Source: Modestobacter lapidis (GTDB lineage: Bacteria; Actinomycetota; Actinomycetes; Mycobacteriales; Geodermatophilaceae). Taken from it: a DNA stretch of 64,000 nucleotides. Positions 1 to 64,000 of the stretch are shown one piece after another. Below the pieces are notes generated by a model. It saw only the letters and a program-made list of their open reading frames with translations, made no database searches and was not told where the DNA came from. A program made the translations under genes and the position numbers. How positions within the stretch are numbered: position 1 is the first letter of the stretch; the number at the start of each line of letters is the position of its first letter. The stretch is taken from assembly GCA_019779905.1 (NCBI GenBank), contig JABAKE010000004.1, positions 124,001-188,000 of the forward strand, in the 5' to 3' direction.

Positions 1-798
1 CACCGCACGCCGCACCAGCCGCGCCGACCAGGCCACCCCGGCCAGCTCCAGCGCGACGCCGCAGACCAGGAGGACGGTGCCGGTGCCGGTCGTGGTCAGC
101 ACCCGCCAGGGATCCGCACCCACGCCACCGCCCATCAGCAGCCCGAGCACCGGCAGGCCGGCCAGGACGGCGGCACTGGCCCGGGGCCCGGCCACCGCCG
201 CCCGCAGCTCGGTCTCCGCCCGGGCCCGGGCCCGCAGGTCGTCCTCGACGGCGGCGGCCACGCCGGCCAGCGAGCAGCCCGTCCGGGCACTCAGCCGGAC
301 CGCGGCCGCCACCCGGGCGAGGACGCCGTCCACGTCGCCCGGGGAGCCGGCCGCGGGAGTCGGTGGCCCGGCGCCGGGTCGCAGCACCCGGCCCAGCGCG
401 GCCCCGGCCACCTCGTCCGGGCAGCCGGCCACGGCGGCGTCGGCCGCCTCCTCGACCGACCGGCCGGCCCGCAGTTCGGCGGCAAGCACGCCCAGGCCCT
501 CCGCGACCGCCTGCACGCGCCGCCGGCCCTCGGCCGCCCGGCGCGCGCCCCGGAGGGCGCGAACGGCCGCCCCGGCGCACACGCCGGCCAACGCGGCCAC
601 CAGCGGCGTGCTGGCCACCGCCACCACCGCGGCCGCCAGCAGCCCACCGGCACCCACCGCGCCGGGCCGGTCCACCAGTGCGCCGAGCTCCACGGCGGGC
701 ACCGACCGCGTGGCGCGCAGTCGGCCCGGGGGCTCCTGGACCCCGCGGGCCGGCCAGCACACCGCGGCCGCGGCCAGGCAGCACAGGGCACCGGTCAT
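1..798 (-). CDS. tadB: TadB-like type II secretion F-family membrane protein (3' end missing)
   Basis: Reading the minus strand from an ATG that overlaps the tadA stop (ATGA) gives an open frame of 266 codons running off the left edge. It starts MTGALCCLAAAAV and contains an Ala/Val/Leu-rich hydrophobic stretch (GAGGLLAAAVVAV), a charged cytoplasmic part and another hydrophobic stretch (VLAGLPVLGLLMGGG). This is the pattern of TadB/GspF-family platform proteins that hold the pilus assembly ATPase at the membrane. Position directly after tadA, as in actinobacterial ssd-tadA-tadB-tadC loci, is the main support. The C-terminus lies outside the window. Confidence 0.75.
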   Translation of the reverse strand, partial: MTGALCCLAAAAVCWPARGVQEPPGRLRATRSVPAVELGALVDRPGAVGAGGLLAAAVVAVASTPLVAALAGVCAGAAVRALRGARRAAEGRRRVQAVAEGLGVLAAELRAGRSVEEAADAAVAGCPDEVAGAALGRVLRPGAGPPTPAAGSPGDVDGVLARVAAAVRLSARTGCSLAGVAAAVEDDLRARARAETELRAAVAGPRASAAVLAGLPVLGLLMGGGVGADPWRVLTTTGTGTVLLVCGVALELAGVAWSARLVRRAV

Positions 799-1949
799 CC
801 CGGCACCCGGCAGCCCAGCACCGCGGCCAGCTCGGCGCGGCCCGGGCTCTCCCCGCCGTCCGACCGCCATCCGGGGACGACCTCGATGAGCTCGCGCCGC
901 CGGCGGACCACCGCCACCTCGGCGACGCGCCGGCCGACCGGGGCCCGCTGGAGGTGCACCACCAGCGACAACGCGGCGGCCGCCTGGCTGTGCACCGCGA
1001 CCCGGCCCAGACCGGCCGCCACGCCGAGGGCCTCCAGCCGGGCCGGCACCTCGGCGGGCCGGTTCACGTGCAGCGTGCCGCAGCCGCCGTCGTGGCCGGT
1101 GTTGAGCGCGGCGAGCAGGTCGACGACCTCGGCACCACGTACCTCCCCGACGACCAGCCGGTCGGGCCGCATGCGCAGCGCCTGCCGCACCAGGTCGCGC
1201 AGCGTCACGGCGCCCACCGCCTCCACGTTGGGCGGCCGGGTGAGCAGCCGGACGACGTGCGGGTGGTCGGGCCACAGCTCCGGCGCGTCCTCGCAGAGCA
1301 CCAGCCGCTCGTCCGGCGGCACCAGGCCGAGCAACGCCGAGAGCACCGTGGTCTTGCCGCTGCCCGTGCCGCCGGTGACGAGGAACGCCGCGCGGCGCTG
1401 CACCGCGGCACGGAGCAGGTCCGCGGCCGCCCCGGGCAGCGCTCCGCGGGCAGCGAGGTCGGCGAAGGACAGCCGCGCGCGGCGCAGCACCCGCAGCGAC
1501 AGGCAGGTACCCCCGCCCGAGACGGGCGGCAGGACCGCGTGCAGCCGGGTGCCGTCGGGCAGCGAGGCATCGACCCACGGAGCGGCATCGTCCAGCCGCC
1601 GTCCGGCCGCGGCGGCGAGCCGCACCGCCAGCCGGCGGACCGCCTGCTCGTCGGGGAACCGGGCATCCGCCGGCTCCAGGCCCGATCCGCGGTCGACCCA
1701 GACCTGGTCCGGCCCGTTGACCAGCACGTCGGTCACCCCGGGAGTGCGCAGCAGCGGCTCGAGCGGGCCGGCGCCGGAGAGTTCGTCGCTGGCCATCCGA
1801 ACCGCCTCCAGGACGGCGCGGTCGCCCAGGAGGCCCCCGGACTCCTCCCGTACCAGAGCCGCGACCGCTGCCGAGCTGACCACACCCGGCCCGGCCGCGA
1901 GCCGGGCCCGGACCCGCTCGACCAGCGGCCCGGGCGCCCCGACGCTCAC
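795..1949 (-). CDS. tadA: TadA/CpaF-type pilus assembly ATPase
   Basis: A 384-residue secretion ATPase of the TadA/CpaF (VirB11-like) family that powers Flp pilus assembly or secretion from the cytoplasmic face. The Walker A motif GGTGSGKTT lies near residues 193-201. The CEDAPEL acidic box, the RPDRLVVGEVRGAE Walker B region and the LNTGHDGGCGTLH His box follow in family order. The N-terminal part carries DVLVNGPDQVWVDR, typical of the family. The GTG start (VSVGAPGP) overlaps the stop of the upstream ssd gene by 4 nt, and the tadB ATG overlaps the 3' end, so all three are translationally coupled. Confidence 0.93.
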   Translation of the reverse strand: MSVGAPGPLVERVRARLAAGPGVVSSAAVAALVREESGGLLGDRAVLEAVRMASDELSGAGPLEPLLRTPGVTDVLVNGPDQVWVDRGSGLEPADARFPDEQAVRRLAVRLAAAAGRRLDDAAPWVDASLPDGTRLHAVLPPVSGGGTCLSLRVLRRARLSFADLAARGALPGAAADLLRAAVQRRAAFLVTGGTGSGKTTVLSALLGLVPPDERLVLCEDAPELWPDHPHVVRLLTRPPNVEAVGAVTLRDLVRQALRMRPDRLVVGEVRGAEVVDLLAALNTGHDGGCGTLHVNRPAEVPARLEALGVAAGLGRVAVHSQAAAALSLVVHLQRAPVGRRVAEVAVVRRRRELIEVVPGWRSDGGESPGRAELAAVLGCRVPG

Positions 1950-3055
1950 CCCGGGCCGCCGTGCGGGAGCTCGGCCAGGAGCTGCCGGCTGAGCACGCCC
2001 AGCGGCGAGCGGGCCGCGACCGAGGGTGGTTCCCCCCGCTCGCCCCGTGGCACGGCGGACCGGTCGTGCGCCAGCTCGGCCAGCACCGGCCGGCCGACGA
2101 CGTCGGCGACCTCCCGGCGGGACAGCCCACCCGGCACCGGCCGGGTGACCACCCGCGCGCCCGACCAGGGCCGGGGCGCACCATCCGGTGCGCCGACCAT
2201 GGCCCGGGCAGCCGCGGCCGCGCGCAGCCGGGCCGGCACGAGGAGCACCGCCAGGTCGGCCGCGTCCAGGACGGCCTCGCCCGCACGGGTGCGGCACGGC
2301 AGGTCGACGACCACCCCGTGCCCGCTGTCCCGGGCCGCGACCACGACCGCGGTCAGCGCGTCTCCCGGCACCTCCTCGGGAGCCTCCCGCGAGGCGGCGA
2401 GCACCGGGACGCCGTGCGCGTCGGGCAGCGCGGCGACCAGCGCGGGCCCGGACACCCCGCCCCGCACACCGGTCAGTTCCGGCCAGCGCAGCCCCTGGGT
2501 GCGCTCTGCTCCCAGCAGCAGGTCCAGACCGCCGCCCCAGCCGTCCGCGTCGACCAGCAGCACCCGGCCGGGGGTGCCGGCGCCGGCGGCCAGGGCCAGC
2601 GCCGTGGCCACGGTGCTCGCCCCGGCCCCGCCGCAACAGCTGCCCACCACGGCCACCCAGCCGGGGCGGCTCGGCCCGCGGACCGCGGTGGCCACCCGCT
2701 CGACCAGCCAGGCCTCGTCCCGGGGCAGCACGACGACCCGTTCCGCACCGACCTCGACCGCGGCCGACCACACCTCGGGGCCCGGCTCGCTGGTCAGCAC
2801 CACGAGCACGCCCGGCCGCCGGGGCAGCGCACGCACCGGCGCCGCGCCGAGGACGTCGGCACCGAGCAGGACCACCGGGGCCGTCCGGTGCGCCCGGCGG
2901 AGCGCACCGCCGCCCGAGGTGAGCTCGGGAGTGCTGCCGGCCGCGGCCAGCAACCGCAACAGGTCGTCCAGCAGCACCTCGTCGGTGCTGACGACCAGCG
3001 GACGGGGGACGGCGTCGGCGAGCGGACCCGGGGCGCGGGACGGGGTGGAGGTCAC
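1946..3055 (-). CDS. ssd: Ssd/CpaE-like MinD-family protein
   Basis: A 369-residue MinD/ParA-superfamily protein like the septum-site-determining protein Ssd or CpaE, which precede tadA in actinobacteria. A receiver-like N-terminal domain (about residues 20-125) is followed by a deviant P-loop, VGSCCGGAGAST near residues 137-149, and then VLLVDADGWGGGLDLLLG. Both lysines expected of the MinD Walker A (KGGxGKT) are missing, replaced by Cys and Ala, so ATP hydrolysis may be impaired; this is read from the sequence. GTG start. It is first in the tad operon and divergent from the HAD gene. A role in pilus localisation or septum regulation is inferred from family and context. Confidence 0.8.
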   Translation of the reverse strand: MTSTPSRAPGPLADAVPRPLVVSTDEVLLDDLLRLLAAAGSTPELTSGGGALRRAHRTAPVVLLGADVLGAAPVRALPRRPGVLVVLTSEPGPEVWSAAVEVGAERVVVLPRDEAWLVERVATAVRGPSRPGWVAVVGSCCGGAGASTVATALALAAGAGTPGRVLLVDADGWGGGLDLLLGAERTQGLRWPELTGVRGGVSGPALVAALPDAHGVPVLAASREAPEEVPGDALTAVVVAARDSGHGVVVDLPCRTRAGEAVLDAADLAVLLVPARLRAAAAARAMVGAPDGAPRPWSGARVVTRPVPGGLSRREVADVVGRPVLAELAHDRSAVPRGERGEPPSVAARSPLGVLSRQLLAELPHGGPG

Positions 3056-3167
3056 GGGGACAGCGCAGTGGCGCCGGCGGAGCCACGGAAGGCCGCGCGG
3101 ACATCTGTGGAGGACCCGTACGGGTGTGGACGACGGCGTGCCGGGCCCCGGAGCTGCCCGCTGCGCT

Positions 3168-3173
3168 TACCCT
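3168..3173 (+). promoter_or_regulatory. -10 box of a leaderless promoter (HAD gene)
   Basis: TACCCT matches the actinobacterial TANNNT -10 and ends 8 nt before the ATG of the HAD phosphatase, with no Shine-Dalgarno between. The spacing implies transcription starting at or next to the ATG. The region lies between divergent ssd and HAD genes. Confidence 0.45.
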
Positions 3174-3181
3174 CGTGGATC

Positions 3182-4075
3182 ATGACCCGCGCAGCGGCGT
3201 TCTTCGACCTGGACAAGACCGTCATCGCCAAGTCCAGCACCCTGGCGTTCGGCCGGCCGTTCTTCCACGGCGGGCTGATCAACCGCCGGGCGGTGCTCAA
3301 GGGCGCCTATGCCCAGTTCGTCTTCTCCCTGGCCGGCGCCGACGCCGCCCAGATGGAGCGCATGCGCAGCCAGATCACCGCGATGACCACCGGCTGGGAC
3401 GTCGCGGTGGTCCACGACATCGTCCGCGAGACGCTGCACGACATCGTCGAGCCCCTGGTCTACGCCGAGGCCGCGGACCTGATCGAGGAGCACCGGGCGG
3501 CCGGGCGGGAGATCGTCATCGTCTCCACCAGCGGCGCGGACATGGTGGAGCCGATCGGCGAGATGCTCGGCGTCGACCGGGTGGTGGCCACCCGGATGGT
3601 GACCAGGAACGGCAGGTACACCGGCGAGATCGACTTCTACGCCTACGGCGCGAACAAGGCGGTCGCCGTCCGCCAGGTCGCCGCCCAGATGGGCTACGAC
3701 CTGGCCGACTGCTGGGCCTACAGCGACTCGGCCACCGACCTGCCGATGCTCGAGGCGGTCGGCCACCCGACGGCCGTCAACCCCGACCGGGGGCTCCGCA
3801 GGATCGCCGGCGAACGGGGCTGGCCGGTGCTCACCTTCAGCCGGCCGGTGGCGCTGAGGTCGCGGTTCTCCGGGCAGCGGGCACCGATGGTGACCGGCGC
3901 CGCGATGGGCGTCGGGGCGGCGGTCGCCGGGCTGGCCTGGTACGTGCGCCGGCGCGCGCTCCGGCTCTCCGGGCTCGCCATGCCCCCCGCCATGACCCCC
4001 GCGCCCGCGCTGCTCACCGGCCGGCCCGTCCCGGCCGCCGTGGCCGTCGGCCGGTGGCTTCGCCGGGACGCCTGA
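3182..4075 (+). CDS. HAD-IB family phosphatase (SerB-like)
   Basis: A 297-residue HAD-superfamily IB hydrolase. Motif I is FFDLDKTV near residues 7-14 (nucleophile Asp in DxDKT), motif II is IVSTSGA, and motif III/IV is the downstream Lys with YSDSATDLPML. These are the catalytic residues of SerB-like phosphomonoesterases. A C-terminal hydrophobic stretch (VTGAAMGVGAAVAGLAWYV) suggests membrane attachment. The same family lies divergently next to ssd in mycobacteria and streptomycetes. The ATG has no Shine-Dalgarno but a -10 box 8 nt upstream. The substrate is unknown; phosphoserine or lysophospholipid phosphates are possible. Confidence 0.85.
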   Translation: MTRAAAFFDLDKTVIAKSSTLAFGRPFFHGGLINRRAVLKGAYAQFVFSLAGADAAQMERMRSQITAMTTGWDVAVVHDIVRETLHDIVEPLVYAEAADLIEEHRAAGREIVIVSTSGADMVEPIGEMLGVDRVVATRMVTRNGRYTGEIDFYAYGANKAVAVRQVAAQMGYDLADCWAYSDSATDLPMLEAVGHPTAVNPDRGLRRIAGERGWPVLTFSRPVALRSRFSGQRAPMVTGAAMGVGAAVAGLAWYVRRRALRLSGLAMPPAMTPAPALLTGRPVPAAVAVGRWLRRDA

Positions 4076-4153
4076 CCCCTGGGCTCCCGACGGCGGGCTC
4101 GTCCCCGGCGTTGCACCACCGGAGGACCGGACTCATCGGCGATCCTGCCCGGC

Positions 4154-4429
4154 ATGATCACCGCGCTGGCCTGGCTCGCCGTGGCCGCCGTGTGCGTCGC
4201 GGCCGCGCTGTTCGGCCAGACCGCACGGACGTCGCCGTCACGCCGTGGGCGCCGGCCGCCCCCCTCTGCCCGGATCGGCATGGTGATGTCGAGGAGCGGG
4301 CCGTGGGTCGCCGTGCTGCTCGGCGTCGTCGGCGGGGCGGCGACCGGGCAGTGGCTGGTCGCCGCGGCCGCGGCGCTGGGAGGCATCGTCGTGACGGCGC
4401 TGGTCGGGCTGCTGCTCGCCCCGCGCTGA
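4154..4429 (+). CDS. small two-helix membrane protein, unknown function
   Basis: A 91-residue protein with two clear hydrophobic segments, ITALAWLAVAAVCVAAALFG near the N-terminus and a C-terminal pair of stretches (VAVLLGVVGGAATG, LGGIVVTALVGLLLAP), joined by an Arg/Pro-rich loop. I do not recognise a family. It stands alone between the HAD gene and the convergent aldo/keto reductase, and ends 11 nt from that gene's stop. The hydrophobic pattern and consistent codon bias favour a real gene over an antisense shadow. Confidence 0.55.
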   Translation: MITALAWLAVAAVCVAAALFGQTARTSPSRRGRRPPPSARIGMVMSRSGPWVAVLLGVVGGAATGQWLVAAAAALGGIVVTALVGLLLAPR

Positions 4430-4440
4430 CCCGGCAGCGG

Positions 4441-5451
4441 TCAGACCCCGAACCTCGACCGGGCCCCGTCGAACCTCGACCGGGCCCCGTCGAACCTCGA
4501 CCGCACCTCGTCGACCAGCGTGCGGGCCGAGGACTGCGGGCGGAACTCCCGAGCCGCGGCAGTGAGGTCGGTCTGCTGTGCGTCGGTGAGCGCCAGGTCG
4601 GCGGCGGCCACGTTCGACTCCAGCTGGGCGACGGTGGAGGCGCCGGGGATCACCACGACCCGGGGCAGGCCGAGCAGCCAGGCCAGCGCCACCTGCGCCG
4701 GCGTGGCGTCGTGCGCGGCGGCCACCTCGCGCAGCAGGGCCAGCAGCGGCTCGGCCCGGCGCAGGTTCTCCGTGCCGAACAGCGGGTTCATCGCGCGCAC
4801 CCCACCGGGCCGGTGGGTCGCCGAGTACCGGCCGCCCAGCAGGCCCTGGGCCAGCGGGCTGTAGGCGATCACCACGCGGCCCTCCCGCTCGGCGAAGGGC
4901 ACCAGGTCGGTCAGCGGGCCGGCGGAGGCGAGGGAGAACTGCACCTGGTTGCTGACCACCGGCCGGCCGAGCGCCGCATCGGCGGCCTGCCACCGCTCCA
5001 GCGAGTAGTTGGAGACACCGACCGCGCCGATCCGCTCCTCGCGGAGCAGCTCTCCCATCCCGGTCATCGTGATCGAGTCCGGGACGACCGGGTTGGCCTG
5101 GTGCACCTGGTAGAGCGGGATGCGCTCGAGCTGGAGGCGGCGGGCACTGCCCTCGAACCGGTTGCGGACGACGGCGGGGAACGGCGCGACCGGAAAGATC
5201 TTGCTCGCGACGACGACCGAGCTGCGCTCCCCGCCCAGCGCCTCACCCAGGATCTTCTCGCTGCGCCCGAAGCCGTAGACCTCGGCGGTGTCGAAGAGGG
5301 TGACGCCGAGCTCCCGGGCCCGCCGGACGATGTCCCGGGCCGGCCCGGTGGCGTAGTCTTCGCCGTAGCCCCACTCCCTGGACCCGAACTGCCACGTGCC
5401 CAGCCCCACCCGGCTGACCTGGCCTAGACCGTCGACCTCGAGGAAGCGCAT
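4441..5451 (-). CDS. aldo/keto reductase
   Basis: A 336-residue NADPH-dependent aldo/keto reductase (TIM barrel). The tetrad is visible: Asp and Tyr in LFDTAEVYGFG, Lys in VASKIFP and His in YQVHQANP. The cofactor-binding end is VVVIPGAST. The ATG (MRFLEVDGLGQVSRVGLGTWQFG) begins exactly where the family normally starts; the longer open frame upstream is a shadow. The C-terminus is odd: a 21-bp DNA unit is repeated 2.5 times before the stop, giving RSRFDGA-RSRFDGA-RSRF, probably a replication-slippage extension. Substrate unknown. Confidence 0.9.
   Translation of the reverse strand: MRFLEVDGLGQVSRVGLGTWQFGSREWGYGEDYATGPARDIVRRARELGVTLFDTAEVYGFGRSEKILGEALGGERSSVVVASKIFPVAPFPAVVRNRFEGSARRLQLERIPLYQVHQANPVVPDSITMTGMGELLREERIGAVGVSNYSLERWQAADAALGRPVVSNQVQFSLASAGPLTDLVPFAEREGRVVIAYSPLAQGLLGGRYSATHRPGGVRAMNPLFGTENLRRAEPLLALLREVAAAHDATPAQVALAWLLGLPRVVVIPGASTVAQLESNVAAADLALTDAQQTDLTAAAREFRPQSSARTLVDEVRSRFDGARSRFDGARSRFGV
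4449..4502. repeat. 21-bp tandem repeat at the 3' end of the aldo/keto reductase gene
   Basis: Two perfect 21-bp units (4449-4469 and 4470-4490, beginning CGAACCTCGACC) and a 12-bp partial third. Being a multiple of 3, the repeat keeps frame and adds seven residues per copy to the C-terminus. Confidence 0.9.
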
Positions 5452-5605
5452 GGCCCGAGTGTCCCCGCTGTCCGATCGGTTGCGGCAGAGGTCCCGAGGA
5501 GTGGGGGCCGGAGGCCTCCGCGACCGAGGGACGAAGCGGCTCCACGCACCAGGGGACGGCACCAGGCCGCGGTGTCGTCCGCCAGGACGACGACGTGCAC
5601 CCACC

Positions 5606-6406
5606 TCACCCGCGGAGCAGGCTCTCGCAGATGGCCAGGCCCTCGAGGGCGCCGTGCGCGGTGGCCCGGGAGCAGTGGACCAGCCAGCCGGCGAGGCCCG
5701 CGGAGCTCCCGGACCGGTAGCCGTCGAGGGCCGCGACGTAGGCCGGGGCCCCCAGTTCGGTGAAGCCGACCTCGGGCACCGACACGGCCTTCGGGTCCAG
5801 GCCGCGGGCGATCCCGGTGAGCCGGCCGGCGGCGCGGGCGACCACGCCGTCCGCCGATCCGAAGGGCGCCAGGGCCGCGAGCTCGCCGTGCACGACCGCG
5901 GCCAGCACCACTGCCGGCACGGTGGTCGTCGCCGTGATGACGGCGAACAGCCCGGCCAGCCGCGCCCCGGCCTGCCCGGCGGGTCGGCCGAGCTCGGCCG
6001 GGTCGACCAGGTCGGTGGCGGCCAGCACGTGCAGCCGGGCGAGGACCTGCCCCGGCGCCCGGTCCCAGGTCTCCACCATCGACCCGAGGCCGGCGGACAC
6101 CCGCAGCGCGCCCTGCACGATCGGGTCCTCGACCGCGCCGCCCCGGACGTCGGCCAGCGGCCGGTCGACGCCGTCCAGCGCAGCGGAGGCACGGGCCCCG
6201 CGCAGCGCCGACTCGGCGCTCACCCCGGCCGACTCCCGGCGCAGCACCCGGTGTGCGAGCAGCCGGTCCACCGCGGCGCGGGCCTCCTCGGCGGCATCGC
6301 GCACACCGGGCAGGTCCAGCAGTGGGGCCAGCGGGTCGGGACCGGTGGGGCGCGGCGCCGGGCGGCCGGCGGTGCGGGCGGCGCCGGGCCGCAGCGGGAT
6401 CGTCAC
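5606..6406 (-). CDS. conserved actinobacterial protein of the ssd/tad neighbourhood
   Basis: A 266-residue protein beginning VTIPLRPG at a GTG; the frame upstream of it is a shadow of the divergent phosphatase. Its segments VSAESALRGARASAALDGVDRP and HCSRATAHGALEGLAICESLL resemble an actinobacterial family sometimes labelled oxidoreductase or Fic-N-like and often found near ssd and the HAD-IB gene. No Fic catalytic motif (HPFxxGNGR) is present, and I see no cofactor site. It is rich in Ala and Leu and predicted soluble. Function unknown; family assignment is from memory of the neighbourhood and is inference. Confidence 0.7.
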   Translation of the reverse strand: MTIPLRPGAARTAGRPAPRPTGPDPLAPLLDLPGVRDAAEEARAAVDRLLAHRVLRRESAGVSAESALRGARASAALDGVDRPLADVRGGAVEDPIVQGALRVSAGLGSMVETWDRAPGQVLARLHVLAATDLVDPAELGRPAGQAGARLAGLFAVITATTTVPAVVLAAVVHGELAALAPFGSADGVVARAAGRLTGIARGLDPKAVSVPEVGFTELGAPAYVAALDGYRSGSSAGLAGWLVHCSRATAHGALEGLAICESLLRG

Positions 6407-6511
6407 GGCTGCGACGTTACGAGCCGGGTGGGTACGCCCCGCAGCCAGCTCGCCGTCGAGCAGGGAGGTGCGCGGCCGGTCGCGCCCCCGGCGGCCTACG
6501 CTGCCCCCACC

Positions 6512-7075
6512 ATGGCCCGACCGCTCACCCTGCTGCTCGTCCGGCACGGTCAGAGCGAGTGGAACGCCGCCGGGCTGATGCAGGGCCAGACCGCGCACGT
6601 ACCGCTCACCGAGCTCGGCCACCGGCAGGCGGCCGCTGCGGCGGCCGAGCTGGCGGCGCTGACCCGGGCGGGCGACGGCCCCGGCGCCCTGCTCTCCAGC
6701 GATCTGCGCCGCGCGGTGCAGACCGCCGAGCACTGCGCCGGAGCCACCGGACTGCCGGTGCGCAGCACGCCCGCGCTGCGCGAGCAGGGCTACGGCGTGC
6801 TCGAGGGCCGCCCGTCCCGCGAGCTGTGGGACCTCGTCGACTGGACCGATCCGCACTGGTCCGCCGACGGCGGGGAGAGCCTGGCCCAGCTGCACGCTCG
6901 GGTGGCCGGTCACCTCGCCGGGCTGCGGGCCGACCCGCCGGCCGATGTCGTCGCGCTGGTCACCCACGGCGACACCATCCGGGCGTTGCAGGCCGTCGTC
7001 GCCGGGCTGGGGCCCGATGCGATGCCGGCGGTCACCCCGCACAACGGCTCGGTGACCCGGTTGGAACTGGCATGA
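6512..7075 (+). CDS. histidine phosphatase (CobC-like candidate)
   Basis: A 187-residue phosphoglycerate-mutase-fold phosphatase. The catalytic LLVRHGQSEWN lies at residues 7-17, a second Arg in SSDLRRAVQTAE, the Glu in LREQGYGVLEG and the second His in LVTHGDT. The stop overlaps the cobU ATG (ATGA), so it is translationally coupled to cobU-cobS. By context it may be the alpha-ribazole-5'-phosphate phosphatase of the nucleotide-loop pathway (CobC/CobZ role). Sequence alone cannot separate this from other broad-range phosphatases. A TACGCT -10 box 9 nt before the ATG suggests a leaderless start. Confidence 0.85.
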   Translation: MARPLTLLLVRHGQSEWNAAGLMQGQTAHVPLTELGHRQAAAAAAELAALTRAGDGPGALLSSDLRRAVQTAEHCAGATGLPVRSTPALREQGYGVLEGRPSRELWDLVDWTDPHWSADGGESLAQLHARVAGHLAGLRADPPADVVALVTHGDTIRALQAVVAGLGPDAMPAVTPHNGSVTRLELA

Positions 7076-7593
7076 GGGTGTTGGTGCTCGGCGGCTCGCG
7101 GTCGGGGAAGTCCGCGTACGCCGAGCAGCTCGTCGCCGACCGGCGCGACGTGCTCTACCTGGCGGCCTCCAGCGGCGACCCGTCCGATCCGGAATGGGCC
7201 GCCCGGGTCGCCGCCCACCGGGCCCGCCGCCCGGCGGGTTGGACGACGCTGGAGACCACCGCCCCCTCCGAGCTGCTGCGTCGCGGCACGGTGCTGGTCG
7301 ACAGCGTCACCACCTGGGTCGCGGCCCTGATGGACGAGACCGGCGTGTGGGATGAGGCGGACGCCGCGGCGCTGGGACGGCTGGGCGACCGCTGCGACGC
7401 GCTGGTCACCAACTGGGTGATGACACCGGCGCACGTGGTGGCCGTCAGCGACGAGGTGGGGCTCGGGGTGGTGCCCGAGACCCGCTCCGGGCGGCTGTTC
7501 CGGGACACCCTCGGCACGGTGAACCAGCGGCTGGCCGCCACCGCGGACGAGGTGTGGTTCGTGGTGGCCGGGCTGCCCCAGCGGCTGCGATGA
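7072..7593 (+). CDS. cobU: adenosylcobinamide kinase / adenosylcobinamide-phosphate guanylyltransferase
   Basis: A 173-residue bifunctional CobU/CobP. It phosphorylates adenosylcobinamide and transfers GMP to give AdoCbi-GDP. The P-loop GGSRSGKSAYAEQL is at residues 7-20. LVDSVTTWVAAL and the VSDEVGLGVVPETRSGRLFRD signature of the family follow. The usual family length is about 170-190 residues. It overlaps the phosphatase upstream and cobS downstream by 4 nt each (ATGA). Confidence 0.96.
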   Translation: MRVLVLGGSRSGKSAYAEQLVADRRDVLYLAASSGDPSDPEWAARVAAHRARRPAGWTTLETTAPSELLRRGTVLVDSVTTWVAALMDETGVWDEADAAALGRLGDRCDALVTNWVMTPAHVVAVSDEVGLGVVPETRSGRLFRDTLGTVNQRLAATADEVWFVVAGLPQRLR

Positions 7594-8363
7594 CGGGCCG
7601 TGCGTGGTGGGCCGGCCCCGCGGAGTCGTTCGGGATGCTCAGCTCCGTCCGGGTGCCGGCGGCCGCGTCCGCCCGCGGGGTGCTGCCCTGGGCGCCGCTC
7701 GTGGGCCTGGTCCTCGGAGCGGTGGCGGTGGGCGTGGCCTGGCTGGGCGCCCGGTACGCGAGTCCACTCGTCGGCGCCGTCCTCGGCATCGTGGTGCTGG
7801 CCGCGCTCACCCGCGGGCTGCACCTGGACGGGCTGGCCGACACCGCCGACGGGCTGGGTCCGCTGCGCGGGCGGGAGCGGGCGCTGGCGGTGATGCGCGC
7901 CGGGGACGTCGGACCGTTCGGCGTCCTCACCCTGGTGCTCGCGCTGCTGCTGCAGGTCGCCTGCCTGGCGCACCTGCTGGCCGTGGACGGTGGCTGGCCG
8001 GCGTTGCCGGCGGCCGCGGTCGCCGCCCGGGTGGCGATGGCCCGCACCGGGCTGCGGGGGGTGCCGATCGCCGAGGGATCGTCGCTGGGTCAGGCGGTCG
8101 CCGGCACCGTCTCGCGGTCGTGGCTGGCCGGCACCGCCGTCACCCTCGTCGCAGCGGTGGCGGCCGGGGCGTTCGGCGCCAGCCACGACGCTCCCGCCGC
8201 ACTCGGGCTGGTGGCCGCGGTCTGCCTGGGCATGGCCGCGTCGGAAGCGCTGTTCTCCCGGGCCCGCGCGCGGCTGGGCGGGGTGAACGGCGACGTGATG
8301 GGAGCGATGGGCGAGGTGACGGCGACGGGCACGCTGCTCGCCGCCGCCGTCCTGCTGCCCTGA
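7590..8363 (+). CDS. cobS: adenosylcobinamide-GDP ribazoletransferase
   Basis: A 257-residue integral membrane cobalamin synthase that joins AdoCbi-GDP to alpha-ribazole (phosphate), the last step of adenosylcobalamin assembly. The hallmark HLDGLADTADGLG lies near residues 80-92, followed by ERALAVMRAGDVGPFG and the closing GGVNGDVMGAMGEV. About six hydrophobic stretches are visible. The start overlaps the cobU stop (ATGA). The order phosphatase-cobU-cobS fits a nucleotide-loop operon. Confidence 0.96.
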   Translation: MTGRAWWAGPAESFGMLSSVRVPAAASARGVLPWAPLVGLVLGAVAVGVAWLGARYASPLVGAVLGIVVLAALTRGLHLDGLADTADGLGPLRGRERALAVMRAGDVGPFGVLTLVLALLLQVACLAHLLAVDGGWPALPAAAVAARVAMARTGLRGVPIAEGSSLGQAVAGTVSRSWLAGTAVTLVAAVAAGAFGASHDAPAALGLVAAVCLGMAASEALFSRARARLGGVNGDVMGAMGEVTATGTLLAAAVLLP

Positions 8364-8374
8364 GCCCCGGACGG

Positions 8375-8587
8375 TCAGCGCCGTCCGGTGAAGGAGCCGA
8401 TCAGCCTCCCCAGGCCTCCCGACGCGGCGGGGGTGGCGCTACCGCGGCGCATGCCGCCGGCCCTGGGAGTGGCGGCCTTCATGCCCCGGCGCCCGGTGGT
8501 GGGGCGGCCGGTGGCCCGCCCGGCGGAACGACCGGTACGGGCGGCGGTGTTTCCTGCGGTGCCCATCAGCCTGCTGAGGATGCCCAT
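8375..8587 (-). CDS. small basic protein, unknown function
   Basis: A 70-residue reading from the internal ATG (MGILSRLMGTAGNTAARTG), very rich in Arg, Gly and Thr, ending GGLGRLIGSFTGRR. The amphipathic N-terminus and C-terminus (MGILSRLM, LGRLIGSFTGRR) look designed rather than random. A longer start at 8674 overlaps the MoaD gene and is less likely. It lies convergent to cobS. I recognise no family. Confidence 0.4.
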   Translation of the reverse strand: MGILSRLMGTAGNTAARTGRSAGRATGRPTTGRRGMKAATPRAGGMRRGSATPAASGGLGRLIGSFTGRR

Positions 8588-8666
8588 TGCTGGTCGGTGC
8601 CCCGCGCGGCTCGTCGGAACGCGCTGCTGCACGACGCCGGGCCCGCCACCCGGCGTGCCGTTGCGC

Positions 8667-8951
8667 TCAGCCACCGGCCACGGACTGGATCACCATGACC
8701 TCGGCGTCCGGCCCGACCGGCGTCGCGAGGTGCTGCAGCCGGCGGACGTCCTCCCCGTCGACGTAGACGTTGACGTGCCGCCGCAGGGCACCGGTCTCGT
8801 CCCGCACCCGCCGGTCGAACACCGGGTGGTCGGCGGCGACCGTGTCCAGCACTGCGCCGACGGTGCCCGGGCCGACCAGCGGGATCGCCAGCTCGCGCTG
8901 CCCGGCGGTGCACCCGGCGAGCAGCCGGGGCACCAGCAACCGCACCGTCAC
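8667..8951 (-). CDS. MoaD/ThiS-family beta-grasp (ubiquitin-like) protein
   Basis: A 94-residue ubiquitin-like small protein. It has the beta-grasp pattern MTVRLLVPRLL...VNVYVDGEDVRRL and ends exactly in Gly-Gly, the residue pair that is adenylated and thiocarboxylated or conjugated in MoaD, ThiS and SAMP proteins. Its ATG overlaps the stop of the BNR-repeat gene (ATGA), so the two are co-translated. It is probably a sulfur carrier or a protein modifier. No MoeB/E1-like partner is present in the window, so the pathway cannot be named. Confidence 0.85.
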   Translation of the reverse strand: MTVRLLVPRLLAGCTAGQRELAIPLVGPGTVGAVLDTVAADHPVFDRRVRDETGALRRHVNVYVDGEDVRRLQHLATPVGPDAEVMVIQSVAGG

Positions 8952-10027
8952 GGCAGCACCGCCGCCCGCACGCAGAGCACGTCGGGCAAGTGGTCCGCGA
9001 CCTGGCTGAACGTCTCCCCCTCGTCGGCGCTGGCGTACACCGCCCCGCCGCGGGTGCCGAGGTAGACGCCCACCGGATCGGCCGAGTCCACTGCTGCCGC
9101 GTCGCGCAGGACGGCGTTGAACTCGCCGGCGGGCAACCCGGCGGCCGACCGGCGCCAGGTCGCCCCGGTGTCGTCGGTGCGGTGCACCGCCAGCTCACCA
9201 CCGGGCGGGATCCGCTCCGAATCGGCCACCAGCGGCACCACCCAGGCGGTTCCTGCCCGCCGGGGATGGGCCAGCATCACGAACCCGAAGTCCGAGGGCA
9301 GCCCTCCGGCGATCGAGGTCCAGGAGTCCCCGTCGTCGTCGGAGCGGTAGACGCCGTGGTGGTTCTGCGCGTACAGCCTCCGCGGGTCGGCGGCGTCGCG
9401 GGCGATCTTGTGCACGCACTGCCCGAACTCGGGTGCCGGCCCGGGCAGGAAGTAGGCGGAGATGCCGGCGTTGCGCGGCTGCCACGAGGCCCCGCCGTCC
9501 CGGGTCCGGTAGACCCCGCCGGTGCTCATCGCGACGTGCACCGTTCCCTCGGGCCCGGGGATGACGGTGTGTGCGGCCGACCCGCCCGCACCGGCGCCCC
9601 AGTCGGAGCGGTGGGGGTGGTCCCACAGGCCACGGCACAGCTCGAAGTGCTCGCCGCCGTCGCCCGACCGCCAGACCGAGATCGGCTCGCAGCCGGCCCA
9701 CACCACCCCGGGCCGGTCGGCGGAGTCCGGCTGCAGCTGCCAGATCCGCTCGACCGAGGCACCGGCGTCGGCCGGGAACCGGATGGCGCCGCCGTCCGGC
9801 TCGGTCCAGGTCTGCCCGAGGTCGTCGGAGTGGACGACGGTCGGGCCGAAGTGCTCCGAGCGCACTCCGACCATGAGCCGGGCGCGCCCCTCGCGGGTGT
9901 CGATGCCGATGCTCGGCACCTCGGTCATCAGGAAGTGCGGCGGCGACAGGGTCCAGGTGCGCCGGTCGTCGCTCGTCGCGAGCCACAGCCCCTTGCGGGT
10001 GCCGATCGCCAGCAGCGTGGTGGTCAT
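8948..10027 (-). CDS. BNR/Asp-box beta-propeller protein (sialidase-like fold)
   Basis: A 359-residue protein with repeated Asp-box-like turns, for example SDDLGQTWTEPD, SGDGGEHFEL, TRDGGASWQP, SDDDGDSWTSI, TDDTGATWRRS and SADEGETFSQV, spaced about 45-60 residues apart as in six-bladed propellers of the sialidase/Ycf48 superfamily. There is no signal peptide, so it is cytoplasmic. The sialidase Arg triad cannot be assigned, so glycosidase activity is not claimed. It is coupled to the downstream MoaD-like gene, a pairing seen in actinobacteria whose role is unknown to me. Confidence 0.8.
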   Translation of the reverse strand: MTTTLLAIGTRKGLWLATSDDRRTWTLSPPHFLMTEVPSIGIDTREGRARLMVGVRSEHFGPTVVHSDDLGQTWTEPDGGAIRFPADAGASVERIWQLQPDSADRPGVVWAGCEPISVWRSGDGGEHFELCRGLWDHPHRSDWGAGAGGSAAHTVIPGPEGTVHVAMSTGGVYRTRDGGASWQPRNAGISAYFLPGPAPEFGQCVHKIARDAADPRRLYAQNHHGVYRSDDDGDSWTSIAGGLPSDFGFVMLAHPRRAGTAWVVPLVADSERIPPGGELAVHRTDDTGATWRRSAAGLPAGEFNAVLRDAAAVDSADPVGVYLGTRGGAVYASADEGETFSQVADHLPDVLCVRAAVLP

Positions 10028-10078
10028 GCAGCAGTAGACCGCCGGGCGCCGACGAAATCATCGGTCCCCGTCGTCCCG

Positions 10079-10108
10079 CTGGGGCCAAAGTCGCGACTTT
10101 GGCCCCAG
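10079..10108. repeat. 30-bp perfect palindrome (GQSRDFGP family), intergenic copy
   Basis: A perfect inverted repeat with 15-nt arms (CTGGGGCCAAAGTCG and its complement) and no loop, in the spacer between cobN and the BNR gene, 15 nt downstream of the cobN stop. The 26-bp core is identical to the coding copy in cobG. It could serve as a terminator stem for cobN, but there is no T-run. Confidence 0.95.
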
Positions 10109-10123
10109 GTGGCGGGCACGACG

Positions 10124-13100
10124 TCAGCGGGAGTGGGCTCGCGCCGGGGTGTCCCCGCCCTCGAGGTCGCCCTCGGTGTCCAGGTAGGCCTGCTGCAGCT
10201 CGGCGAGCAGCGCCGGGTCGGGATCGGCCCACATCTGCCGGTCGACCGCCTCCAGCAGCCGCTCGGCGATGCCGTGCAGGGCCCACGGATTCGACTTCTC
10301 CATGAACTCCCGGTTCTCCGGGTCGAGCACGTAGGTCTGGGCGAGCTTCTCGTACATCCAGTCGGCGACCACCCCGGTGGTGGCGTCGTAGCCGAAGAGG
10401 TAGTCGACGGTCGCGGCCAGCTCGAACGCGCCCTTGTAGCCGTGCCGGCGCATCGCGGCCAGCCACTTGGGGTTGACCACGCGGGCGCGGAACACCCGGG
10501 AGGTCTCCTCGAGCAGGGACCGGGTCTTCACCTGCTCGGGCCGGGTGGAGTCGCCGATGTAGGCCGCGGGCGCAGCCCCGGTCAGCGCACGGACGGTGGC
10601 GACCATCCCGCCGTGGTACTGGAAGTAGTCGTCGGAGTCGGCGATGTCGTGCTCGCGGGTGTCCACGTTCTTGGCGGCCACCGCGATCCGCTTGTAGGCG
10701 GTCTCCATGTCCGGCCGCGCGTTGACCCCGTCGAGATCCCGGCCGTAGGCGTAGCCGCCCCAGACGGCGTAGACCTCGGCCAGGTCGGCATCCCCGCGCC
10801 AGTCGCGGGAGTCGATCAGCGACAGCAGGCCGGCCCCGTAGGCGCCCGGCTTCGAGCCGAACACCCGGGTGGTGGCCCGCCGGCGGTCGCCGTGGATGGC
10901 CTGGTCGGCGTCCACGTGGGCCTTCACGTAGTTCTCGGCGTCGGACTCGGCGGAGAGGCCGGCCACCAGGGTCACCGCGTCGTCCAGCATGGTCACCACG
11001 TGCGGGAACGCGTCCCGGAAGAAGCCGCTGATCCGCACCGTCACGTCGATCCGCGGCCGGCCCAGCTCGTCGAGCGGGATGGGCTCCAGCCCGGTGACCC
11101 GCCGGGAGGCGTCGTCCCAGACCGGCCGGACGCCGAGCAGCGCCAGGACCTCCGCGACGTCGTCACCCGAGGTGCGCATCGCCGAGGTGCCCCACACCGA
11201 CAGGCCCACCGAGCGGGGGTGCGCGCCGGTGTCGGCGACGTAGCGCTCGACCAGCGACTCGGCCATCGCCGACCCGGTCTCCCAGGCCAGCCGGGAGGGG
11301 ATGGCGCGCGGGTCGACGGAGTAGAAGTTGCGCCCGGTCGGCAGCACGTTCACCAGCCCGCGCAGCGGCGACCCGGACGGCCCGGCCGGCACGTAGCCGC
11401 CGTCCAGGGCGTGCAGGGTCATGTCCAGCTCGTCGGTGGTGCGCTCCAGCCGGGGCACGACCTCCTCGACGGCGAACCGCAGCACCGCGGCGACCGCCTC
11501 GTCGTCCCGGCCCAGCACTTCGCGCACGAGGGCAGAAATGGCCATCTCTGCCCAGCCGGCCGCCTCCATGCCGGCCACCAGCGCGGCGGCCTGCGCCTCG
11601 ACCGCGTCGGTCGCCCTCAGCCCGGCGGTGCCGTCCTCGGTCAGGCCGAGCGCCTCCCGCAGCCCGGGCAGCGCGACCGCACCGCCCCAGATCTGCCGGG
11701 CCCGCAGCATCGCCAGCACCAGATCGACCCGGTTCCCGCCGCTGGGCGGGGTGCCCAGCACGTGCAGCCCGTCGCGGATCTGGGAGTCCTTGATCTCGCA
11801 GAGCCAGCCGTCGACGTGCAGGATCATCTCGTCGAAGTGGTCGTCCTCGGGCCGCTCGGCAAGGCCCAGGTCGGAGTCGAGCTTGGCGGCCTGCAGCAGC
11901 GTCCAGATCTGCTGGCGGACGGCGGGCAGCTTCGCCGGGTCCATTGCGGCGATGTTGGCGTGCTCGTCGAGCAGCTGCTCCAGCCGGGCGATGTCGCCGT
12001 AGGAGTCGGCGCGGGCCATCGGCGGCACCATGTGATCGACCAGGGTGGCGTGCGCCCGGCGCTTGGCCTGAGTGCCCTCGCCCGGGTCGTTGACCAGGAA
12101 CGGGTAGACCAGCGGCAGGTCGCCGATCGCCGCGTCGGTACCGCAGGCCGCCGACATCCCCACGGTCTTGCCGGGCAGCCACTCGAGGTTCCCGTGCTTG
12201 CCGACGTGCACCATGGCGTGCGCCCCGAATCCGCCAGCATCCCGACCAGACCGCAGCCACCAGTAGGCGGCCAGGTAGTGGTGTGACGGCGGCAGGTCGG
12301 GATCGTGGTAGATCGCGATCGGGTTCTCCCCGAAGCCGCGCGGCGGCTGGACCATCACCACGACGTTCCCGGCCCGCAGCGCGGCGAAGACGATGTCGCC
12401 GTGTCCGTTTGTCGACTCGTCGACGAAGAGCTTTCCCGGTGCGGGGCCCCAGTGCTCCTCCATCGCCGCGCGCAGCTCGACGGGCAGCGTGGCGAAGAAG
12501 GCCTGGTAGTCGGCGGCACCGATGCGCACCGGGTTGCCGCTCAGCACCTCCTCGGTCAGCCAGTTCTCGTCCTGGCCGCCGGCGGCGATCAGCGCGTGCA
12601 CCAGCGCGTCACCGTCCAGGTCGGCCAGGCCGGGCAGCGCGCCGGGCCCCTCGAACGGGCCGACGTCGTAGCCCTGGCCGGCCATCGCGGCGAGCAGCCG
12701 GACGACGGAGGCGGGCGTGTCCAGCCCGACGGCGTTGCCGATCCGGGCGTGCTTGGTCGGGTACGCGGACAGCATCACGACGATGCGGCGCTCGGCCGGC
12801 GGGGTGTGCCGGAGCCGGGCGTGCGCGACGGCGGTGCCGGCCACCCGCGCGGCCCGCTCGGGGTCGGCGACGTAGGAGGTGAGGCCGTCGGCGTCGGTCT
12901 CCTTGAACGAGAACGGCACGCTGATCAGCCGGCCGTCGAACTCCGGGATGGCGACCTGGTTGCCGACGTCGAGCGGGGACAGCCCGTCGTCGTTGGCGGC
13001 CCACTGCGCGCGGCTGCTGGTGAGGCACAGCCCCTGGATCACCGGGACGTCGAGCTTCGCGAGCTCGCCGACGTCCCAGGCGCCGTCGTCCCCACCGGCC

Positions 13101-13780
13101 GAGGCGGTGGCGGGTTTGGAGCCGCCGGCCGCGAGCACCGTGACGACCAGCGCGTCGGCGGTGCGCAGCACGTCGACCAGGCCGGGCTCGACGCTGCGCA
13201 GGGAGGCGGTGAAGACGGGCAGCGCCCGGCCGCCGGCGTCCTCGATCGCGGTGCAGATCGCCTCGACGAAGGCGGTGTTCCCGGCCAGGTGGTGCGCCCG
13301 GTAGTAGAGGACGGCGACGGTCGGGCCCTCGGTCACCGCTGAGGCACGCTCCAGCACACCCCACTCGGGGGCGACGGACGGCGGCTCGAAGCCCTCGCCG
13401 TCCAGCAGCACCGTGTCGCCGAGGAACCGGTGCAGCTGCGCCAGGTTGTCCGGCCCGCCCTGGGCGAGGTAGCCGTGCGCCTCGGTCGCCACGCCCATCG
13501 CAACCGTGGAGAGCTCCATCAGCTCGGCGTCGGGCACCTGCTCGCCGCCGAGGACGACGACCGGCGCCGGGCCGGCCAGCAGCGGGGCCAGCAGCTCCTC
13601 GTACTGCCGGCGGACGCCGAGGATCCGGACGACCACCAGGTCGCTGCCCTCGGCCAGCGCGACCATGCCCGCGGCATCCAGTCGCGACGGGTTGCCCAGC
13701 CGCCAGGTCACGGCACTGGACCGGGCCGACAGCAGGTCGGTGTCGGACGTGGAGAGCAGGGTGAAGGTGCGTGCGCTCAA
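10124..13780 (-). CDS. cobN: aerobic cobaltochelatase large subunit CobN
   Basis: A 1218-residue CobN/BchH-type chelatase subunit that inserts Co(II) into hydrogenobyrinate a,c-diamide together with AAA+ partner subunits, here probably the ChlID protein at 49420. The family stretches VHVGKHGNLEWLPGKTVGMS, NDPGEGTQAKRRAHATLVDH and SVWGTSAMRTSGDDVAE are clear. The start is a TTG (LSARTFTLLSTSDTDLL) preceded by GGGAGG at 6 nt; the upstream open frame is riboswitch. Control is by the B12 riboswitch immediately 5'. Confidence 0.95.
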   Translation of the reverse strand: MSARTFTLLSTSDTDLLSARSSAVTWRLGNPSRLDAAGMVALAEGSDLVVVRILGVRRQYEELLAPLLAGPAPVVVLGGEQVPDAELMELSTVAMGVATEAHGYLAQGGPDNLAQLHRFLGDTVLLDGEGFEPPSVAPEWGVLERASAVTEGPTVAVLYYRAHHLAGNTAFVEAICTAIEDAGGRALPVFTASLRSVEPGLVDVLRTADALVVTVLAAGGSKPATASAGGDDGAWDVGELAKLDVPVIQGLCLTSSRAQWAANDDGLSPLDVGNQVAIPEFDGRLISVPFSFKETDADGLTSYVADPERAARVAGTAVAHARLRHTPPAERRIVVMLSAYPTKHARIGNAVGLDTPASVVRLLAAMAGQGYDVGPFEGPGALPGLADLDGDALVHALIAAGGQDENWLTEEVLSGNPVRIGAADYQAFFATLPVELRAAMEEHWGPAPGKLFVDESTNGHGDIVFAALRAGNVVVMVQPPRGFGENPIAIYHDPDLPPSHHYLAAYWWLRSGRDAGGFGAHAMVHVGKHGNLEWLPGKTVGMSAACGTDAAIGDLPLVYPFLVNDPGEGTQAKRRAHATLVDHMVPPMARADSYGDIARLEQLLDEHANIAAMDPAKLPAVRQQIWTLLQAAKLDSDLGLAERPEDDHFDEMILHVDGWLCEIKDSQIRDGLHVLGTPPSGGNRVDLVLAMLRARQIWGGAVALPGLREALGLTEDGTAGLRATDAVEAQAAALVAGMEAAGWAEMAISALVREVLGRDDEAVAAVLRFAVEEVVPRLERTTDELDMTLHALDGGYVPAGPSGSPLRGLVNVLPTGRNFYSVDPRAIPSRLAWETGSAMAESLVERYVADTGAHPRSVGLSVWGTSAMRTSGDDVAEVLALLGVRPVWDDASRRVTGLEPIPLDELGRPRIDVTVRISGFFRDAFPHVVTMLDDAVTLVAGLSAESDAENYVKAHVDADQAIHGDRRRATTRVFGSKPGAYGAGLLSLIDSRDWRGDADLAEVYAVWGGYAYGRDLDGVNARPDMETAYKRIAVAAKNVDTREHDIADSDDYFQYHGGMVATVRALTGAAPAAYIGDSTRPEQVKTRSLLEETSRVFRARVVNPKWLAAMRRHGYKGAFELAATVDYLFGYDATTGVVADWMYEKLAQTYVLDPENREFMEKSNPWALHGIAERLLEAVDRQMWADPDPALLAELQQAYLDTEGDLEGGDTPARAHSR

Positions 13781-13804
13781 GGAGTGCCTCCCTCGGGGTC
13801 CGCG

Positions 13805-13960
13805 CCCCGGGTCGTCGGGCACGGCAGCCGAGGCGCCCGCCTCCCCCGCGGGCGCACAGGTGCGGGGCGGCGCCGGTTTCGCACCGCCGGCCGCCGCTCC
13901 GGTGACCCCGGGCGGCCGGTGCGATCGCCTCGCTGCGCTGCCGTGGTTGCCGTGGACGCT
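13805..13960 (-). promoter_or_regulatory. cobalamin (B12) riboswitch of cobN
   Basis: On the minus strand, 25-150 nt before the cobN TTG, the sequence follows the cobalamin aptamer: GGTGCGAAACCGGCGC (13874-13889), CCCGCACCTGTG (the CCCGCnACTGTG box) and then GCCCGACGAC (13811-13820), matching the GCCnGaaGAC end of the aptamer. The expression platform lies between this and the GGGAGG Shine-Dalgarno, which suggests translational control. High B12 would be expected to shut off cobN. Confidence 0.85.
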
Positions 13961-14001
13961 ACCGCCTCCCTCCGGCGGCCCCGACAGCGCGGCCGGGCCG
14001 G

Positions 14002-15252
14002 TCAGGCCGTCCGGACGCGGGAGATGCGCATGCCGCTGCTGGGTGCCGCCGGCATCCTGGACAGGTCGACGCTGAGGTCCTGCAGCGGGACCTCGTAGGT
14101 CATGGCGGTGCTCAGCAGCCGGATGGCCCGCTCCACGAGCGAGATGGTGAGCCACTCCCCGGCGCAGCGGTGGGTGGTGTCGTGGTCACCACCGCCCTGC
14201 GGCACGAAGGTGTAGGGGTCGCCGTCCCAGCTGCCGAAGCGCTCGGGCCGGAAGGCGGCGGGCTCGGCCCAGATCCGCGGGTCGTGGTTGGTGGCGTAGA
14301 TGTCCAGCAGGAACCACGACCCCGGGGAGAAGCGCCGGCCGCGCCACTCGAACTCCCGCCGTGCCCGGCCACCCACCATCGGGAAGAACGGGTAGTAGCG
14401 GCGCACCTCCTGCACGAACCAGCGGAGGTACCCGTCGTCCTCGGCTGCCCTGGCCCGGCAGTCCGGGTACTGGTGCAGGGCCAGGGCTGCGTAGGTGATG
14501 AACCGGGCGACCGCGACGGAGGGGCGCAGCACGTTGATCAGCTCGACCCGGGCCCGGTCGGTGTCCAGCAGCGCTCCGTCGGCCGTCCGGTGCCAGGCGA
14601 TCACGTGCGCCGCCGTCCCCTCCGCCACCTGGAGCGCTCCGCTGCGGACCTGGTCGATCACCGTGCCGGCCCACTGCTCGGCGCGGTGCCGGAGGACCTG
14701 GCCGCGCAGGTTCCGCGGCCCCACCGACCCGGCGCCCTCGACCATCGCGGCGAGCTGCCGGGTCCGCCGGGGCACGTCTCCGGTTTCCAGCGGGATCCCA
14801 CTCCAGGCGCAGACCGCCCGGCACAGCACCTCGCGGACCTCCTCCATCAGGACGACCTCGCCGGCCTGCTGCCACGTCGGTACCGAGCTCCGCCACTCCC
14901 GCTCGACGGTGTCCGCCAGGTCGGTCAGCGACGCCGGGGTCATCAGCGACATGAACATCCGCTTGCGACGGCGGTGCTCCCCGTTCTCGAGCATCTCGAC
15001 GCTGCCCAGGTCCAGGAGCAGGGTCAGGGCCGTGGCCGGGATCGCGCGACGGCGGGTCATCAGGTCCGGCGTGTACAGCAGCCGGGCTGCCTCCGCACCG
15101 AAGGCGACGAACGCCGTGCGGCCCAGCAGGCGGGTCTGAAAGACGTCGGTCGAGCAGCGGGCGAACCGCCCCGCACCGAACGCGTATCCCTCCCGCAGCA
15201 GGGCCACGCTGCTGTCGACGGCATCCAGCCGGGGAATGCCCGCCGTCACCAC
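14002..15252 (-). CDS. cytochrome P450, CYP152 (fatty-acid peroxygenase) type
   Basis: A 416-residue P450. The heme-binding region FVPQGGGDHDTTHRCAGEW has its axial Cys near residue 363, and the QGGGD-HRC form is the CYP152 one (BSbeta, SPalpha, OleT). The I-helix region NVLRPSVAVARF puts Arg243-Pro244 where CYP152 enzymes bind the fatty-acid carboxylate. The usual Thr of monooxygenases is absent. It would use H2O2 to hydroxylate or decarboxylate fatty acids without a redox partner. GTG start. It lies upstream of, and on the same strand as, the cobN riboswitch; the reason for this neighbourhood is unclear. Confidence 0.88.
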   Translation of the reverse strand: MVTAGIPRLDAVDSSVALLREGYAFGAGRFARCSTDVFQTRLLGRTAFVAFGAEAARLLYTPDLMTRRRAIPATALTLLLDLGSVEMLENGEHRRRKRMFMSLMTPASLTDLADTVEREWRSSVPTWQQAGEVVLMEEVREVLCRAVCAWSGIPLETGDVPRRTRQLAAMVEGAGSVGPRNLRGQVLRHRAEQWAGTVIDQVRSGALQVAEGTAAHVIAWHRTADGALLDTDRARVELINVLRPSVAVARFITYAALALHQYPDCRARAAEDDGYLRWFVQEVRRYYPFFPMVGGRARREFEWRGRRFSPGSWFLLDIYATNHDPRIWAEPAAFRPERFGSWDGDPYTFVPQGGGDHDTTHRCAGEWLTISLVERAIRLLSTAMTYEVPLQDLSVDLSRMPAAPSSGMRISRVRTA

Positions 15253-15356
15253 GCCCGGGGCTCCTGCCCCGTCGCGACCACGATGTCCAGCTCTGGCATG
15301 TCACTCCCCACCTGCTCACGGAACGGCGCTCGCGCACCGGCGCCGACGGCGATCTG

Positions 15357-15950
15357 TCAGGCGCTGACCTCGACGAGGTCGATCACGAAGACGAGGGTGG
15401 CTCCTCCTGGGATCGGGCCCTGACCGCGCGGGCCGTAGCCGAGGTCGCTGGGGATGGTCACCATCCGGCGTCCACCGACCTGCATGCCGCTGATCCCCTG
15501 CTCGAAACCGGGGATGACCTGCCCGGCACCGAGGGTGACCGGCAGGGTCTCGTCCGCCCCGCGGCTCCAGGAGGAGTCGAACTCCTCGCCGGTCTCGTAG
15601 AACGCCCCCACGTACTTGACCGCGACGGTGGATCCCCCGACGGCCTCGGGACCGGATCCGACCACCACGTCGCTGATCACCAGGTCGCACGGCGGCGGGG
15701 CGTCCGACGGCGGCACCTCGGGGGCCGTGCCCAGGTCGGTGGTGATCCCGGCCGCCGGCTCGGCCGTCGCCCCCCGTGTCTCGCACGCCTGCGAGGTCGC
15801 CGCCCCGGGAGGGGCTTCCTCCGCGGTGGTCGTCCCGGCGGCGTTGCTCCCGGATTCCTGCGCTCCCTCGTCCGTGCCGCCACCACAGGCAGCGAGCGAC
15901 AACGACAGGGTGACGGCGAGCAGGCCGTGGCGGGCGGTGCGGCGGATCAT
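15357..15950 (-). CDS. FKBP-type peptidyl-prolyl isomerase, secreted lipoprotein
   Basis: A 197-residue protein. The N-terminus MIRRTARHGLLAVTLSLSLAAC is a lipoprotein signal with lipobox LAAC-G, so it is probably anchored outside the membrane. A Thr/Glu/Ala-rich linker follows. The FKBP domain covers about residues 88-197: VAVKYVGAFYETGEEFDSS, GAGQVIPGFEQGISGM, GGRRMVTIPSDLGYG and FVIDLVEV, all with conserved binding-pocket residues. It would catalyse prolyl isomerisation of exported proteins. The true ATG is internal to a long antisense frame. It is divergent from the antiporter. Confidence 0.93.
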   Translation of the reverse strand: MIRRTARHGLLAVTLSLSLAACGGGTDEGAQESGSNAAGTTTAEEAPPGAATSQACETRGATAEPAAGITTDLGTAPEVPPSDAPPPCDLVISDVVVGSGPEAVGGSTVAVKYVGAFYETGEEFDSSWSRGADETLPVTLGAGQVIPGFEQGISGMQVGGRRMVTIPSDLGYGPRGQGPIPGGATLVFVIDLVEVSA

Positions 15951-16217
15951 GGGGCTCTCCTGGCCGAGCAGGGGCTCGAGTCGGGGCGCCGAGGCGAAAG
16001 GACCTCGTCGCGGTTCCGTGTGCGGTGGAGGACGACGGCCGCCCGGTCCCAGCGGCAGGCGCCCGGGACGGCGGAGCCCCGACTGTAGCCACGCGCGGTC
16101 GTCCCGGCCCGCCGACCGACTCGCGGTGGCCCCCGGCCTGCCCCATGATCGTTCCCCACGGCCGCGGAGACCCCCTGCGCCGATCACACCGTGACCGCTC
16201 CGGAGGCTGAACACCCA

Positions 16218-17423
16218 GTGGAGGACCTGCACCTCGGCTACGCGCTCGTCGGGAGCCTGGCCGTCCTGCTGGCGACCGTGTCCAGCCAGATCCGGAACCT
16301 GCCGCTCAGCGAGCCACTCCTGGCCCTGCTCATGGGAGTGCTGGTCGGGCCGGAGGTGCTCGGCCTGCTCGGCGTGCCGGAGGGCAGGCAGCACACGCTG
16401 CTGCTCGAGGTGGCCCGCGTGCTGCTCGCCATCTCGCTGATCGGGGTGGCGCTGCGCTACCCGGTCCGCCGGCTGCGTCCGATCGTCCGGCCCACCACGG
16501 TGCTCGTGCTGGCCGGGATGGCCGGGATGGCGGCCCTGTCGGCCGGCCTGGCCTGGCTGCTGCTGGGCGTCCCCCTGGCGCTGGCCGCGCTGATCGGCGC
16601 CTGCATCACGCCCACCGACCCGGTGCTCGCCTCGAGCGTGGTGACCGGCAAGCCGGCGGAGGAGCACCTCCCGGCGCGGATGCGCCAACTGCTCTCGATG
16701 GAGTCCGGGTCCAACGACGGGCTGGCGCTGCCGCTGGTCCTGCTCGGCATCGCCCTGGTGCTCGGCGACTCCCTGGGGCACGCCGCGCTGGACGGCCTCT
16801 ACCAGGTCGGCACCGGCGTGGTCGTCGGCATCGTCATCGGGCTCGCCGCCGGCAAGGCGGTCAGCGTGGGCATGAGGAACCAGGACGTCGACAAGGGCTC
16901 CTCGTTCGTCCTCACGCTGATGCTGGCCATCGCCGTCCTGGGCATCACCCGGCTGCTGAACGCGGACGGCGTCCTCGCCGTCTTCGTCGCCGGCCTCGCC
17001 TACAACTCCACCGTCGCCAACGACGAGATGGCGGAGCAGGACACCGTCGACGAGGGGGTGAACCGCTACCTGGGCTTCCCGCTGTTCCTGCTGGTCGGGA
17101 TCACCCTGCCGTGGTCGGACTGGGCAGAGCTCGGCTGGGCAGCGGTGCTGTTCCCCCTCGCGGTACTGATCCTCCGCCGGCCACCGGTCCTCCTGGCCCT
17201 CCTCCGTCCCGTGGGCCTGCGGCCCCGGGACGCGGTCTTCCTCGGCTGGTTCGGCCCGGTCGGGGTCAGCGCGGTCTTCTACCTGATGCTCAGCCACCAC
17301 GACGGGGTGACCGATCCTCGCGCGTGGGCCGCCGGCAGCCTGGTCGTGGTCGCGAGCACGATCGCGCACGGTGTCACCGCGACCCCGGCACGTCATCTCT
17401 ATCGCAGGATCGCCGGCAGCTGA
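16218..17423 (+). CDS. CPA1-type Na+(K+)/H+ antiporter
   Basis: A 401-residue integral membrane protein with about 11-12 hydrophobic segments. The family signature ACITPTDPVLASSVVTG lies near residue 130, and MESGSNDGLALPLVLLG follows, carrying the ion-binding Asp region typical of NhaP/CPA1 exchangers. It probably exchanges cations for protons. I chose the GTG at 16218 because GGAGG precedes it by 11 nt; a GTG 27 nt upstream lacks a Shine-Dalgarno. A stem-loop follows the stop. Confidence 0.9.
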   Translation: MEDLHLGYALVGSLAVLLATVSSQIRNLPLSEPLLALLMGVLVGPEVLGLLGVPEGRQHTLLLEVARVLLAISLIGVALRYPVRRLRPIVRPTTVLVLAGMAGMAALSAGLAWLLLGVPLALAALIGACITPTDPVLASSVVTGKPAEEHLPARMRQLLSMESGSNDGLALPLVLLGIALVLGDSLGHAALDGLYQVGTGVVVGIVIGLAAGKAVSVGMRNQDVDKGSSFVLTLMLAIAVLGITRLLNADGVLAVFVAGLAYNSTVANDEMAEQDTVDEGVNRYLGFPLFLLVGITLPWSDWAELGWAAVLFPLAVLILRRPPVLLALLRPVGLRPRDAVFLGWFGPVGVSAVFYLMLSHHDGVTDPRAWAAGSLVVVASTIAHGVTATPARHLYRRIAGS

Positions 17424-17428
17424 TCACG

Positions 17429-17449
17429 GGCAGCCGACCGAGGGCTGCC
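17429..17449 (+). terminator. stem-loop after the antiporter gene
   Basis: A perfect 7-bp stem (GGCAGCC / GGCTGCC) with a 7-nt loop, 6 nt after the stop codon. There is no T-tract, as is common for actinobacterial terminators. Confidence 0.5.
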
Positions 17450-17512
17450 GATCGAGGGCCGTCGATCGAGGGGCCGCCGATCGAGGACCCTCGATCGAGG
17501 GCCGCCGACGGC
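17450..17512. repeat. GATCGAGG tandem cluster
   Basis: Four GATCGAGG octamers in about 50 bp, embedded in a loosely repeated 13-15-bp unit (CCGATCGAGGGCC-like). One copy forms a perfect 14-bp palindrome at 17488-17501 (CCCTCGATCGAGGG). It sits between the antiporter terminator and the UspA gene, where the uspA promoter must be. Confidence 0.75.
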
Positions 17513-17621
17513 CCCGGCGAGGCCACCGCGAGCCGGTCCGCCCTTCCCGCCAGCACTGGCACGAATGTGACGTAGCCCACTAGTTTTCCGGCAACGTCCG
17601 CGACGGCTGGGGGTTCAGCCA

Positions 17622-18059
17622 ATGTCCGCATCGATCGTCGTGGGGCTCGACGGCAGCGAGGCGAGCGGACGGGCAGCGGACTCCGCCGCCGACGCAGCGC
17701 GTCGACACGAACTGCGGCTGGTGCTCGCCTGCGTCGTCCCCTGGTCGCCCTACGCCTTCACCAACGCCGACGAGAACGAACGGCGCTCGATCGAGAAGGA
17801 ACGCGAGTCGCGGGCCGCCCAGGAGCTGGTGCTCGACCCGGTGGTCGCCCGGCTGTCCACCATCGGCGACCTGCAGGTCGAGGGCGTCGTCCGGCACGGC
17901 CACCCCGCCGAGACGCTGGTCGCCCTGGCCCGTGAGCACGACGCGGCGTGGATCACGGTCGGCCGGATCGGGCAGAGCCGGGTCCGGACGCTGCTCTTCG
18001 GCTCGACGCCGAGCAGCCTGATCCAGCTCTCCCCCGTTCCCGTCCTGGTGGTGCCGTGA
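17622..18059 (+). CDS. universal stress protein (UspA family)
   Basis: A single-domain 145-residue Usp. It opens SIVVGLDGSEASGRAAD and ends with the nucleotide-binding signature VGRIGQSRVRTLLFGSTPSSL, which fits G-x2-G-x9-G-S/T, so it is probably ATP-binding. Its stop overlaps the start of the symporter gene by 1 nt (TGATG), making a two-gene operon. The pairing suggests a stress or energy-linked modulator of the transporter; that role is inference. Confidence 0.92.
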   Translation: MSASIVVGLDGSEASGRAADSAADAARRHELRLVLACVVPWSPYAFTNADENERRSIEKERESRAAQELVLDPVVARLSTIGDLQVEGVVRHGHPAETLVALAREHDAAWITVGRIGQSRVRTLLFGSTPSSLIQLSPVPVLVVP

Positions 18060-19561
18060 TGACGACCCCGTCCGCGCAGGTCCTGGCCGCCTCCTTCGAC
18101 GAGCAGGTCAACGACGTCTTCGCACCGATCTCCGACTTCATCACGGGCATCGTCTTCTACAGCGTCCCGCTGACCTTCATCGACGAGGGCGTCGAGCTGC
18201 CCCTCATCGTCGTGTGGCTGGTGGTCGCCGGCTTCTTCTTCACCATCTACCTGCGCGGCTTCCAGTTCCGGGCCTTCGGGCACGCGCTCAGGCTCGTCCG
18301 CGGCGACTACAACGACCCCGAGGACGCCGGGGAGGTCACCCACTTCCAGGCTCTGGCGACGGCGGTCTCCGGAACCGTCGGTCTGGGCAACATCGCCGGG
18401 GTCGCGGTGGCCATCTCCCTGGGGGGTCCGGGCGCCACCCTGTGGATGATCATCGCCGGGCTGGTGGGCATGTGCACCAAGGGCGTGGAGTGCACGCTCG
18501 GGGTGAAGTACCGCAACGTCTACCCCGACGGCCGGGTCTCCGGCGGGCCGATGTACTACCTGAGCAAGGGGCTCGCCGAGAAGGGCATGGGGACCCTCGG
18601 CAAGGTCCTGGCGATCGCGTTCTGCATCTTCACCCTCGGCGGCGCCGTCGGTGGGGGCAACATGTTCCAGTCCAACCAAGCCTTCAGCCAGGCCCGGTCG
18701 GTGACCGGCGGCGACGACGGGCTGCTCGGCTTCGGCGCCGCCGGCGCCGTCTTCGGCCTGGTGCTCGCCGTGCTGGTCGGTGCGGTGATCATCGGCGGGA
18801 TCAAGAGCATCGCCCGGGTGACGGACAAGATCGTGCCGTTCATGGCGGTCTTCTACGTGCTCGCCTGCCTGTCCGTGCTGGTCGCCAACATCACGGCGGT
18901 CCCCGGCGCGCTCGCGGACATCGTGACCCAGGCGTTCAGCCCGGAGGCCGGGTTCGGCGGCATCGTCGGGGTGCTGATCCAGGGCTTCCGCCGGGCGGCC
19001 TTCAGCAACGAGGCCGGGCTGGGGTCCGCAGCCATCGCGCACTCGGCGGTGAAGACCAACGAGCCGGCGACCGAGGGCCACGTCGCCGTCCTCGAGCCGT
19101 TCATCGACACCGTGGTCATCTGCACCATGACGGCCCTGGCCATCGTCATCACCGGCACCTACGCCGACGACTCGAGCGCCCCGGGAGTGCAGACGACATC
19201 GGCCGCGTTCGAGACGGTGGCGTCCTGGTTCCCGGTCGTGCTGGCCATCGCGGTCATCCTCTTCGCCTACTCGACGATGCTGGCCTGGAGCTACTACGGG
19301 CTGAAGGCGGCGACCTACCTGTTCGGCGAGTCGATGGTCGTGGACCGCACCTGGAAGCTCGTCTTCTGCCTCTTCGTCGTCATCGGGGCATCGTCGACGC
19401 TCGACGCGGTGATCGGCTTCTCCGACAGCATGATCTTCGCGATGTCGCTGGCGAACATCATCGGCCTCTACCTCATGGCCGGGGTGGTGAAGCGGGAGAT
19501 CTTCGGCTACCGCAGGCGGCTGGCCGACGGCGACATCCGCCCGGCGAGCGAGCGGGTCTGA
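18059..19561 (+). CDS. alanine/glycine:cation symporter (AGCS family)
   Basis: A 500-residue Na+-coupled amino-acid symporter. Signature segments include TAVSGTVGLGNIAGVAVAISLGGPG, FWMxx-like TLWMIIAGLVGMCTKGVECTLG, GGPMYYLSKGL and FSNEAGLGSAAIAHSA, all diagnostic of AlsT/DagA-type carriers. About eleven membrane segments. The ATG overlaps the uspA stop. It probably imports alanine or glycine, with Na+ as the likely coupling ion. Confidence 0.95.
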   Translation: MTTPSAQVLAASFDEQVNDVFAPISDFITGIVFYSVPLTFIDEGVELPLIVVWLVVAGFFFTIYLRGFQFRAFGHALRLVRGDYNDPEDAGEVTHFQALATAVSGTVGLGNIAGVAVAISLGGPGATLWMIIAGLVGMCTKGVECTLGVKYRNVYPDGRVSGGPMYYLSKGLAEKGMGTLGKVLAIAFCIFTLGGAVGGGNMFQSNQAFSQARSVTGGDDGLLGFGAAGAVFGLVLAVLVGAVIIGGIKSIARVTDKIVPFMAVFYVLACLSVLVANITAVPGALADIVTQAFSPEAGFGGIVGVLIQGFRRAAFSNEAGLGSAAIAHSAVKTNEPATEGHVAVLEPFIDTVVICTMTALAIVITGTYADDSSAPGVQTTSAAFETVASWFPVVLAIAVILFAYSTMLAWSYYGLKAATYLFGESMVVDRTWKLVFCLFVVIGASSTLDAVIGFSDSMIFAMSLANIIGLYLMAGVVKREIFGYRRRLADGDIRPASERV

Positions 19562-19595
19562 CCGGGTCGGGCCCGGCCGCAGCCCGCCCGCCGGC

Positions 19596-19925
19596 TCAGG
19601 CGGCGCCGAGGGCGTCGGCGATGCGGTGGTGCACGACGGCCTCGGTCGACCGGTTCTGCCGCTCCAGGGTGCGGGCCAGCGCCCGGCGGGCCCACCCGCT
19701 GGCCGGGGCCAGCTCGACCAGCCGGGTCAGCACCTGCTCGGCCCGGGCCAGCTGCGCCGACCCGAAGTAGCTGCGGGCCAGCAGTTCGAGCGCGGCCTGG
19801 TGGTCGGGCTCGGCGGCGACCAGCGGCTCGAGAAGCCGGGCGGCCTCGGTGGGCTGGCCCATGGCGAAGAACAGGTCCGCCCGGAGGTACTCCGAGTGCA
19901 GGTCGATCTCGTGCGGCTCGGTCAT
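19596..19925 (-). CDS. small TPR-repeat protein
   Basis: A 109-residue helical protein made of about three tetratricopeptide units (AARLLEPLVAAEPDHQAALELLARSYFG, AEQVLTRLVELAPASGWARRALARTLE), with the Ala/Gly/Pro spacing of TPRs. It is probably a protein-protein adaptor. Convergent with the symporter and divergent from the DUF4383 gene. Confidence 0.8.
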   Translation of the reverse strand: MTEPHEIDLHSEYLRADLFFAMGQPTEAARLLEPLVAAEPDHQAALELLARSYFGSAQLARAEQVLTRLVELAPASGWARRALARTLERQNRSTEAVVHHRIADALGAA

Positions 19926-20059
19926 GTCGTTCTCCTCTCCAGCACCACAACAGCGGCCGTCCGCGCGCCCATCCCGCGGCGGCTGACCGGGAGGGCGCGG
20001 AACCGGCCCGGGTCGCCCGCACGTCTCCCGCGGAGCCGGACGCCGTCCGAGAGGAGACG

Positions 20060-20090
20060 CGCATCACAAAGACGACTAGTATCGCATCAC
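20060..20090 (+). promoter_or_regulatory. candidate promoter with CGCATCAC direct repeats
   Basis: Two identical CGCATCAC octamers 23 bp apart bracket an AT-rich TAGTAT (20077-20082), the only low-GC patch in the divergent spacer before the DUF4383 gene. The layout suggests a -10 box with a regulator site on each side. Confidence 0.4.
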
Positions 20091-20130
20091 GACATGACCG
20101 TGCCGTGTGACTCCACCGACGGAGTACGCC

Positions 20131-20970
20131 ATGAACCTGAAGAGCCACCTCCCGCACCACACCCCCCGGTCCGCTCCCGCCCCGTCCGGCGCGGGCCCCG
20201 CGTCGGACGACGCACCCACGCCGGGCGGCGCACCCACGCCGGGCGTGTACCGGGTCCAACGGGCCGGTGCGCTGGTCGTCGCGCTGTTCCTGCTGCTCTT
20301 CGGCGTGCTGGGGCTCAGCGGTGGGCTGGACTTCTTCTCCACCGAGGGCGAGGACGTGCTCGGCCTGTCCTCCAACGGCCTGCTCTCGGTGCTCTCGCTG
20401 GTCACCGCCGCCCTCCTCATCGGCGCTGACCTCCGCGGGCCCCGGGTCGCCTCCACCGTGATGATCGTCATCGGGTCGCTGTTCCTGCTGTCCGCACTGG
20501 GAAACCTGGCCGCGTTGCGCACCTCGTTCAACGTGCTGGCCTTCGAGATGAGCAACGTGCTGTTCTCCGTCGTCGTCGGGCTCGTGCTGCTGGTGCTCGG
20601 CGCCTACGGCCGGATCAGCGGCAACCTGCCGCCCGACAGCCCGTACGCCCACGCCGGCACCGGGCCGGCCGAGCCGCCGGAGTCCTATCCCTCCACCGCC
20701 GAGGAGTTCGCCGCCGAGGCCGCGATGCGGGAGGCGGAGCTCGCGGTCCTCGAGCACCGGGCGACCGACGAGCAGCGGCGCCGCGTCCAGGCCATGCACG
20801 CCGTCCACACCCGGGCGGACCGGCGCCGGGTGTGGCTGCAGGTCGACGCGCAGCGCACCGCACCGGCCGGTGGCCCGCTCCCTGCGGCCCCTCCTGCATC
20901 GGTCCGCGACCGGATCGCGGGTCTGGCCCGCCGACGGCGGCACGGAGCCCGGCGGGTGGCCGGGAAGTAG
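20131..20970 (+). CDS. DUF4383-like membrane protein with charged C-terminal tail
   Basis: A 279-residue protein. A Pro/Ala-rich N-terminal tail contains an 18-bp tandem DNA repeat (APTPGG-APTPGV). Four hydrophobic helices follow (ALVVALFLLLFGVLGLSGGLD through NVLFSVVVGLVLLVLGAYG), and a long Glu/Arg-rich cytoplasmic tail (EEFAAEAAMREAELAVLEHRA). The four-helix core resembles actinobacterial DUF4383 proteins. The ATG has GGAG at 6 nt; a GTG 24 nt upstream is an alternative. Function unknown. Confidence 0.75.
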   Translation: MNLKSHLPHHTPRSAPAPSGAGPASDDAPTPGGAPTPGVYRVQRAGALVVALFLLLFGVLGLSGGLDFFSTEGEDVLGLSSNGLLSVLSLVTAALLIGADLRGPRVASTVMIVIGSLFLLSALGNLAALRTSFNVLAFEMSNVLFSVVVGLVLLVLGAYGRISGNLPPDSPYAHAGTGPAEPPESYPSTAEEFAAEAAMREAELAVLEHRATDEQRRRVQAMHAVHTRADRRRVWLQVDAQRTAPAGGPLPAAPPASVRDRIAGLARRRRHGARRVAGK

Positions 20971-20983
20971 CCTCGCGGGCGCC

Positions 20984-22180
20984 ATGTCCTCCGCCGCGCC
21001 CGCCCCGACCCGTCGCCGGGTCGACGCCTGCCCGGGTGCCCTGCAGACGCACCCGGCCGCCGACGGCGCGCTGGCCCGGGTCCGCATCCCCGGCGGCCTG
21101 CTGTCCGCCACGCAACTCCGGGTGCTGGCCGGCGCGGCCCGCGACCTCGGCGACGGCCACCTGGAGCTGACCAGCCGGGGCAACCTGCAGTTGCGCGGCC
21201 TGCCCGCCGGTGCCGAGCCCCGCCTGGGCGATCGGCTGGCCGCGGTCGGCCTGCTGCCCAGCGCCACCCACGAGCGGGTGCGCAACGTGCTGGCCAGCGT
21301 CCTGTCCGGCCGGGCGGGCGGCGGTCACCTCGACGTCCGGCCCTGGGTGACCGCGCTGGACGCCGGCCTGTGCGCCGACCCGGCGCTGGCCGGGCTGCCC
21401 GGCCGCTTCCTGCTGACCCTGGACGACGGCCGTGGCGACGTGGCCGGTCTGGGCGGGGACGTCGGCCTGCTCGCCCGTTCCGCCACCGAGGTCGCGCTGA
21501 CCCTCGGCGGCATCGACTCCGGCCGGCGGGCCGCCCCGGCCGACGCCGTTCCGCTGGCCCTGGCCGCCGCCCGCGCGTTCCTCGCCGAACGCGACGCCCA
21601 GGGCGCGACCGCCTGGCGCCTGGCCGAGCTCGACGACGGCCCAGCCCGCGTCGCCACCCGCCTCCGGGGCCAAAGTCGCGACTTTGGCCCCGCGGTGGAG
21701 GTGCCGGGCGCGCCGGTGGTGGGGCCGGTCGGGGCGGTGACGCAGGTGGACGGCCGGACGGCGCTGCTCGGCGTCGTCCGGCTCGGCCGGCTCGGCGCCG
21801 ACCAGGCCGACCTCCTCGCCCGCCTGGCCGACGAGGTGCAGCTGACCCCGTGGCGCAGCGTCGCCGTGCCCGACCTCGCCGAGGACGCCGTCGACGACGC
21901 CGCCGTCGACCTGCACCGCACCGGCATGGTGTTCGACGAGGCGAGCCCCTGGCTGCGGGTCACCACCTGCGCCGGCCGGCCGGGCTGCGCGAAGTCGCTG
22001 GCCGACGTGCGGGGCGACGCCACCGCCGCGGTCACCACCGGAGCGCTACCGGCCGGCGGCGCACGTCAGCACTGGGCCGGCTGCGGACGCCGCTGCGGCC
22101 GACCACAGGGCGGGGTGGTCGACGTCGTCGCGACCCCGGCCGGCTATGACATCCAACGCAGCGGAGTCGAAGAGGACTGA
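20984..22180 (+). CDS. cobG: precorrin-3B synthase CobG
   Basis: A 398-residue member of the sulfite-reductase-like family that uses O2 to make precorrin-3B from precorrin-3A, the step that defines the aerobic pathway. [17 protein letters not shown] marks the N-terminal domain. The Fe-S/heme ligands are in [12 protein letters not shown] and [13 protein letters not shown]. Near residues 228-235 the protein contains GQSRDFGP, encoded exactly by the palindromic repeat, between otherwise conserved parts. A TAGCCT -10 box 10 nt before the ATG points to a leaderless start. The stop overlaps cobH (TGATG). Confidence 0.92.
21665..21692. repeat. palindromic repeat inside cobG, translated as GQSRDFGP
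   Basis: A perfect 28-bp inverted repeat (arm CGGGGCCAAAGTCG and its complement) within the cobG coding frame. Its 26-bp core equals the intergenic copy near cobN. It reads [10 protein letters not shown] in the CobG frame without disturbing the frame on either side. Confidence 0.95.
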
Positions 22181-22800
22181 TGCACTCCTACGAGCACGAC
22201 GGCGCCGAGATCTACCGGCAGTCCTTCGCCACGATCCGCGCCGAGGCCGACCTCTCCGGGCTGCCCGAGGACGTCGCCCGGGTGGCGGTCCGGATGATCC
22301 ACGCCTGCGGCCAGGTGGACCTGGTGCCCGACCTCGCGTTCTCCCCCGACGTCGTCGCCCGGGGCCGGGAGGCGCTGTCCGCCGGCGCCCCGGTGCTGTG
22401 CGACGCCCAGATGGTCGCCGCCGGGATCACCCGTCGCCGGCTGCCCAAGGACAACGACGTGATCTGCACGCTGAACGACCCGCGCACGCCGGCGCTCGCC
22501 GCCGACCTGGGGACGACGCGCACGGCCGCGGCCCTGCAGCTGTGGGGCGACCGGCTGGACGGCGCCGTCGTGGCCATCGGCAACGCCCCGACCGCGCTGT
22601 TCCACCTGCTGGAGATGGTCGCCGCCGGGGCACCCCGCCCCGCCGCCGTGATCGGCATACCCGTCGGCTTCATCGGGGCGGTGGAGTCCAAGGAGGCGCT
22701 CGCCGCCGCCGACCTGGAGTACCTGGTCGTCCGCGGCCGGCGCGGCGGTAGCGCGATCACCGCCGCCGCCGTGAACGCGATCGCGAGCACCGCCGAATGA
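22180..22800 (+). CDS. cobH: precorrin-8X methylmutase
   Basis: A 206-residue CobH/CbiC that moves the C11 methyl to C12, giving hydrogenobyrinate. The substrate-binding stretches [13 protein letters not shown] (catalytic His), [29 protein letters not shown] and [17 protein letters not shown] are all conserved. The ATG overlaps the cobG stop by 1 nt and the 3' end overlaps cobIJ by 4 nt, so cobG-cobH-cobIJ is one coupled operon. Confidence 0.97.
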
Positions 22801-24341
22801 GCATCCAGGAGGGCCAAAGTCGCGACTTTGGCCCGGGGACGAGCGGGCGGCTGTACGGGGTGGGACTGGGGCCCGGCGACCCGGAGCTGGTCACGGTCAA
22901 GGCGGCCCGGCTGATCGGCGCGGCCGACGTCGTCGCCTTCCACGCCGCACAGCACGGTCGGTCGGTGGCCCGCGCGCTCGCCGCGCCCTACCTGCGCGCC
23001 GGCCAGACCGAGGAGCTGCTGGTCTACCCGGTGACCACCGGGACCACCGAGCACCCCGGCGGCTACCAGGGCGCGATCGACGAGTTCTACGAGGCCGCCG
23101 CCGCCCGGCTGGCCGCCCACCTGGACGCCGGCCGGGACGTCGTCGTCCTCGCCGAGGGCGACCCGTTCTTCTACGGCTCCTACATGCACATGCACAAGCG
23201 GCTGGCACACCGGTACCCGACCGAGGTGGTGCCCGGCGTGACCAGCGTCAGCGGCGCCGCCGCGGTGCTCGGCCGGCCGCTGGTCGAGCGGGACGAGGTG
23301 CTCACCGTGCTGCCCGGCACACTCCCCACCGAGGAGCTGGCCGAGTGGCTGGCCACCACCGACTCCGCCGCGGTGCTGAAGCTGGGCCGCACGTTCGGCA
23401 ACGTCCGGGACGCCTTCGAGGCCGCCGGCGTGCTCGACCGGGCGTACTACGTGGAGCGGGCCACCACCGACCGGCAGAGGGTCGCCCCGCTGGCCGAGGT
23501 CGACCCCGAGACGGTCCCCTACTTCTCCCTCGCGCTGCTCCCCTCCCCCCTGACCGGGCCGGGCAACAACCCCGACCGGCCGGACGACGAGCCGCTGCGC
23601 ACCGGCGAGGTGATCGTCGTCGGCCTGGGCCCCGGGCAGCGCAGCTGGACCACGCCCGAGGCCGCCGAGGCGCTCTCCCGCGCCGACGACCTGGTCGGTT
23701 ACGGCCCCTACCTGGACCGGGTGCCGGCCAACCCGCGGCAGACCCGGCACCCCAGCGACAACCGGGTGGAGGCCGAGCGGGCCGCGGCGGCGCTGCGGCT
23801 GGCGCAGTCCGGACGCCGGGTGGCGGTGGTCTCCAGCGGCGATCCCGGGGTGTTCGCGATGGCCGCCGCGGTACTCGAGGTCGCGGCCGCACCGGAGTTC
23901 GCCGGCGTCGAGGTCCGGGTGCTGCCCGGGCTCACCGCCGCCCAGGCCGTGGCCGCCCGGGTGGGGGCGCCGCTGGGCCACGACTTCGCGGTCATGTCGC
24001 TGTCCGACGTCCTCAAACCGTGGGACGTCGTCGTCGACCGGCTGCGGCACGCCTCGGCCGCCGACCTGGTGCTGGCGCTGTACAACCCGCGGTCCAGGGC
24101 CCGGCCGCACCAGCTGGCCGCGGCCCGCGACGTGCTGCTGGAGGGCCGCGAGCCCGGGACGGTGGTCGTCGTCGGCCGGGACGTCGGCGGCCCCGAGGAG
24201 TCGGTCACGGTGACCACGCTGGGCGAGCTCGACCCCGAGACCGTCGACATGCGCTGCCTGGTGATCGTCGGCTCGTCGCAGACGCGGGTGACGCCGTCCG
24301 GCCAGGTGTTCACCTCCCGCCGCTATCCCGCCTGCCGGTAG
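22797..24341 (+). CDS. cobIJ: fused precorrin-2 C20- and precorrin-3B C17-methyltransferase (CobI-CobJ)
   Basis: A 514-residue fusion of two SAM-dependent tetrapyrrole methyltransferases. CobI spans about residues 17-265 ([42 protein letters not shown]). CobJ spans about 268-514 ([48 protein letters not shown]). The same fusion exists in mycobacteria. The first 16 residues, [16 protein letters not shown], are a repeat-derived extension upstream of the conserved start. The ATG overlaps the cobH stop. Confidence 0.96.
22811..22834. repeat. palindromic repeat at the start of cobIJ, translated as GQSRDFGP
   Basis: A perfect 24-bp inverted repeat (arm GGGCCAAAGTCG and its complement) beginning 14 nt into the cobIJ coding sequence. 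It encodes residues 6-13 of the fusion protein in the same phase as the cobG copy. Confidence 0.95.
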
Positions 24342-24373
24342 GGCGGGCGGGAACACCGGAGACCGGTTCCGCC

Positions 24374-25627
24374 TTGCAACCACTCGTGCCGAGCCGTCGC
24401 CTGTCCCGACCCGCGGCATTCTGGACGGTCGCGATCGTGCAGGTGATCGTGCTGATCGCCTCGGGCGTGCCGTCCCCGCTCTACCGGGTCTACGCCGAGG
24501 AGTTCGGTTTCGGCTCCGGCCTGCTCACCGTCGTCTTCGGGGTCTACGCCTTCGCGCTGCTGCTGGCCCTGCTGGTGGTCGGCGGGCTCAGCGACCACGT
24601 GGGCCGGCGGCCGGTGATCACCGCGGCGCTCGTCGTCGAGGCGGCGTCGATGGTGCTGTTCCTCGTCGCCGACGGCGTCGGCTGGCTGCTCGCCGCCCGC
24701 ATCGTGCAGGGTCTGGCCACCGGGGCGATCACCGGCGCGTTCGGCGCCGCGCTGCTCGACCTGCAGGACCCCGACCGGCCGCGCGGGTCGCTGGCGAACG
24801 CCGCCTCCCCAGCCCTCGGCCTGGCCCTGGGGGCGGTCGGCGCCGGGTTGGCCGTGCAGCACCTGCCCTCCCCGACCGCCTGGGTCTTCGGCGCGCTCAC
24901 CACGATCTGCCTGCTGGCCGCCGTGGGCATCGCACTGTTCCTGCCCGAGTCCTCGCCGCGGCTGCCCGGCGCGGCCGCGTCGTTCGTTCCCCGGGTGGCC
25001 GTGCCGGCGCCGCAGCGCCGGGCGTTCTGGCTGGTGGTGCCCTGCCTGCTGGCGACCTGGTCGCTGGGCGGGCTCTACGCCTCGCTGGCCCCCTCGGTGA
25101 TGGCCGACGTGTACCGGATCGACGACCACGCGGTCGGGGCGCTGCCGATCCTGGCCCTCAACGTGTTCAGCCTGGCCGGGTCGCTGAGCACGCAGCGGGT
25201 GGCCGGCCCGACGGCGATGGCCGTCGGCGGGCTGGTCCTGGTCGCCGGTGTCACCGGCACGATCGCCGCGCTGTCCACCGACTCCGTGGCCTTCTTCCTC
25301 GCCTCCGGCGTGGTCTCCGGGTACGGGTTCGGCACCGCGTTCGCCGGCGCGATGGGCACCGTCACCGCAGGCGTCGAGCCCGGCCGCCGGGCCGGGCTGC
25401 TGGCTGCCGTCTTCACGTTCAGCTACCTGGCGTTCAGCCTGCCGGCGATCGCCGCCGGCATCGCCGCCACGCAGATCGGCCTGGGACGGACGGCGGAGGT
25501 CTACGGCGCCGTGGTGATCGTGCTGACCCTGGTATCGGTCGTCGGGCTCACCCTGGACCGGCGCCGGACCGCGGCCGCCCCGGTCGGCACCGTGCCCGCC
25601 GAGTCCGAGGCGGTGCTCACCCGCTGA
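24374..25627 (+). CDS. MFS transporter
   Basis: A 417-residue 12-helix major facilitator. The loop 2-3 motif is GGLSDHVGRRPVITAAL, and ESSPRLPG marks the central loop. Loops and helices match drug- or metabolite-efflux MFS proteins of actinobacteria. The start is uncertain: a TTG (LQPLVPSRRL) is reported, with GGAG 12 nt upstream, and a GTG 12 nt further in is possible. It follows the cobGHIJ operon after 32 nt. Substrate unknown. Confidence 0.85.
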   Translation: MQPLVPSRRLSRPAAFWTVAIVQVIVLIASGVPSPLYRVYAEEFGFGSGLLTVVFGVYAFALLLALLVVGGLSDHVGRRPVITAALVVEAASMVLFLVADGVGWLLAARIVQGLATGAITGAFGAALLDLQDPDRPRGSLANAASPALGLALGAVGAGLAVQHLPSPTAWVFGALTTICLLAAVGIALFLPESSPRLPGAAASFVPRVAVPAPQRRAFWLVVPCLLATWSLGGLYASLAPSVMADVYRIDDHAVGALPILALNVFSLAGSLSTQRVAGPTAMAVGGLVLVAGVTGTIAALSTDSVAFFLASGVVSGYGFGTAFAGAMGTVTAGVEPGRRAGLLAAVFTFSYLAFSLPAIAAGIAATQIGLGRTAEVYGAVVIVLTLVSVVGLTLDRRRTAAAPVGTVPAESEAVLTR

Positions 25628-25636
25628 GCCGGGTGG

Positions 25637-26938
25637 ATGAGCGCCTTCTCATCCGGAGCTCACCGGGCCGTCATCGGGCGCACCGACCGTGACGGGGTGC
25701 CCCCTGCGCTGACCGCTGCCGACCGGACCGAGCCGACCGCCGGCTGGCCGCCGTCGCTGCAGTTGCTGCTGGGGCCCGCCGCCGAGGACCTGTGGTCGAC
25801 CGTGCTGGCCACCGCCGGCGGCCGGCTGCAGGACCTCCGGTCGACATCGGTCACCCTGCAGCCGAGCACCGCCGCGACGGTGCAGTACAGCGCCACGGTC
25901 GAGTGGCCCGGCGGGCGCCGGACCACCGAGCCCCTGGCCGCGGTCACCGGCAGTCGCATCCCGGCCGGCGCCGCCGTGGTCGCCGGCGGGGTGGCCGGCG
26001 TGCCGGTCGAGGTCGGGGTGTGGCGGTGGCCGCTGGACCCGGCGCTGCCGGGCCTGTCCTGGGCCGCCTCCGCGGCCGCCGTCGCCGAGCGGCTGCCGGC
26101 GCTCGGCCTGCCGCTGGAGGGGCCCCGGCTGCGGCTGCGGGCCTACCGTCCGGGGCGGCGGGCGGTCATCGAGGTGACGGCGCCCGGCCGGCGGCTGTTC
26201 CTGAAGGTGGTGCGCCCCCGGGCCGCCGAGCGGCTGGCCGCCCAGCACACCGCCCTGGCCGGCTCCGTCCCGGTGCCCCCGGTGCTGGCAGCCACCGCGG
26301 ACGGCGTCGTCGTCCTGCCGGCGATGCCGGGCACCCCGATGCGCGACCTGCTCGCCGGCGGCGACGGCGCCGGGCTGCCGACGTCCGACGCGATCGACGC
26401 GCTGCTCGACGCCCTCCCCGCGCCGGATGCCGCGGCACCGGTCGGGCCCACCCCCGGTGACGCACGGGCGCGGGTGGCCCGGCACGCCGCCGTCCTCGGG
26501 CTGGTCGCCGCTCCGCTGCGTCCCCGGCTGACCCGGCTGGCGGACCGGCTCGCCGCCGCCGACCCCGGCGACCACCCGCTGGTGCCGGTGCACGGTGACT
26601 TCTACGAGTCCCAGCTGCTGCTCCACGGGGGCACGGTGACCGGGCTCCTCGACGTGGACACCGCCGGCCGCGGTGCGCGGCTCGACGACTGGGCCACCCT
26701 GCTGGGTCACCTGACCCTGCTCGGGGAGCTGCTGCCCGAGCCGGCGACCGTCGACCGGTACGCCGCGCAGCTGCGCGCCGCCGCGGCGGTGCGCTGGCCC
26801 GCAGCCGAGCTCGCCCCGCGGATCTCCGCGGTGCTCCTGGGGCTGGCGACCGGCCCGTTCCGGGTGCAGCAGCGTGGGTGGCCCGAGCTCACCGAGGCGC
26901 GACTGGGCCTGGCCGAGCGCGAGCTGGACCGCACATGA
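25637..26938 (+). CDS. phosphotransferase of the aminoglycoside/choline kinase superfamily
   Basis: A 433-residue protein whose C-terminal half is an APH-fold kinase. Lys in RLFLKVV is the ATP-binding lysine, VPVHGDFYESQLLL is the Brenner motif (Gln where most have Asn) and GLLDVDTAGRGARLDDWATLL is the Mg-binding Asp region. The N-terminal half has no recognised domain. A CTCATC array (period 11 bp) overlaps the 5' end of this frame, so translation may really begin at the in-frame GTG at 25697 (VPPALTAADR). Substrate unknown. Confidence 0.75.
   Translation: MSAFSSGAHRAVIGRTDRDGVPPALTAADRTEPTAGWPPSLQLLLGPAAEDLWSTVLATAGGRLQDLRSTSVTLQPSTAATVQYSATVEWPGGRRTTEPLAAVTGSRIPAGAAVVAGGVAGVPVEVGVWRWPLDPALPGLSWAASAAAVAERLPALGLPLEGPRLRLRAYRPGRRAVIEVTAPGRRLFLKVVRPRAAERLAAQHTALAGSVPVPPVLAATADGVVVLPAMPGTPMRDLLAGGDGAGLPTSDAIDALLDALPAPDAAAPVGPTPGDARARVARHAAVLGLVAAPLRPRLTRLADRLAAADPGDHPLVPVHGDFYESQLLLHGGTVTGLLDVDTAGRGARLDDWATLLGHLTLLGELLPEPATVDRYAAQLRAAAAVRWPAAELAPRISAVLLGLATGPFRVQQRGWPELTEARLGLAERELDRT
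25648..25680 (+). promoter_or_regulatory. three 11-bp repeats of CTCATC type, candidate OmpR-family operator
   Basis: CTCATC (25648), CTCACC (25659) and GTCATC (25670) lie exactly 11 bp apart, the one-helical-turn spacing bound by OmpR/PhoB-type regulators. The same hexamer recurs upstream of two genes beside the nearby two-component system. Confidence 0.5.
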
Positions 26939-26945
26939 GGAAGTG

Positions 26946-26978
26946 CTCATCCACCTCTCCCGGAGCCCTCATCGGCGG
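26946..26978 (+). promoter_or_regulatory. CTCATC repeats upstream of the secreted acidic protein gene
   Basis: CTCATC at 26946 and again at 26968 (22 bp, two turns) with CTCCCG at 26957 in the middle register. The site is 45-78 nt before the ATG of the small secreted protein and oriented like the other two arrays. Confidence 0.5.
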
Positions 26979-27023
26979 CGGACAACCTGGATCCCGTACC
27001 ACCCACCGACGAGAGGACCCCCG

Positions 27024-27332
27024 ATGAACGCCCGCCCCGCCACCTGGAAGATCGCCACCCTCGGCGTCGCGCTGACCGGTCTCGGCGTCGCCGGTGCCGG
27101 CGTCGCCGCCGCGGACGACGACCGCACCCGTCCGGTGCCCGCCGGGATCTCGGTGGCCGCCGCCGCCGACGACGACGCCCCGGCCCCGGACGCCCCGGCC
27201 GCCGTGCCGGCCGCGGACGCCTCCCCCGAGAGCGCCGACTCCCCGGCCGAGAGCGTCACCGACAGCCCGGACGCCAGCCCGGACGACGCCAGCCCGGACG
27301 ACGCCAGCCCGGACGGCACGCCCGACGACTGA
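27024..27332 (+). CDS. small secreted Asp/Ala/Pro-rich protein
   Basis: A 102-residue protein with a Sec-type signal (MNARPATWKIATLGVALTGL, cleavage near VAAA-DDD). The mature part is low-complexity and strongly acidic, ending in a 15-bp DNA repeat translated as SPDDASPDDASPDG. No known domain. By position next to a response regulator and sensor kinase, and with the CTCATC array upstream, it is a likely target or signal partner of that system (inference). The acidic tail could bind cations. Confidence 0.65.
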   Translation: MNARPATWKIATLGVALTGLGVAGAGVAAADDDRTRPVPAGISVAAAADDDAPAPDAPAAVPAADASPESADSPAESVTDSPDASPDDASPDDASPDGTPDD

Positions 27333-27406
27333 CCCCGTCCCCGCACCCCGCACCCCGCGGCCTCCGACCGGTCCCCGGTCGGGGGCCGCACTGCCGTGCG
27401 GACCGG

Positions 27407-28069
27407 TCAGTCCGCGACGAGCCGGTACCCCATCCCCCGCACCGTCTCGATCCGCTCGGCGCCCAGCTTCTTGCGCAGGTAGCGGACGTAGACGTCGACG
27501 ACGTTGGAGCCGGGGTCGAAGTCGTAGCCCCACACGTGGCTGAGCAGCTGCTCCCGGGCCAGCACCTGACCGGGGTGCCGGAGGAACGTTTCGGCCAGGG
27601 TGAACTCCCGGGCGGAGAGGTCCACCACCCGGCCGCCCACGTCGGCCCGCCGGGTGCGCAGGTCCAGGGCCAGGTCGCCGCAGGTGAGCACGGTGACCTC
27701 GGCCAGCCGGTCACCGGCCAGCCGCAGCCGCACCCGCGCCAGCAGCTCCTCGAAGCGGAACGGCTTGGGCATGTAGTCGTCGGCGCCGCCCTCCAGCCCG
27801 GCCACGGTGTCCTGGACGCTGTCCCGCGCGGTCAGCACGACCACCGGGATGGCGCACCGCTCGGCCCGCAGGGCGCGCAGCACCGCGAACCCGTCCATGC
27901 CCGGTAGCCCGATGTCGAGCAGCAGCAGGTCGAACTCCCCGCTGCGGGCCAGGTTCCGGGCGGTGACCCCGTCGCCGACGACGGTGGTGGTGAAGCCGTG
28001 CGCCCGCAGCCCCTTCTCGACGAAGGCGGCGATGCGGGGTTCGTCCTCGGCGATGAGCACCCGGCTCAT
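27407..28069 (-). CDS. OmpR/PhoB-family response regulator
   Basis: A 220-residue regulator. The receiver domain has the acidic pair EDE at residues 8-10, phospho-acceptor Asp in LLLLDIGLPGMDG and the conserved Lys in MPKPF. The C-terminal winged helix contains LSAREFTLAETFLRHPGQV and ends with the recognition-helix region VDVYVRYLRKKLG and GMGYRLV. Its ATG overlaps nothing upstream, but the kinase stop overlaps it (ATGA). DNA targets are probably the 11-bp CTCATC arrays around it. Confidence 0.95.
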   Translation of the reverse strand: MSRVLIAEDEPRIAAFVEKGLRAHGFTTTVVGDGVTARNLARSGEFDLLLLDIGLPGMDGFAVLRALRAERCAIPVVVLTARDSVQDTVAGLEGGADDYMPKPFRFEELLARVRLRLAGDRLAEVTVLTCGDLALDLRTRRADVGGRVVDLSAREFTLAETFLRHPGQVLAREQLLSHVWGYDFDPGSNVVDVYVRYLRKKLGAERIETVRGMGYRLVAD

Positions 28070-29592
28070 GATCGGCCTCCTCGGGCAGCGGGATCGGTGC
28101 CGGCGTCGGGCGAGGCCGCCGGGTCGTCGGGAGCCAGCGGGGCCAGCACGGCGGGCAGGACGACGGCGAACGTCGAGCCGCGGCCGATGACGCTGTCGAG
28201 CACCACCCGGCCACCGTGCGCCGTGGCGATCGCCTGGACGATCGACAGCCCCAGCCCCGCCCCGTCCGAGCGCCGGATCCCGGCCGCCCCGCGGGCGAAC
28301 CGCTCGAACACCCGGTCCCGGTCGGCCTCGGCGATCCCCGGGCCGCTGTCGGCCACCCAGAGCCGCAGTTCACCACCGGTGAGCTGGCTCCCCAGGGCGA
28401 CCCGGTCACCGGGGGCGGTGTACCGGACGGCGTTGTCGGCCAGCGCGACCAGCGCCTGGGTCACCCGCTGCGGGTCGAGCACGGCGTCGACGTCCGCCGT
28501 GGCCTCCAGCGCCCACGCCCGATCGCCCAGCTGCCGGACCTTGTCGAACACGTCGACGGTCAGCGCCCCGACGTCGACCGGCTGCGGGCGGACGAACTCC
28601 GGCTGCTCCGCCCGGGCGAGCAGCAGCAGCTCGGTGACGATCCGGTTCATCCGGTCCAGCTCGTCGTCGACGAGGGCCACGGACTCCCGGACGTCGGTGG
28701 GGTCGGCCGGGTCGAGCACCTCGAGGTGGCCGCGGACGATGGTGATCGGCGTCCGCAGCTCGTGCCCGGCGTCGTCCAGGAACCGCCGCTGCGCGGCCAC
28801 GCCGCCGGCCACCCGGTCCAGCATGGCGTTGACCGAGGCGACCAGCTCGCCGAGCTCGTCGGCCGGGCGGCCCTCGACCGGGATCCGGCGGGACAGGTCG
28901 GTGTCGGTGATCGCCTGCGCCGTGGCGGCGATGTCCCGCACCGGGCGCAGGATCCGCCCGGCGACCACCCACGCGCCGCCGGCGGCCAGCAGCGTGGTCA
29001 GCCCGCCGACTCCCAGCATCAGCCGGGCCGTCTCGTCGGCGGCCTCCCGCTCCTGGTCGGCGAAGTAGGCGACGACGGCGACGCCCTGGCCCGGGTCGCC
29101 CTCCAAGGTCACCGGGACCGCGAGGTAGCGGACCTCGCCCGCGCCGCTGTGGTAGCTGCCGGCGACCGTGTCGGTCACCGATCCGACCAGCGCGGTGAAC
29201 GCGGGATCGTCGCCGAGCACGACCGGCGCCTGCAGGCGGCTCTGGTAGCGGTACTGCCCGTCGACGTAGCCGAGGAACTTCTCGTTGGGCCGCGCCAGGT
29301 TGTACGTGATCACCGTCTCGAGGACGTCGGCGACCGAGGCGAACGGCTGCCCGGTGCTCGGGTCGAAGCCCTCCGCGGTGATCTGGCGGAACTCGTAGAC
29401 CTCGCCCTCCAGGGCGGCATCCATGCGCGCGTCGGTGGCGTTGACGAGCAGCCGCCAGGTGACCAGCGTGACCACGGCGAGAGCGAGCAGCACCAGCAGC
29501 AGGACCCAGCCGATGATCCGGGTACGGGCAGCGCGCGGCCCCCACCGCCACCGGCCCGTCGCTGCCCGCCTCGGAGTCACCGGAGCCTTCAA
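28066..29592 (-). CDS. sensor histidine kinase
   Basis: A 508-residue membrane kinase. TM1 is at about residues 28-50 (IIGWVLLLVLLALAVVTLV), an extracellular sensor part of about 140 residues follows, then TM2 (LMLGVGGLTTLLAAGGAWVVAG), HAMP (RILRPVRDIAATAQAI), the H-box FLDDAGHELRTPITIV, N-box ALADNAVRYT and G-boxes DSGPGIAEAD and GAGLGLSIV. The start shown is a TTG; a GTG 12 nt further in is an alternative. It is coupled to the response regulator (ATGA). Confidence 0.93.
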   Translation of the reverse strand: MKAPVTPRRAATGRWRWGPRAARTRIIGWVLLLVLLALAVVTLVTWRLLVNATDARMDAALEGEVYEFRQITAEGFDPSTGQPFASVADVLETVITYNLARPNEKFLGYVDGQYRYQSRLQAPVVLGDDPAFTALVGSVTDTVAGSYHSGAGEVRYLAVPVTLEGDPGQGVAVVAYFADQEREAADETARLMLGVGGLTTLLAAGGAWVVAGRILRPVRDIAATAQAITDTDLSRRIPVEGRPADELGELVASVNAMLDRVAGGVAAQRRFLDDAGHELRTPITIVRGHLEVLDPADPTDVRESVALVDDELDRMNRIVTELLLLARAEQPEFVRPQPVDVGALTVDVFDKVRQLGDRAWALEATADVDAVLDPQRVTQALVALADNAVRYTAPGDRVALGSQLTGGELRLWVADSGPGIAEADRDRVFERFARGAAGIRRSDGAGLGLSIVQAIATAHGGRVVLDSVIGRGSTFAVVLPAVLAPLAPDDPAASPDAGTDPAARGGRS

Positions 29593-29645
29593 CGCACGGA
29601 GTTCGCCGGTCGTCCCCGTCCGGGCGCCCAGCGGCCGGGTCGTGG

Positions 29646-29987
29646 TCAGTCGTCGTCCCGCTCGTCATCCGGCCCGTCGTCCGCGCCGTCGTCCGCGTCA
29701 TCGTCCGCGCCGTCGTCGTCATCATCGTCGTCGTCGATGGGTGGCGGCGGGACGACGTCGCCGGGGGTCGGGGCCGGCGGCTCCGGGGCGGCCGGCCCCG
29801 GCTCCTGCTCCGTGGAAACCGTCGGCGGGGTTCGGGCCGACGGTCCGGCCGGGGACTGCGGAACGGTGATCGGGAGCGGCATCGGCCCGGGACCGGCGCC
29901 CGCCGGCCGCAGCGCGGCCCATCCCAGTCCGGTGAGCACCAGGGCGAGCAGCACCCCCGCGAGGACGACGACCGGACGGGAGCGCAC
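29646..29987 (-). CDS. single-pass membrane protein with Pro-rich linker and poly-Asp tail
   Basis: A 113-residue protein starting VRSRPVVVLAGVLLALVLTG: one membrane helix, a Pro/Ala/Thr-rich stretch and a C-terminus with eight consecutive Asp followed by ADD/GADD repeats. I chose the GTG with GAGG at 8 nt; a longer ATG start at 30047 would place the CTCTCATC array inside the coding region. Upstream of the kinase gene and on the same strand, it resembles the acidic secreted protein on the other side of the system. It may be an accessory cation-binding or signalling protein (inference). Confidence 0.55.
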   Translation of the reverse strand: MRSRPVVVLAGVLLALVLTGLGWAALRPAGAGPGPMPLPITVPQSPAGPSARTPPTVSTEQEPGPAAPEPPAPTPGDVVPPPPIDDDDDDDDGADDDADDGADDGPDDERDDD

Positions 29988-30025
29988 CGGCTCAGCCTCG
30001 CTGCGCCCGGTGACGGCCCCGTGAG

Positions 30026-30053
30026 AGGTGGATGAGAGGTCTCTCATCCACCT
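30026..30053. promoter_or_regulatory. inverted/direct CTCTCATC element upstream of the acidic membrane protein
   Basis: Arms AGGTGGATGAGAG and CTCTCATCCACCT are perfectly complementary around a 2-nt centre. On the minus strand CTCTCATCCAC is followed 11 bp later by CTCTCACGG, the same 11-bp register as the other two arrays. It lies between the GTPase gene stop and the GTG of the membrane protein, so it may also end GTPase transcription. Confidence 0.6.
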
Positions 30054-30059
30054 GCCGGC

Positions 30060-31673
30060 TCAGGACCCGGCGCGGGTCACCGCCGCGCAGAACCGCTGGT
30101 GGTCCTCCCGGGTGCCCTCCAGCGGTTCCAGCACCTCGGCGTCGGCGACGTCCTGCACCCGGTCGGTGAGGCGGCGGCGCACTGCCCTCCCCCGCCGCCG
30201 GGCGCCCAGCCCGACCAGGGGTCTGGCCACCAGGGCGAGCAGCGCGCCGGCGAGCAGGCCACCGGCCAGCAGCAGCGTCGGCAGCGGGATGCCCTGCACC
30301 CGGGGCAGCGGGACGACGCCGTCCAGCTGCAGCCAGCCCAGCGCCACCAGCCCGAGCAGCCAGCCGGCGCCGGCCAGGGCGACCACGAGCAGCAGCCACT
30401 GCAGGGCACCGACGCCGCGCTGCCACAGCGGTGTCCGGCCCGGGCCCAGGTCGGTGCCGGCGACGGCCCGGTCCAGCTGGCCGGTCAGCCGCTCCTCGGA
30501 GAGGTCGGCGGTGCGGCGCAGGTCGTCCCGCCACGCCTGCGGCAGCCCGGCGCCGGCGGTGTCGCGGGCCCGGCGCAGCGCGGCCGTCACCGCCGCCCGC
30601 TGCACCACCCCGGCGGCCGGCAGCGACGTGCGGGCCCGCTCGTCGCCCAGGTGCAGCCGGCCCAGCGGGTCGGGCCGCAGCCTGCCCAGCCAGCGCAGCA
30701 GCGGCCAGCCGGTGTGCGCGGCTCCGCGGCGCAACGCGGACCGCTCGACCGCGCTGACCACCGCGGGCACCCCGGCCGCGTCGGCGAGGGCGTCGGCCAG
30801 CCCCGCCCGCTCGTCGGCGTCGTGTGCCCGGCTGCCCGGCCCGCGCTCACCGGTGCCGCAGTGCGCCGCGAGGGCGGCGGCCGCCGACCGCGCGTCGGCG
30901 GCCAGCCGGTCGGTGGCGGCCCGGCGGGCGGCCACCCGGCGGGCCAGCTCCGCGCGCAGCTCGGGCAGCCCCTGACCGGTGCGCCCGGCGGTGGCCAGCA
31001 CGGGGGTGGCGGCCAGGCCCTCGGCGTCCAGCAGCCGGCGCAGGTCGGCCAGGCAGGCCCGGGCGGCCGGCTCGTCGAGCCGGTCGACCTGGTTGAGGAC
31101 GACGACGAGCACCCCGGCGTGCCCGGCCAGCGGGGCCAGGTAGCGATCGTGCACGGCGGCGTCGGCGTACTTCTGCGGATCGAGCACCCAGACGAGCACG
31201 TCGACCAGCTCGACCAGCCGGTCGACCTCCAGCCGGTGCTCCAGCCGGACGCTGTCGTGGTCGGGCAGGTCGAGCAGCACCAGCCCGTCGAGGGCCCTGC
31301 TCTCGGGGCTGTCGGGCTGCTCGACGCGGTGCCGGAGCGGCACCTGCAGCCAGTCGAGCAGCCGGTCGGCCCCCTCGGCGCCCCAGACGGTCGCGTGCGC
31401 GACGCCGGTGGTGGGCCGCCGGACGCCAGGGCTGCTCACCTCGGCACCGGACAGCGCGTTGAACAGCGTGGACTTCCCGCTGCCGGTGGCGCCGGCCAGC
31501 GCCACCACGGTCGCGTCGCCCAGCGCCTCGCGGGCGCCGGCCTTGGCCAGCATCGTGCGGGCCTGCGCGACCTCCGGTACCTCCAACCGGTCCTCGGCGA
31601 TCTCCACCGCCTCGCGCAGTGCGGCCAGCCGGTCGGTGAGCGGCAGCTCGCGGCGGCTCTCGCGGAGCCTCAT
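30060..31673 (-). CDS. dynamin-like/Era-type GTPase with C-terminal membrane helices
   Basis: A 537-residue GTPase. G1 is ALAGATGSGKSTLFNAL near residues 58-74, G2 is the conserved Thr in RRPTTGVAHATVWG, G3 is LLDLPDHDS and G4 is VLNQVDRLD. Two hydrophobic stretches follow near residues 430-490 (LLLVVALAGAGWLLGLVALGW, PTLLLAGGLLAGALLALVA). The architecture resembles bacterial dynamin-like proteins found in pairs. It overlaps its partner GTPase (ATGA). A role in membrane remodelling or cytokinesis is inference. Confidence 0.85.
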   Translation of the reverse strand: MRLRESRRELPLTDRLAALREAVEIAEDRLEVPEVAQARTMLAKAGAREALGDATVVALAGATGSGKSTLFNALSGAEVSSPGVRRPTTGVAHATVWGAEGADRLLDWLQVPLRHRVEQPDSPESRALDGLVLLDLPDHDSVRLEHRLEVDRLVELVDVLVWVLDPQKYADAAVHDRYLAPLAGHAGVLVVVLNQVDRLDEPAARACLADLRRLLDAEGLAATPVLATAGRTGQGLPELRAELARRVAARRAATDRLAADARSAAAALAAHCGTGERGPGSRAHDADERAGLADALADAAGVPAVVSAVERSALRRGAAHTGWPLLRWLGRLRPDPLGRLHLGDERARTSLPAAGVVQRAAVTAALRRARDTAGAGLPQAWRDDLRRTADLSEERLTGQLDRAVAGTDLGPGRTPLWQRGVGALQWLLLVVALAGAGWLLGLVALGWLQLDGVVPLPRVQGIPLPTLLLAGGLLAGALLALVARPLVGLGARRRGRAVRRRLTDRVQDVADAEVLEPLEGTREDHQRFCAAVTRAGS

Positions 31674-33370
31674 GCGCCGGCCCCGCGGGCGGCGGCCAGC
31701 GCCGCGACGGCGGCGCGCAGCTGCTCGGCGCTCTGCACCGTCGGCCCGGCCTCGTCGACGAGGGTGCGGAACCGTTCCTGCTCGTCGCGCAGCAGCTGGT
31801 CGGCGCGGCGGTCGAGGTCGGCGCGGGCCTCGGCGGCCAGCCGGCGGACGGCGGCGTCGCCGAACACCGCCTCCATCACCCGCTGCCCGATCGCGGTGGT
31901 GCCGCCGGCGACGGCGAGCTCCGCGCCGCTGAGCCCGGCCGTCGAGGCGAAGACGGCGACCATCACCACCGCACCGGCCCCGTTGACGCCCCAGGACAGC
32001 AGCCGGGCCTTCGACCGCTTGTCCGCCCCCTGGTCGCGGACCAGGTCGAGCACGGTGCCCTGCCAGTCGCGCACCGCGTCGGCCGCGGCGCCGGTGAACG
32101 ACGGCGAGACCCCCTCCAGCTCCTCCTCGCGGCCCGCCAGCAGCGACCGCCCGCCGGGCAGCCCGCGCCAGGCGGCCACGGTGCGCTCGGCGGCCCGGTC
32201 GGCCTCCGCCCGCAGCAGGGTCTCCACGCCGGACTCCAGGGCGCCGGTCAGGTCGTCGGCCGGGGTGCTGCGGCCGGTGAGCGCGGCGGTCACCCGGTCG
32301 CGCAGCCGGCCGACCGAGGCCTGCAGGCCGCGCATCCACTCCCCGGTGCCGACGAACTCCTGCCAGCGGGCCAGCACCTCGCCGCGCAGCAGGCTGCCGT
32401 TGGCCACACCCTCGTCCACGCCGGCCCGGGCGGCGACGTAGGCGGCCTCCGCGGCCGCCTCGAGCGCACCGGCCGCGGCGTCCTGCTCCTCGACCGCCGC
32501 AACGATGCCGCGGACCCGCTGGTCCAGGCTCTCCAGCGCGCCGGCCAGCGTCTGCCGGACGACGGCCGCCCGCTGCTCCTGGTCGGCGGCCAGCCCGTGC
32601 AGCCAGCCCCGCAGCGGCGCCACCTGCTCGGCCGGCAGGAAGCCGTCGGTCAGCGGCCGTTCCTCCACCACGAACAGCCGGGCGCCGGCCAGCCCGGCCC
32701 GCTGCAGCATTCCGGCGAGATCCTCCGCGACCTCGCCGGCCGCCTCGGACGGCACCCGGTCGAGGACCACCGCCAGCGCGGTGCCCCGCTCCTGAGCGGT
32801 GCGCAGCAGGTCCCAGGGCACCGCGTCGGCGTACCGGGCGGCGGTGGTGACGAAGATCCACAGGTCGGCGGCGGCGAGCAGCTGACCGGCCAGGTCGCGG
32901 TTGGCCTCCACCACCGAGTCGACGTCGGGTGCGTCGACCAGGGCCAGGCCCGCGGGTATCGCCTCCGTGCTGACCAGCCGCAGGCTGCCCGGCCCGGCCT
33001 CGCCACCGGTGGTGCGGGACAGCCCGGGCAGCACCCGGTCGCCGGAGAACTGGGCGCGGTCGGCCGGCGCGCAGACCAGCACCGGGGCCCGGGTGGTGGG
33101 CCGCAGCACGCCGGGCGTGGTCACGGCGGCGCCGATCACGCTGTTGACGAGGGTGGACTTGCCGGCCCCGGTCGATCCACCGACGACGGCGAGCAGCGGG
33201 GCGTCGAGGTCGCGCAGCCGGGGCAGCAGGTAGTCGTCGACCTGGTCGACCACGCCCCGGGCCGCGCGCAGCGCCTCGTCCCGGCCGGGGACGGCCAGTG
33301 CCAGCGGTGCCTCGGCGACCCGGTCGCGCAGCAGCTGCAGGGCGTCCGGCAGCCCGGGAGGGTCGGTCAT
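31670..33370 (-). CDS. dynamin-like GTPase, partner of the downstream GTPase
   Basis: A 566-residue GTPase. G1 is VVGGSTGAGKSTLVNSVIG, the G2 Thr is in LRPTTRAPVLV, G3 is ALVDAPDVDSV and the G4 site is degenerate (VLDRVPSE). Helical segments with Ala/Glu heptad character follow, and a hydrophobic hairpin lies near residues 455-490 (VNGAGAVVMVAVFASTAGLSG). Gene order and domain layout match paired actinobacterial dynamin-like GTPases. Start ATG (MTDPPGLPDALQLLRDRV). The degenerate G4 suggests altered nucleotide specificity compared with its partner. Confidence 0.83.
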   Translation of the reverse strand: MTDPPGLPDALQLLRDRVAEAPLALAVPGRDEALRAARGVVDQVDDYLLPRLRDLDAPLLAVVGGSTGAGKSTLVNSVIGAAVTTPGVLRPTTRAPVLVCAPADRAQFSGDRVLPGLSRTTGGEAGPGSLRLVSTEAIPAGLALVDAPDVDSVVEANRDLAGQLLAAADLWIFVTTAARYADAVPWDLLRTAQERGTALAVVLDRVPSEAAGEVAEDLAGMLQRAGLAGARLFVVEERPLTDGFLPAEQVAPLRGWLHGLAADQEQRAAVVRQTLAGALESLDQRVRGIVAAVEEQDAAAGALEAAAEAAYVAARAGVDEGVANGSLLRGEVLARWQEFVGTGEWMRGLQASVGRLRDRVTAALTGRSTPADDLTGALESGVETLLRAEADRAAERTVAAWRGLPGGRSLLAGREEELEGVSPSFTGAAADAVRDWQGTVLDLVRDQGADKRSKARLLSWGVNGAGAVVMVAVFASTAGLSGAELAVAGGTTAIGQRVMEAVFGDAAVRRLAAEARADLDRRADQLLRDEQERFRTLVDEAGPTVQSAEQLRAAVAALAAARGAGA

Positions 33371-33534
33371 GCCCGGTAGGTGCCCGGCCGGAGGGCTGCT
33401 CACCCCTGCGTCGGCCCCAGCCGGGCGGCGGCTCCGACGTCGAGCCGCCCGACCGACCGGTGAGCCGGCTCCTGCCCCGGCTCGACGGTCGCCCGAGCGG
33501 CTCCACCCCGCGGCACCCTGCGGCGGACCGGAGC

Positions 33535-34482
33535 TCAGCCGCCCGCGGCCAGGGCGGCGACCGCCTCGGCGCACCCCCAGGACAGCGTCACCCCCGAGCC
33601 TCCGTGGCCGTAGCAGGCGATGACCGGTACGGCATGGCCGGCGACGTGCTCCAGCCGGACGGCGTCCCGGCCCGGGCGGAGCCCCACGGCGCGGGACAGC
33701 ACCGGCTGCCCGACCAGGGCGGGCACCAGCTCGGTGGTGCGCCGCAGGATCGCCCGCTCGGTCTCCGGGTCCGGTTCGGTCACCGCCGACCCGACCTCGG
33801 CCACGCCGCCGCAGACGACGTCGTCCCGGCGGGGGACGACGTAGGTGAGGCCGTCGGGGTGGTCGTCGTCGATCACCCACGCGGTGAGGCCCGGGTTCGC
33901 CAGGCGCACCACCTGCCCGCGGATCGGGTACATCGTGTCGTCGCCGAGGAGCTGCCCCGACCGCAGGCCCGCGGCGACGACCACCAGGTCGGCGGCGGGC
34001 GCCAGCTCCTCGACCGAGCGCACGCTGCGGCGCTGGAACCACACCCCGGCGTCCGCGCACCGGGCCCGCAGCCAGGGCAGGTAGCGGGACATCGTGACGA
34101 CCGGCAGCGTGGCCCGCACGCCCCCCAGCGCACCCGGTGGCAGCTCCGCCGCGGTCGCCCCCCGCGACGCGGGCACCCCGGCGGCCCAGGAGCGGTCGAC
34201 GTCGGGCCGCCGCTCGACGACGGTGCCCTCCCGCAGGTCGACGCCGGCCGCACCGTCGGCGGCCAGCTCCGTGAAGCGCGCCAGCGACCGGGTCAGCCAG
34301 GTGGCCAGCGACGGTGACCCGCTGCGGTAGGGGAACCACACCGCGGCCGCGACCGCGGACACGGTGTCCGCGCCCTCCCGGTCGGCCACCACGGTCACCA
34401 CGTCGCCACCCGCGGCCAGCTGGTGCGCGAGGCTGAGCCCCAGGACGCCGCCACCGATGACCGTGACCCGCCGCCCGGTCAC
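33535..34482 (-). CDS. FAD-dependent oxidoreductase (D-amino-acid oxidase type)
   Basis: A 315-residue DAO-family flavoenzyme. The N-terminal Rossmann motif VTVIGGGVLGLSLAHQLA is at residues 6-23; the active-site part includes FPYRSGSP, TMYPIRGQVVRL, YVVPRRDDVVCGG and the C-terminal CYGHGGSGVTLSWG. This composition and length fit D-amino-acid oxidases, which deaminate D-amino acids with O2. The GTG start overlaps the phosphatase stop by 4 nt. It is the last gene of the cobK-gph-dao minus-strand operon; its link to cobalamin is unclear. Confidence 0.87.
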   Translation of the reverse strand: MTGRRVTVIGGGVLGLSLAHQLAAGGDVVTVVADREGADTVSAVAAAVWFPYRSGSPSLATWLTRSLARFTELAADGAAGVDLREGTVVERRPDVDRSWAAGVPASRGATAAELPPGALGGVRATLPVVTMSRYLPWLRARCADAGVWFQRRSVRSVEELAPAADLVVVAAGLRSGQLLGDDTMYPIRGQVVRLANPGLTAWVIDDDHPDGLTYVVPRRDDVVCGGVAEVGSAVTEPDPETERAILRRTTELVPALVGQPVLSRAVGLRPGRDAVRLEHVAGHAVPVIACYGHGGSGVTLSWGCAEAVAALAAGG

Positions 34483-35138
34483 CGGGCCCCCGCCGCGAGC
34501 CGGTCCAGCGCCGCGGGCACCTCGGCCGGGGTGCCGGCCACCACCGCCGCCCCGGCCGCCACCAGCTCGCCCTCCGGCGCCGGCCCCCAGCCGGCACCGA
34601 TGCACGGCAGCCCGTGCACCCCGGCGCCCCGCACGTCCTGCGCGCGGTCGCCGACCAGCACGGGCTGCCGGCCGTCCGGGTGCGCGGCCAGCGCGGCGGC
34701 GACCACCTGCTCCTTGTGCCGCACGGACCCGTCCCACGTGGCGCCGTGCACGCTCGCGAACGCCGGCAGCAGGCCGACGTGCGCCAGGATCCGGACGGCG
34801 AAGTCCTCGGGCTTGCTGGTCGCCACCGCGAGGGTCGCCCCACCGGTACCCAGCCGGGCCAGCAGGTCGGCGATCCCCGGGTACACGGTGGCCTGGAACA
34901 TCGCCCCGGCCGAGTAGTGCGCCCGGTAGGCGCGCACCGCCCGGACGACGTCGTCCCCGCCGATGCCGAAGGCCGCCTCGAAGCCCTCCTCCAGCGGCGG
35001 CCCGACCATCGAGCGCAGCTGCTCCGGCGTCGGCTCGGCCAGCCCCAGCTCCGCGACCGCGACCCGGATCGACGCCCAGATGCCCGCCACGGAGTCGACC
35101 AGCGTTCCGTCGAGGTCGAACAGCACCAGCCTCGTCAT
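34479..35138 (-). CDS. HAD phosphatase, phosphoglycolate phosphatase-like
   Basis: A 219-residue HAD hydrolase of the Gph/PGPase class. Motif I is LVLFDLDGTLVDS at residues 4-16, the helical cap follows (IWASIRVAVAELGL), then motif II VATSKP, motif III Lys in VRHKEQVV and motif IV LVGDRAQDVRGA. The stop overlaps the oxidase GTG, and the ATG overlaps the cobK stop. The physiological substrate is not deducible. Confidence 0.87.
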   Translation of the reverse strand: MTRLVLFDLDGTLVDSVAGIWASIRVAVAELGLAEPTPEQLRSMVGPPLEEGFEAAFGIGGDDVVRAVRAYRAHYSAGAMFQATVYPGIADLLARLGTGGATLAVATSKPEDFAVRILAHVGLLPAFASVHGATWDGSVRHKEQVVAAALAAHPDGRQPVLVGDRAQDVRGAGVHGLPCIGAGWGPAPEGELVAAGAAVVAGTPAEVPAALDRLAAGAR

Positions 35139-35866
35139 CGCCGGAGCACCCAGGTCACCGCGTCCTCGACGGTGGCCACCGCCGGCATCCCCGGCGGCAG
35201 CGGCGGCCGGCGCACCAGCACCACCGGCAGCCCCAGCTCCCGGGCGGCGGTCAGCTTGGCCTCGGTCATCTGCCCTCCGGAGTCCTTGGTGACGACGACG
35301 TCCACGGCGTGCGCCCGCATCAGCGCCACCTCGTCGGCGACGCTGAACGGCCCGCGGGCCAGCAGCAGCGTCGTCCCGGCCGGGAGCGGGTCGTCCGGCG
35401 GGTCGACCGCGCGGACCAGCACCCGGCCCGGCAGCGCGGCGAACGCACCGGCACCCTGCCGGCCGGTGGTGACGAAGACGCTCCGGCAGCCGGCGACGGC
35501 CTCCGCCGCCCCGGCCAACGAATCGACGAACCGCCAGCTGTCCCCCGGCCGGGGGGTCCAGCCGGGGCGCTGCAGCCGGAGCAGCGGGGTGCCGGTGGCC
35601 GCGGCCGCCCGGGCGGCCGAGCCGGTGATCCGGGCGGCGAACGGGTGGGTGGCGTCCACGACCGCCCGCGGCCGGTGCCGGGTCAGCCAGTCGGCCAGGC
35701 CCTCCGGGCCGCCGAAGCCGCCGATCCGCACCTCGCCGGCCGGGAGCACCGGGTCGGCCACCCGTCCCGCCAGCGAGGAGAGCACGTCGACGCCCGCCGC
35801 CAGCAGCTCCCCGGCCAGCCGCCGGGCCTCCCCCGTGCCGCCGAGCACCAGCACCCGGCCGGTCAT
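35135..35866 (-). CDS. cobK: precorrin-6A reductase
   Basis: A 243-residue CobK/CbiJ that reduces precorrin-6A with NADPH. VLVLGGTGEARRLAGEL (nucleotide loop), VVDATHPFAARI, VFVTTGRQGAGAF and VVTKDSGGQMTEAKLTAA are the family landmarks. It is divergent from cbiD with only 26 nt between the start codons, so the two promoters must overlap each other or the genes. First gene of the cobK-gph-dao operon. Confidence 0.96.
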   Translation of the reverse strand: MTGRVLVLGGTGEARRLAGELLAAGVDVLSSLAGRVADPVLPAGEVRIGGFGGPEGLADWLTRHRPRAVVDATHPFAARITGSAARAAAATGTPLLRLQRPGWTPRPGDSWRFVDSLAGAAEAVAGCRSVFVTTGRQGAGAFAALPGRVLVRAVDPPDDPLPAGTTLLLARGPFSVADEVALMRAHAVDVVVTKDSGGQMTEAKLTAARELGLPVVLVRRPPLPPGMPAVATVEDAVTWVLRR

Positions 35867-35892
35867 CTGGACGCACCACGGAGGATGTCCCT

Positions 35893-36987
35893 GTGAGCAG
35901 GGACGGCAGCAGCGGGCTGCGCCACGGGTGGACGACCGGCGCCTGCGCGACCGCCGCCACCACCGCCGCCTACACCGCGCTGCTCACCGGCGAGTTCCCC
36001 GACCCGGTGCAGATCGACCTGCCGAACGACCGGCACCCCTCGTTCGCCCTCGCCCGGGAGTCGCTGGGCGCCGGCGAGGCGACCGCCGGCATCGTCAAGG
36101 ACGCCGGCGACGACCCCGACGTCACCCACGGCGCCCTGGTCTCCGCGCGGGTCACCCTCGGCCCGCCCGGCAGCGGTGTGGTGTTCCGCGCGGGGAACGG
36201 CGTCGGGACGGTGACCAAGCCCGGCCTGCCGCTGCCGGTCGGGGAGCCGGCGATCAACCCGGTGCCACGCCGGCTGATGACCGGGCACGTCGCCGCGGTC
36301 GCCGCCCGGCACGGCGGCACCGGCGACGTCGTCGTCGAGGTGTCGGTGGCGAACGGCGCGGAGCTGGCCCGGAAGACGTGGAACCCGCGGCTGGGCATCC
36401 TCGGTGGCCTGTCGATCCTCGGGACGACGGGCGTCGTCGTCCCGTACTCCTGCTCGTCCTGGATCGACTCGATCCGCCGCGGCGTGGACGTCGCCCGCGC
36501 CGCCGGTCATCCCCATGTGGCCGGCTGCACCGGCTCCACCAGCGAGAAGACCGTCCAGCAGCTCTACGGGCTCCCCGACGACGCGCTGCTGGACATGGGC
36601 GACTTCGCCGGTGCGGTCCTCAAGTACCTGCGCCGCCACCCGGTGCCGCGGCTGACCATCGCCGGTGGCATCGGCAAGCTGACCAAGCTCGCCGACGGCC
36701 ACCTCGACCTCCACTCGGCCCGTTCGCAGGTGTCGTTCCCGGCGCTGGCCGGGCTGGTCCGCGACGCGGGCGGGGCGCCGGGGCTGGTCGAGGGGGTGCT
36801 GGGCGCCAACACCGCACTGGACGCGCTGCAGCAGTGCGCCGCCGCCGGGCTGCCGCTGGGAGATCTGGTCGCCGCCGGCGCCCGCGAGACCGCGGCCGGG
36901 GTGCTGCGGGGCGCGCCGGTGGCGGTCGACGTGGTGGTGATCGACCGGGCCGGCACGATCGTCGGCCGCGCCCCGGCTCCGTCGTAG
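35893..36987 (+). CDS. cbiD: cobalt-precorrin-5B C1-methyltransferase type protein CbiD
   Basis: A 364-residue CbiD. LRHGWTTGACATAATTAAY is the universal N-terminus, followed by KDAGDDPDVTHGA, AINPVPRRLM, TWNPRLGILGGLSILGTTGVV and TIAGGIGKLTKLADGHLDLHS. In the anaerobic route CbiD methylates C1 of cobalt-precorrin-5B. The aerobic equivalent is CobF, which is not seen here, so CbiD presumably supplies C1 methylation on a cobalt-free substrate (inference). GTG start with GGAGG at 8 nt. Confidence 0.96.
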   Translation: MSRDGSSGLRHGWTTGACATAATTAAYTALLTGEFPDPVQIDLPNDRHPSFALARESLGAGEATAGIVKDAGDDPDVTHGALVSARVTLGPPGSGVVFRAGNGVGTVTKPGLPLPVGEPAINPVPRRLMTGHVAAVAARHGGTGDVVVEVSVANGAELARKTWNPRLGILGGLSILGTTGVVVPYSCSSWIDSIRRGVDVARAAGHPHVAGCTGSTSEKTVQQLYGLPDDALLDMGDFAGAVLKYLRRHPVPRLTIAGGIGKLTKLADGHLDLHSARSQVSFPALAGLVRDAGGAPGLVEGVLGANTALDALQQCAAAGLPLGDLVAAGARETAAGVLRGAPVAVDVVVIDRAGTIVGRAPAPS

Positions 36988-37033
36988 GGGCCCGCCGCGA
37001 GCCTGCGAGCGGTGGGGGGCGACGGGGTCCTTC
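36988..37033. repeat. dispersed 46-bp 3'-end repeat (GAGCCTGCGAGCGGTGG family), copy 1
   Basis: Fills the 44-bp gap between the convergent cbiD and cobM stops. It shares GGGCCCGCCG-GAGCCTGCGAGCGGTGGGGGG and GGGTCCTT with copies near 47772 and 48220. Probably a bidirectional transcription-end element. Confidence 0.65.
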
Positions 37034-37772
37034 ATCGTTCCCGGGTGGTCGAGTAGAGGTGGCTGTCCGGGAACTGTCCGGCGCTGAGCGCCCGGCCGAC
37101 CACGACCACCGCCGTCCGCCGGACCCCGGCCTCGCCCACCTGGCCGGCGATGTCGGCCAGCGTGCCGCGCAGCACCAGCTCGTCCGGCCGGCTGGCCTTC
37201 GCCACCACCGCGACCGGGCAGTCCGCGCCGTAGTGCGCGGCGAGCTCGGGGGCCAGCTCGTCGAGCCGCTGCACGGCCAGGTGCAGCACCAGCGTGGCGC
37301 CGGTGGCCGCGTACGCCGCCAGCGTCTCCCCCGGCGGCATCGGGGTCGAGCGCGCCGACGTCCGGGTGAGGACGACGGTCTGCGCGACCCCCGGCACGGT
37401 CAGCTCCCGCTTGAGCGACGCGGCTGCCGCGGCGAACGCCGGCACCCCGGGCACGACGTCGTAGGGCACCCCGGCGGCATCCAGCCGGCGCATCTGCTCG
37501 GCCATGGCGCTGTAGACCGACGGGTCGCCGGAGTGCAGCCGGGCGACGTCCAGCCCGGTCCCGTGCGCGGTGACCAGCAGGTGCGTGATCTGGTCCAGGT
37601 CGAGGTCGGCGGTGTCCACCAGCCGGGCGCCCGCCGGGGCGGTGTCCAGCAGCTCGCGCGGCACCAGCGCACCGGCGTACAGGCAGACGGGGGACGACGC
37701 GATCAGCCGGGCCGCCCGCACCGTGACCAGGTCCGCGGCCCCCGGCCCCGCCCCGATGAAGTGGACTACCAC
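37032..37772 (-). CDS. cobM: precorrin-4 C11-methyltransferase
   Basis: A 246-residue CobM/CbiF. VHFIGAGPGAADLVTVRAA is the SAM-fold start, LHSGDPSVYSAMAEQM the substrate loop, and VPGVPAFAAAAASLKREL and VVLTRTSARSTPMP are typical of CbiF rather than other methyltransferases of the fold. GTG start. A hairpin with the Shine-Dalgarno in and beside its loop lies 2 nt upstream. Convergent with cbiD. Confidence 0.96.
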   Translation of the reverse strand: MVVHFIGAGPGAADLVTVRAARLIASSPVCLYAGALVPRELLDTAPAGARLVDTADLDLDQITHLLVTAHGTGLDVARLHSGDPSVYSAMAEQMRRLDAAGVPYDVVPGVPAFAAAAASLKRELTVPGVAQTVVLTRTSARSTPMPPGETLAAYAATGATLVLHLAVQRLDELAPELAAHYGADCPVAVVAKASRPDELVLRGTLADIAGQVGEAGVRRTAVVVVGRALSAGQFPDSHLYSTTRER

Positions 37773-37774
37773 TC

Positions 37775-37794
37775 TGCGATCCTCTCGGATCGCA
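37775..37794 (-). promoter_or_regulatory. hairpin holding the cobM Shine-Dalgarno
   Basis: On the minus strand TGCGATCC-GAGA-GGATCGCA forms a perfect 8-bp stem with a GAGA loop, ending 2 nt before the cobM GTG. The best Shine-Dalgarno, GAGAGGA, spans loop and stem, so folding would hide part of it. Confidence 0.5.
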
Positions 37795-37908
37795 CCGCGG
37801 TCAGGTGCCGTGCCCCTGAGGCGCTGAGCCGTTGCCGCCGTCGCGTCGGGGACCCTTCGGGCCCGCCGGCGCGCCGCCGAGTCGCCTCCGGCGACGGTGT
37901 CCGTAGCT

Positions 37909-39129
37909 TCACCTCACCACGCTCCAGATGGTCACGGGCATGGCCGGTCTCCAGCCGGTGAAGCCGCCGACGGGCTGGGCGTGCGCGACCGACAGCCGGG
38001 TCAGCGACCCGCCGCAGCGCGCGTGCCACCCGGCCAGCACGGCCTCGCTCTGCACGGTCACCGCGTTGACCACCAACCGGCCGCCGGGGGCGAGGGCCGC
38101 CCAGCAGGCGTCGAGCAGCAGCGGCGTGGTCGCGCCGCCACCGACGAAGACGGCATCCGGCTGCGGCAGCCCGGTGAGCGCGTCGGGCGCGCGCCCCGCC
38201 ACCACCCGCAGGTCCGGGACGCCGAGCCGGGTGGCGTTCGCCGCGATCCGCCCGGCCCGCACCGGGTCGGACTCCACGGCGACCGCCCGGCACGAGGGGT
38301 GCACCCGCATCCATTCGATGCCGATCGAGCCCGCGCCCGCGCCGACGTCCCAGAGCAGCTGGCCGGGCAGCGGGACCAGCCGGGCCAGCGTCACCGCCCG
38401 GACGTCGCGCTTGGTCAGCTGCCCGTCGTGCGCGTAGGCGTCGTCGGGCAGCCCCGGGACGGTCGGCAGCGGCACGGTGCCCGGATCGGCGACCACCTCG
38501 ACCGCGGTGATCACCAGCGCGTCGGTCTCCGCGTGCGGCCAGTGCGCCGCGGTGCCGGTGAACGAGCGCTCCGCCGGGCCGCCCAGCTGGGCCAGCGCCA
38601 CGATGCGGCTCCCGCCGTACCCGCCGGATCGCAGCAGCCCGGCCACCAGCGCCGGCGTGCCGGTGTCCGAGCCGAGCACCAGCAGCCGCCGTCCCGGGGT
38701 GGCGTGCGGGGTGAGCAGCTCGATCGGCCGGCCGACGTCGGCCACCACCGTGGTGTCCTCGACGGCCCAGCCGAGCCGGGCGCAGGCGAGCGTCACCGAC
38801 GACGGGTGCGGCACCACCTCGACCGCGGCCGGGCCGAACAGCCGCACCAGCGAACCCCCGATCCCGGAGAGCATCGGATCACCGCTGGCCAGCACCACCA
38901 CGCGCCGGCCGGGGTGCTCGGTGGGCAGCGCCCGGAGGGCCGGCACCAGCGGCGAGGGCCACGGCACCCGCTCGGCGACCACGTCGGCCGGGAGGAGGGC
39001 CAGTTGCCGGGCGCTGCCCCGCAGCACCTCCGCCGCCACGATGGCCCGCCGGCCTCGCGGGGAGAGCCCGTCCCAGCCGTCGGCGCCGATGCCGACGACG
39101 GTCACGGTCCAGCCCTCGGGCGTCGTCAC
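37909..39129 (-). CDS. cobL: precorrin-6Y C5,15-methyltransferase (decarboxylating)
   Basis: A 406-residue CobL: an N-terminal CbiE methyltransferase (TVVGIGADGWDGLSP, VVLASGDPMLSGIGG, PHPSSVTLACARLGW) joined to a C-terminal CbiT domain (LWDVGAGAGSIGIEWM, VFVGGGATTPLLLDACW). It methylates C5 and C15 and decarboxylates the C12 acetate. The GTG start, VTTPEGWT, is a duplicate of the original coupling site to def: the same 20-bp sequence recurs 83 bp upstream around a 63-bp insertion. Confidence 0.95.
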   Translation of the reverse strand: MTTPEGWTVTVVGIGADGWDGLSPRGRRAIVAAEVLRGSARQLALLPADVVAERVPWPSPLVPALRALPTEHPGRRVVVLASGDPMLSGIGGSLVRLFGPAAVEVVPHPSSVTLACARLGWAVEDTTVVADVGRPIELLTPHATPGRRLLVLGSDTGTPALVAGLLRSGGYGGSRIVALAQLGGPAERSFTGTAAHWPHAETDALVITAVEVVADPGTVPLPTVPGLPDDAYAHDGQLTKRDVRAVTLARLVPLPGQLLWDVGAGAGSIGIEWMRVHPSCRAVAVESDPVRAGRIAANATRLGVPDLRVVAGRAPDALTGLPQPDAVFVGGGATTPLLLDACWAALAPGGRLVVNAVTVQSEAVLAGWHARCGGSLTRLSVAHAQPVGGFTGWRPAMPVTIWSVVR

Positions 39130-39215
39130 GCCGCGTCCATGGGCGCGACTCCGACCTCGATCCGCTCCTCGCTCGCTGGCGCTCGCTGCGATGCTCCCTC
39201 GGGCGTCGTCACGCC
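39113..39215. repeat. 63-bp insertion flanked by a 20-bp direct duplication (def/cobL junction)
   Basis: CCCTCGGGCGTCGTCACGCC occurs exactly at 39113-39132 and 39196-39215. The 63 bp between them belong to the AGCGAGCGCCAGCGAGCGAGGAG repeat family also present near 48600. The duplicated block contains the original cobL GTG and first codons, which is what an insertion with target duplication would leave. Confidence 0.85.
39126..39212 (-). CDS. coupled mini-ORF between def and cobL (repeat-derived)
   Basis: A 28-residue frame created by the repeat insertion: VTTPEG, then ASQRAPASEERIEVGVAPMDAA. Its GTG overlaps the def stop (GTGA), and its TGA overlaps the new cobL GTG (GTGA), so ribosomes could pass def, mini-ORF and cobL by re-initiation. 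The peptide itself is probably without function; the frame seems kept to maintain coupling (inference). Confidence 0.5.
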   Translation of the reverse strand: MTTPEGASQRAPASEERIEVGVAPMDAA

Positions 39216-39766
39216 GGCAGCTCGCCCTCCGGGCCGGCCGCCTCGGCCAGCAGCCGTTCCCGCACCGGCTCGTCCAGCCGGTCCACGTAGACGATGCCCT
39301 CGAGGTGGTCGACCTCGTGCTGCAGGCAGCGGGCAGCCATCCCGGTGGCCTCGATCGACACCGGGTCGCCGTGCACGTCCACGCCGTCCACCCGGGCCCG
39401 GAAGGCACGCTCCAGCTCGGCGTACGGCCCGGGCACGGACAGGCAGCCCTCCTCGGTCAACTCCACGGCCGGCTCCCCCTCGCCCGGCTCCAGGACGGTG
39501 AGCGTGGGGTTGACCGCGTAGCCGACGACGTCCTCGCCCTCGGCGTCCGGGCAGTCGATGACGAAGACGCGGGCGTCGACGCCGATCTGGTTGGCCGCGA
39601 GCCCCACCCCGTCGGCGGCGGCCATGCTGGCGAACATGTCCAGCACCAGGTGCCGCAGCCCGCGGTCGAAGACCGTCACCGGCGCGCACGGGTGGTGCAG
39701 GACGGGGTCCGAGCCGTACGTGACGATCGGCCGGGCGACGCCGTCGTAACGGCCGGGGAGGCGCAT
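39209..39766 (-). CDS. def: peptide deformylase
   Basis: A 185-residue metalloenzyme that removes formyl from new proteins. All three motifs are intact: GVGLAANQIG, EGCLSVPG (Cys metal ligand) and QHEVDHLEG (two His ligands and catalytic Glu). The ATG has no Shine-Dalgarno; TAGGAT on the minus strand (39780-39775) sits 8 nt before it, a leaderless arrangement. It lies in the same transcript as cobL. Actinobacteria often carry several deformylases, and this may not be the only one. Confidence 0.96.
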   Translation of the reverse strand: MRLPGRYDGVARPIVTYGSDPVLHHPCAPVTVFDRGLRHLVLDMFASMAAADGVGLAANQIGVDARVFVIDCPDAEGEDVVGYAVNPTLTVLEPGEGEPAVELTEEGCLSVPGPYAELERAFRARVDGVDVHGDPVSIEATGMAARCLQHEVDHLEGIVYVDRLDEPVRERLLAEAAGPEGELPA

Positions 39767-39774
39767 GACCGTCG

Positions 39775-39798
39775 ATCCTAGGGACGCGTCCCTACAGT
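39775..39798. promoter_or_regulatory. divergent leaderless promoters with a 16-bp palindrome (def / cbiB)
   Basis: TAGGGACGCGTCCCTA (39779-39794) is a perfect palindrome. It overlaps a minus-strand TAGGAT -10 for def and a plus-strand TACAGT -10 (39793-39798) for cbiB, each 7-8 nt from an ATG. One protein bound here could block both promoters. Confidence 0.55.
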
Positions 39799-39805
39799 GG
39801 CCGCC

Positions 39806-40741
39806 ATGTCCTCCGCCGGCGCCGCGGGCCTGGCCCTCGGCGCCGCGGCCGACCTGCTGCTCGCCGACCCGCGCCGTGGCCATCCCGTCGCCGGCTTCGG
39901 CGCCGCCGCCGGCGCCCTGGAGCGGCGGGTCTGGCGGAACTCCCGGCTGGCCGGGGCCGCGTACGCCGCCGGCTGCGTCGGGGCGGCGGCGGGGCTGGGG
40001 ACGGCGGCGCAGCGGCTCACCGCGGGCCGGCCGCTGGCCCGGACCGCGGTCACCGCGGCGGCCACCTGGGCGGTGCTCGGCGGCACCTCCCTCGGCCGCG
40101 CCGCGACCGGGATGGCCGCCCACCTCGAGGCCGGGAACCTGCCGGCGGCCCGCGCGCACCTGCCGACCCTGGCCGGCCGCGACCCCCGCGGCCTGGCCGA
40201 GCCCGACCTGGTCCGGGCCACCGTCGAGTCGGTCGCGGAGAACACCTCCGACGCCGCCGTGGCCCCGCTGTTCTGGGGCGCGGTCGCCGGGGTTCCGGGC
40301 CTGCTGGCGTACCGGGCGGCCAACACCCTCGACGCCATGGTGGGGTACCGGTCGGCCCGGTACGCGCGGTTCGGCTGGGCGGCGGCCCGGCTGGACGACG
40401 TCCTCAACTGGTTCCCGGCGCGGCTGACCGCGGCGCTCACCGTGCTGGTCGCGCCGCTGGCCGGCGGCTCGGCGGGCGGCGCCTGGCGCACCTGGCGGCG
40501 CGACGGCGCGGCTCACCCCAGCCCCAACGCCGGCCGCTGCGAGGCCGCGCTGGCCGGCGCCCTCGGCGTCCGGCTGGGTGGCCGGAACGTCTACGGCAGC
40601 CGGGTGGAGGAGCGCCCGGCCCTGGGGGACGGCCGGCCGCCGGTGCGCGGCGACATCCGCCGGGCCGGCCGGCTCTCCCGGTCGGTGTGGACGGCGGCCG
40701 CGGCCCTCGCCGTCGCCGCCCAGCTGGCCCGCCGGGGCTGA
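39806..40741 (+). CDS. cbiB: adenosylcobinamide-phosphate synthase
   Basis: A 311-residue membrane protein (CobD in the Pseudomonas naming, CbiB in Salmonella naming) that attaches aminopropanol phosphate to adenosylcobyric acid. DLLLADPRRGHPVAGFG opens the family, and VESVAENTSDAAVAPLFWGAVAG, RAANTLDAMVGYR and LDDVLNWFPARLTA follow. I chose the ATG at 39806 because a TACAGT -10 box lies 7 nt upstream; a GTG 9 nt earlier would overlap that box. Confidence 0.95.
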   Translation: MSSAGAAGLALGAAADLLLADPRRGHPVAGFGAAAGALERRVWRNSRLAGAAYAAGCVGAAAGLGTAAQRLTAGRPLARTAVTAAATWAVLGGTSLGRAATGMAAHLEAGNLPAARAHLPTLAGRDPRGLAEPDLVRATVESVAENTSDAAVAPLFWGAVAGVPGLLAYRAANTLDAMVGYRSARYARFGWAAARLDDVLNWFPARLTAALTVLVAPLAGGSAGGAWRTWRRDGAAHPSPNAGRCEAALAGALGVRLGGRNVYGSRVEERPALGDGRPPVRGDIRRAGRLSRSVWTAAAALAVAAQLARRG

Positions 40742-40935
40742 GCCGGGCGCCGACGCAGGGCGCCACGGGGTTCCGGCAGCACCGGGAAGCCGGCCGGATC
40801 GACCGAGGCATGGCTGGCCGGCGGATCGGCCGGGCCGAGGCCGCCCCGGCGGGTGACCCGCAGGGTTTGCGCGGCCAGGGCACCGATGGCCAGGAGAAGG
40901 AGGACCAGGACGACGGACGCACCACCAGGAGTCAC
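40591..40935 (-). CDS. possible small single-pass membrane protein
   Basis: A 114-residue frame starting MTPGGASVVLVLLLLAIGALAAQTLRVTRRG, a plausible single membrane anchor followed by a disordered Pro/Arg-rich part. The last 150 bp are antisense to cbiB, which argues against the C-terminal half. The N-terminal helix may belong to a shorter real protein, or the whole may be a shadow. No family recognised. Confidence 0.3.
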   Translation of the reverse strand: MTPGGASVVLVLLLLAIGALAAQTLRVTRRGGLGPADPPASHASVDPAGFPVLPEPRGALRRRPAQPRRASWAATARAAAAVHTDRESRPARRMSPRTGGRPSPRAGRSSTRLP

Positions 40936-40988
40936 ACCCGAACAGTGGCACCATCAGTGCTGGTCGATACCAGGCCACTACGGCATGG

Positions 40989-41021
40989 TGGACTGCATGC
41001 CACCGACCATGGAGCAGTCCA
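40989..41021. promoter_or_regulatory. inverted repeat at the start of the MocR-type regulator gene
   Basis: TGGACTGC (40989-40996) and its exact complement GCAGTCCA (41014-41021) are 17 nt apart and overlap the start codon region. A second small inverted repeat, CTGGT-CGAT-ACCAG, lies just upstream. Both are candidate autoregulatory sites. Confidence 0.45.
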
Positions 41022-42445
41022 CTCCGGCGCACGAGCTGGCCACTCTGGTCGGGCCGGTCGCCGACCTCGGCGCCCCGCGCTACGCCACGCTGGCGCGCCG
41101 CATCCGCGACCTGGTCTCGGCCGGGCAGCTCCCGCCGGGCACCCGGCTGCCCGCCGAGCGCGACCTGGCCACCGCCCTCGCGACCAGCCGGGTGACCGTC
41201 GCCTCGGCCTACCGGGTGCTGCGCGAGGAGGGGTGGGCGCGGACCCGACACGGCTCCGGCACGGTCACCGACGCACCGCGCGAGGCCACCCCGGCCCCTT
41301 GGTTCGGTCGCCCGGGGAGCGCCGGGATCGATCTCGCCCACGCCGCCCCGGCAGCGGCGCCCCAGCTCGAGGTCGCCTACCGCGCCGCGCTGGCACAGCT
41401 GCCGGCGACGACCGGCGGGCACGGCTACTTCCACACCGGGCTGCCCGAGCTGCGCGCGGCGGTGGCCGACCGCTTCACCGCCCGCGGACTGCCGACCGAC
41501 CCCGACCAGGTCGTCATCACCGCGGGGGTCGGGGACGCCGGCTCGGTGGTCGCCGAAGCGCTGCTGCAGCCCGGCGACCGCGTGCTCGTCGAGCACCCGA
41601 CCTACCCGGGCGCGCTGCGCGTCGTGGAGGGCGCCGGCGGGCGACCCGTCCCGGTCGCCGTGGACGCCACCCGCCCCGACGCCCTGGTCCAGGCCGCCCA
41701 CCTCGCCGCCCGGCAGAGCGCTCCCCGGCTGGCCTACCTGGTGCCCGACTTCGCCAACCCCACCGGCGCCCGGCTGTCGGCGGCCGGGCGGCGCCGGCTG
41801 GCCGCCACGCTGTGGCAGCAGGGCGTGGTCACCGTGGTCGACGAGGTGGCCGCCGAGCTGTACCTGGACGACGGGGCCCTACCGCCCTACGCCGCCGGGG
41901 TGCCCGACGCCGCCACGGTCACCGTCGGCGGGCTGAGCAAGGCGGTCTGGGGTGGGCTGCGAATCGGGTGGCTGCGCACCGATGCCGCGCTGGCCGCCCG
42001 GCTGGCCACCACGCTGTCCCGCCGCCAGCTCTCCGTCGGGGTGCTCGACCAGCTGGCCGCCACCCTGCTGGTCCGCGACCTCGACGCCGTGCTCGACGAC
42101 CGCCGCCGGCAGCTGCGCACCCAGCGTGACGCGCTGCTGGCCGACGTGGCCGCGGTGCTGCCCGACTGGCGGGTCCACCCGCCGGCCGGCGGCCTGTCGC
42201 TGTGGTGCGCCCTGCCTGCCGGGCTCAGCTCCGCGGGGCTCACCGCGGCGGCGGCGCAGTCCGGCCTGCTGCTGGCCGAGGGCCGCGCGTTCGGCACCGG
42301 GCACTCCTTCGACGACCACCTGCGCCTCCCGTTCACCCGTCCCCCGGCCGAGCTGCGGTCGGCGGCGGAGCTGCTGGCGACCCTCGCGGCGCGACTGCGC
42401 GGGGACGGCCGGCCACGGCCACCGGCCGCCCCGACCGTCGTCTGA
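40997..42445 (+). CDS. MocR-type transcriptional regulator (GntR HTH plus aminotransferase domain)
   Basis: A 482-residue regulator. A GntR winged helix lies near residues 20-85 (ATLARRIRDLVSAGQLPPGTRLPAERDLA, SRVTVASAYRVLREEGW). A fold-type I PLP domain follows (VVITAGVGDAG, VEHPTYPGAL, YLVPDFANPTG, and the PLP lysine in VGGLSKAVWGGLRIGW). Such proteins sense PLP or an aldimine and often control an adjacent transporter or PLP-related gene. The start is uncertain among ATGs at 40985, 40997 and 41009; the middle one has GGTGG at 5 nt. Confidence 0.9.
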   Translation: MPPTMEQSTPAHELATLVGPVADLGAPRYATLARRIRDLVSAGQLPPGTRLPAERDLATALATSRVTVASAYRVLREEGWARTRHGSGTVTDAPREATPAPWFGRPGSAGIDLAHAAPAAAPQLEVAYRAALAQLPATTGGHGYFHTGLPELRAAVADRFTARGLPTDPDQVVITAGVGDAGSVVAEALLQPGDRVLVEHPTYPGALRVVEGAGGRPVPVAVDATRPDALVQAAHLAARQSAPRLAYLVPDFANPTGARLSAAGRRRLAATLWQQGVVTVVDEVAAELYLDDGALPPYAAGVPDAATVTVGGLSKAVWGGLRIGWLRTDAALAARLATTLSRRQLSVGVLDQLAATLLVRDLDAVLDDRRRQLRTQRDALLADVAAVLPDWRVHPPAGGLSLWCALPAGLSSAGLTAAAAQSGLLLAEGRAFGTGHSFDDHLRLPFTRPPAELRSAAELLATLAARLRGDGRPRPPAAPTVV

Positions 42446-42605
42446 CCGGCGCTCCGGCCGGACGTGCGGTTCCCGGCCCGGCGGGAGTAGGTTGCCGGGC
42501 ACCGAAGTGGTCGGCTCCTCGCGAGCCGGCGGGGCGACGTCGAGACACCGGCGGCCGCCACCCGTCGAGGGCACCCCGACGCACCTGGAGAGAGCGGTCC
42601 TCCCG

Positions 42606-43334
42606 ATGTCCAACACCTCTACCGTCCGGCGCACCGCCTCCCTCTCCCGAGGCCCTGCCCCGGGGCCCGGCCGGTCGGCCCGGCCAGCGGCGCCGCCGAG
42701 CACCGCAGCGGCGGGCCGGTACCGCTACGACGTCACCACCGGCCGGTGGTGGTGGTCGCCGGAGACCTACGCCATCCTCGGCCTGCCGCCCGCGTCGACG
42801 CCGCCCACGGCCGATCTGCTGCTCCAGGCCGTCCACCGGGACGACCGACCGCGGGTGCGACAGGCGCTGGCCGACTCGTGCACCACCGGCGCCCCGTTCG
42901 TCGTCGAGCACCGCGTGGCCCACCCCGACGGCCCGCTCCGGACGGTCGTCCTGGTCGGCGAGCCGGAGACCGCGCCCGGCGGGGGCACCACCGCGCTCTG
43001 CGGGATGCTGGTCGACGTCACCGACGGTCGGCCGGCCGAACCCGCGACCCCGGACGAGCAGGTCCGCGTCCTGGAGACGGAGGTCGAGCAGCTGCGCCAG
43101 GCGATGTCCAGCCGGGCCGCCATCGAACAGGCCAAGGGCATCCTGATGCTCCTCATGGGCTGCGGCGACCAGGTCGCCTTCGACCTGCTGGCGCACATCT
43201 CCAGCCACACGCACCGCAAGGTCCGCGACGTCGCCGGAGCGATCATCACCTCGGCGAGCGGCGGCAACCCGCTGCCCGACGACGTCCGCGCGATCCTGCA
43301 CGACGCCTGCCCGCCGGGGTCGCCGCACGTCTGA
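42606..43334 (+). CDS. PAS-ANTAR RNA-binding antitermination regulator
   Basis: A 242-residue protein. A PAS_3-type sensor domain is at about residues 38-135 ([49 protein letters not shown]). A coiled segment leads to an ANTAR domain ([24 protein letters not shown] and [20 protein letters not shown]). ANTAR domains bind paired hairpins in RNA to prevent termination. The signal and RNA targets are unknown. Monocistronic. Confidence 0.9.
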
Positions 43335-43445
43335 CCGTCCGCCCCGCCCGTCCCCGCCGGACGCCGATCGGAGAGGATTCCGGCACCGCCCGGCACCGGA
43401 GCACGACGCGACGGCGCCAGGGCCGGGTGGCGAGGAGGTCGGAGC

Positions 43446-44090
43446 GTGTTCTACCTGTTGGTCCGGTTCGTGCTGCGACCGCTGTTCTGGATCACCTGCC
43501 GGCCGACCGTGACCGGCCGGGAGAACGTGCCGCCGACCGGGCCGGTGATGCTGGCCAGCAACCACCTGTCCTTCATCGACAGCATCGCGATCCCGCTGGT
43601 GGCGCCGCGCCGGGTCGGCTACCTGGCCAAGGTGGAGTACTGGCAGGGCACGGGCGTGAGCGGATGGCTGCAGCGGGCGCTGTTCACCGCGCTGGGCGCG
43701 CTGCCGGTGGAGCGGGGCACGCACCGGGCCGCACAGGCCGCGCTGGACACCGCGCTGGGCGTGCTCCGCGAGGGCGGCGCCTTCGGCATCTACCCGGAGG
43801 GCACCCGCTCGAAGGACGGCCGCCTGGCCCGCGGCAAGACCGGAGTGGCCTGGCTGGCGCTGACGGCCGGCTGCCCGGTCGTGCCGGTCGCGGTCGCCGG
43901 GACCGACAGGATGCAGCCGGTGGGCGCCAGCTGGCCCCGGCCGCACCGGGTCTCCATCACCTTCGGGTCCCCGCTGACCTTTCCCGAGCACGCCGGCCAG
44001 GCCGGCAAGGGCAAGGCCCGCCGGGAGGTCACCGACCGGATCATGGAGGCGATCGCCGAGCTGTCCGGTCAGGAGAAGGACGGCTGGTGA
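43446..44090 (+). CDS. plsC: 1-acyl-sn-glycerol-3-phosphate acyltransferase
   Basis: A 214-residue PlsC-type acyltransferase of phospholipid synthesis. The catalytic NHLSFID (NHx4D) lies near residue 38, the glycerol-phosphate site [12 protein letters not shown] near residue 115, and a later Pro-rich block [10 protein letters not shown] follows. An N-terminal hydrophobic helix anchors it to the membrane. GTG start. Its stop overlaps the cobQ GTG (GTGA), so a lipid gene is coupled to a cobalamin gene. Confidence 0.93.
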
Positions 44091-45598
44091 GGCAGGCCCC
44101 GACCGGCGCACTGCTGGTCGCCGGCACCACCTCGGACGCCGGCAAGTCCGTCGTCACCGCCGGGATCTGCCGCTGGCTGGCGCGCGAGGGCGTGCGCGTG
44201 GCTCCGTTCAAGGCGCAGAACATGAGCAACAACTCGATGGTGACCGCAGACGGCGCCGAGATCGGCCGGGCCCAGGGAATGCAGGCCGCCGCCGCCCGGG
44301 TGGAGCCCGAGGCGGCGATGAACCCGGTGCTGCTGAAGCCCGGCGGCGAGAACTCCAGCCAGGTCGTCGTCCTGGGCCGGCCGGTCGCCGACGTCACCGC
44401 GCTGTCCTACCGGCCGCTGAAGGCCGCCCTGCTCGAGCAGGTGCTCGGCTGCCTGGCCGACCTGCGGTCCCGCTTCGACGTCGTCGTCTGCGAAGGCGCC
44501 GGCTCCCCCACCGAGATCAACCTGCGGGCCGACGACATCGCCAACATGGGCCTGGCCACCGCTGCCCGGCTGCCGGTCGTCGTGGTCGGTGACATCGACC
44601 GCGGCGGGGTGTTCGCCGCCCTCTACGGCACCGTCGCGCTGATGCCCCCGGCGGACCAGGCGCTGGTCGCCGGCTTCCTGGTCAACAAGTTCCGCGGCGA
44701 CGTCCGGTTGCTCACCCCGGGGCTCGACCAGCTCGCCGCGCTCACCGGCCGCCCGACCCTGGGCGTGCTGCCCTGGCGCACCGGGCTCGAGCTGGACGTC
44801 GAGGACTCGCTGGGCGTCGACGCCGTGCGGGCCCCGGCCGGCCCGCCGCACGGCGAGGACGTGCTGCGGGTGTCGGTCGCCCGGCTCCCGCGGCTGTCCA
44901 ACTTCACCGACCTGGACGCGCTGGCCGCCGAGCCCGGCGTGCTGCTCCGGTACGCCACCCGGCCCGAGGAGCTCGCCGACGCCGACCTGGTCGTGCTGCC
45001 CGGCACCCGCTCCACGGTCGCCGACCTGGCCTGGCTGCGCGCCACCGGGCTGGCCGACGCGGTGCTGCGGCGGGCCGCCGAGGGCCGGCCCGTGCTGGGC
45101 ATCTGCGGCGGGCACCAGATGCTGGCCCGGACCCTCACCGACGACGTCGAGTCCCGGGCCGGCGTCGTCCCCGGGCTGGGCCTGCTGCCCGCCGACGTCC
45201 GCTTCCACCGGGCGAAGACGCTGGGCCGCCCGGTCGGGACCGCGCTGGGGCAGACGGTGCGGGGCTACGAGATCCACCACGGGGTGGTCGCCGTCGACGA
45301 CGACGCCGAGCGGTTCCTCGACGGCGCGCGCGCCGGGTCGGTGTGGGGGACGACGTGGCACGGGGCGTTCGAGGACGACGGCTTCCGCCGCGCCTTCCTC
45401 AGCGAGGTGGCCCGGGGAGCCGGCCGGCGGTTCGTCGTCGCTCCCGACACCGACTTCGGTGCCGTCCGGGAGGCCCGGCTGGACGCCCTCGGCGACCTGA
45501 TCGCCGAGCACGCCGACACCGACGCGCTCTGGCGGCTCATCGAGTCCGGGCCGCCGGCGGATCTGCCGGTGCTCGCCGCCGGCCGGGCCGCCCGGTGA
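44087..45598 (+). CDS. cobQ: adenosylcobyric acid synthase (glutamine-hydrolysing)
   Basis: A 503-residue CobQ/CbiP that amidates side chains b, d, e and g of adenosylcobyrinate a,c-diamide. The dethiobiotin-synthetase-like ATPase domain opens [18 protein letters not shown], followed by [12 protein letters not shown] and [12 protein letters not shown]. The class I glutaminase part has the nucleophile Cys in [11 protein letters not shown] and the His in [14 protein letters not shown] start overlapping the plsC stop. Confidence 0.97.
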
Positions 45599-45621
45599 CC
45601 GGCGGGGGATACCGTGCGGGC

Positions 45622-46227
45622 GTGGACTCAGTCACTGACCCCGACGTGCTCGCGGCCTACCACGACCCTTCCCAGATGGTCGTGGACAAGGTGGTCGACC
45701 GGCTGGACCGGCACTGCCGGTCGTTCATCGAGCTGTCGCCCTTCGCCACGCTGTCCACCGCCACCGCCGACGGCTGGCCCGACGTCTCCCCCCGCGGCGG
45801 CGACCCGGGGTTCGCACGCGTGCTCGACGAGCACCGGCTGGCGCTGCCGGACCGGCCGGGCAACAACCGGGTCGACAGCCTGCGCAACCTGGCCGCCAAC
45901 CCCCGCGTCGCGCTGCTGTTCTTCGTGCCGGGGATCGAGGAGACGCTGCGGGTGTTCGGCACGACCACCCTGGTCGCCCCCGAGGACCTCGACGTCGACC
46001 TCACCGAGTTCGGCCGGGCGCCCCGCTCGGTGGCCCTCGTGCAGGTCGAGCGGGCGTTCTTCCAGTGCGCGCGGGCGGTCATGCGCTCGGGGCTGTGGGA
46101 TCCCGAGCGGAGGGTCGACCGCGCGGCGTTCGCGCCGATCAGCCAGGTGTTCCGCGACCACTGCAAGCTCCCCGCCCCGCTGCCGGACGACGCGGTGATG
46201 CGCGCGGAGCTGGCCGAGGGCCTCTGA
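45622..46227 (+). CDS. pyridoxamine-phosphate-oxidase-fold flavoprotein (MSMEG-type)
   Basis: A 201-residue split-barrel protein (PNPOx-like). FIELSPFATLSTATADGWPDVSPRGGDPGFARVLDE is the FMN-binding part, and LPDRPGNNRVDSLRNLAANPRVALLFFVPG is typical of the family. It probably reduces a flavin- or F420-linked substrate; no pathway link is visible. The GTG at 45622 has a TACCGT -10 box 6 nt upstream (leaderless). A GTG at 45595 overlapping the cobQ stop is an alternative. Confidence 0.85.
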   Translation: MDSVTDPDVLAAYHDPSQMVVDKVVDRLDRHCRSFIELSPFATLSTATADGWPDVSPRGGDPGFARVLDEHRLALPDRPGNNRVDSLRNLAANPRVALLFFVPGIEETLRVFGTTTLVAPEDLDVDLTEFGRAPRSVALVQVERAFFQCARAVMRSGLWDPERRVDRAAFAPISQVFRDHCKLPAPLPDDAVMRAELAEGL

Positions 46228-46232
46228 GGACG

Positions 46233-46284
46233 GGCCCCGTCCCCGCACCGCTCGCCGGCGCGCGGCGGGCCCCGGGACGGGGCC
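46233..46284 (+). terminator. terminator-like stem, distant member of the 3'-end repeat family
   Basis: GGCCCCGTCCC (46233-46243) and GGGACGGGGCC (46274-46284) are perfect 11-bp complements around a 30-nt GC-rich loop, starting 6 nt after the flavoprotein stop. The loop shares CACCGCTCGC and GCGGGCCCC with the repeats at 47772 and 48209. Confidence 0.6.
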
Positions 46285-46315
46285 TGATGTCGGTGCGGTG
46301 TCCTAGCGTTCCGGC

Positions 46316-46741
46316 ATGGCACACACGTTCCAGGTCACCATCGACTCCACCGCGCCGCATCCGCTCGCCGACTGGTGGGCCGAGGCGCTCGGCTGGGAGC
46401 GCGAACCCAGCGACGAGGCGTTCATCCACTCGATGGTCGAGCAGGGGCACGCCCGCGACAGCGACACCATGCGGCACGGCGGCGAGCTGGTCTGGGTGGA
46501 GGGCGCGGCGATCCGGCATCCCACCGGGGGCGCACCCCGGCTGCTGTTCCAGCTGGTCCCCGAACCCAAGACGATCAAGAACCGGGTGCACCTCGACGTC
46601 CGGGTCGGCGCGGAACACGTCGCGGCGGAGGTGGCCCGGCTGACCGCCCGCGGTGCCACGGTGCTGCACGAGGGCCGGCAGGGCCCCTACCGCTGGGTGA
46701 CCATGGCCGATCCGGAGGGCAACGAGCTCTGCCTGACCTGA
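46316..46741 (+). CDS. VOC-family (glyoxalase/bleomycin-resistance fold) protein
   Basis: A 141-residue protein of two beta-alpha-beta-beta-beta modules. FQVTIDSTAPHPLADWWAEALGW opens module one, and RVHLDVRV...GATVLHEGRQGPYRWVTMADPEGNELCLT is module two with the closing Glu of the metal site. The metal ligands are partly conserved (His in VHLDV, Glu in GNELCL). Leaderless: TAGCGT precedes the ATG. Function not assignable. Confidence 0.85.
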   Translation: MAHTFQVTIDSTAPHPLADWWAEALGWEREPSDEAFIHSMVEQGHARDSDTMRHGGELVWVEGAAIRHPTGGAPRLLFQLVPEPKTIKNRVHLDVRVGAEHVAAEVARLTARGATVLHEGRQGPYRWVTMADPEGNELCLT

Positions 46742-46760
46742 GCAGGGCCGGGGAGGCGGG

Positions 46761-46958
46761 TCAGCCCGTCTGGCGGGCCCGCTCGGCGCGGCGGTCGGCC
46801 ACCGCGCGCTGCACCAGGACCCGGCTGCGCATGCTGCCCCGCCGGCGGCGTTCCGGAGCCCGGTTGCGGGCGTCCTCGACGAGTTGCCAGGCGGCCAGGG
46901 CGCTGGCCCGCACCGCGGGCGGAACCGTCACCGGTCGAGTCGGCTGGGCTGTGGTCAT
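46761..46958 (-). CDS. small basic helical protein, unknown function
   Basis: A 65-residue Arg/Ala-rich protein (MTTAQPTRPVTVPPAVRASALAAWQLVEDARNR...) predicted mostly helical. Convergent with the VOC gene. No family recognised. A 9-bp inverted repeat at 47036-47091 lies upstream of its start. Confidence 0.45.
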   Translation of the reverse strand: MTTAQPTRPVTVPPAVRASALAAWQLVEDARNRAPERRRRGSMRSRVLVQRAVADRRAERARQTG

Positions 46959-47035
46959 GTCGAGCTCTTTCCCCCGCGGCGACTGGTGGTCGAATCGCCA
47001 CGACGAGTGTGTCCCACCCCCGGCACTTCCAACCG

Positions 47036-47091
47036 CGGGTGTGACGGATTCGTCCCGGAAACCGTCCCTTCAGCCCCAAGAATCACACCCG
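47036..47091. promoter_or_regulatory. long-spaced inverted repeat in a relatively AT-rich spacer
   Basis: CGGGTGTGA and TCACACCCG are perfect 9-bp complements 38 nt apart. The spacer (46959-47192) carries no gene and separates the divergent small basic protein and the PemK-like gene. It could be an operator pair or an RNA stem. Confidence 0.35.
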
Positions 47092-47192
47092 TGTCAGCTT
47101 ACGTCCAGCGACGCGCCGACAGCGGAGTGGAATCACGCCAGGTCAGGGCCACATCGACGCCACTCGCGGCCGCGGTGGCCTACCGTCCGGGC

Positions 47193-47771
47193 ATGGCGAC
47201 CGGTGGGTGGCGGGGCGTACTGGGTCGGCTGGCGTCGATGGCGCTGCGGGAGGGCACCCGGTCGCTGCGGCGCGCCGATCCCGCACCACGCCGGCGGGCC
47301 GCCGCCACGACTCCCCCGGGACCGCGGCGGGGCACCCCGACGATCCACCCACCCCGCCCGGAGGCGTCGCAGCCGGGCACCGCTCCCGGCGGGATCGACT
47401 TCGACTACCGGCCGCGTGACGACGGCCGGCCCGACCCCGGCGAGGTCGTCTGGGCCTGGGTGCCCTTCGAGGAGGACGACGGCCGCGGCAAGGACCGACC
47501 GGTCCTGGTCGTCGCCCGCGACGGAGCGGACCTGCTCGGGCTGATGCTCAGCAGCCAGGACCACGACCTGGATGCCGCGGACGAGGCTCGGCACGGCCGG
47601 TACTGGGTGGACGTGGGCACCGGCGCCTGGGACCGGCAGGGCCGGCCGAGCGAGGCGCGGGTGGACCGGGTGCTGCGGCTCGACCCGGCCGACGTCCGCC
47701 GGGAGGGCGCCACACTGAGCCGGGCCCGCTTCGACGAGGTGGTCGCCGCGGTCCGCCGCGTGCAGGGCTGA
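47193..47771 (+). CDS. PemK/MazF-like protein with long N-terminal extension
   Basis: A 192-residue protein. The C-terminal part (about residues 82-190) has the MazF/PemK barrel pattern: PGEVVWAWVPFEEDDGRGKDRPVLVVARDG, LLGLMLSSQDHD, YWVDVGTG and RLDPADV. The N-terminal 80 residues are Arg/Pro-rich and disordered. MazF-type proteins cut mRNA, but no antitoxin gene is adjacent and the conserved catalytic residues are not certain, so toxicity is not claimed. Leaderless with TACCGT 6 nt before the ATG. Confidence 0.7.
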   Translation: MATGGWRGVLGRLASMALREGTRSLRRADPAPRRRAAATTPPGPRRGTPTIHPPRPEASQPGTAPGGIDFDYRPRDDGRPDPGEVVWAWVPFEEDDGRGKDRPVLVVARDGADLLGLMLSSQDHDLDAADEARHGRYWVDVGTGAWDRQGRPSEARVDRVLRLDPADVRREGATLSRARFDEVVAAVRRVQG

Positions 47772-47832
47772 AAAGGACCCTGCTGCCCCCCACCGCTCGC
47801 AGGCTCACGGCGGGCCCCTGCAGCGGGGCCGT
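47772..47832. repeat. dispersed 3'-end repeat, copy 2 (minus orientation)
   Basis: Fills the gap between the convergent PemK-like and 70-residue genes. On the minus strand it reads GGGCCCGCCG-GAGCCTGCGAGCGG-TGGGGGG and ends GGGTCCTTTT. A perfect hairpin GGCCCC-TGCAGC-GGGGCC lies at 47813-47830. Terminator-like, in both directions. Confidence 0.65.
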
Positions 47833-48044
47833 CAGTCGACCGCCGGCTCGTCCTGCACCGTCCGCACCCGGGGTCGCAGGTGGTAGACCCCGGCCCCCTC
47901 GGCCAACGGCCGCAGGTCGTAGCGGTGCACGACCTTGGGGCCCTCGTGCAGGTGCACGTGGGTGATCGTCGGCAGCGGCGCACCGTGGCGGGCCTCGCGG
48001 ATCTCCACCCGCCCGTCCAGGGGGCCGCCGACGAAGAGGAGCAC
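47832..48044 (-). CDS. small conserved-looking protein, unknown function
   Basis: A 70-residue protein, MLLFVGGPLDGRVEIREARHG...VVHRYDLRPLAEGAGVYHLRP. FVGGPLDGR resembles short actinobacterial hypothetical proteins in which this motif starts the chain. No catalytic motif. Followed at its 3' end by the dispersed repeat. Confidence 0.5.
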   Translation of the reverse strand: MLLFVGGPLDGRVEIREARHGAPLPTITHVHLHEGPKVVHRYDLRPLAEGAGVYHLRPRVRTVQDEPAVD

Positions 48045-48208
48045 GGCGTCCTCAGCGCTCGTGCTCGTCGCGGCAGCTGCGTCCTCGGACAGCGTCGACT
48101 CCCTCGTTCGGCTCAGCGGACCCGCTCCAGGGTAGGCGCGCCGACGCCGCCGTGAGGCCGCTGCCGTCGGGAGCCGGCCACCCTCCAGGGCCCCGCCGCG
48201 AGCCCGGA

Positions 48209-48265
48209 GGCCCCGTTCAGGGGCCCGCGCTGAGCCTGCGAAGCGTGGGGGGAACGGGGTCCTTC
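48209..48265. repeat. dispersed 3'-end repeat, copy 3
   Basis: GGCCCCGTTC (48209-48218) and GAACGGGGTCC (48252-48262) form the outer stem. The inside, GGGCCCGCGC-GAGCCTGCGAAGCG-TGGGGGG, matches copies 1 and 2. It lies 20 nt beyond the stop of the winged-helix regulator gene. Confidence 0.65.
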
Positions 48266-48284
48266 CAGGGGGGCAGCGGGGCCG

Positions 48285-48575
48285 TCAACCGGTGATCCGG
48301 CGGAGCTCGGCCACGTGGGCGGCGAAGGCCGCCCGGCCCGACGCGGTGAGCGACAGGCTGGTGCGCACCCGCGACGTGATGGTGGCCTTGCGGACCTTCA
48401 CGTAGCCGGCCTCCTCGAGGTGCTTGACGTGCTTGGAGAGCACCGAGTCGCTGACCCCCACGGCGTCCCGCACGATGGCGAAATCCATCGAGTCGACGGC
48501 TGCCAGCAGGCCGCAGACCTGGAGCCGGGGCGGGGCGTGGACGACCGCGTCGAAGTGCGGTTCGACCGTGGTCAC
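48285..48575 (-). CDS. winged-helix transcriptional regulator (HTH_34/ArsR-like)
   Basis: A 96-residue DNA-binding protein. LQVCGLLAAVDSMDFAIVRDAVGVSDSVLSKHVKHLEEAGYVKVRK is a winged helix with recognition helix SDSVLSKHVKHL; a beta wing (SRVRTSLSLTASG) follows. It forms an operon with the upstream membrane gene. An in-frame GTG at 48641 would add 22 residues encoded by a repeat. The probable operator is the GGAAAGT/ACTTTCC inverted repeat before the membrane gene. Confidence 0.85.
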   Translation of the reverse strand: MTTVEPHFDAVVHAPPRLQVCGLLAAVDSMDFAIVRDAVGVSDSVLSKHVKHLEEAGYVKVRKATITSRVRTSLSLTASGRAAFAAHVAELRRITG

Positions 48576-48658
48576 AGCGTCTCCGGTTCGGCTCCGGCCT
48601 CGCTCCGCTCCTCGGTCGCCGGCGCTCCCTGCGATGCTCACTCGCCCGTCGCCTTCAC
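48576..48658. repeat. SD-carrying repeat insertion between the membrane protein and regulator genes
   Basis: About 80 bp that on the minus strand read GAGCATCGCAGGGAGCGCC-GGCGACCGAGGAGCGGAGCG, matching the def/cobL insertion family. GCTGTGA occurs at both borders, suggesting that it split an ancestral GTGA stop/start overlap. It provides a GGAG 5 nt before the regulator GTG. Confidence 0.6.
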
Positions 48659-49119
48659 AGCTCGCCGCGGAGCTCGGCGACGTAGATGCGGGTCCACCAG
48701 CGGCTGATCAGCGCGATGCCCACGCCGAGGACCGCCCCGCCGGTCACCATCGCGTACCGCACGTCCAGCAGGTACTCGGCGCCGGCGGCCGAGGCCAGGA
48801 CGACGACGTACCCGACGACCCAGACCCGGATGGCGCGCTGGGTCCTCCCGGGCCGCAGCCCGTTCACCCAGAAGCCGGTGATCCGCTTGTACGCCGAGAC
48901 CAGGAACCAGGTCCCGGCGGCGGCGACCGCCAGGGCCACGACCGTGACCCACGAGTCGAACGAGTACGACCCGACCAGCCCGAACACCAGCAGCCCCAGC
49001 AACGTGTCGTACCACCAGGGCTGCATCGCCCGGTCGGCCATCGCCGTCCGGGCGACCCGCAGCGCGGCGAGGTCGGCAGCCGCGGCGGCGGGGCCGGTCG
49101 TGGGCCCTTCTCTTTCCAT
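48655..49119 (-). CDS. four-helix membrane protein paired with a winged-helix regulator
   Basis: A 154-residue protein with four hydrophobic segments (YDTLLGLLVFGLVGSYSF, VTVVALAVAAAGTWFLVS, AIRVWVVGYVVVLASAAGAEYL, MVTGGAVLGVGIALISRWW). Such small membrane proteins are commonly paired with HTH_34-type regulators in actinobacteria; function unknown. ATG start inside the inverted-repeat operator. Confidence 0.8.
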   Translation of the reverse strand: MEREGPTTGPAAAAADLAALRVARTAMADRAMQPWWYDTLLGLLVFGLVGSYSFDSWVTVVALAVAAAGTWFLVSAYKRITGFWVNGLRPGRTQRAIRVWVVGYVVVLASAAGAEYLLDVRYAMVTGGAVLGVGIALISRWWTRIYVAELRGEL

Positions 49120-49146
49120 GTCGGAAAGTGTGGGCCATCACTTTCC
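49112..49146. promoter_or_regulatory. GGAAAGT / ACTTTCC operator candidate
   Basis: CTTTCC (49112-49117), GGAAAGT (49123-49129) and ACTTTCC (49140-49146) make two nested inverted repeats overlapping the ATG of the membrane gene. They are a likely autoregulatory target of the winged-helix regulator encoded downstream. Confidence 0.55.
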
Positions 49147-49189
49147 ACTCCGTCAAGTCGCCCCGGCCCTGTTCTCCCCTGGGGTGTCG

Positions 49190-49365
49190 TGGTCTGATGG
49201 GCGGCGAACTGCGACGGCAGTGGAGGAAGCCCGGTGCGATTCCGGCGCGGTCCCGCCACTGTGACCGGGGAGTCCGATCCCATGCGCGGCCACTGCCCTC
49301 CGGGGCGGGAAGGTCGGGGCCGGACGTCGATCCGGGAGCCAGGAGACTCCAGCCGTCGTCCCTGC
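49190..49365 (+). promoter_or_regulatory. cobalamin (B12) riboswitch of the chlID-cobO-cobB-cbiMNQO operon
   Basis: A near-consensus aptamer: GGCAGTGGAGGAAGCCCGGTG, ATTCCGGCGCGGT and CCCGCCACTGTGA (the B12 box core, 49252-49264). The CCACTG stem mate, GGGAAGGTC and the final GGAGCCAGGAGACTCC (49335-49350) follow. Downstream, TCTCCGGG (49368-49375) can pair with CCCGGGGAGA (49384-49393), hiding the Shine-Dalgarno GGAGAGG (49389-49395), so control is probably translational. It should repress cobalt uptake, chelation and late synthesis when B12 is plentiful. Confidence 0.95.
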
Positions 49366-49402
49366 GATCTCCGGGCGTGGACACCCGGGGAGAGGACCCG
49401 TC

Positions 49403-49423
49403 GTGCTCGAGTTCCGCTCGTGA
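49403..49423 (+). CDS. possible 6-codon leader peptide after the riboswitch
   Basis: GTG CTC GAG TTC CGC TCG TGA (VLEFRS) begins 7 nt after the riboswitch-controlled GGAGAGG. Its TGA overlaps the chlID GTG (GTGA). The chlID start has no Shine-Dalgarno of its own, so the leader may bring ribosomes to it by coupling. Confidence 0.4.
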   Translation: MLEFRS

Positions 49424-51519
49424 CCTTTCCCTTCAGCGCCGTGGTCGGCATGGACGATCTCCGCCTGGCCCTGCTGCTCAATGCCGTGTCCCCCGCCGTC
49501 GGCGGGGTGCTGGTGCGCGGGGAGAAGGGGACGGCGAAGTCCACCGCGGTGCGCGCCCTGGCCGCCGTCCTACCCCCGGTGGACGCCGTCACCGGCTGCC
49601 GGTTCGGCTGCGACCCCGCCGCGCCCGACCCGGGCTGCCCGGACGGCCCGCACTCCGCCGAGGAGCCGTCGGTGCGCCGTCCGGCGCGGCTGGTGGAGCT
49701 CCCGGTGGGCGCCTCGGAGGACCGCGTCGTCGGCGCGCTGGACCTCGAGCGCGCGCTCACCGAGGGCGTGAAGGCGTTCGAGCCCGGCCTGCTGGCCGCG
49801 GCGAACCGCGGCGTCCTGTACGTCGACGAGGTCAACCTGCTGCACGACCACCTGGTCGACCTGCTGCTGGACGCCGCGGCGATGGGCACCGCCTACGTCG
49901 AGCGGGAGGGCGTTTCGGTGCGGCACGCCGCCCGGTTCCTGCTGGTCGGGACGATGAACCCCGAGGAGGGTGAGCTCCGCCCCCAACTGCTGGACCGCTT
50001 CGGGCTGACGGTGGAGGTCGCCGCCCCCCGGGACACCGCGCTGCGCGCCGAGGTGGTGCGCCGCCGGTTCGCCGCGGACGCCGACCCCGATGGCTACCGG
50101 GCGCAGTGGGCGGCGTCGGAATCGGAGCTCGCCGACCGGATCGCCGGGGCCCGGGCCCGGCTGCCGCACGTGGTGCTCTCCGACGCCGCGCTGCAGCAGG
50201 TGACCAGCGTCTGCGCGGCCTTCGACGTCGACGGCCTGCGCGCCGACCTGGTCACCGCCCGCGCCGCGATCGCGCACGCCGCCTGGGCCGGCCGTCTGGC
50301 GGTCACCGAGGACGACGTCCGGGTGGCTGCCCGCCTCGCCCTGCCGCACCGCCGTCGCCGGAATCCCTTCGACGCCCCCGGCCTGGACGACGAGACCCTG
50401 GAGCAGGCGCTCGCCGACGCCCGCCCCGACGACGACGGCCCCGACTCCCCCGACTCCCCCGACGACGGACCCCCGACCGACGGCGGCGACCCCTCGGGGG
50501 GCCAAAGTCGCGACAATGGCCCCTCCGGGGAGCCTTCCGGGGGGCCGTCTGGGGGCCAAAGTCGCGACAATGGCCCCTCGGAGGGCTCGCAGGAGGGCCG
50601 AAGTCGCGACGAAGGCCCGCCGAGCAGGGAGCCGACGACGGCGCCGCGCGGCGAGGGCGGCGGGCACACCGACGCCGCACCCGCGCCGGAGAAGGCCGCC
50701 GTCGCCCCCGACGCGCCGTTCCGCACCCGCCGGCTCGAGGTCCCCGGGATCGGCGCCGGCGCGGCCGGCCGGCGGTCCCGGGCCCGCAGCGAGCGCGGCC
50801 GGGTGGTCGGCTCCCGGCACCCGGACGGCGTCGTCACGAAGCTGCACCTGAGCGACACCGTGCTGGCCGCCGCACCGCACCAGCGGGGGCGCGGGCGCAG
50901 CGGCCCGGGGTTGCGCATTCGGCGGGAGGACCTGCGGCAGGCCACGCTCGAGGGCCGGGAGGGCAACCTCGTGCTGTTCGTCGTCGACGCCAGCGGCTCG
51001 ATGGGCGCCCGGTCGCGGATGGCCGCGGTCAAGGGCGCCGTGCTGTCCCTGCTGCTGGACGCCTACCAGCGCCGGGACAAGGTCGGGCTGGTCACCTTCC
51101 GCGGCGACATGGCCGAGCTGGCACTGCCACCGACCTGGTCGGTGGAGGCAGCCGCGGCCCGGCTCACCAGCCTGCCCACCGGCGGGCGCACACCGCTGGC
51201 CGCCGGGCTGCTGCGGGCGCACGAGGTGCTCCGGGTGGAGCGGGTCCGGGACCCGCAGCGCCGGCCGCTGCTCGTGGTCGTCACCGACGGCCGGGCGACC
51301 GGATCGCGCGGCGGCGCCCACGTGGCCGACGCGCAGCGCGCCGCCGGGCTGCTGGCCGCCGCGGGTACGGCGAGCGTCGTCGTCGACTGCGAGTCCGGAC
51401 CGGTGCGGCTGGGTCTGGCCGGTGCGCTGGGGGTGGTGCTCGGTGGGCAGACCCTGCGGCTCGGGGAACTGGGTGCGGAAACGTTGTCCGGCGTCGTCCG
51501 GGAGAGGCGGGCTGCGTGA
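49420..51519 (+). CDS. ChlI-ChlD fused AAA+/VWA chelatase subunit (cobaltochelatase partner of CobN)
   Basis: A 699-residue fusion. The AAA+ part has Walker A LVRGEKGTAKST (about residues 32-43), Walker B VLYVDEVNLL and sensor-1 VGTMNPEEGELRPQLLDRF. An acidic/Gly/Pro linker (about 330-430) and a VWA domain with MIDAS (VVDASGSMGARSRM, FRGDMAEL, VTDGRATG) follow. In actinobacteria this protein replaces CobS and CobT as the motor for CobN. The linker carries three degenerate GQSRDFGP repeats. GTG start; the longer upstream frame is riboswitch. Confidence 0.92.
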   Translation: MTFPFSAVVGMDDLRLALLLNAVSPAVGGVLVRGEKGTAKSTAVRALAAVLPPVDAVTGCRFGCDPAAPDPGCPDGPHSAEEPSVRRPARLVELPVGASEDRVVGALDLERALTEGVKAFEPGLLAAANRGVLYVDEVNLLHDHLVDLLLDAAAMGTAYVEREGVSVRHAARFLLVGTMNPEEGELRPQLLDRFGLTVEVAAPRDTALRAEVVRRRFAADADPDGYRAQWAASESELADRIAGARARLPHVVLSDAALQQVTSVCAAFDVDGLRADLVTARAAIAHAAWAGRLAVTEDDVRVAARLALPHRRRRNPFDAPGLDDETLEQALADARPDDDGPDSPDSPDDGPPTDGGDPSGGQSRDNGPSGEPSGGPSGGQSRDNGPSEGSQEGRSRDEGPPSREPTTAPRGEGGGHTDAAPAPEKAAVAPDAPFRTRRLEVPGIGAGAAGRRSRARSERGRVVGSRHPDGVVTKLHLSDTVLAAAPHQRGRGRSGPGLRIRREDLRQATLEGREGNLVLFVVDASGSMGARSRMAAVKGAVLSLLLDAYQRRDKVGLVTFRGDMAELALPPTWSVEAAAARLTSLPTGGRTPLAAGLLRAHEVLRVERVRDPQRRPLLVVVTDGRATGSRGGAHVADAQRAAGLLAAAGTASVVVDCESGPVRLGLAGALGVVLGGQTLRLGELGAETLSGVVRERRAA
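50498..50618. repeat. three degenerate [12 protein letters not shown] palindromes in the chlID linker
   Basis: Copies at 50498-50523, 50552-50577 and 50595-50618 keep the TCGCGA centre and outer GGGGCC/GGCCCC arms but have lost the inner pairing. All are in the same frame, giving GQSRDNGP, GQSRDNGP and GRSRDEGP. They make up about a third of the disordered linker. Confidence 0.92.
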
Positions 51520-51593
51520 TGAACGAGCGTGCGAGCTCATCCATCAGCGCAGCGCCCGGCAGTCGGCCGACGAGCGCCAGCGAGGAGGACTAG
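51519..51593 (+). CDS. coupled mini-ORF between chlID and cobO (repeat-derived)
   Basis: A 24-residue frame, MNERASSSISAAPG then SRPTSASEED. Its ATG overlaps the chlID TGA (TGATG), and its TAG overlaps the cobO GTG (TAGTG). The codons for Ser-Glu-Glu-Asp place GAGGAGG 5 nt before cobO, so the cassette supplies the ribosome-binding site. Closely related to the two mini-ORFs before cbiO. Confidence 0.55.
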   Translation: MNERASSSISAAPGSRPTSASEED

Positions 51594-52207
51594 TGCCGCA
51601 GGGCCAGGTGACCGCCGTCCCCGCCGACGGGCTGACCACCCGCCAGCGGCGCAACCGGCCGCTGCTCGCCGTGCACACCGGTGAGATGAAGGGCAAGTCC
51701 ACCGCTGCCTTCGGCATGGCGATGCGGGCCTGGAACCAGGGCTGGTCGGTCGCGGTCTACCAGTTCGTCAAGAGCGCCAAGTGGAAGGTCGGCGAGGAGA
51801 ACGCGCTGACCGCGCTGGGCCGGCTGCACGCCGAGACCGGCGAGGGCGGGCCGGTGGTCTGGCACAAGATGGGCTCGGGCTGGTCGTGGTCCCGCAAGTC
51901 CGGCGAGGAGACCGACCACGCCGCGGACGCCGCCGAGGGCTGGGCGCAGATCAAGCGCGACCTGGCCGCGCAGGCGCACCGCTTCTACGTGCTCGACGAG
52001 TTCACCTACCCGATGAAGTGGGGCTGGGTCGATGTCGCGGACGTCGTCGACACGCTGACGAGCCGGCCGGGCAGCCAGCACGTCGTCATCACCGGGCGCG
52101 ACGCCCACCCGGCGCTGATCGGGGCCGCGGACCTGGTGGTCGAGATGACCAAGGTCAAGCACCCGATGGACGCCGGCCAGAAGGGCCAGCGGGGGATCGA
52201 GTGGTGA
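51593..52207 (+). CDS. cobO: cob(I)yrinic acid a,c-diamide adenosyltransferase
   Basis: A 204-residue CobO/BtuR-type ATP:corrinoid adenosyltransferase. The P-loop-like VHTGEMKGKSTAAFGMAMRA lies near residues 26-45, followed by VYQFVKSAKWKVGEENAL, FYVLDEFTYPMKWGWVD, VVITGRDAHPAL and the closing VKHPMDAGQKGQRGIEW, all invariant in the family. GTG start taken after the mini-ORF because it follows GAGGAGG at 5 nt. The stop overlaps the next mini-ORF (GTGA). Confidence 0.96.
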   Translation: MPQGQVTAVPADGLTTRQRRNRPLLAVHTGEMKGKSTAAFGMAMRAWNQGWSVAVYQFVKSAKWKVGEENALTALGRLHAETGEGGPVVWHKMGSGWSWSRKSGEETDHAADAAEGWAQIKRDLAAQAHRFYVLDEFTYPMKWGWVDVADVVDTLTSRPGSQHVVITGRDAHPALIGAADLVVEMTKVKHPMDAGQKGQRGIEW

Positions 52208-52287
52208 CCCTCCCGACCACCCCGACCACCCCGACCACCCCGACCACCAAAATGGCCATTTTGGTGGAATGCGGGGCCAGGCGATGA
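52204..52287 (+). CDS. coupled mini-ORF between cobO and cobB (tandem repeat plus palindrome)
   Basis: A 27-residue frame: VTL, four PTT units, [12 protein letters not shown]. Its GTG overlaps the cobO stop (GTGA), and its TGA overlaps the cobB ATG (ATGA). It is made of four perfect 9-bp CCGACCACC repeats joined to a 24-bp palindrome. The sequence is unrelated to the SASEE-type mini-ORFs, yet the double overlap is the same. Confidence 0.5.
   Translation: MTLPTTPTTPTTPTTKMAILVECGARR
52213..52248. repeat. CCGACCACC x4 tandem repeat
   Basis: Four perfect 9-bp units, in frame with the mini-ORF (Pro-Thr-Thr each). Confidence 0.9.
52244..52267. repeat. 24-bp perfect palindrome, second family (arm CCACCAAAATGG)
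   Basis: CCACCAAAATGG followed directly by its complement, with no loop. Same layout as the GQSRDFGP family (GC ends, A-run, self-complementary centre) but a different sequence; GGCC replaces TCGCGA at the centre. It ends 16 nt before the cobB ATG. Confidence 0.9.
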
Positions 52288-53666
52288 GGATCCCGCGGGT
52301 CGTGCTGGCCGCGCCGTCGTCGAACGCCGGTAAGACGTCGATCGCCACCGGGCTGATCGCCGCGCTGACCGCCCGCGGCCTCACCGTGAGCCCGCACAAG
52401 GTGGGTCCCGACTACATCGACCCCGGCTACCACGGCCTGGCCGCCGGCCGCCCCGGCCGCAACCTCGACTGCTGGCTCACCGGCGACGAGCGGATCGTGC
52501 CGCTGTTCCTGCACGGCGCCCGCACCCCGACGACGGCCGACGTCGCGGTGGTCGAGGGCGTGATGGGCCTGTTCGACGGGGCTGCGCACCCCAGCGTCGA
52601 ACCCGGCTACGGCTCCACCGCCCAGGTCGCTGCGCACCTCCGGGCGCCCGTCGTGCTGGTCGTGGACGCGGCGTCCCAGGCCCGCAGCGTCGCCGCGCTG
52701 GTGCACGGCTTCGCCACCTTCGACCCGTCGGTGCGGCTGGGCGGGGTGGTCCTCAACCGGGTCGGCAGCGACCGGCACGAGGCAATCCTGCGCGAGGCGC
52801 TGGGCGCGGCCGGCGTCCCGGTGCTCGGCGCGGTGCGCCGCATCGAGGCGCTGCACACCCCGTCCCGGCACCTCGGCCTGGTGCCGGCCGCCGAGCGGTC
52901 GGCCGAGGCGGTGCAGACGGTGCGCGCGCTGGCTGCCGCGGTGGAGGCCGGCGTCGACCTGGACGCCGTCCTCCGGCTGGCCCGCTCCGCCCCCGACCTG
53001 CCCGGCGACCCCTGGAACCCGGCCGCCGAGGTCGAGCGCACGCCCGGCCGCCCGGTCGTCGCCGTCGCCGGCGGGCCGGCCTTCACCTTCGGCTACGCCG
53101 AGAACACCGAGCTGCTCACCGCCGCCGGCGCGGAGGTGGTCACCGTCGACCCGCTCCGGGACGACGCCCTCCCCGAGGGCACCCGGGCGCTCGTGGTCGG
53201 CGGGGGCTTCCCCGAGGTGCACGCCGGCGCGCTGAGCGCCAACAGCGGCCTGCGGACGGCGATCGCCGCGCTGGCCGAGGCCGGAGGCCCGGTGGCCGCC
53301 GAGTGCGCCGGGTTGCTGTACCTCTCCCGCGAGCTGGACGGGAAGCCGATGTGCGGCGTGCTGGACACCGCGACCGCCATGCACCCGCGGCTCACCCTGG
53401 GCTACCGATCGGCGGTGGCCCGCACCGACAGCGTGCTGGCCCCGGCCGGCACCCGGGTGCGCGGCCACGAGTTCCACCGGACCACCGCCGCGCCCCCCGC
53501 CGGCGGCTCGCCCGCCTGGCAGTGGAACGTCGACGGGCCGGAAGGGTTCGTCTCGGGCTCCGTGCACGCCAGCTACCTGCACCTGAACTGGGCCGGGTCC
53601 CCGACGATGGCCGCCCGGTTCGTCGCCGCAGCCGCCCACGTGGAGGTACTCAGTGCACATCGCTGA
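52284..53666 (+). CDS. cobB: hydrogenobyrinic acid a,c-diamide synthase (glutamine-hydrolysing)
   Basis: A 460-residue CobB/CbiA. The ATPase domain has [42 protein letters not shown] and [11 protein letters not shown]. The glutaminase domain has [15 protein letters not shown], the nucleophile Cys in [11 protein letters not shown] and the C-terminal [13 protein letters not shown] (His). I chose the ATG at 52284, where the mini-ORF stop overlaps it; an ATG 15 nt earlier is possible. The 3' end overlaps cbiM by 14 nt. Confidence 0.96.
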
Positions 53667-54396
53667 AGGTTTCCTGCCACCGGTCCACGCCGTGGGCTGG
53701 ACGATCGCCGCCGCACCGTTCGTGGTGCACGGGGCCCGGGCAGTGGGCAAGGAGGTCCGCGAGCGGCCGGAGTCGACGCTGCTGCTCGGCGCCGCCGGGG
53801 CGTTCACGTTCGTGCTCAGCGCGATCAAACTGCCCTCGGTGACCGGCAGCTCCAGCCATCCGACCGGCACCGGGGCGGGCGCGATCCTGTTCCGGCCGCC
53901 GGTGATGGCGCTACTGGGCACCGTCGTCCTGCTGTTCCAGGCGCTGCTGCTGGCCCACGGCGGGCTGACCACGCTGGGCGCGAACGCGTTCTCCTTCGCC
54001 GTCGTCGGGCCGTGGGCCGGGTACGCCGCCTACCGGCTGACCCGCCGCTGCGGTGGCGGGCTGCTCGGCGGGGTCTTCGCCGGGATGGCCGTCGCCGACC
54101 TCGCCACCTACATCACCACGGCGCTGCAACTGGCGCTGGCCTTCCCCGACACGGAGAGCGGCCTCGCCGGCGCGGCGGCGAAATTCCTGGGCGTCTTCGC
54201 CGTCACGCAGATACCGCTGGCGATCGGCGAGGGGCTGCTCGGCGTCCTGCTGTTCCGGGTGCTCACCGTCAACGCCCGCCCCGAGCTGGAACGCCTCGGC
54301 GTCCTCACGCCTACTCCTGTACTTGAGCCCGAAAAAGCGCGCGTACTCGAGCCCGAAAAAGCACGGGGGACGGACGACGAGGAGGGACAGCGGTGA
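53653..54396 (+). CDS. cbiM: cobalt ECF transporter S component CbiM
   Basis: A 247-residue substrate-binding membrane protein. The mature start [16 protein letters not shown] supplies the His2-type metal ligand (MHIxxG). [15 protein letters not shown] (second metal site), [21 protein letters not shown] and [12 protein letters not shown] follow. A C-terminal tail has a 24-bp tandem repeat translated as [19 protein letters not shown] start overlapping the cobB end by 14 nt; the 3' end overlaps cbiN (GTGA). Confidence 0.96.
54319..54366. repeat. 24-bp tandem duplication in the cbiM tail
   Basis: Two copies of GTACTYGAGCCCGAAAAAGC plus 4 nt, in frame, giving VLEPEKAR twice. The unit is far richer in A than its surroundings (GAAAAAGC), so it stands out in this 75% GC region. 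Confidence 0.85.
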
Positions 54397-54725
54397 GGCG
54401 GCGGCACCTGACGACGGCGCTGCTGGTGCTCGCCGTGGTCGCGCTGTTCGCCGTTCCGCTGCTGCTGGACGGCGGGAGCTCCGAGTACGCCGGCACCGAC
54501 AGCCGGGCGACCGAGGTGGTCCAGGAGTCCGCCCCCGACTACGAGCCGTGGTTCGAGTCGGTGTTCTCCCCCGGTTCCACCGAGATCGAGTCCGGTCTGT
54601 TCGCGCTGCAGGCCGCGCTCGGCGGCGTGGCGCTCGGCTACGTGCTGGGCCGGTTGCGCGGCCGGCGGACGGCCGAGCAGACGACGGGGCGGACGACGGG
54701 GCAACCGGAGCCGGACCGGGCATGA
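54393..54725 (+). CDS. cbiN: cobalt ECF transporter component CbiN
   Basis: A 110-residue protein with two membrane segments ([19 protein letters not shown] and [20 protein letters not shown]) flanking the external loop [27 protein letters not shown], which is the CbiN signature (GTDxxA...YxPW). It assists CbiM in cobalt loading. The Arg/Thr-rich tail is longer than usual. Overlaps cbiM and cbiQ by 4 nt each. Confidence 0.94.
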
Positions 54726-55459
54726 GCGGGCTGGCGATCGACGACGCCGCCTGGGGCAGCGCCTGGCGGACGCGCTCCCCCGCCGACAAGCTGCTGCTCT
54801 CGGTGGGGCTGGTGGTCGGCGCGCTGGTGCTGCCGGTGTGGCCGGGCACCCTGCTGGTCGGCCTCGCCGCCGTTGCGCTCGCGCTGGGGCCGGCCCGGGT
54901 GCCGGCGCGCACGTTCGGCCGGGCGGTGCGGCTGCCGCTGGCGTTCATCGCGATCGGTGCGGTCACCGCGGTGGTGGAGGTGGGCGGTGGCGGGCTCGGC
55001 TGGGCGCCGGACGCCGCCGCGCGGGCCGGCGCGCTGGTCGGGCACGGGCTGGCCGGCAGCGCCGCGGTGCTGCTGCTGGCCACCACCACCCCGATGTCGG
55101 ACCTGCTGCCCGAGCTGCGCCGGCTGCGGGTTCCGGCCGCGGTGGTGGAGGTCGCGTCGGTGGTCTACCGGCTGCTGTTCGTGCTGCTGACCAGCCTGAC
55201 CACCATCCGGGAGGCGCAGACCGCGCGGATGGGCCACTCGACGGTCCGCCGCTCCTACCGCTCCTCGGGGGTGCTGGCCGCCGCGGTGCTCACCCGCTCC
55301 TGGGACCGCGCCCGCCGGCTGCAGGACGGGCTGGCCGGCCGGGGCATGGAGACCGGGCTGCGGGTGCTGCCCGAGGCGCTGCCGTCGTCCCGGCCCTTCG
55401 TCGCCGCGACCGTCGCCGGGCTGGCCGCGCTGGTCGCGGTCACCCTGGCCGTCGCATGA
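54722..55459 (+). CDS. cbiQ: cobalt ECF transporter T component CbiQ
   Basis: A 245-residue membrane energy-coupling protein. SPADKLLLSVGLVVGALVLP opens the family. The cytoplasmic coupling region RRLRVPAAVVEVASVVYRL and EAQTARMGHSTVRRSYRSSG, RARRLQDGLAGRGMETG with two Ala-Arg-Gly-like coupling helices, contacts CbiO. ATG overlaps cbiN (ATGA). Its stop overlaps the first of two tandem mini-ORFs. Confidence 0.94.
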   Translation: MSGLAIDDAAWGSAWRTRSPADKLLLSVGLVVGALVLPVWPGTLLVGLAAVALALGPARVPARTFGRAVRLPLAFIAIGAVTAVVEVGGGGLGWAPDAAARAGALVGHGLAGSAAVLLLATTTPMSDLLPELRRLRVPAAVVEVASVVYRLLFVLLTSLTTIREAQTARMGHSTVRRSYRSSGVLAAAVLTRSWDRARRLQDGLAGRGMETGLRVLPEALPSSRPFVAATVAGLAALVAVTLAVA

Positions 55460-55536
55460 GCGAGCTCGCGAGCTCATCGATGTGCACAGCGCCGTGGCGA
55501 TCACCGCCGACGAGCGCCAGCGAGGAGGCGCCATGA
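55456..55536 (+). CDS. coupled mini-ORF 1 between cbiQ and cbiO (repeat-derived)
   Basis: A 26-residue frame, [14 protein letters not shown] then [15 protein letters not shown] overlaps the cbiQ TGA (ATGA), and its TGA overlaps the ATG of mini-ORF 2 (ATGA). It begins with the 14-bp palindrome GAGCTCGCGAGCTC and ends with GAGGAGG 5 nt before the next ATG. Confidence 0.55.
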
Positions 55537-55609
55537 GCGAGCTCGCGAGCTCATCGATGCGCACAGCGCCGTGGCGATCACCGCCGACGAGCGCCAGCGA
55601 GGAGGCGCT
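55456..55609. repeat. 77-bp direct tandem repeat between cbiQ and cbiO
   Basis: Two units of 77 bp (55456-55532 and 55533-55609) that differ at only one position inside the unit (TGTGCAC versus TGCGCAC) and at the last bases. The period equals a 27-codon ORF minus a 4-nt overlap, so each copy can add one coupled ORF. Confidence 0.92.
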
Positions 55610-55613
55610 GTGA
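55533..55613 (+). CDS. coupled mini-ORF 2 between cbiQ and cbiO (repeat-derived)
   Basis: A 26-residue frame, [14 protein letters not shown] then [12 protein letters not shown], nearly identical to mini-ORF 1. Its TGA overlaps the cbiO GTG (GTGA). GAGGAGG in the Ser-Glu-Glu-Ala codons lies 5 nt before that GTG and is the only visible Shine-Dalgarno for cbiO. Confidence 0.55.
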
Positions 55614-56455
55614 GTCACCTGACGCTGGCCGCCGAGGGCCTCACCGTCGGCTTCGACCGCGGCGGCCCGGTGCTGGACGGCGCCTGCCTGACCGTGCCGG
55701 CCGGCCGCCGGCTGGCGCTGCTGGGCGCGAACGGCTCGGGGAAGACGACGCTGCTGCGCTGCCTGTCCGGGTCGCTGCGGCCGGGTCGCGGCCGGGTCAC
55801 CCTGGACGGCGCGGAGCTGCGGCACACCCGGGCGGGCCTGCGCGCGCACCGCCAGGCGGTCCAGCTGGTGCTGCAGGACCCCGACGACCAGCTGTTCAGC
55901 GCCTCCGTCGCCCAGGATGTCTCGTTCGGTCCGGTCAACCTGGGGCTGCCCGAGGACGAGGTGCGTGCCCGGGTCGCCGAGGCCCTGGACCTGCTCGCCG
56001 TCGCGCACCTCGCCGGCCGGCCCACCCACCAGCTGTCCTACGGCGAGCGCAAGCGGGTCACCATCGCCGGCGCGGTGGCGATGCGACCGTGCGTGCTGCT
56101 GCTCGACGAGCCGACCGCCGGGCTGGACCCCTCGGCGGTCACCGAGACCCTCGCCGCGCTGGCCCGGTTGCAGGACGCCGACTCCACGGTGCTGATGAGC
56201 ACCCACGACGTGGACCTGGCGCTGCGCTGGGCCGACGAGGTGGCGGTCGTCGTCGGCGGGCGGGTGGTGCAGGGCCGGCCGGACGACGTCCTGGGCGACG
56301 ACGCGCTGCTCGCCCCGGCCCGGCTCGACCGCCCCTGGGCGCTCGTCGTCGGTGCCCGGCTGCGCGAGCTCGGGCTGCTGCCCACCGGCGCGCTGCCCCG
56401 GGACGCCGCCGCGCTGCTGGCCGCCCTGCCCCAGCAGCCCGGGGTGCGCGCATGA
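55610..56455 (+). CDS. cbiO: cobalt ECF transporter ATPase CbiO
   Basis: A 281-residue ABC ATPase. Walker [17 protein letters not shown] lies near residues 38-53, with Q-loop [10 protein letters not shown], signature [14 protein letters not shown], Walker [13 protein letters not shown] and H-loop [25 protein letters not shown] is typical of CbiO/EcfA. It powers CbiMNQ. Start GTG after mini-ORF 2; the 3' end overlaps the next gene (ATGA). Confidence 0.96.
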
Positions 56456-57876
56456 TCACCGTGGGCCTCGGCGCGTCGACCGGGGTGGCCGCGGCGGAGG
56501 TCCTCGCCGCGGTCGACGCCGTGCTGCCGGCGGACGCCGCCCCGGTCGTCCTGGCCACCCTCGACGCCCGCGCCGCCGAGCCCGGGATGCGGGAGGCCGC
56601 CGAGCACCGCGGCTGGCCGCTGACCGGCCACCCTGCCGCCGCGCTGGCCGCCGTTCCGGTGCCGGCGCCCTCGGCCCGGGTGGCCGGCGCCGTCGGCACG
56701 CCGTCGGTCGCCGAGGCGGCCGCGCTGCTGGGCGGCGGCCGGCTGCTGGTGGGCAAGACCGTGCACGGCCGGGTGACGGTGGCCGTGGCCCACCGGCCCG
56801 ACGAGCAGCACGACGGGGACGGCGACGTCGACCTCCGGCACCACGGCGACCGGGAGCTGGGCCCCGGCCTGGTCGATCTCGCGGTCAACGTGCGCCCGGA
56901 CGCTCCGCCGCCCTGGCTGCGCGCGGTCCTGCACGCCGCGCTGGACGCCAGCACCGGCTATCCCGACCCCGCGCCGGCCCGGGCGGCGGTGGCCGCCGCG
57001 CACGGCCGGCCGGAGACCGACGTGCTGCTCGCCGCCGGCGCCGCGGAGGTGTTCACCCTGCTGGCCCGGGCCCTGCGCCCGCGGCGGGCCGTGCTGGTGC
57101 ACCCCTCGTTCACCGAGCCTGAAGCGGCGCTGCGGGCGGCCGGGCACCCGGTGCAGCGGCTGCTGCTGGCCGCGGCGGGGGGCTACCGGCTCGATCCGGC
57201 CGCCGTTCCGGAGGACGCGGATCTGGTGGTGCTCGGCAACCCGACCAATCCCACCTCCGTGCTGCACCCCGCCGGGGCCGTGGCCGCGCTCGCCCGTCCC
57301 GGCCGGGTCCTCGTCGTCGACGAGGCGTTCGCCGACACCGTGCCCGGCGAGCCGGCGTCCCTGGCGGCCCGGAGCGACCTGCCCGGCCTGCTGGTGGTGC
57401 GCTCGCTGACCAAGACCTGGGGGCTGGCCGGCCTGCGGGTCGGCTACGCGCTGGGCCCGGCCGACCTCGTCGCAGCCCTGGCCGCCCAGCAGCCGCACTG
57501 GCCGGTGTCCACCCCGGCGCTGGCCGCCCTCGTCGCCTGCAGCACCGGCGACGCCCGGGCCGAGGCCGACGCGGTGGCCCGGCGGACGGCGGAGCACCGG
57601 GCCGCGCTGGTCGCCGCGCTGCCCCGCCGGGTGCAGGTGGTCGGCGATCCGGCGTCGTCCTTCGTGCTGCTCCGCGTCCCCGGCGGGCCGGCGGTGCGCG
57701 AGCGGCTGCGGCAGCGCGGTTGGGCGGTGCGCCGCGGGGACACCTTTCCCGGCCTGTCCGGCGACCACCTGCGGGTCGCCGTCCGGGATCCGGCCACCTC
57801 CCGTGCGTTCGCCGCGGCGCTGGCTGAGATCCTTGACCGGATGCCCGACCACGCCGCACCCGAGGAGGGCACGTGA
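56452..57876 (+). CDS. CobE/CbiG-C domain fused to CobC-like PLP aminotransferase
   Basis: A 474-residue fusion. Residues 1-115 are a CobE/CbiG C-terminal domain ([65 protein letters not shown]). After a His/Asp-rich linker, residues 130-474 form a fold-type I enzyme ([43 protein letters not shown], and the PLP Lys in [17 protein letters not shown]), like threonine-phosphate decarboxylase CobD or CobC (Rv2231c type). It probably makes aminopropanol phosphate. Overlaps cbiO and cobT by 4 nt. Confidence 0.88.
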
Positions 57877-58973
57877 CCACCGACCCGAGGCCCTTCCCCG
57901 GGACCCCGCTGGGCGACACGATCGCCGCCGTCCGGCCGCGCGACGCCGCCGCCGAGCGGGCCGCGCGGGAACGGCTGGCCCGGATGACCAAGCCTCCGGG
58001 GTCGCTCGGCGTGCTCGAGGACGTCGCCGCGCAGCTGGCCGGCATCGCCGGCGAGTGCCCCGCCCCGCTGCCGACCCCCGTCGCGGTGGCCGTGTTCGCC
58101 GCCGACCACGGGGTGCACGCCCAGCGCGTCACGCCGTGGCCGCAGGAGGTGACCGCCCAGATGGTGGCCAACTTCGCCCGCGGCGGCGCCGTGGTCAACG
58201 CCTTCGCCGCCCAGCTCGGCGCCGACGTGGTGGTTGTCGACGTGGGGGTGGCGACGTCCTACGCGGTGGAGCCGACCGACCGGCTGCTGTCCCGCAAGGT
58301 CCGGTACGGCACCGCCGACCTGGCCGTCGGCCCGGCGATGACCGTCGAGGAGGCCCGGCGGGCCGTCGAGGTGGGCATCGAGGTCGCGCTGGCCCTCGCC
58401 GCCGACCACGGCTGCCTGGTCACCGGCGACATGGGCATCACCAACACCACCGCTTCTGCCGCGCTGATCTGCGCGTTCACCGGCGCGGACCCGGCTGCGG
58501 CGACCGGTCGCGGCACCGGCGTGGACGACCCCACGCTGGCCCGCAAGGTCGCGGTGGTCACCCGCGCGGTGGCCCGGGTGGGCGAACGCCCCACCACGCC
58601 GGAGCGGGCGCTGGCCGCACTCGCCGAGGTGGGCGGGCTGGAGCACGCGGCGCTGGCCGGCTTCGTGCTCGGCGCAGCCGCCGCCCGGGTGCCGGTGCTG
58701 CTGGACGGGGTGATCGCCGGCTCCGCGGCCCTGGTCGCCGCCGCCCTGTGCCCCCCCGCGATGCAGCACGCGCTGGCCGGGCACGTCTCCGCCGAACCGG
58801 GGCACGCCGTGGCGCTGCGCGCGCTGGGCCTGCGGCCGCTGCTGGGCCTGGACCTCCGGCTCGGCGAGGGCACCGGTGCCCTGCTGGCCGCACCGCTGGT
58901 GGCCGGTGCGGCGCGGGCGCTGCAGGACGTGGCCACCTTCGACTCCGCCGGTGTGACCCAGAAGTCCGGCTGA
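57873..58973 (+). CDS. cobT: nicotinate-nucleotide--dimethylbenzimidazole phosphoribosyltransferase
   Basis: A 366-residue CobT that activates 5,6-dimethylbenzimidazole to alpha-ribazole phosphate. RLARMTKPPGSLGVLEDVAAQL, VFAADHGVHAQRVTPWPQEVTAQMV, GDMGITNTTASAALI, FVLGAAAARVPVLLDGVIAG and GHVSAEPGHAVALRAL are diagnostic; the catalytic Glu is expected in the last block (SAEPGH). GTG overlaps the previous stop (GTGA). Confidence 0.97.
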   Translation: MTTDPRPFPGTPLGDTIAAVRPRDAAAERAARERLARMTKPPGSLGVLEDVAAQLAGIAGECPAPLPTPVAVAVFAADHGVHAQRVTPWPQEVTAQMVANFARGGAVVNAFAAQLGADVVVVDVGVATSYAVEPTDRLLSRKVRYGTADLAVGPAMTVEEARRAVEVGIEVALALAADHGCLVTGDMGITNTTASAALICAFTGADPAAATGRGTGVDDPTLARKVAVVTRAVARVGERPTTPERALAALAEVGGLEHAALAGFVLGAAAARVPVLLDGVIAGSAALVAAALCPPAMQHALAGHVSAEPGHAVALRALGLRPLLGLDLRLGEGTGALLAAPLVAGAARALQDVATFDSAGVTQKSG

Positions 58974-58980
58974 GACGGCC

Positions 58981-60216
58981 GTGCGCGCATCCACTCCCGA
59001 CCCGTCCGCCGTCGTCTACCCCGTCGGCCTCCGGCTGGCCGGCCGCCGGGTCGTGGTGGTCGGCGGTGGCCAGGTCGCCCACCGCCGCGTCGCCGGGCTG
59101 CTGGAGGCGCGGGCCGCCGTGACCGTCGTCAGCCCCGAGCTCACCCCGGCGCTGGAGGCGCTGGTCACACCCGGCTCGGTCACCTGGTACCCCCGTCGGT
59201 ACGTCGCCGGCGACCTGTCCGGCGCCTGGTACGCCGTCGCGGCCACCGACGACCCGTCGGTGAACGCCGAGGTGGCGGCCGAGGCCGAGGCGGACCGGGT
59301 GTTCTGCGCCCGGGCCGACGACCGCTCGGCGTCCAGCGTCTGGACGCCGGCCGTCGGCCGGCAGGGCGACCTCGTCGTCGGGGTGCACGGCGGCGGCGAC
59401 CCGCAGCGGGCGGTCGGCGTCCGGGACGCGGTGCTCGCCGGGCTCACCGATGGGTCGATCGCCGACCGCCACTCCCGGGCGCCGGCCACGACGCCGGGCA
59501 GCGTCGTGCTGGTCGGTGGCGGCCCCGGCGACCCGGGGCTGGTCACCGTGCGCGGGCGGCAGGCGATCGCGACCGCCGACGTCGTGATCGCCGACCACCT
59601 CGCCCCGCAGGGGCTGCTGGCCTCGCTGCCCTCGGGGGTGGAGGTCATCGACGCCTCCAAGCTGCCGCGCGGGCGGTCGATGGCCCAGGAGCAGATCAAC
59701 TCCCTGCTGGTCTCCCGCGCGCGGGAGGGCAAGCGGGTCGTGCGGCTCAAGGGCGGCGACCCGTTCGTCTTCGGCCGCGGTTTCGAGGAGCTCGAGGCCT
59801 GCGCCGCGGCCGGTGTGCCGGTCGAGGTCGTGCCGGGGGTGACCAGCGCGATCGGCGTCCCGGGGCTGGTCGGGGTGCCGGTGACCCACCGGGGCATGAC
59901 CCACGAGTTCGTGGTCGTCTCCGGGCACGTGCCGCCGGGCCATCCGGCCTCGCTGGTCGACTGGGCGGCGCTGGGCCGGCTGCGCGGCACCGTCGTGGTG
60001 CTGATGGGCGTCGACACCGCGCCGGCCATCGCCGCCGCCCTGGTCGAGCACGGCCGGGCCGCGGACACCCCAGTGGCGGTGATCAGCGACGGCGCGATGC
60101 CGTCCCAGCGGGTGCTCCGGACGACGCTGGCGCAGCTGGCCACGGCCCTGCAGGAGGAAGGCGTGCGCCCGCCCGCGGTCTGGGTCGTCGGCGACGTCGT
60201 GTCGCTGGGCGCCTGA
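58981..60216 (+). CDS. cysG: CysG-type fused precorrin-2 dehydrogenase / uroporphyrinogen-III C-methyltransferase
   Basis: A 411-residue fusion. The N-terminal dehydrogenase (about 1-155) has VVVVGGGQVAHRRVAGLLEA for NAD. The C-terminal SUMT/CobA domain (about 165-411) has VLVGGGPGDPGLVTVRGRQAI, RLKGGDPFVFGRGFEEL, VVPGVTSAIGVPGL and THRGMTHEFVVVSGH. The CobA half feeds precorrin-2 to the B12 pathway; the dehydrogenase half could divert it to siroheme. No ferrochelatase domain is visible. GTG start 7 nt after cobT. Confidence 0.95.
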   Translation: MRASTPDPSAVVYPVGLRLAGRRVVVVGGGQVAHRRVAGLLEARAAVTVVSPELTPALEALVTPGSVTWYPRRYVAGDLSGAWYAVAATDDPSVNAEVAAEAEADRVFCARADDRSASSVWTPAVGRQGDLVVGVHGGGDPQRAVGVRDAVLAGLTDGSIADRHSRAPATTPGSVVLVGGGPGDPGLVTVRGRQAIATADVVIADHLAPQGLLASLPSGVEVIDASKLPRGRSMAQEQINSLLVSRAREGKRVVRLKGGDPFVFGRGFEELEACAAAGVPVEVVPGVTSAIGVPGLVGVPVTHRGMTHEFVVVSGHVPPGHPASLVDWAALGRLRGTVVVLMGVDTAPAIAAALVEHGRAADTPVAVISDGAMPSQRVLRTTLAQLATALQEEGVRPPAVWVVGDVVSLGA

Positions 60217-60244
60217 TCCCGGACGCTCGACCCTGAGCCGCCGT

Positions 60245-60286
60245 GCCGACCGCTGAGCCGGGCCGCGCGCCGGCCCGACGGTCGGC
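60245..60286 (+). terminator. stem-loop ending the cobalamin operon
   Basis: GCCGACCG (60245-60252) pairs with CGGTCGGC (60279-60286); an inner stem CCGGGCC/GGCCCG strengthens it. It begins 28 nt after the cysG stop and has no T-run. Confidence 0.55.
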
Positions 60287-60330
60287 CGGGTAGCTCCACC
60301 TCCGCGCATCCCGCGACGCAGATCGCACTG

Positions 60331-60358
60331 GTGCTGAACATGCAGCACTCCTACTATC
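60331..60358 (+). promoter_or_regulatory. operator and promoter candidate of the ABC exporter operon
   Basis: GTGCTG-AACATG-CAGCAC (60331-60348) is a 6-bp-arm inverted repeat directly upstream of TACTATCT (60351-60358), an AT-rich -10-like box. It is 40-67 nt before the ABC ATPase gene and probably the target of the XRE regulator encoded at the end of the operon. Confidence 0.5.
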
Positions 60359-60397
60359 TGGCCCATCGAGCCCGACCCACCGAGGAGTGGTGTCCCG

Positions 60398-61330
60398 ATG
60401 GCCAGCGACCCCCTGTCCGACGCACTCGCGGTCCGGGTCCGCGGCCTGCGGATGAGCTACGGCACCCGGGCGGTGCTCGACGGCGTGGACTTCGACGTCC
60501 GGGTCGGTGAGGTGGTGTGCCTGCTGGGGCCCAACGGGGCGGGCAAGACCACCACGATCGAGGTGCTGGAGGGCTTCCGGCTCCGGTCGGCCGGGGGCGT
60601 CGAGGTGCTGGGCGTCGACCCGGCATCCGGCGACGACGCGTGGCGGGCCCGGGTCGGGGTGGTGCTGCAGTCCTGGCGCGACCACGCCCGCTGGACCCCC
60701 CGGCGGCTGCTCGAGCACCTGGGCGGGTACTTCGTGCCCTACGCCACCGCCGAGCGCCCGCGGCCCTACGCCGTCGACTGGCTGCTGGACACCGTGGGCC
60801 TCACCGACGACGCCGACCGCAAGATCGGCACCCTCTCCGGCGGCCGGCGCCGGCGGCTGGACGTCGCGGTCGGCATCATCGGGCGCCCCGAGGTGCTCTT
60901 CCTCGACGAGCCCACCGCCGGCTTCGACCCCCAGGCCCGGCGGGACTTCCACGACCTGGTGCACCGGCTGTCGGACCTGGAGGGCACCAGCATCCTGCTG
61001 ACCACGCACGACCTGGGCGAGGCCGAGAAGCTGGCCGACCGGATCCTCATCCTGGCCGGCGGGCGGATCGTCGCCGACGGCAGCGCCGATGCCCTGACCC
61101 GCCAGGTCGCCGCGGCCAGCGAGGTGCGCTGGACCTGCGCCGGCGAACGATTCGTGCACGCCACCGCCGAGCCCACCCCGTTCGTCCGGCGGCTGTTCGA
61201 GCAGCACGGGGACGACGTCGCCGACCTCGAGGTGCGCCGGGCGAGCCTCGAGGACACCTACATCGCCATGGTGCAGCGGTACGAGTCCGGCTCCCCGGCC
61301 GCTGCGGAGTTCGCGGAGGTTCCCCGGTGA
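60398..61330 (+). CDS. ABC transporter ATPase (DrrA-like)
   Basis: A 310-residue ATPase. Walker A LLGPNGAGKTTTIEVL, signature TLSGGRRRRLDVA, Walker B VLFLDEPTAGFDP and H-loop LTTHDLGEAE. The C-terminal 80 residues match DrrA-type exporters. GAGGAG precedes the ATG by 11 nt. The stop overlaps the permease GTG. Probably exports a small molecule or drug; substrate unknown. Confidence 0.94.
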   Translation: MASDPLSDALAVRVRGLRMSYGTRAVLDGVDFDVRVGEVVCLLGPNGAGKTTTIEVLEGFRLRSAGGVEVLGVDPASGDDAWRARVGVVLQSWRDHARWTPRRLLEHLGGYFVPYATAERPRPYAVDWLLDTVGLTDDADRKIGTLSGGRRRRLDVAVGIIGRPEVLFLDEPTAGFDPQARRDFHDLVHRLSDLEGTSILLTTHDLGEAEKLADRILILAGGRIVADGSADALTRQVAAASEVRWTCAGERFVHATAEPTPFVRRLFEQHGDDVADLEVRRASLEDTYIAMVQRYESGSPAAAEFAEVPR

Positions 61331-62181
61331 ACGCCACCCGGCACGCCGTCGGCCAGGGCCTGCGCCGTGGCTGGACCGAGTTCGTGCTCAGCCTGCGCAG
61401 CCCCCAGGACCAGGGCTTCTACCTGTTCATGGGGCTGGCCACGCTGGCCTACCTCTGGTTCAACCGGGACACCGAGGTCGAGGGCACCTCCCTGCTGCTG
61501 CCCACCGTGGCGCTGCCCAGCATCCTGGGCGCGCTGGTCGCGTTCGGCGTCGTCATCGGGCCGGCCTACGCGCTGGCGATGGAGCGCGAGGACGGCACCC
61601 TGCTGCGCCACAAGGCCCTCCCGCACGGCATGCAGGGCTACGTCACCGGCCAGCTCCTCTTCCACTCGCTGGGCGTGGTGCCGCTGCTGCTGGTCGTGCT
61701 GCTACCGGGGTTCCTGCTCTTCGACGGGCTGATGAGCCGCGGTGCCGCCGGCTGGGCAACCCTGCTGTGGGTGCTGGTGCTGGGGCTGCTGGCCACCCTG
61801 CCGCTGGGCATCATCCTGGGCTCCGTCGTCCCGAACACCCAGAAGGTGGGCACCTGGGGGATGCTGCCGGTCGTCCTGATCACCTCCATCTCGGGCATCT
61901 TCTACCCGGTGCAGGCGCTGTGGGGCTGGGTGCAGGCGGTCGCGCAGGTGTTCCCGGTCTACTGGATCGGGCTGGGCATGCGCTCGGCGTTCCTGCCCCC
62001 CGAGGCCGCCACCGCGGAGCTCGGCGGCTCGTGGCGCACCGGGCTGGTCGCCGTCGTCCTGCTCGGCTGGGCCGTCATCGGCGTGCTCGCCGCCCCGGCG
62101 GTGCTGCGCCGGATGGCCCGCCGGCAGTCCGGCTCGCAGGTCCAGGAGGCCCGGGAGCAGGCCCTGCAGTGGGTGCGCTGA
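61327..62181 (+). CDS. ABC-2 type permease (DrrB-like)
   Basis: A 284-residue membrane protein with six hydrophobic segments (FYLFMGLATLAYLWF, LPSILGALVAFGVVIGPAYA, SLGVVPLLLVVLLPGFLLF, LLWVLVLGLLATLPLGIILGS, VVLITSISGIFYPVQAL, TGLVAVVLLGWAVIGVLAAP). MEREDGTLLRHKALPHG is the conserved ABC-2 loop. Coupled to the ATPase gene (GTGA) and overlapping the regulator gene. Confidence 0.92.
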   Translation: MNATRHAVGQGLRRGWTEFVLSLRSPQDQGFYLFMGLATLAYLWFNRDTEVEGTSLLLPTVALPSILGALVAFGVVIGPAYALAMEREDGTLLRHKALPHGMQGYVTGQLLFHSLGVVPLLLVVLLPGFLLFDGLMSRGAAGWATLLWVLVLGLLATLPLGIILGSVVPNTQKVGTWGMLPVVLITSISGIFYPVQALWGWVQAVAQVFPVYWIGLGMRSAFLPPEAATAELGGSWRTGLVAVVLLGWAVIGVLAAPAVLRRMARRQSGSQVQEAREQALQWVR

Positions 62182-62465
62182 CCTCCGACCGGCCCGGGGA
62201 CGCCGTCCACAACCGGATCGCCCTGCTGCGCGCCGAGCAGGGCGTCACCCGCCGGGAACTCGCCGACGCCCTGGGGGTGCACTACCAGACGATCGGCTAC
62301 CTGGAGCGGGGCGAGTACAACCCGAGCCTGCACCTGGCGCTGCGGATCGCCGCCTTCTTCCGGGTTCCGGTCGAGGTGGTCTTCTCGACCACGCCGTTCC
62401 CGCGGATCAGCGACGCCGCCGCGCCGTCCCGGAGCGACGACGCCGAGCCGGCGAGCCGGCCCTGA
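62169..62465 (+). CDS. XRE-family transcriptional regulator
   Basis: A 98-residue regulator. The helix-turn-helix RIALLRAEQGVTRRELADALGVHYQTIGYLERGEYNPSLHLALRIAAFF is a standard Cro/C1-type with YQTIGYLERG as recognition helix. The tail is Pro/Asp-rich. It starts inside the permease 3' end (GTG, 13-nt overlap) and is the third gene of the ABC operon. Likely operator: the GTGCTG/CAGCAC repeat upstream of the ATPase. Confidence 0.88.
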   Translation: MGALTSDRPGDAVHNRIALLRAEQGVTRRELADALGVHYQTIGYLERGEYNPSLHLALRIAAFFRVPVEVVFSTTPFPRISDAAAPSRSDDAEPASRP

Positions 62466-62487
62466 CCACCGCCCACCGCCCACCGGC

Positions 62488-63096
62488 TCAGGGCAGCTCG
62501 CCCCGAGCGCCCTTGAGCTCGCTGAAGCCCGGCACCGCCGACACCAGCGCCAGCCCGTCGAACAGCCGCAGCGCGTCGTCGCCGGTGGGGGCCGGGGTGA
62601 CGATCGGGCCGAAGAAGCCGGGTCCACCCGCGAAGGCGGTGATCGGGCTGCCCGCCTCGGCGCCGACCCGCTGCTGGCTCTCCGCGTGGCTGGCCTCGAC
62701 CGCCGCCTGCTGGGCGTCGTCGTCCTCCGCGAGCTCCGCGGGCAGCCCGACCGCGGCCAGGGCCTCGCGGAACACGTCCGGGCCGAGGTCGGCGCCCTGC
62801 TCGTGCACCCGGGTGCCGACCTCGGTGTAGAACCGGCCCAGCACCTCCGGCCCCGCCGCGCTGCGCACCGCGGCGAAGACCCGGGTGGCGACCGCGCCGC
62901 GGGCGACCTCCTCGGCCGGGTGCCCGGGTACGTCCCCGCCGCCGTTGAGCACCACGAGGCTCATCACCCGCCAGTCCACCGGCATGCCGCGGGCGGCGGC
63001 CACCTCGGCCAGCCAGCGACTGGTCTGCCAGGTGAACGGGCAGGACGGGTCGAACCAGAAGGCGACGCCGTCCGGCTGGTTCTCGGGGGTGCTCAC
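62488..63096 (-). CDS. DsbA-fold oxidoreductase (Rv2466c-like), single active-site Cys
   Basis: A 202-residue DsbA-like protein similar to the mycothiol-dependent Rv2466c family. The active-site region is FDPSCPFTWQTSRWL: the first Cys is kept, but the second Cys of the usual CPWC is Thr, so only a monothiol reaction is possible. VMSLVVLNGG and the helical insertion (EVLGRFYTEVGTRVHEQG, EVGLPAEL-like) follow the family. The GTG start is internal to a longer antisense frame. Convergent with the XRE gene. Confidence 0.85.
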   Translation of the reverse strand: MSTPENQPDGVAFWFDPSCPFTWQTSRWLAEVAAARGMPVDWRVMSLVVLNGGGDVPGHPAEEVARGAVATRVFAAVRSAAGPEVLGRFYTEVGTRVHEQGADLGPDVFREALAAVGLPAELAEDDDAQQAAVEASHAESQQRVGAEAGSPITAFAGGPGFFGPIVTPAPTGDDALRLFDGLALVSAVPGFSELKGARGELP

Positions 63097-63209
63097 AGGG
63101 CTGACCTCCACGGTCCGGGGGGAGTTCTGCCGGGCGACCGGCACCCGGAGGTTTGCCACCCGGCCCCGGCCGCGAAACCGGGTGGCGAGGGGTTCCTGTC
63201 CCCCGGGTG

Positions 63210-63959
63210 TCAGAAACGGGTGGCGGCGTCCTCCAGCAGCACCTGTCGCTCGAGGGGCGGCCGTCGCGGGCAGGACGTGCACACCACCTCGTGCGGCACC
63301 CGGTAGGCCAGGCAGCAGGACACCCGGTGGGTGAACCGCGCGGCGCTGCCGTCGGGCCGGCGGACGTCGACGTACCGCGGCGCGGGCAGCGGCGCCCCCA
63401 CCGCGGCGGCCAGCGGGCCGGCCAGCGCCGTCACCGCCCCGACGTCCCCGACCGCGCGGCCCAGGGCCAGCAGCCGGTTGGCCAGTGAGTCGGTGGCGAT
63501 CGCCCACAGCGGCCGCGGCCGCATCCCGCCGGCCTCGGCCACCGCCTCCACCACCGCGGTCAGCGCCGCGCGCAGCTCCTCCCCCGGGTCGCCCGGCCCG
63601 GCCGCGCACGTGGTGGCCGCCACCGGCGCCCACCCGGACACGAGGTGCAGCCGGGTGTCGGCCAGCCGGGCCGAGAGTGGACGGCCGGCGACCAGCCCGG
63701 CCAGCACCGGGGTCAGCAGCACGCTGGACAGCGAGTACCACCACAGCGTGGCCAGCACCCGCCGGTCGCCGGTGCGCTGGCGCACCGCCCGGTCGGCCAG
63801 CACCTGCGCGGTCCACCCGGGATCGGCCAGCGCCGTCGCCGGGACGACGGTCGCCGCCGGCGGCGGCAGCAGCCCCAGGGCGGCCGCACCGGGCACCCGG
63901 AGGGCGACGGCGGCCTGCACCCCGTCGTCCTCCCGATCGCCGTCGCACCCTTCGCCCAC
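63210..63959 (-). CDS. FhuF-like (2Fe-2S) ferric reductase
   Basis: A 249-residue protein ending in the FhuF-type iron-sulfur motif RVSCCLAYRVPHEVVCTSCPRR (C-C-x10-C-x2-C), which binds one [2Fe-2S] cluster in siderophore-iron reductases. The preceding domain has the FhuF pattern (WWYSLSSVLLTPVLAGL, ATDSLANRLLAL). It probably reduces ferric siderophores in the cytoplasm. GTG start near the right edge; it reads leftwards with no operon partner visible. Confidence 0.88.
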   Translation of the reverse strand: MGEGCDGDREDDGVQAAVALRVPGAAALGLLPPPAATVVPATALADPGWTAQVLADRAVRQRTGDRRVLATLWWYSLSSVLLTPVLAGLVAGRPLSARLADTRLHLVSGWAPVAATTCAAGPGDPGEELRAALTAVVEAVAEAGGMRPRPLWAIATDSLANRLLALGRAVGDVGAVTALAGPLAAAVGAPLPAPRYVDVRRPDGSAARFTHRVSCCLAYRVPHEVVCTSCPRRPPLERQVLLEDAATRF

Positions 63960-64000
63960 CCGGACAGTCTCCGCCCGGCGGGCGCGGGACCGGCCCGCGC

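Follow-up and report, generated by a model that had tools for sequence, protein, structure and literature searches.

Within the window, by which we mean the whole stretch of 64,000 nucleotides of Modestobacter lapidis DNA analysed here, the cobG gene contains the palindrome GGGGCCAAAGTCGCGACTTTGGCCCC (21666-21691), which a flanking C and G extend to a perfect palindrome of 28 bp and which lies between the two NIR_SIR_ferr stretches of the gene product (Table 1). The initial annotation, which had described this palindrome as perfect, as translated into GQSRDFGP and as sharing its core with copies after cobN (a gene name taken over from that annotation), in cobIJ and in chlID, was borne out: a search with the 26-mer, allowing up to three mismatches, returned five matches in the window (10081, 21666, 22810, 50498 and 50552; mean of 0.00 in 100 shuffles), to which a more diverged third copy in chlID is added. 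The cobIJ copy starts 13 nt past the stop codon of the upstream gene, and the chlID copies sit between the AAA lid and VWA domains. As had likewise been claimed, the five coding copies of the window, i.e. those in cobG and cobIJ and the three in chlID, have a common reading frame. When the whole window was compared with Rfam at the gathering score, nothing was found at the palindromes; the sole match was a cobalamin riboswitch, whose position before chlID suggests that the chelatase encoded there serves cobalt insertion.

Table 1. Palindromes and associated features in the window
Feature	Position	Strand	Remarks
F1 palindrome, intergenic	10081..10106	none	gap downstream of the cobN stop
cobG	20870..22180	+	gene call; PF03460, 2 stretches
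F1 palindrome inside cobG	21665..21692	none	read R-GQSRDFGP; orthologous site varies among species
cobIJ	22797..24341	+	gene call; two TP_methylase stretches
F1 palindrome in cobIJ	22810..22835	none	codons 5-13; 2 mismatches in the 26-mer
Cobalamin riboswitch	49224..49348	–	Rfam; just upstream of chlID
chlID	49420..51519	+	gene call; ChlI-type AAA plus VWA
F1 copy 1, chlID linker	50498..50523	none	read GQSRDNGP
F1 copy 2, chlID linker	50552..50577	none	54 bp past copy 1
F1 copy 3, chlID linker	50596..50617	none	more diverged; read GRSRDEGP
F2 palindrome CCACCAAAATGGCCATTTTGGTGG	52244..52267	none	between cobA (51593-52207) and the next gene

The palindrome in cobG belongs to a family, F1, that has the core CCAAAGTCGCGACTTTGG and the centre TCGCGA, while two further families, F2 (CCACCAAAATGGCCATTTTGGTGG) and F5 (GGGGCAGAAATGGCCATTTCTGCCCC), are centred on TGGCCA. 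A search of the whole genome of the window (G000; other G numbers denote relatives), which had been set beforehand as a test, found the 22-bp F1 core with up to two mismatches in 29 places, compared with none for the reversed control, and the core is thus dispersed and not confined to cobG. The exact 22-bp core was present in 7 of 112 genomes of the bacterial family, all 7 of them among the 23 genomes of the genus, and a scan of 84,980 named species genomes for exact matches returned 34 stretches, all titled Modestobacter. F2 is more widespread, its 18-bp core with up to two mismatches being found in 14 places in G000 and in 32 of the 112 family genomes, representing 5 of 12 genera, and exact 22-bp F5 cores occur in loci of G100, G089 and G104. 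The reversed control of the 18-mer matched 18 times in G088, 20 times each in G091 and G092, 6 times in G085 and once in G106, because the reversed word itself resembles a different palindrome that is also repeated; these matches uncovered the further palindrome GGTTTCGGCGCCGAAACC (L084:77-118 in G091 and L074:118 in G088). Exact F1 and F2 22-mers had no match in viral contigs, which argues against a viral source. Doublets with copies 30-55 bp apart are common, and F2 adjoins several F1 copies. In G000, three F1-F1 doublets (L001, L006 and window 50502-50556) are exactly 54 bp apart, although their spacers are unrelated; exact 54-bp F1-F1 doublets were also seen on contigs C102 and C157 of G094.

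Our comparison of CobG across 21 species, in which the states of the site were assigned by eye, demonstrated that GQSRDFGP is not a shared motif, since the same codons hold F1 or decayed F1 (G000, G101, G102, G094 and G100), F2 (G103, G086, G098 and G089), other palindromes or near-palindromes (G105, G092, G087, G095, G085 and G104) or no palindrome (G088, G106, G093, G090, G099 and G091). A native conserved motif of CobG is ruled out by these differences among homologues and, with 29 copies against none in the control and exact copies in named isolate genomes, chance or an assembly artefact is just as hard to uphold, so that these explanations together retain a negligible probability. At the cobIJ junction, also assessed by eye, G090 carries a 27-bp in-frame palindrome that is absent from its neighbours G093 and G099. 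Likewise, among the 22 of 23 HrpA loci that could be parsed, an F2 unit lengthens the gene by 11-15 codons in 4 species, while the remaining 18 all have one shorter length, and the solved HrpA of E. coli has 17 residues fewer than that of G000 at the insert site. In KdpA, for which 10 of 17 loci were parsed, F1 was found in G101 and G103 and decayed F1 in G105, F2 in G102, F5 in G100 and, with one mismatch, in G089, and no insert in G091 and G106, while the long loops of G092 and G088 match none of the listed families; the E. coli protein has 10 residues fewer than that of G101 at this site. In the eight of these loci for which identity and insert length were compared, the inserts measure 36-51 bp, every one a multiple of three, and beyond the site G100, G101 and G102 share 95-96% identity in this gene, yet carry three different palindromes. 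A change from F1 to F2 or F5 at one codon position on a background of about 95% identity is hard to explain by point mutation and indicates that the unit as a whole was exchanged. The insertions are thus genuine and involve an exchange of the palindrome core, and it is this swapping of palindromes at fixed protein sites that is the surprising part of the finding.

Intergenic sites proved similarly variable. A single convergent site is occupied by F1 in G101 and G103, by F2 in G086, G102, G098, G000 and G105, and by an F5-like palindrome in G100. At a further locus, G103 and G086 carry an F1-F2 doublet, whereas G101 carries only F1. The gap between glpK, which was identified in G000, and the adjacent gene, presumably glpF, was parsed in 17 genomes and was filled in 9 and empty in 8; 6 genomes keep the TCGCGA centre with arms that differ symmetrically, and 3 have a TGGCCA-centred palindrome. 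Since the palindromes are unevenly distributed over the tree, some of these states may have arisen through losses or through recombination between species, and recombination is a likely source of some of the discordance, as in the HrpA insert of G000, which has non-palindromic edges in common with that of G103, a member of a different clade.

The placement relative to genes was classified for 127 copies (102 F1 and 25 F2) from G000, G101, G103 and part of G086, comprising 29 of 29, 37 of 37, 29 of 29 and 7 of 16 F1 copies, respectively, together with 12 of the 14 F2 copies of G000 and, for the other genomes, those F2 copies that lie within the fetched loci. With genes called by our own codon-usage script, by which starts near N-terminal copies are uncertain, 97 of the 127 copies were intergenic and 30 lay in called genes; at L127:3882, the true gene start may come after the copy, which would leave the copy untranslated. 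Only 13 of 41 copies in G000 fell in called genes, though coding DNA makes up about 90% of the sequence sampled. Most intergenic copies (75 of 97, with a gap-matched expectation of 56) were located within 30 nt of a stop codon, the median distance being 13. Convergent gaps were preferred (29 of 97 copies versus 52 of 275 background gaps; p = 0.006) and divergent gaps avoided (10 versus 71; p = 1e-4), with codirectional gaps accounting for 58 copies versus 152 background gaps. Eleven coding copies in the first eight codons sit 6-22 nt past the stop of the upstream gene and thus have the same placement as the intergenic copies, the next gene simply beginning there.

In addition, the pairing of the flanks beyond the core was compared with that obtained when right flanks were exchanged between loci. 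Intergenic copies had 513 flank pairs versus 442 expected (p = 0.0005; by genome 0.0005 for G000, 0.012 for G101, 0.009 for G103 and 0.44 for G086, with 8 copies), while coding copies had 135 versus 142 expected (p = 0.85). Hairpins are thus extended or retained outside genes but not within them. Insertion into pre-existing hairpins was rejected as the origin of these arms, as the empty glpF-glpK alleles, inspected by eye, have no such arms. Complementary arms restricted to sites outside genes, together with the near-stop placement, the convergent excess and the divergent deficit, are also what would be found if the palindromes formed a species-specific vocabulary of two-way transcript-end hairpins that is kept by selection and spread by recombination, with coding copies as rare by-products, and other strong hairpins, one of them repeated, do occur in convergent gaps. 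However, such a vocabulary leaves the mid-gene copies in cobG, hrpA, kdpA and chlID unaccounted for, as well as a copy between glpF and glpK that about half the species do without; moreover, the listed copies lack a U-run after the core, and the dyad passes through the centre, which an RNA loop formed from one strand does not need. We therefore regard this explanation as rather unlikely. The repeated hairpin, with the shared inside CCCCCCACCGCTCGC..AGCTCGCGGCGGG, was seen at window 47772-47831 and in convergent gaps of contig C90; of the 51 listed gaps of the convergent type, about 6 contain it.

The same dyad through the centre, which is perfect, could mark a DNA site bound by a symmetric protein of nucleoid or regulatory function, and the constant 54-bp distance in the three F1-F1 doublets of G000 despite their unrelated spacers would fit such a site. 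Recognition by a protein is difficult to reconcile, however, with a core that switches among F1, F2 and F5 at one site, with copies that lie after stops and not in divergent gaps, and with arms that are specific to each locus, and a binding site is in our opinion very improbable.

When copies are translated, the favoured frame reads QSRDFG or QNGHFG. The initial annotation had proposed a single phase for all coding copies, which holds within the window but not genome-wide, where 9 of 12 independent coding loci in G000 use this frame (p = 0.004); with two relatives added, it is used at 14 of 19 coding loci (p = 4e-4), and other frames are used as well, KdpA for example having PKSRLWP. The peptide of the favoured frame is hydrophilic and rich in turns, and the bias is best explained by the survival of harmless inserts, as we infer. 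Consistent placements were found in the tails of a CT_C_D protein, methylmalonyl-CoA mutase and an oligopeptide ABC ATPase, and in linkers, as in chlID and between the two half-domain stretches of CobG, while the copies in HrpA and KdpA coincide with alignment gaps relative to solved proteins, by which their placement in loops was assigned. The palindrome was also correctly described as free of stop codons in all six frames, but this is nothing special: between 44 and 83% of arm-shuffled palindromes of four families are stop-free as well, so that a stop-free design is rejected as being near chance.

With respect to the means of movement, the Y1/RAYT transposase domain PF01797 was found in 0 of the 23 genus genomes (5 of which are less than 90% complete), while 5 of 14 controls were positive, and mobilisation by such an enzyme was rejected on these grounds; no target-site duplication was seen by eye. 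The tags of repetitive extragenic palindromic (REP) sequences were at background, with GTAG near 8 of 127 copies (background 6.9%) and CGTC near 47 of 127 (background 37.7%), which speaks against membership in the GTAG/CGTC REP super-families. In a broad sense, the palindromes do resemble REPs, being present in many short copies (29 F1 and 14 F2 in G000) that are mostly extragenic and downstream of genes. As far as the available text of a REP survey goes, REPs are likewise 20-40 bp long, paired, situated after genes in codirectional or convergent gaps and in part translated; intragenic copies and the placement downstream of genes have been described there, as have different REPs at about one recB site in two Xanthomonas species, and the actinobacterial names searched for had no occurrence in that text (PMC3733652). 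Three Actinomycetota are listed among REP-bearing genomes in the accessible part of another study, so REPs have been reported in the phylum (PMC12306157). The Modestobacter palindromes differ from the REP super-families in showing neither GTAG/CGTC enrichment nor a Y1/RAYT transposase in the 23 genus genomes.

The initial annotation had compared the cobG palindrome to the protein-coding palindromic elements of Rickettsia. The comparison is apt in so far as a dispersed actinobacterial palindrome is translated in frame in several genes, with in-frame insertions in HrpA, KdpA and cobIJ that are absent in relatives, just as the Rickettsia elements lie in frame in unrelated genes and are translated. 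It fails in other respects, since the Rickettsia elements, in the parts of the sources available to us, belong to alpha-proteobacteria, are about 150 bp long (PMC10969869) and are said for R. conorii to be marked by the CGTC tag (PMC3733652), whereas the Modestobacter palindromes have a core of about 26 bp, inserts of 27-51 bp and the tag at background. With 97 of 127 copies outside called genes, mostly near stops, they come closer to REPs of which some copies are intragenic than to elements that code for protein. Repeated hairpins after genes are also known in a high-GC actinobacterium from the TRIT-type terminators of mycobacteria, from which the Modestobacter palindromes are set apart, by description only, through their in-gene copies and core exchange. 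Mycobacterial MIRUs are similarly small repeats, found at overlapping stop/start junctions. The small repeats known as MITEs, according to the available text of the survey, measure 70-300 bp and have terminal inverted repeats (PMC3733652), unlike the Modestobacter core, which is one whole palindrome. The open-licence literature that was searched contained no description for Geodermatophilaceae or Modestobacter, and the search terms used turned up none for actinobacteria. The kind is already known in the form of intragenic REPs. As far as our searches show, the novelty lies in the lineage, in the absence of both the tags and a Y1 transposase, and in the abundance of swapped alleles that stay in frame.

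Taken together, the palindromes are probably REP-like mobile hairpins with tolerated in-frame copies, which act like Rickettsia palindromic elements without being members of that group. According to this model, units of about 27-51 bp around a TCGCGA (F1) or TGGCCA (F2 and F5) centre would be gained at new sites, presumably by copy-and-paste movement. Most copies lie a few nucleotides past a stop codon, where locus-specific arms would give a longer hairpin, and position and arm pairing suggest that such hairpins probably serve as transcript-end or mRNA-stabilising structures. A unit would be translated, mostly as QSRDFG or QNGHFG, and tolerated if the position just past the stop already forms part of the next gene, as in ATGA or GTGA overlaps, or if the unit is inserted in frame into a loop, a linker or a tail. 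Occupied sites can switch from one palindrome to another, possibly via a tandem F1-F2 doublet in which a neighbour is gained and the older copy is then lost. Somewhat doubtful, and advanced here as a tentative proposal, is the further step of an unrecognised Modestobacter process, independent of a Y1 transposase, by which palindromic cassettes would be inserted and one palindrome substituted for another at fixed sites, in-frame sites within genes included; if this were true, protein loops like those of KdpA, CobG and CobIJ would act as interchangeable positions that draw on a common stock of hairpins. Palindromes inside protein genes have been described for Rickettsia and some REP-bearing bacteria, as far as the available texts extend, and the filled, empty and swapped alleles in genes of about 95% identity make it testable how movement proceeds without an evident transposase and whether small palindromes feed new loops into proteins.

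F1 sites also tend to be clustered, with 6 adjacent pairs within 5 kb in G101 versus 1.3 expected (p = 0.001), 3 versus 0.7 in G000 (p = 0.03) and 3 versus 0.9 in G103 (p = 0.06). A manual count placed 8 of some 36 distinct sites in G000 in or next to B12-related genes, namely after cobN, in cobG, cobIJ and chlID, after cobA, after eutB, and at the mutase and meaB; they span window positions 10081-52267, plus L115 and L124. As the probability calculated for this association presupposes a background of 1% and involves linked genes, the association is only a lead. Within cobN itself, an F5-like palindrome with one mismatch was noticed at window 11531-11552, which encodes seemingly ordinary helix residues (AEMAISAL) and may be due to chance.
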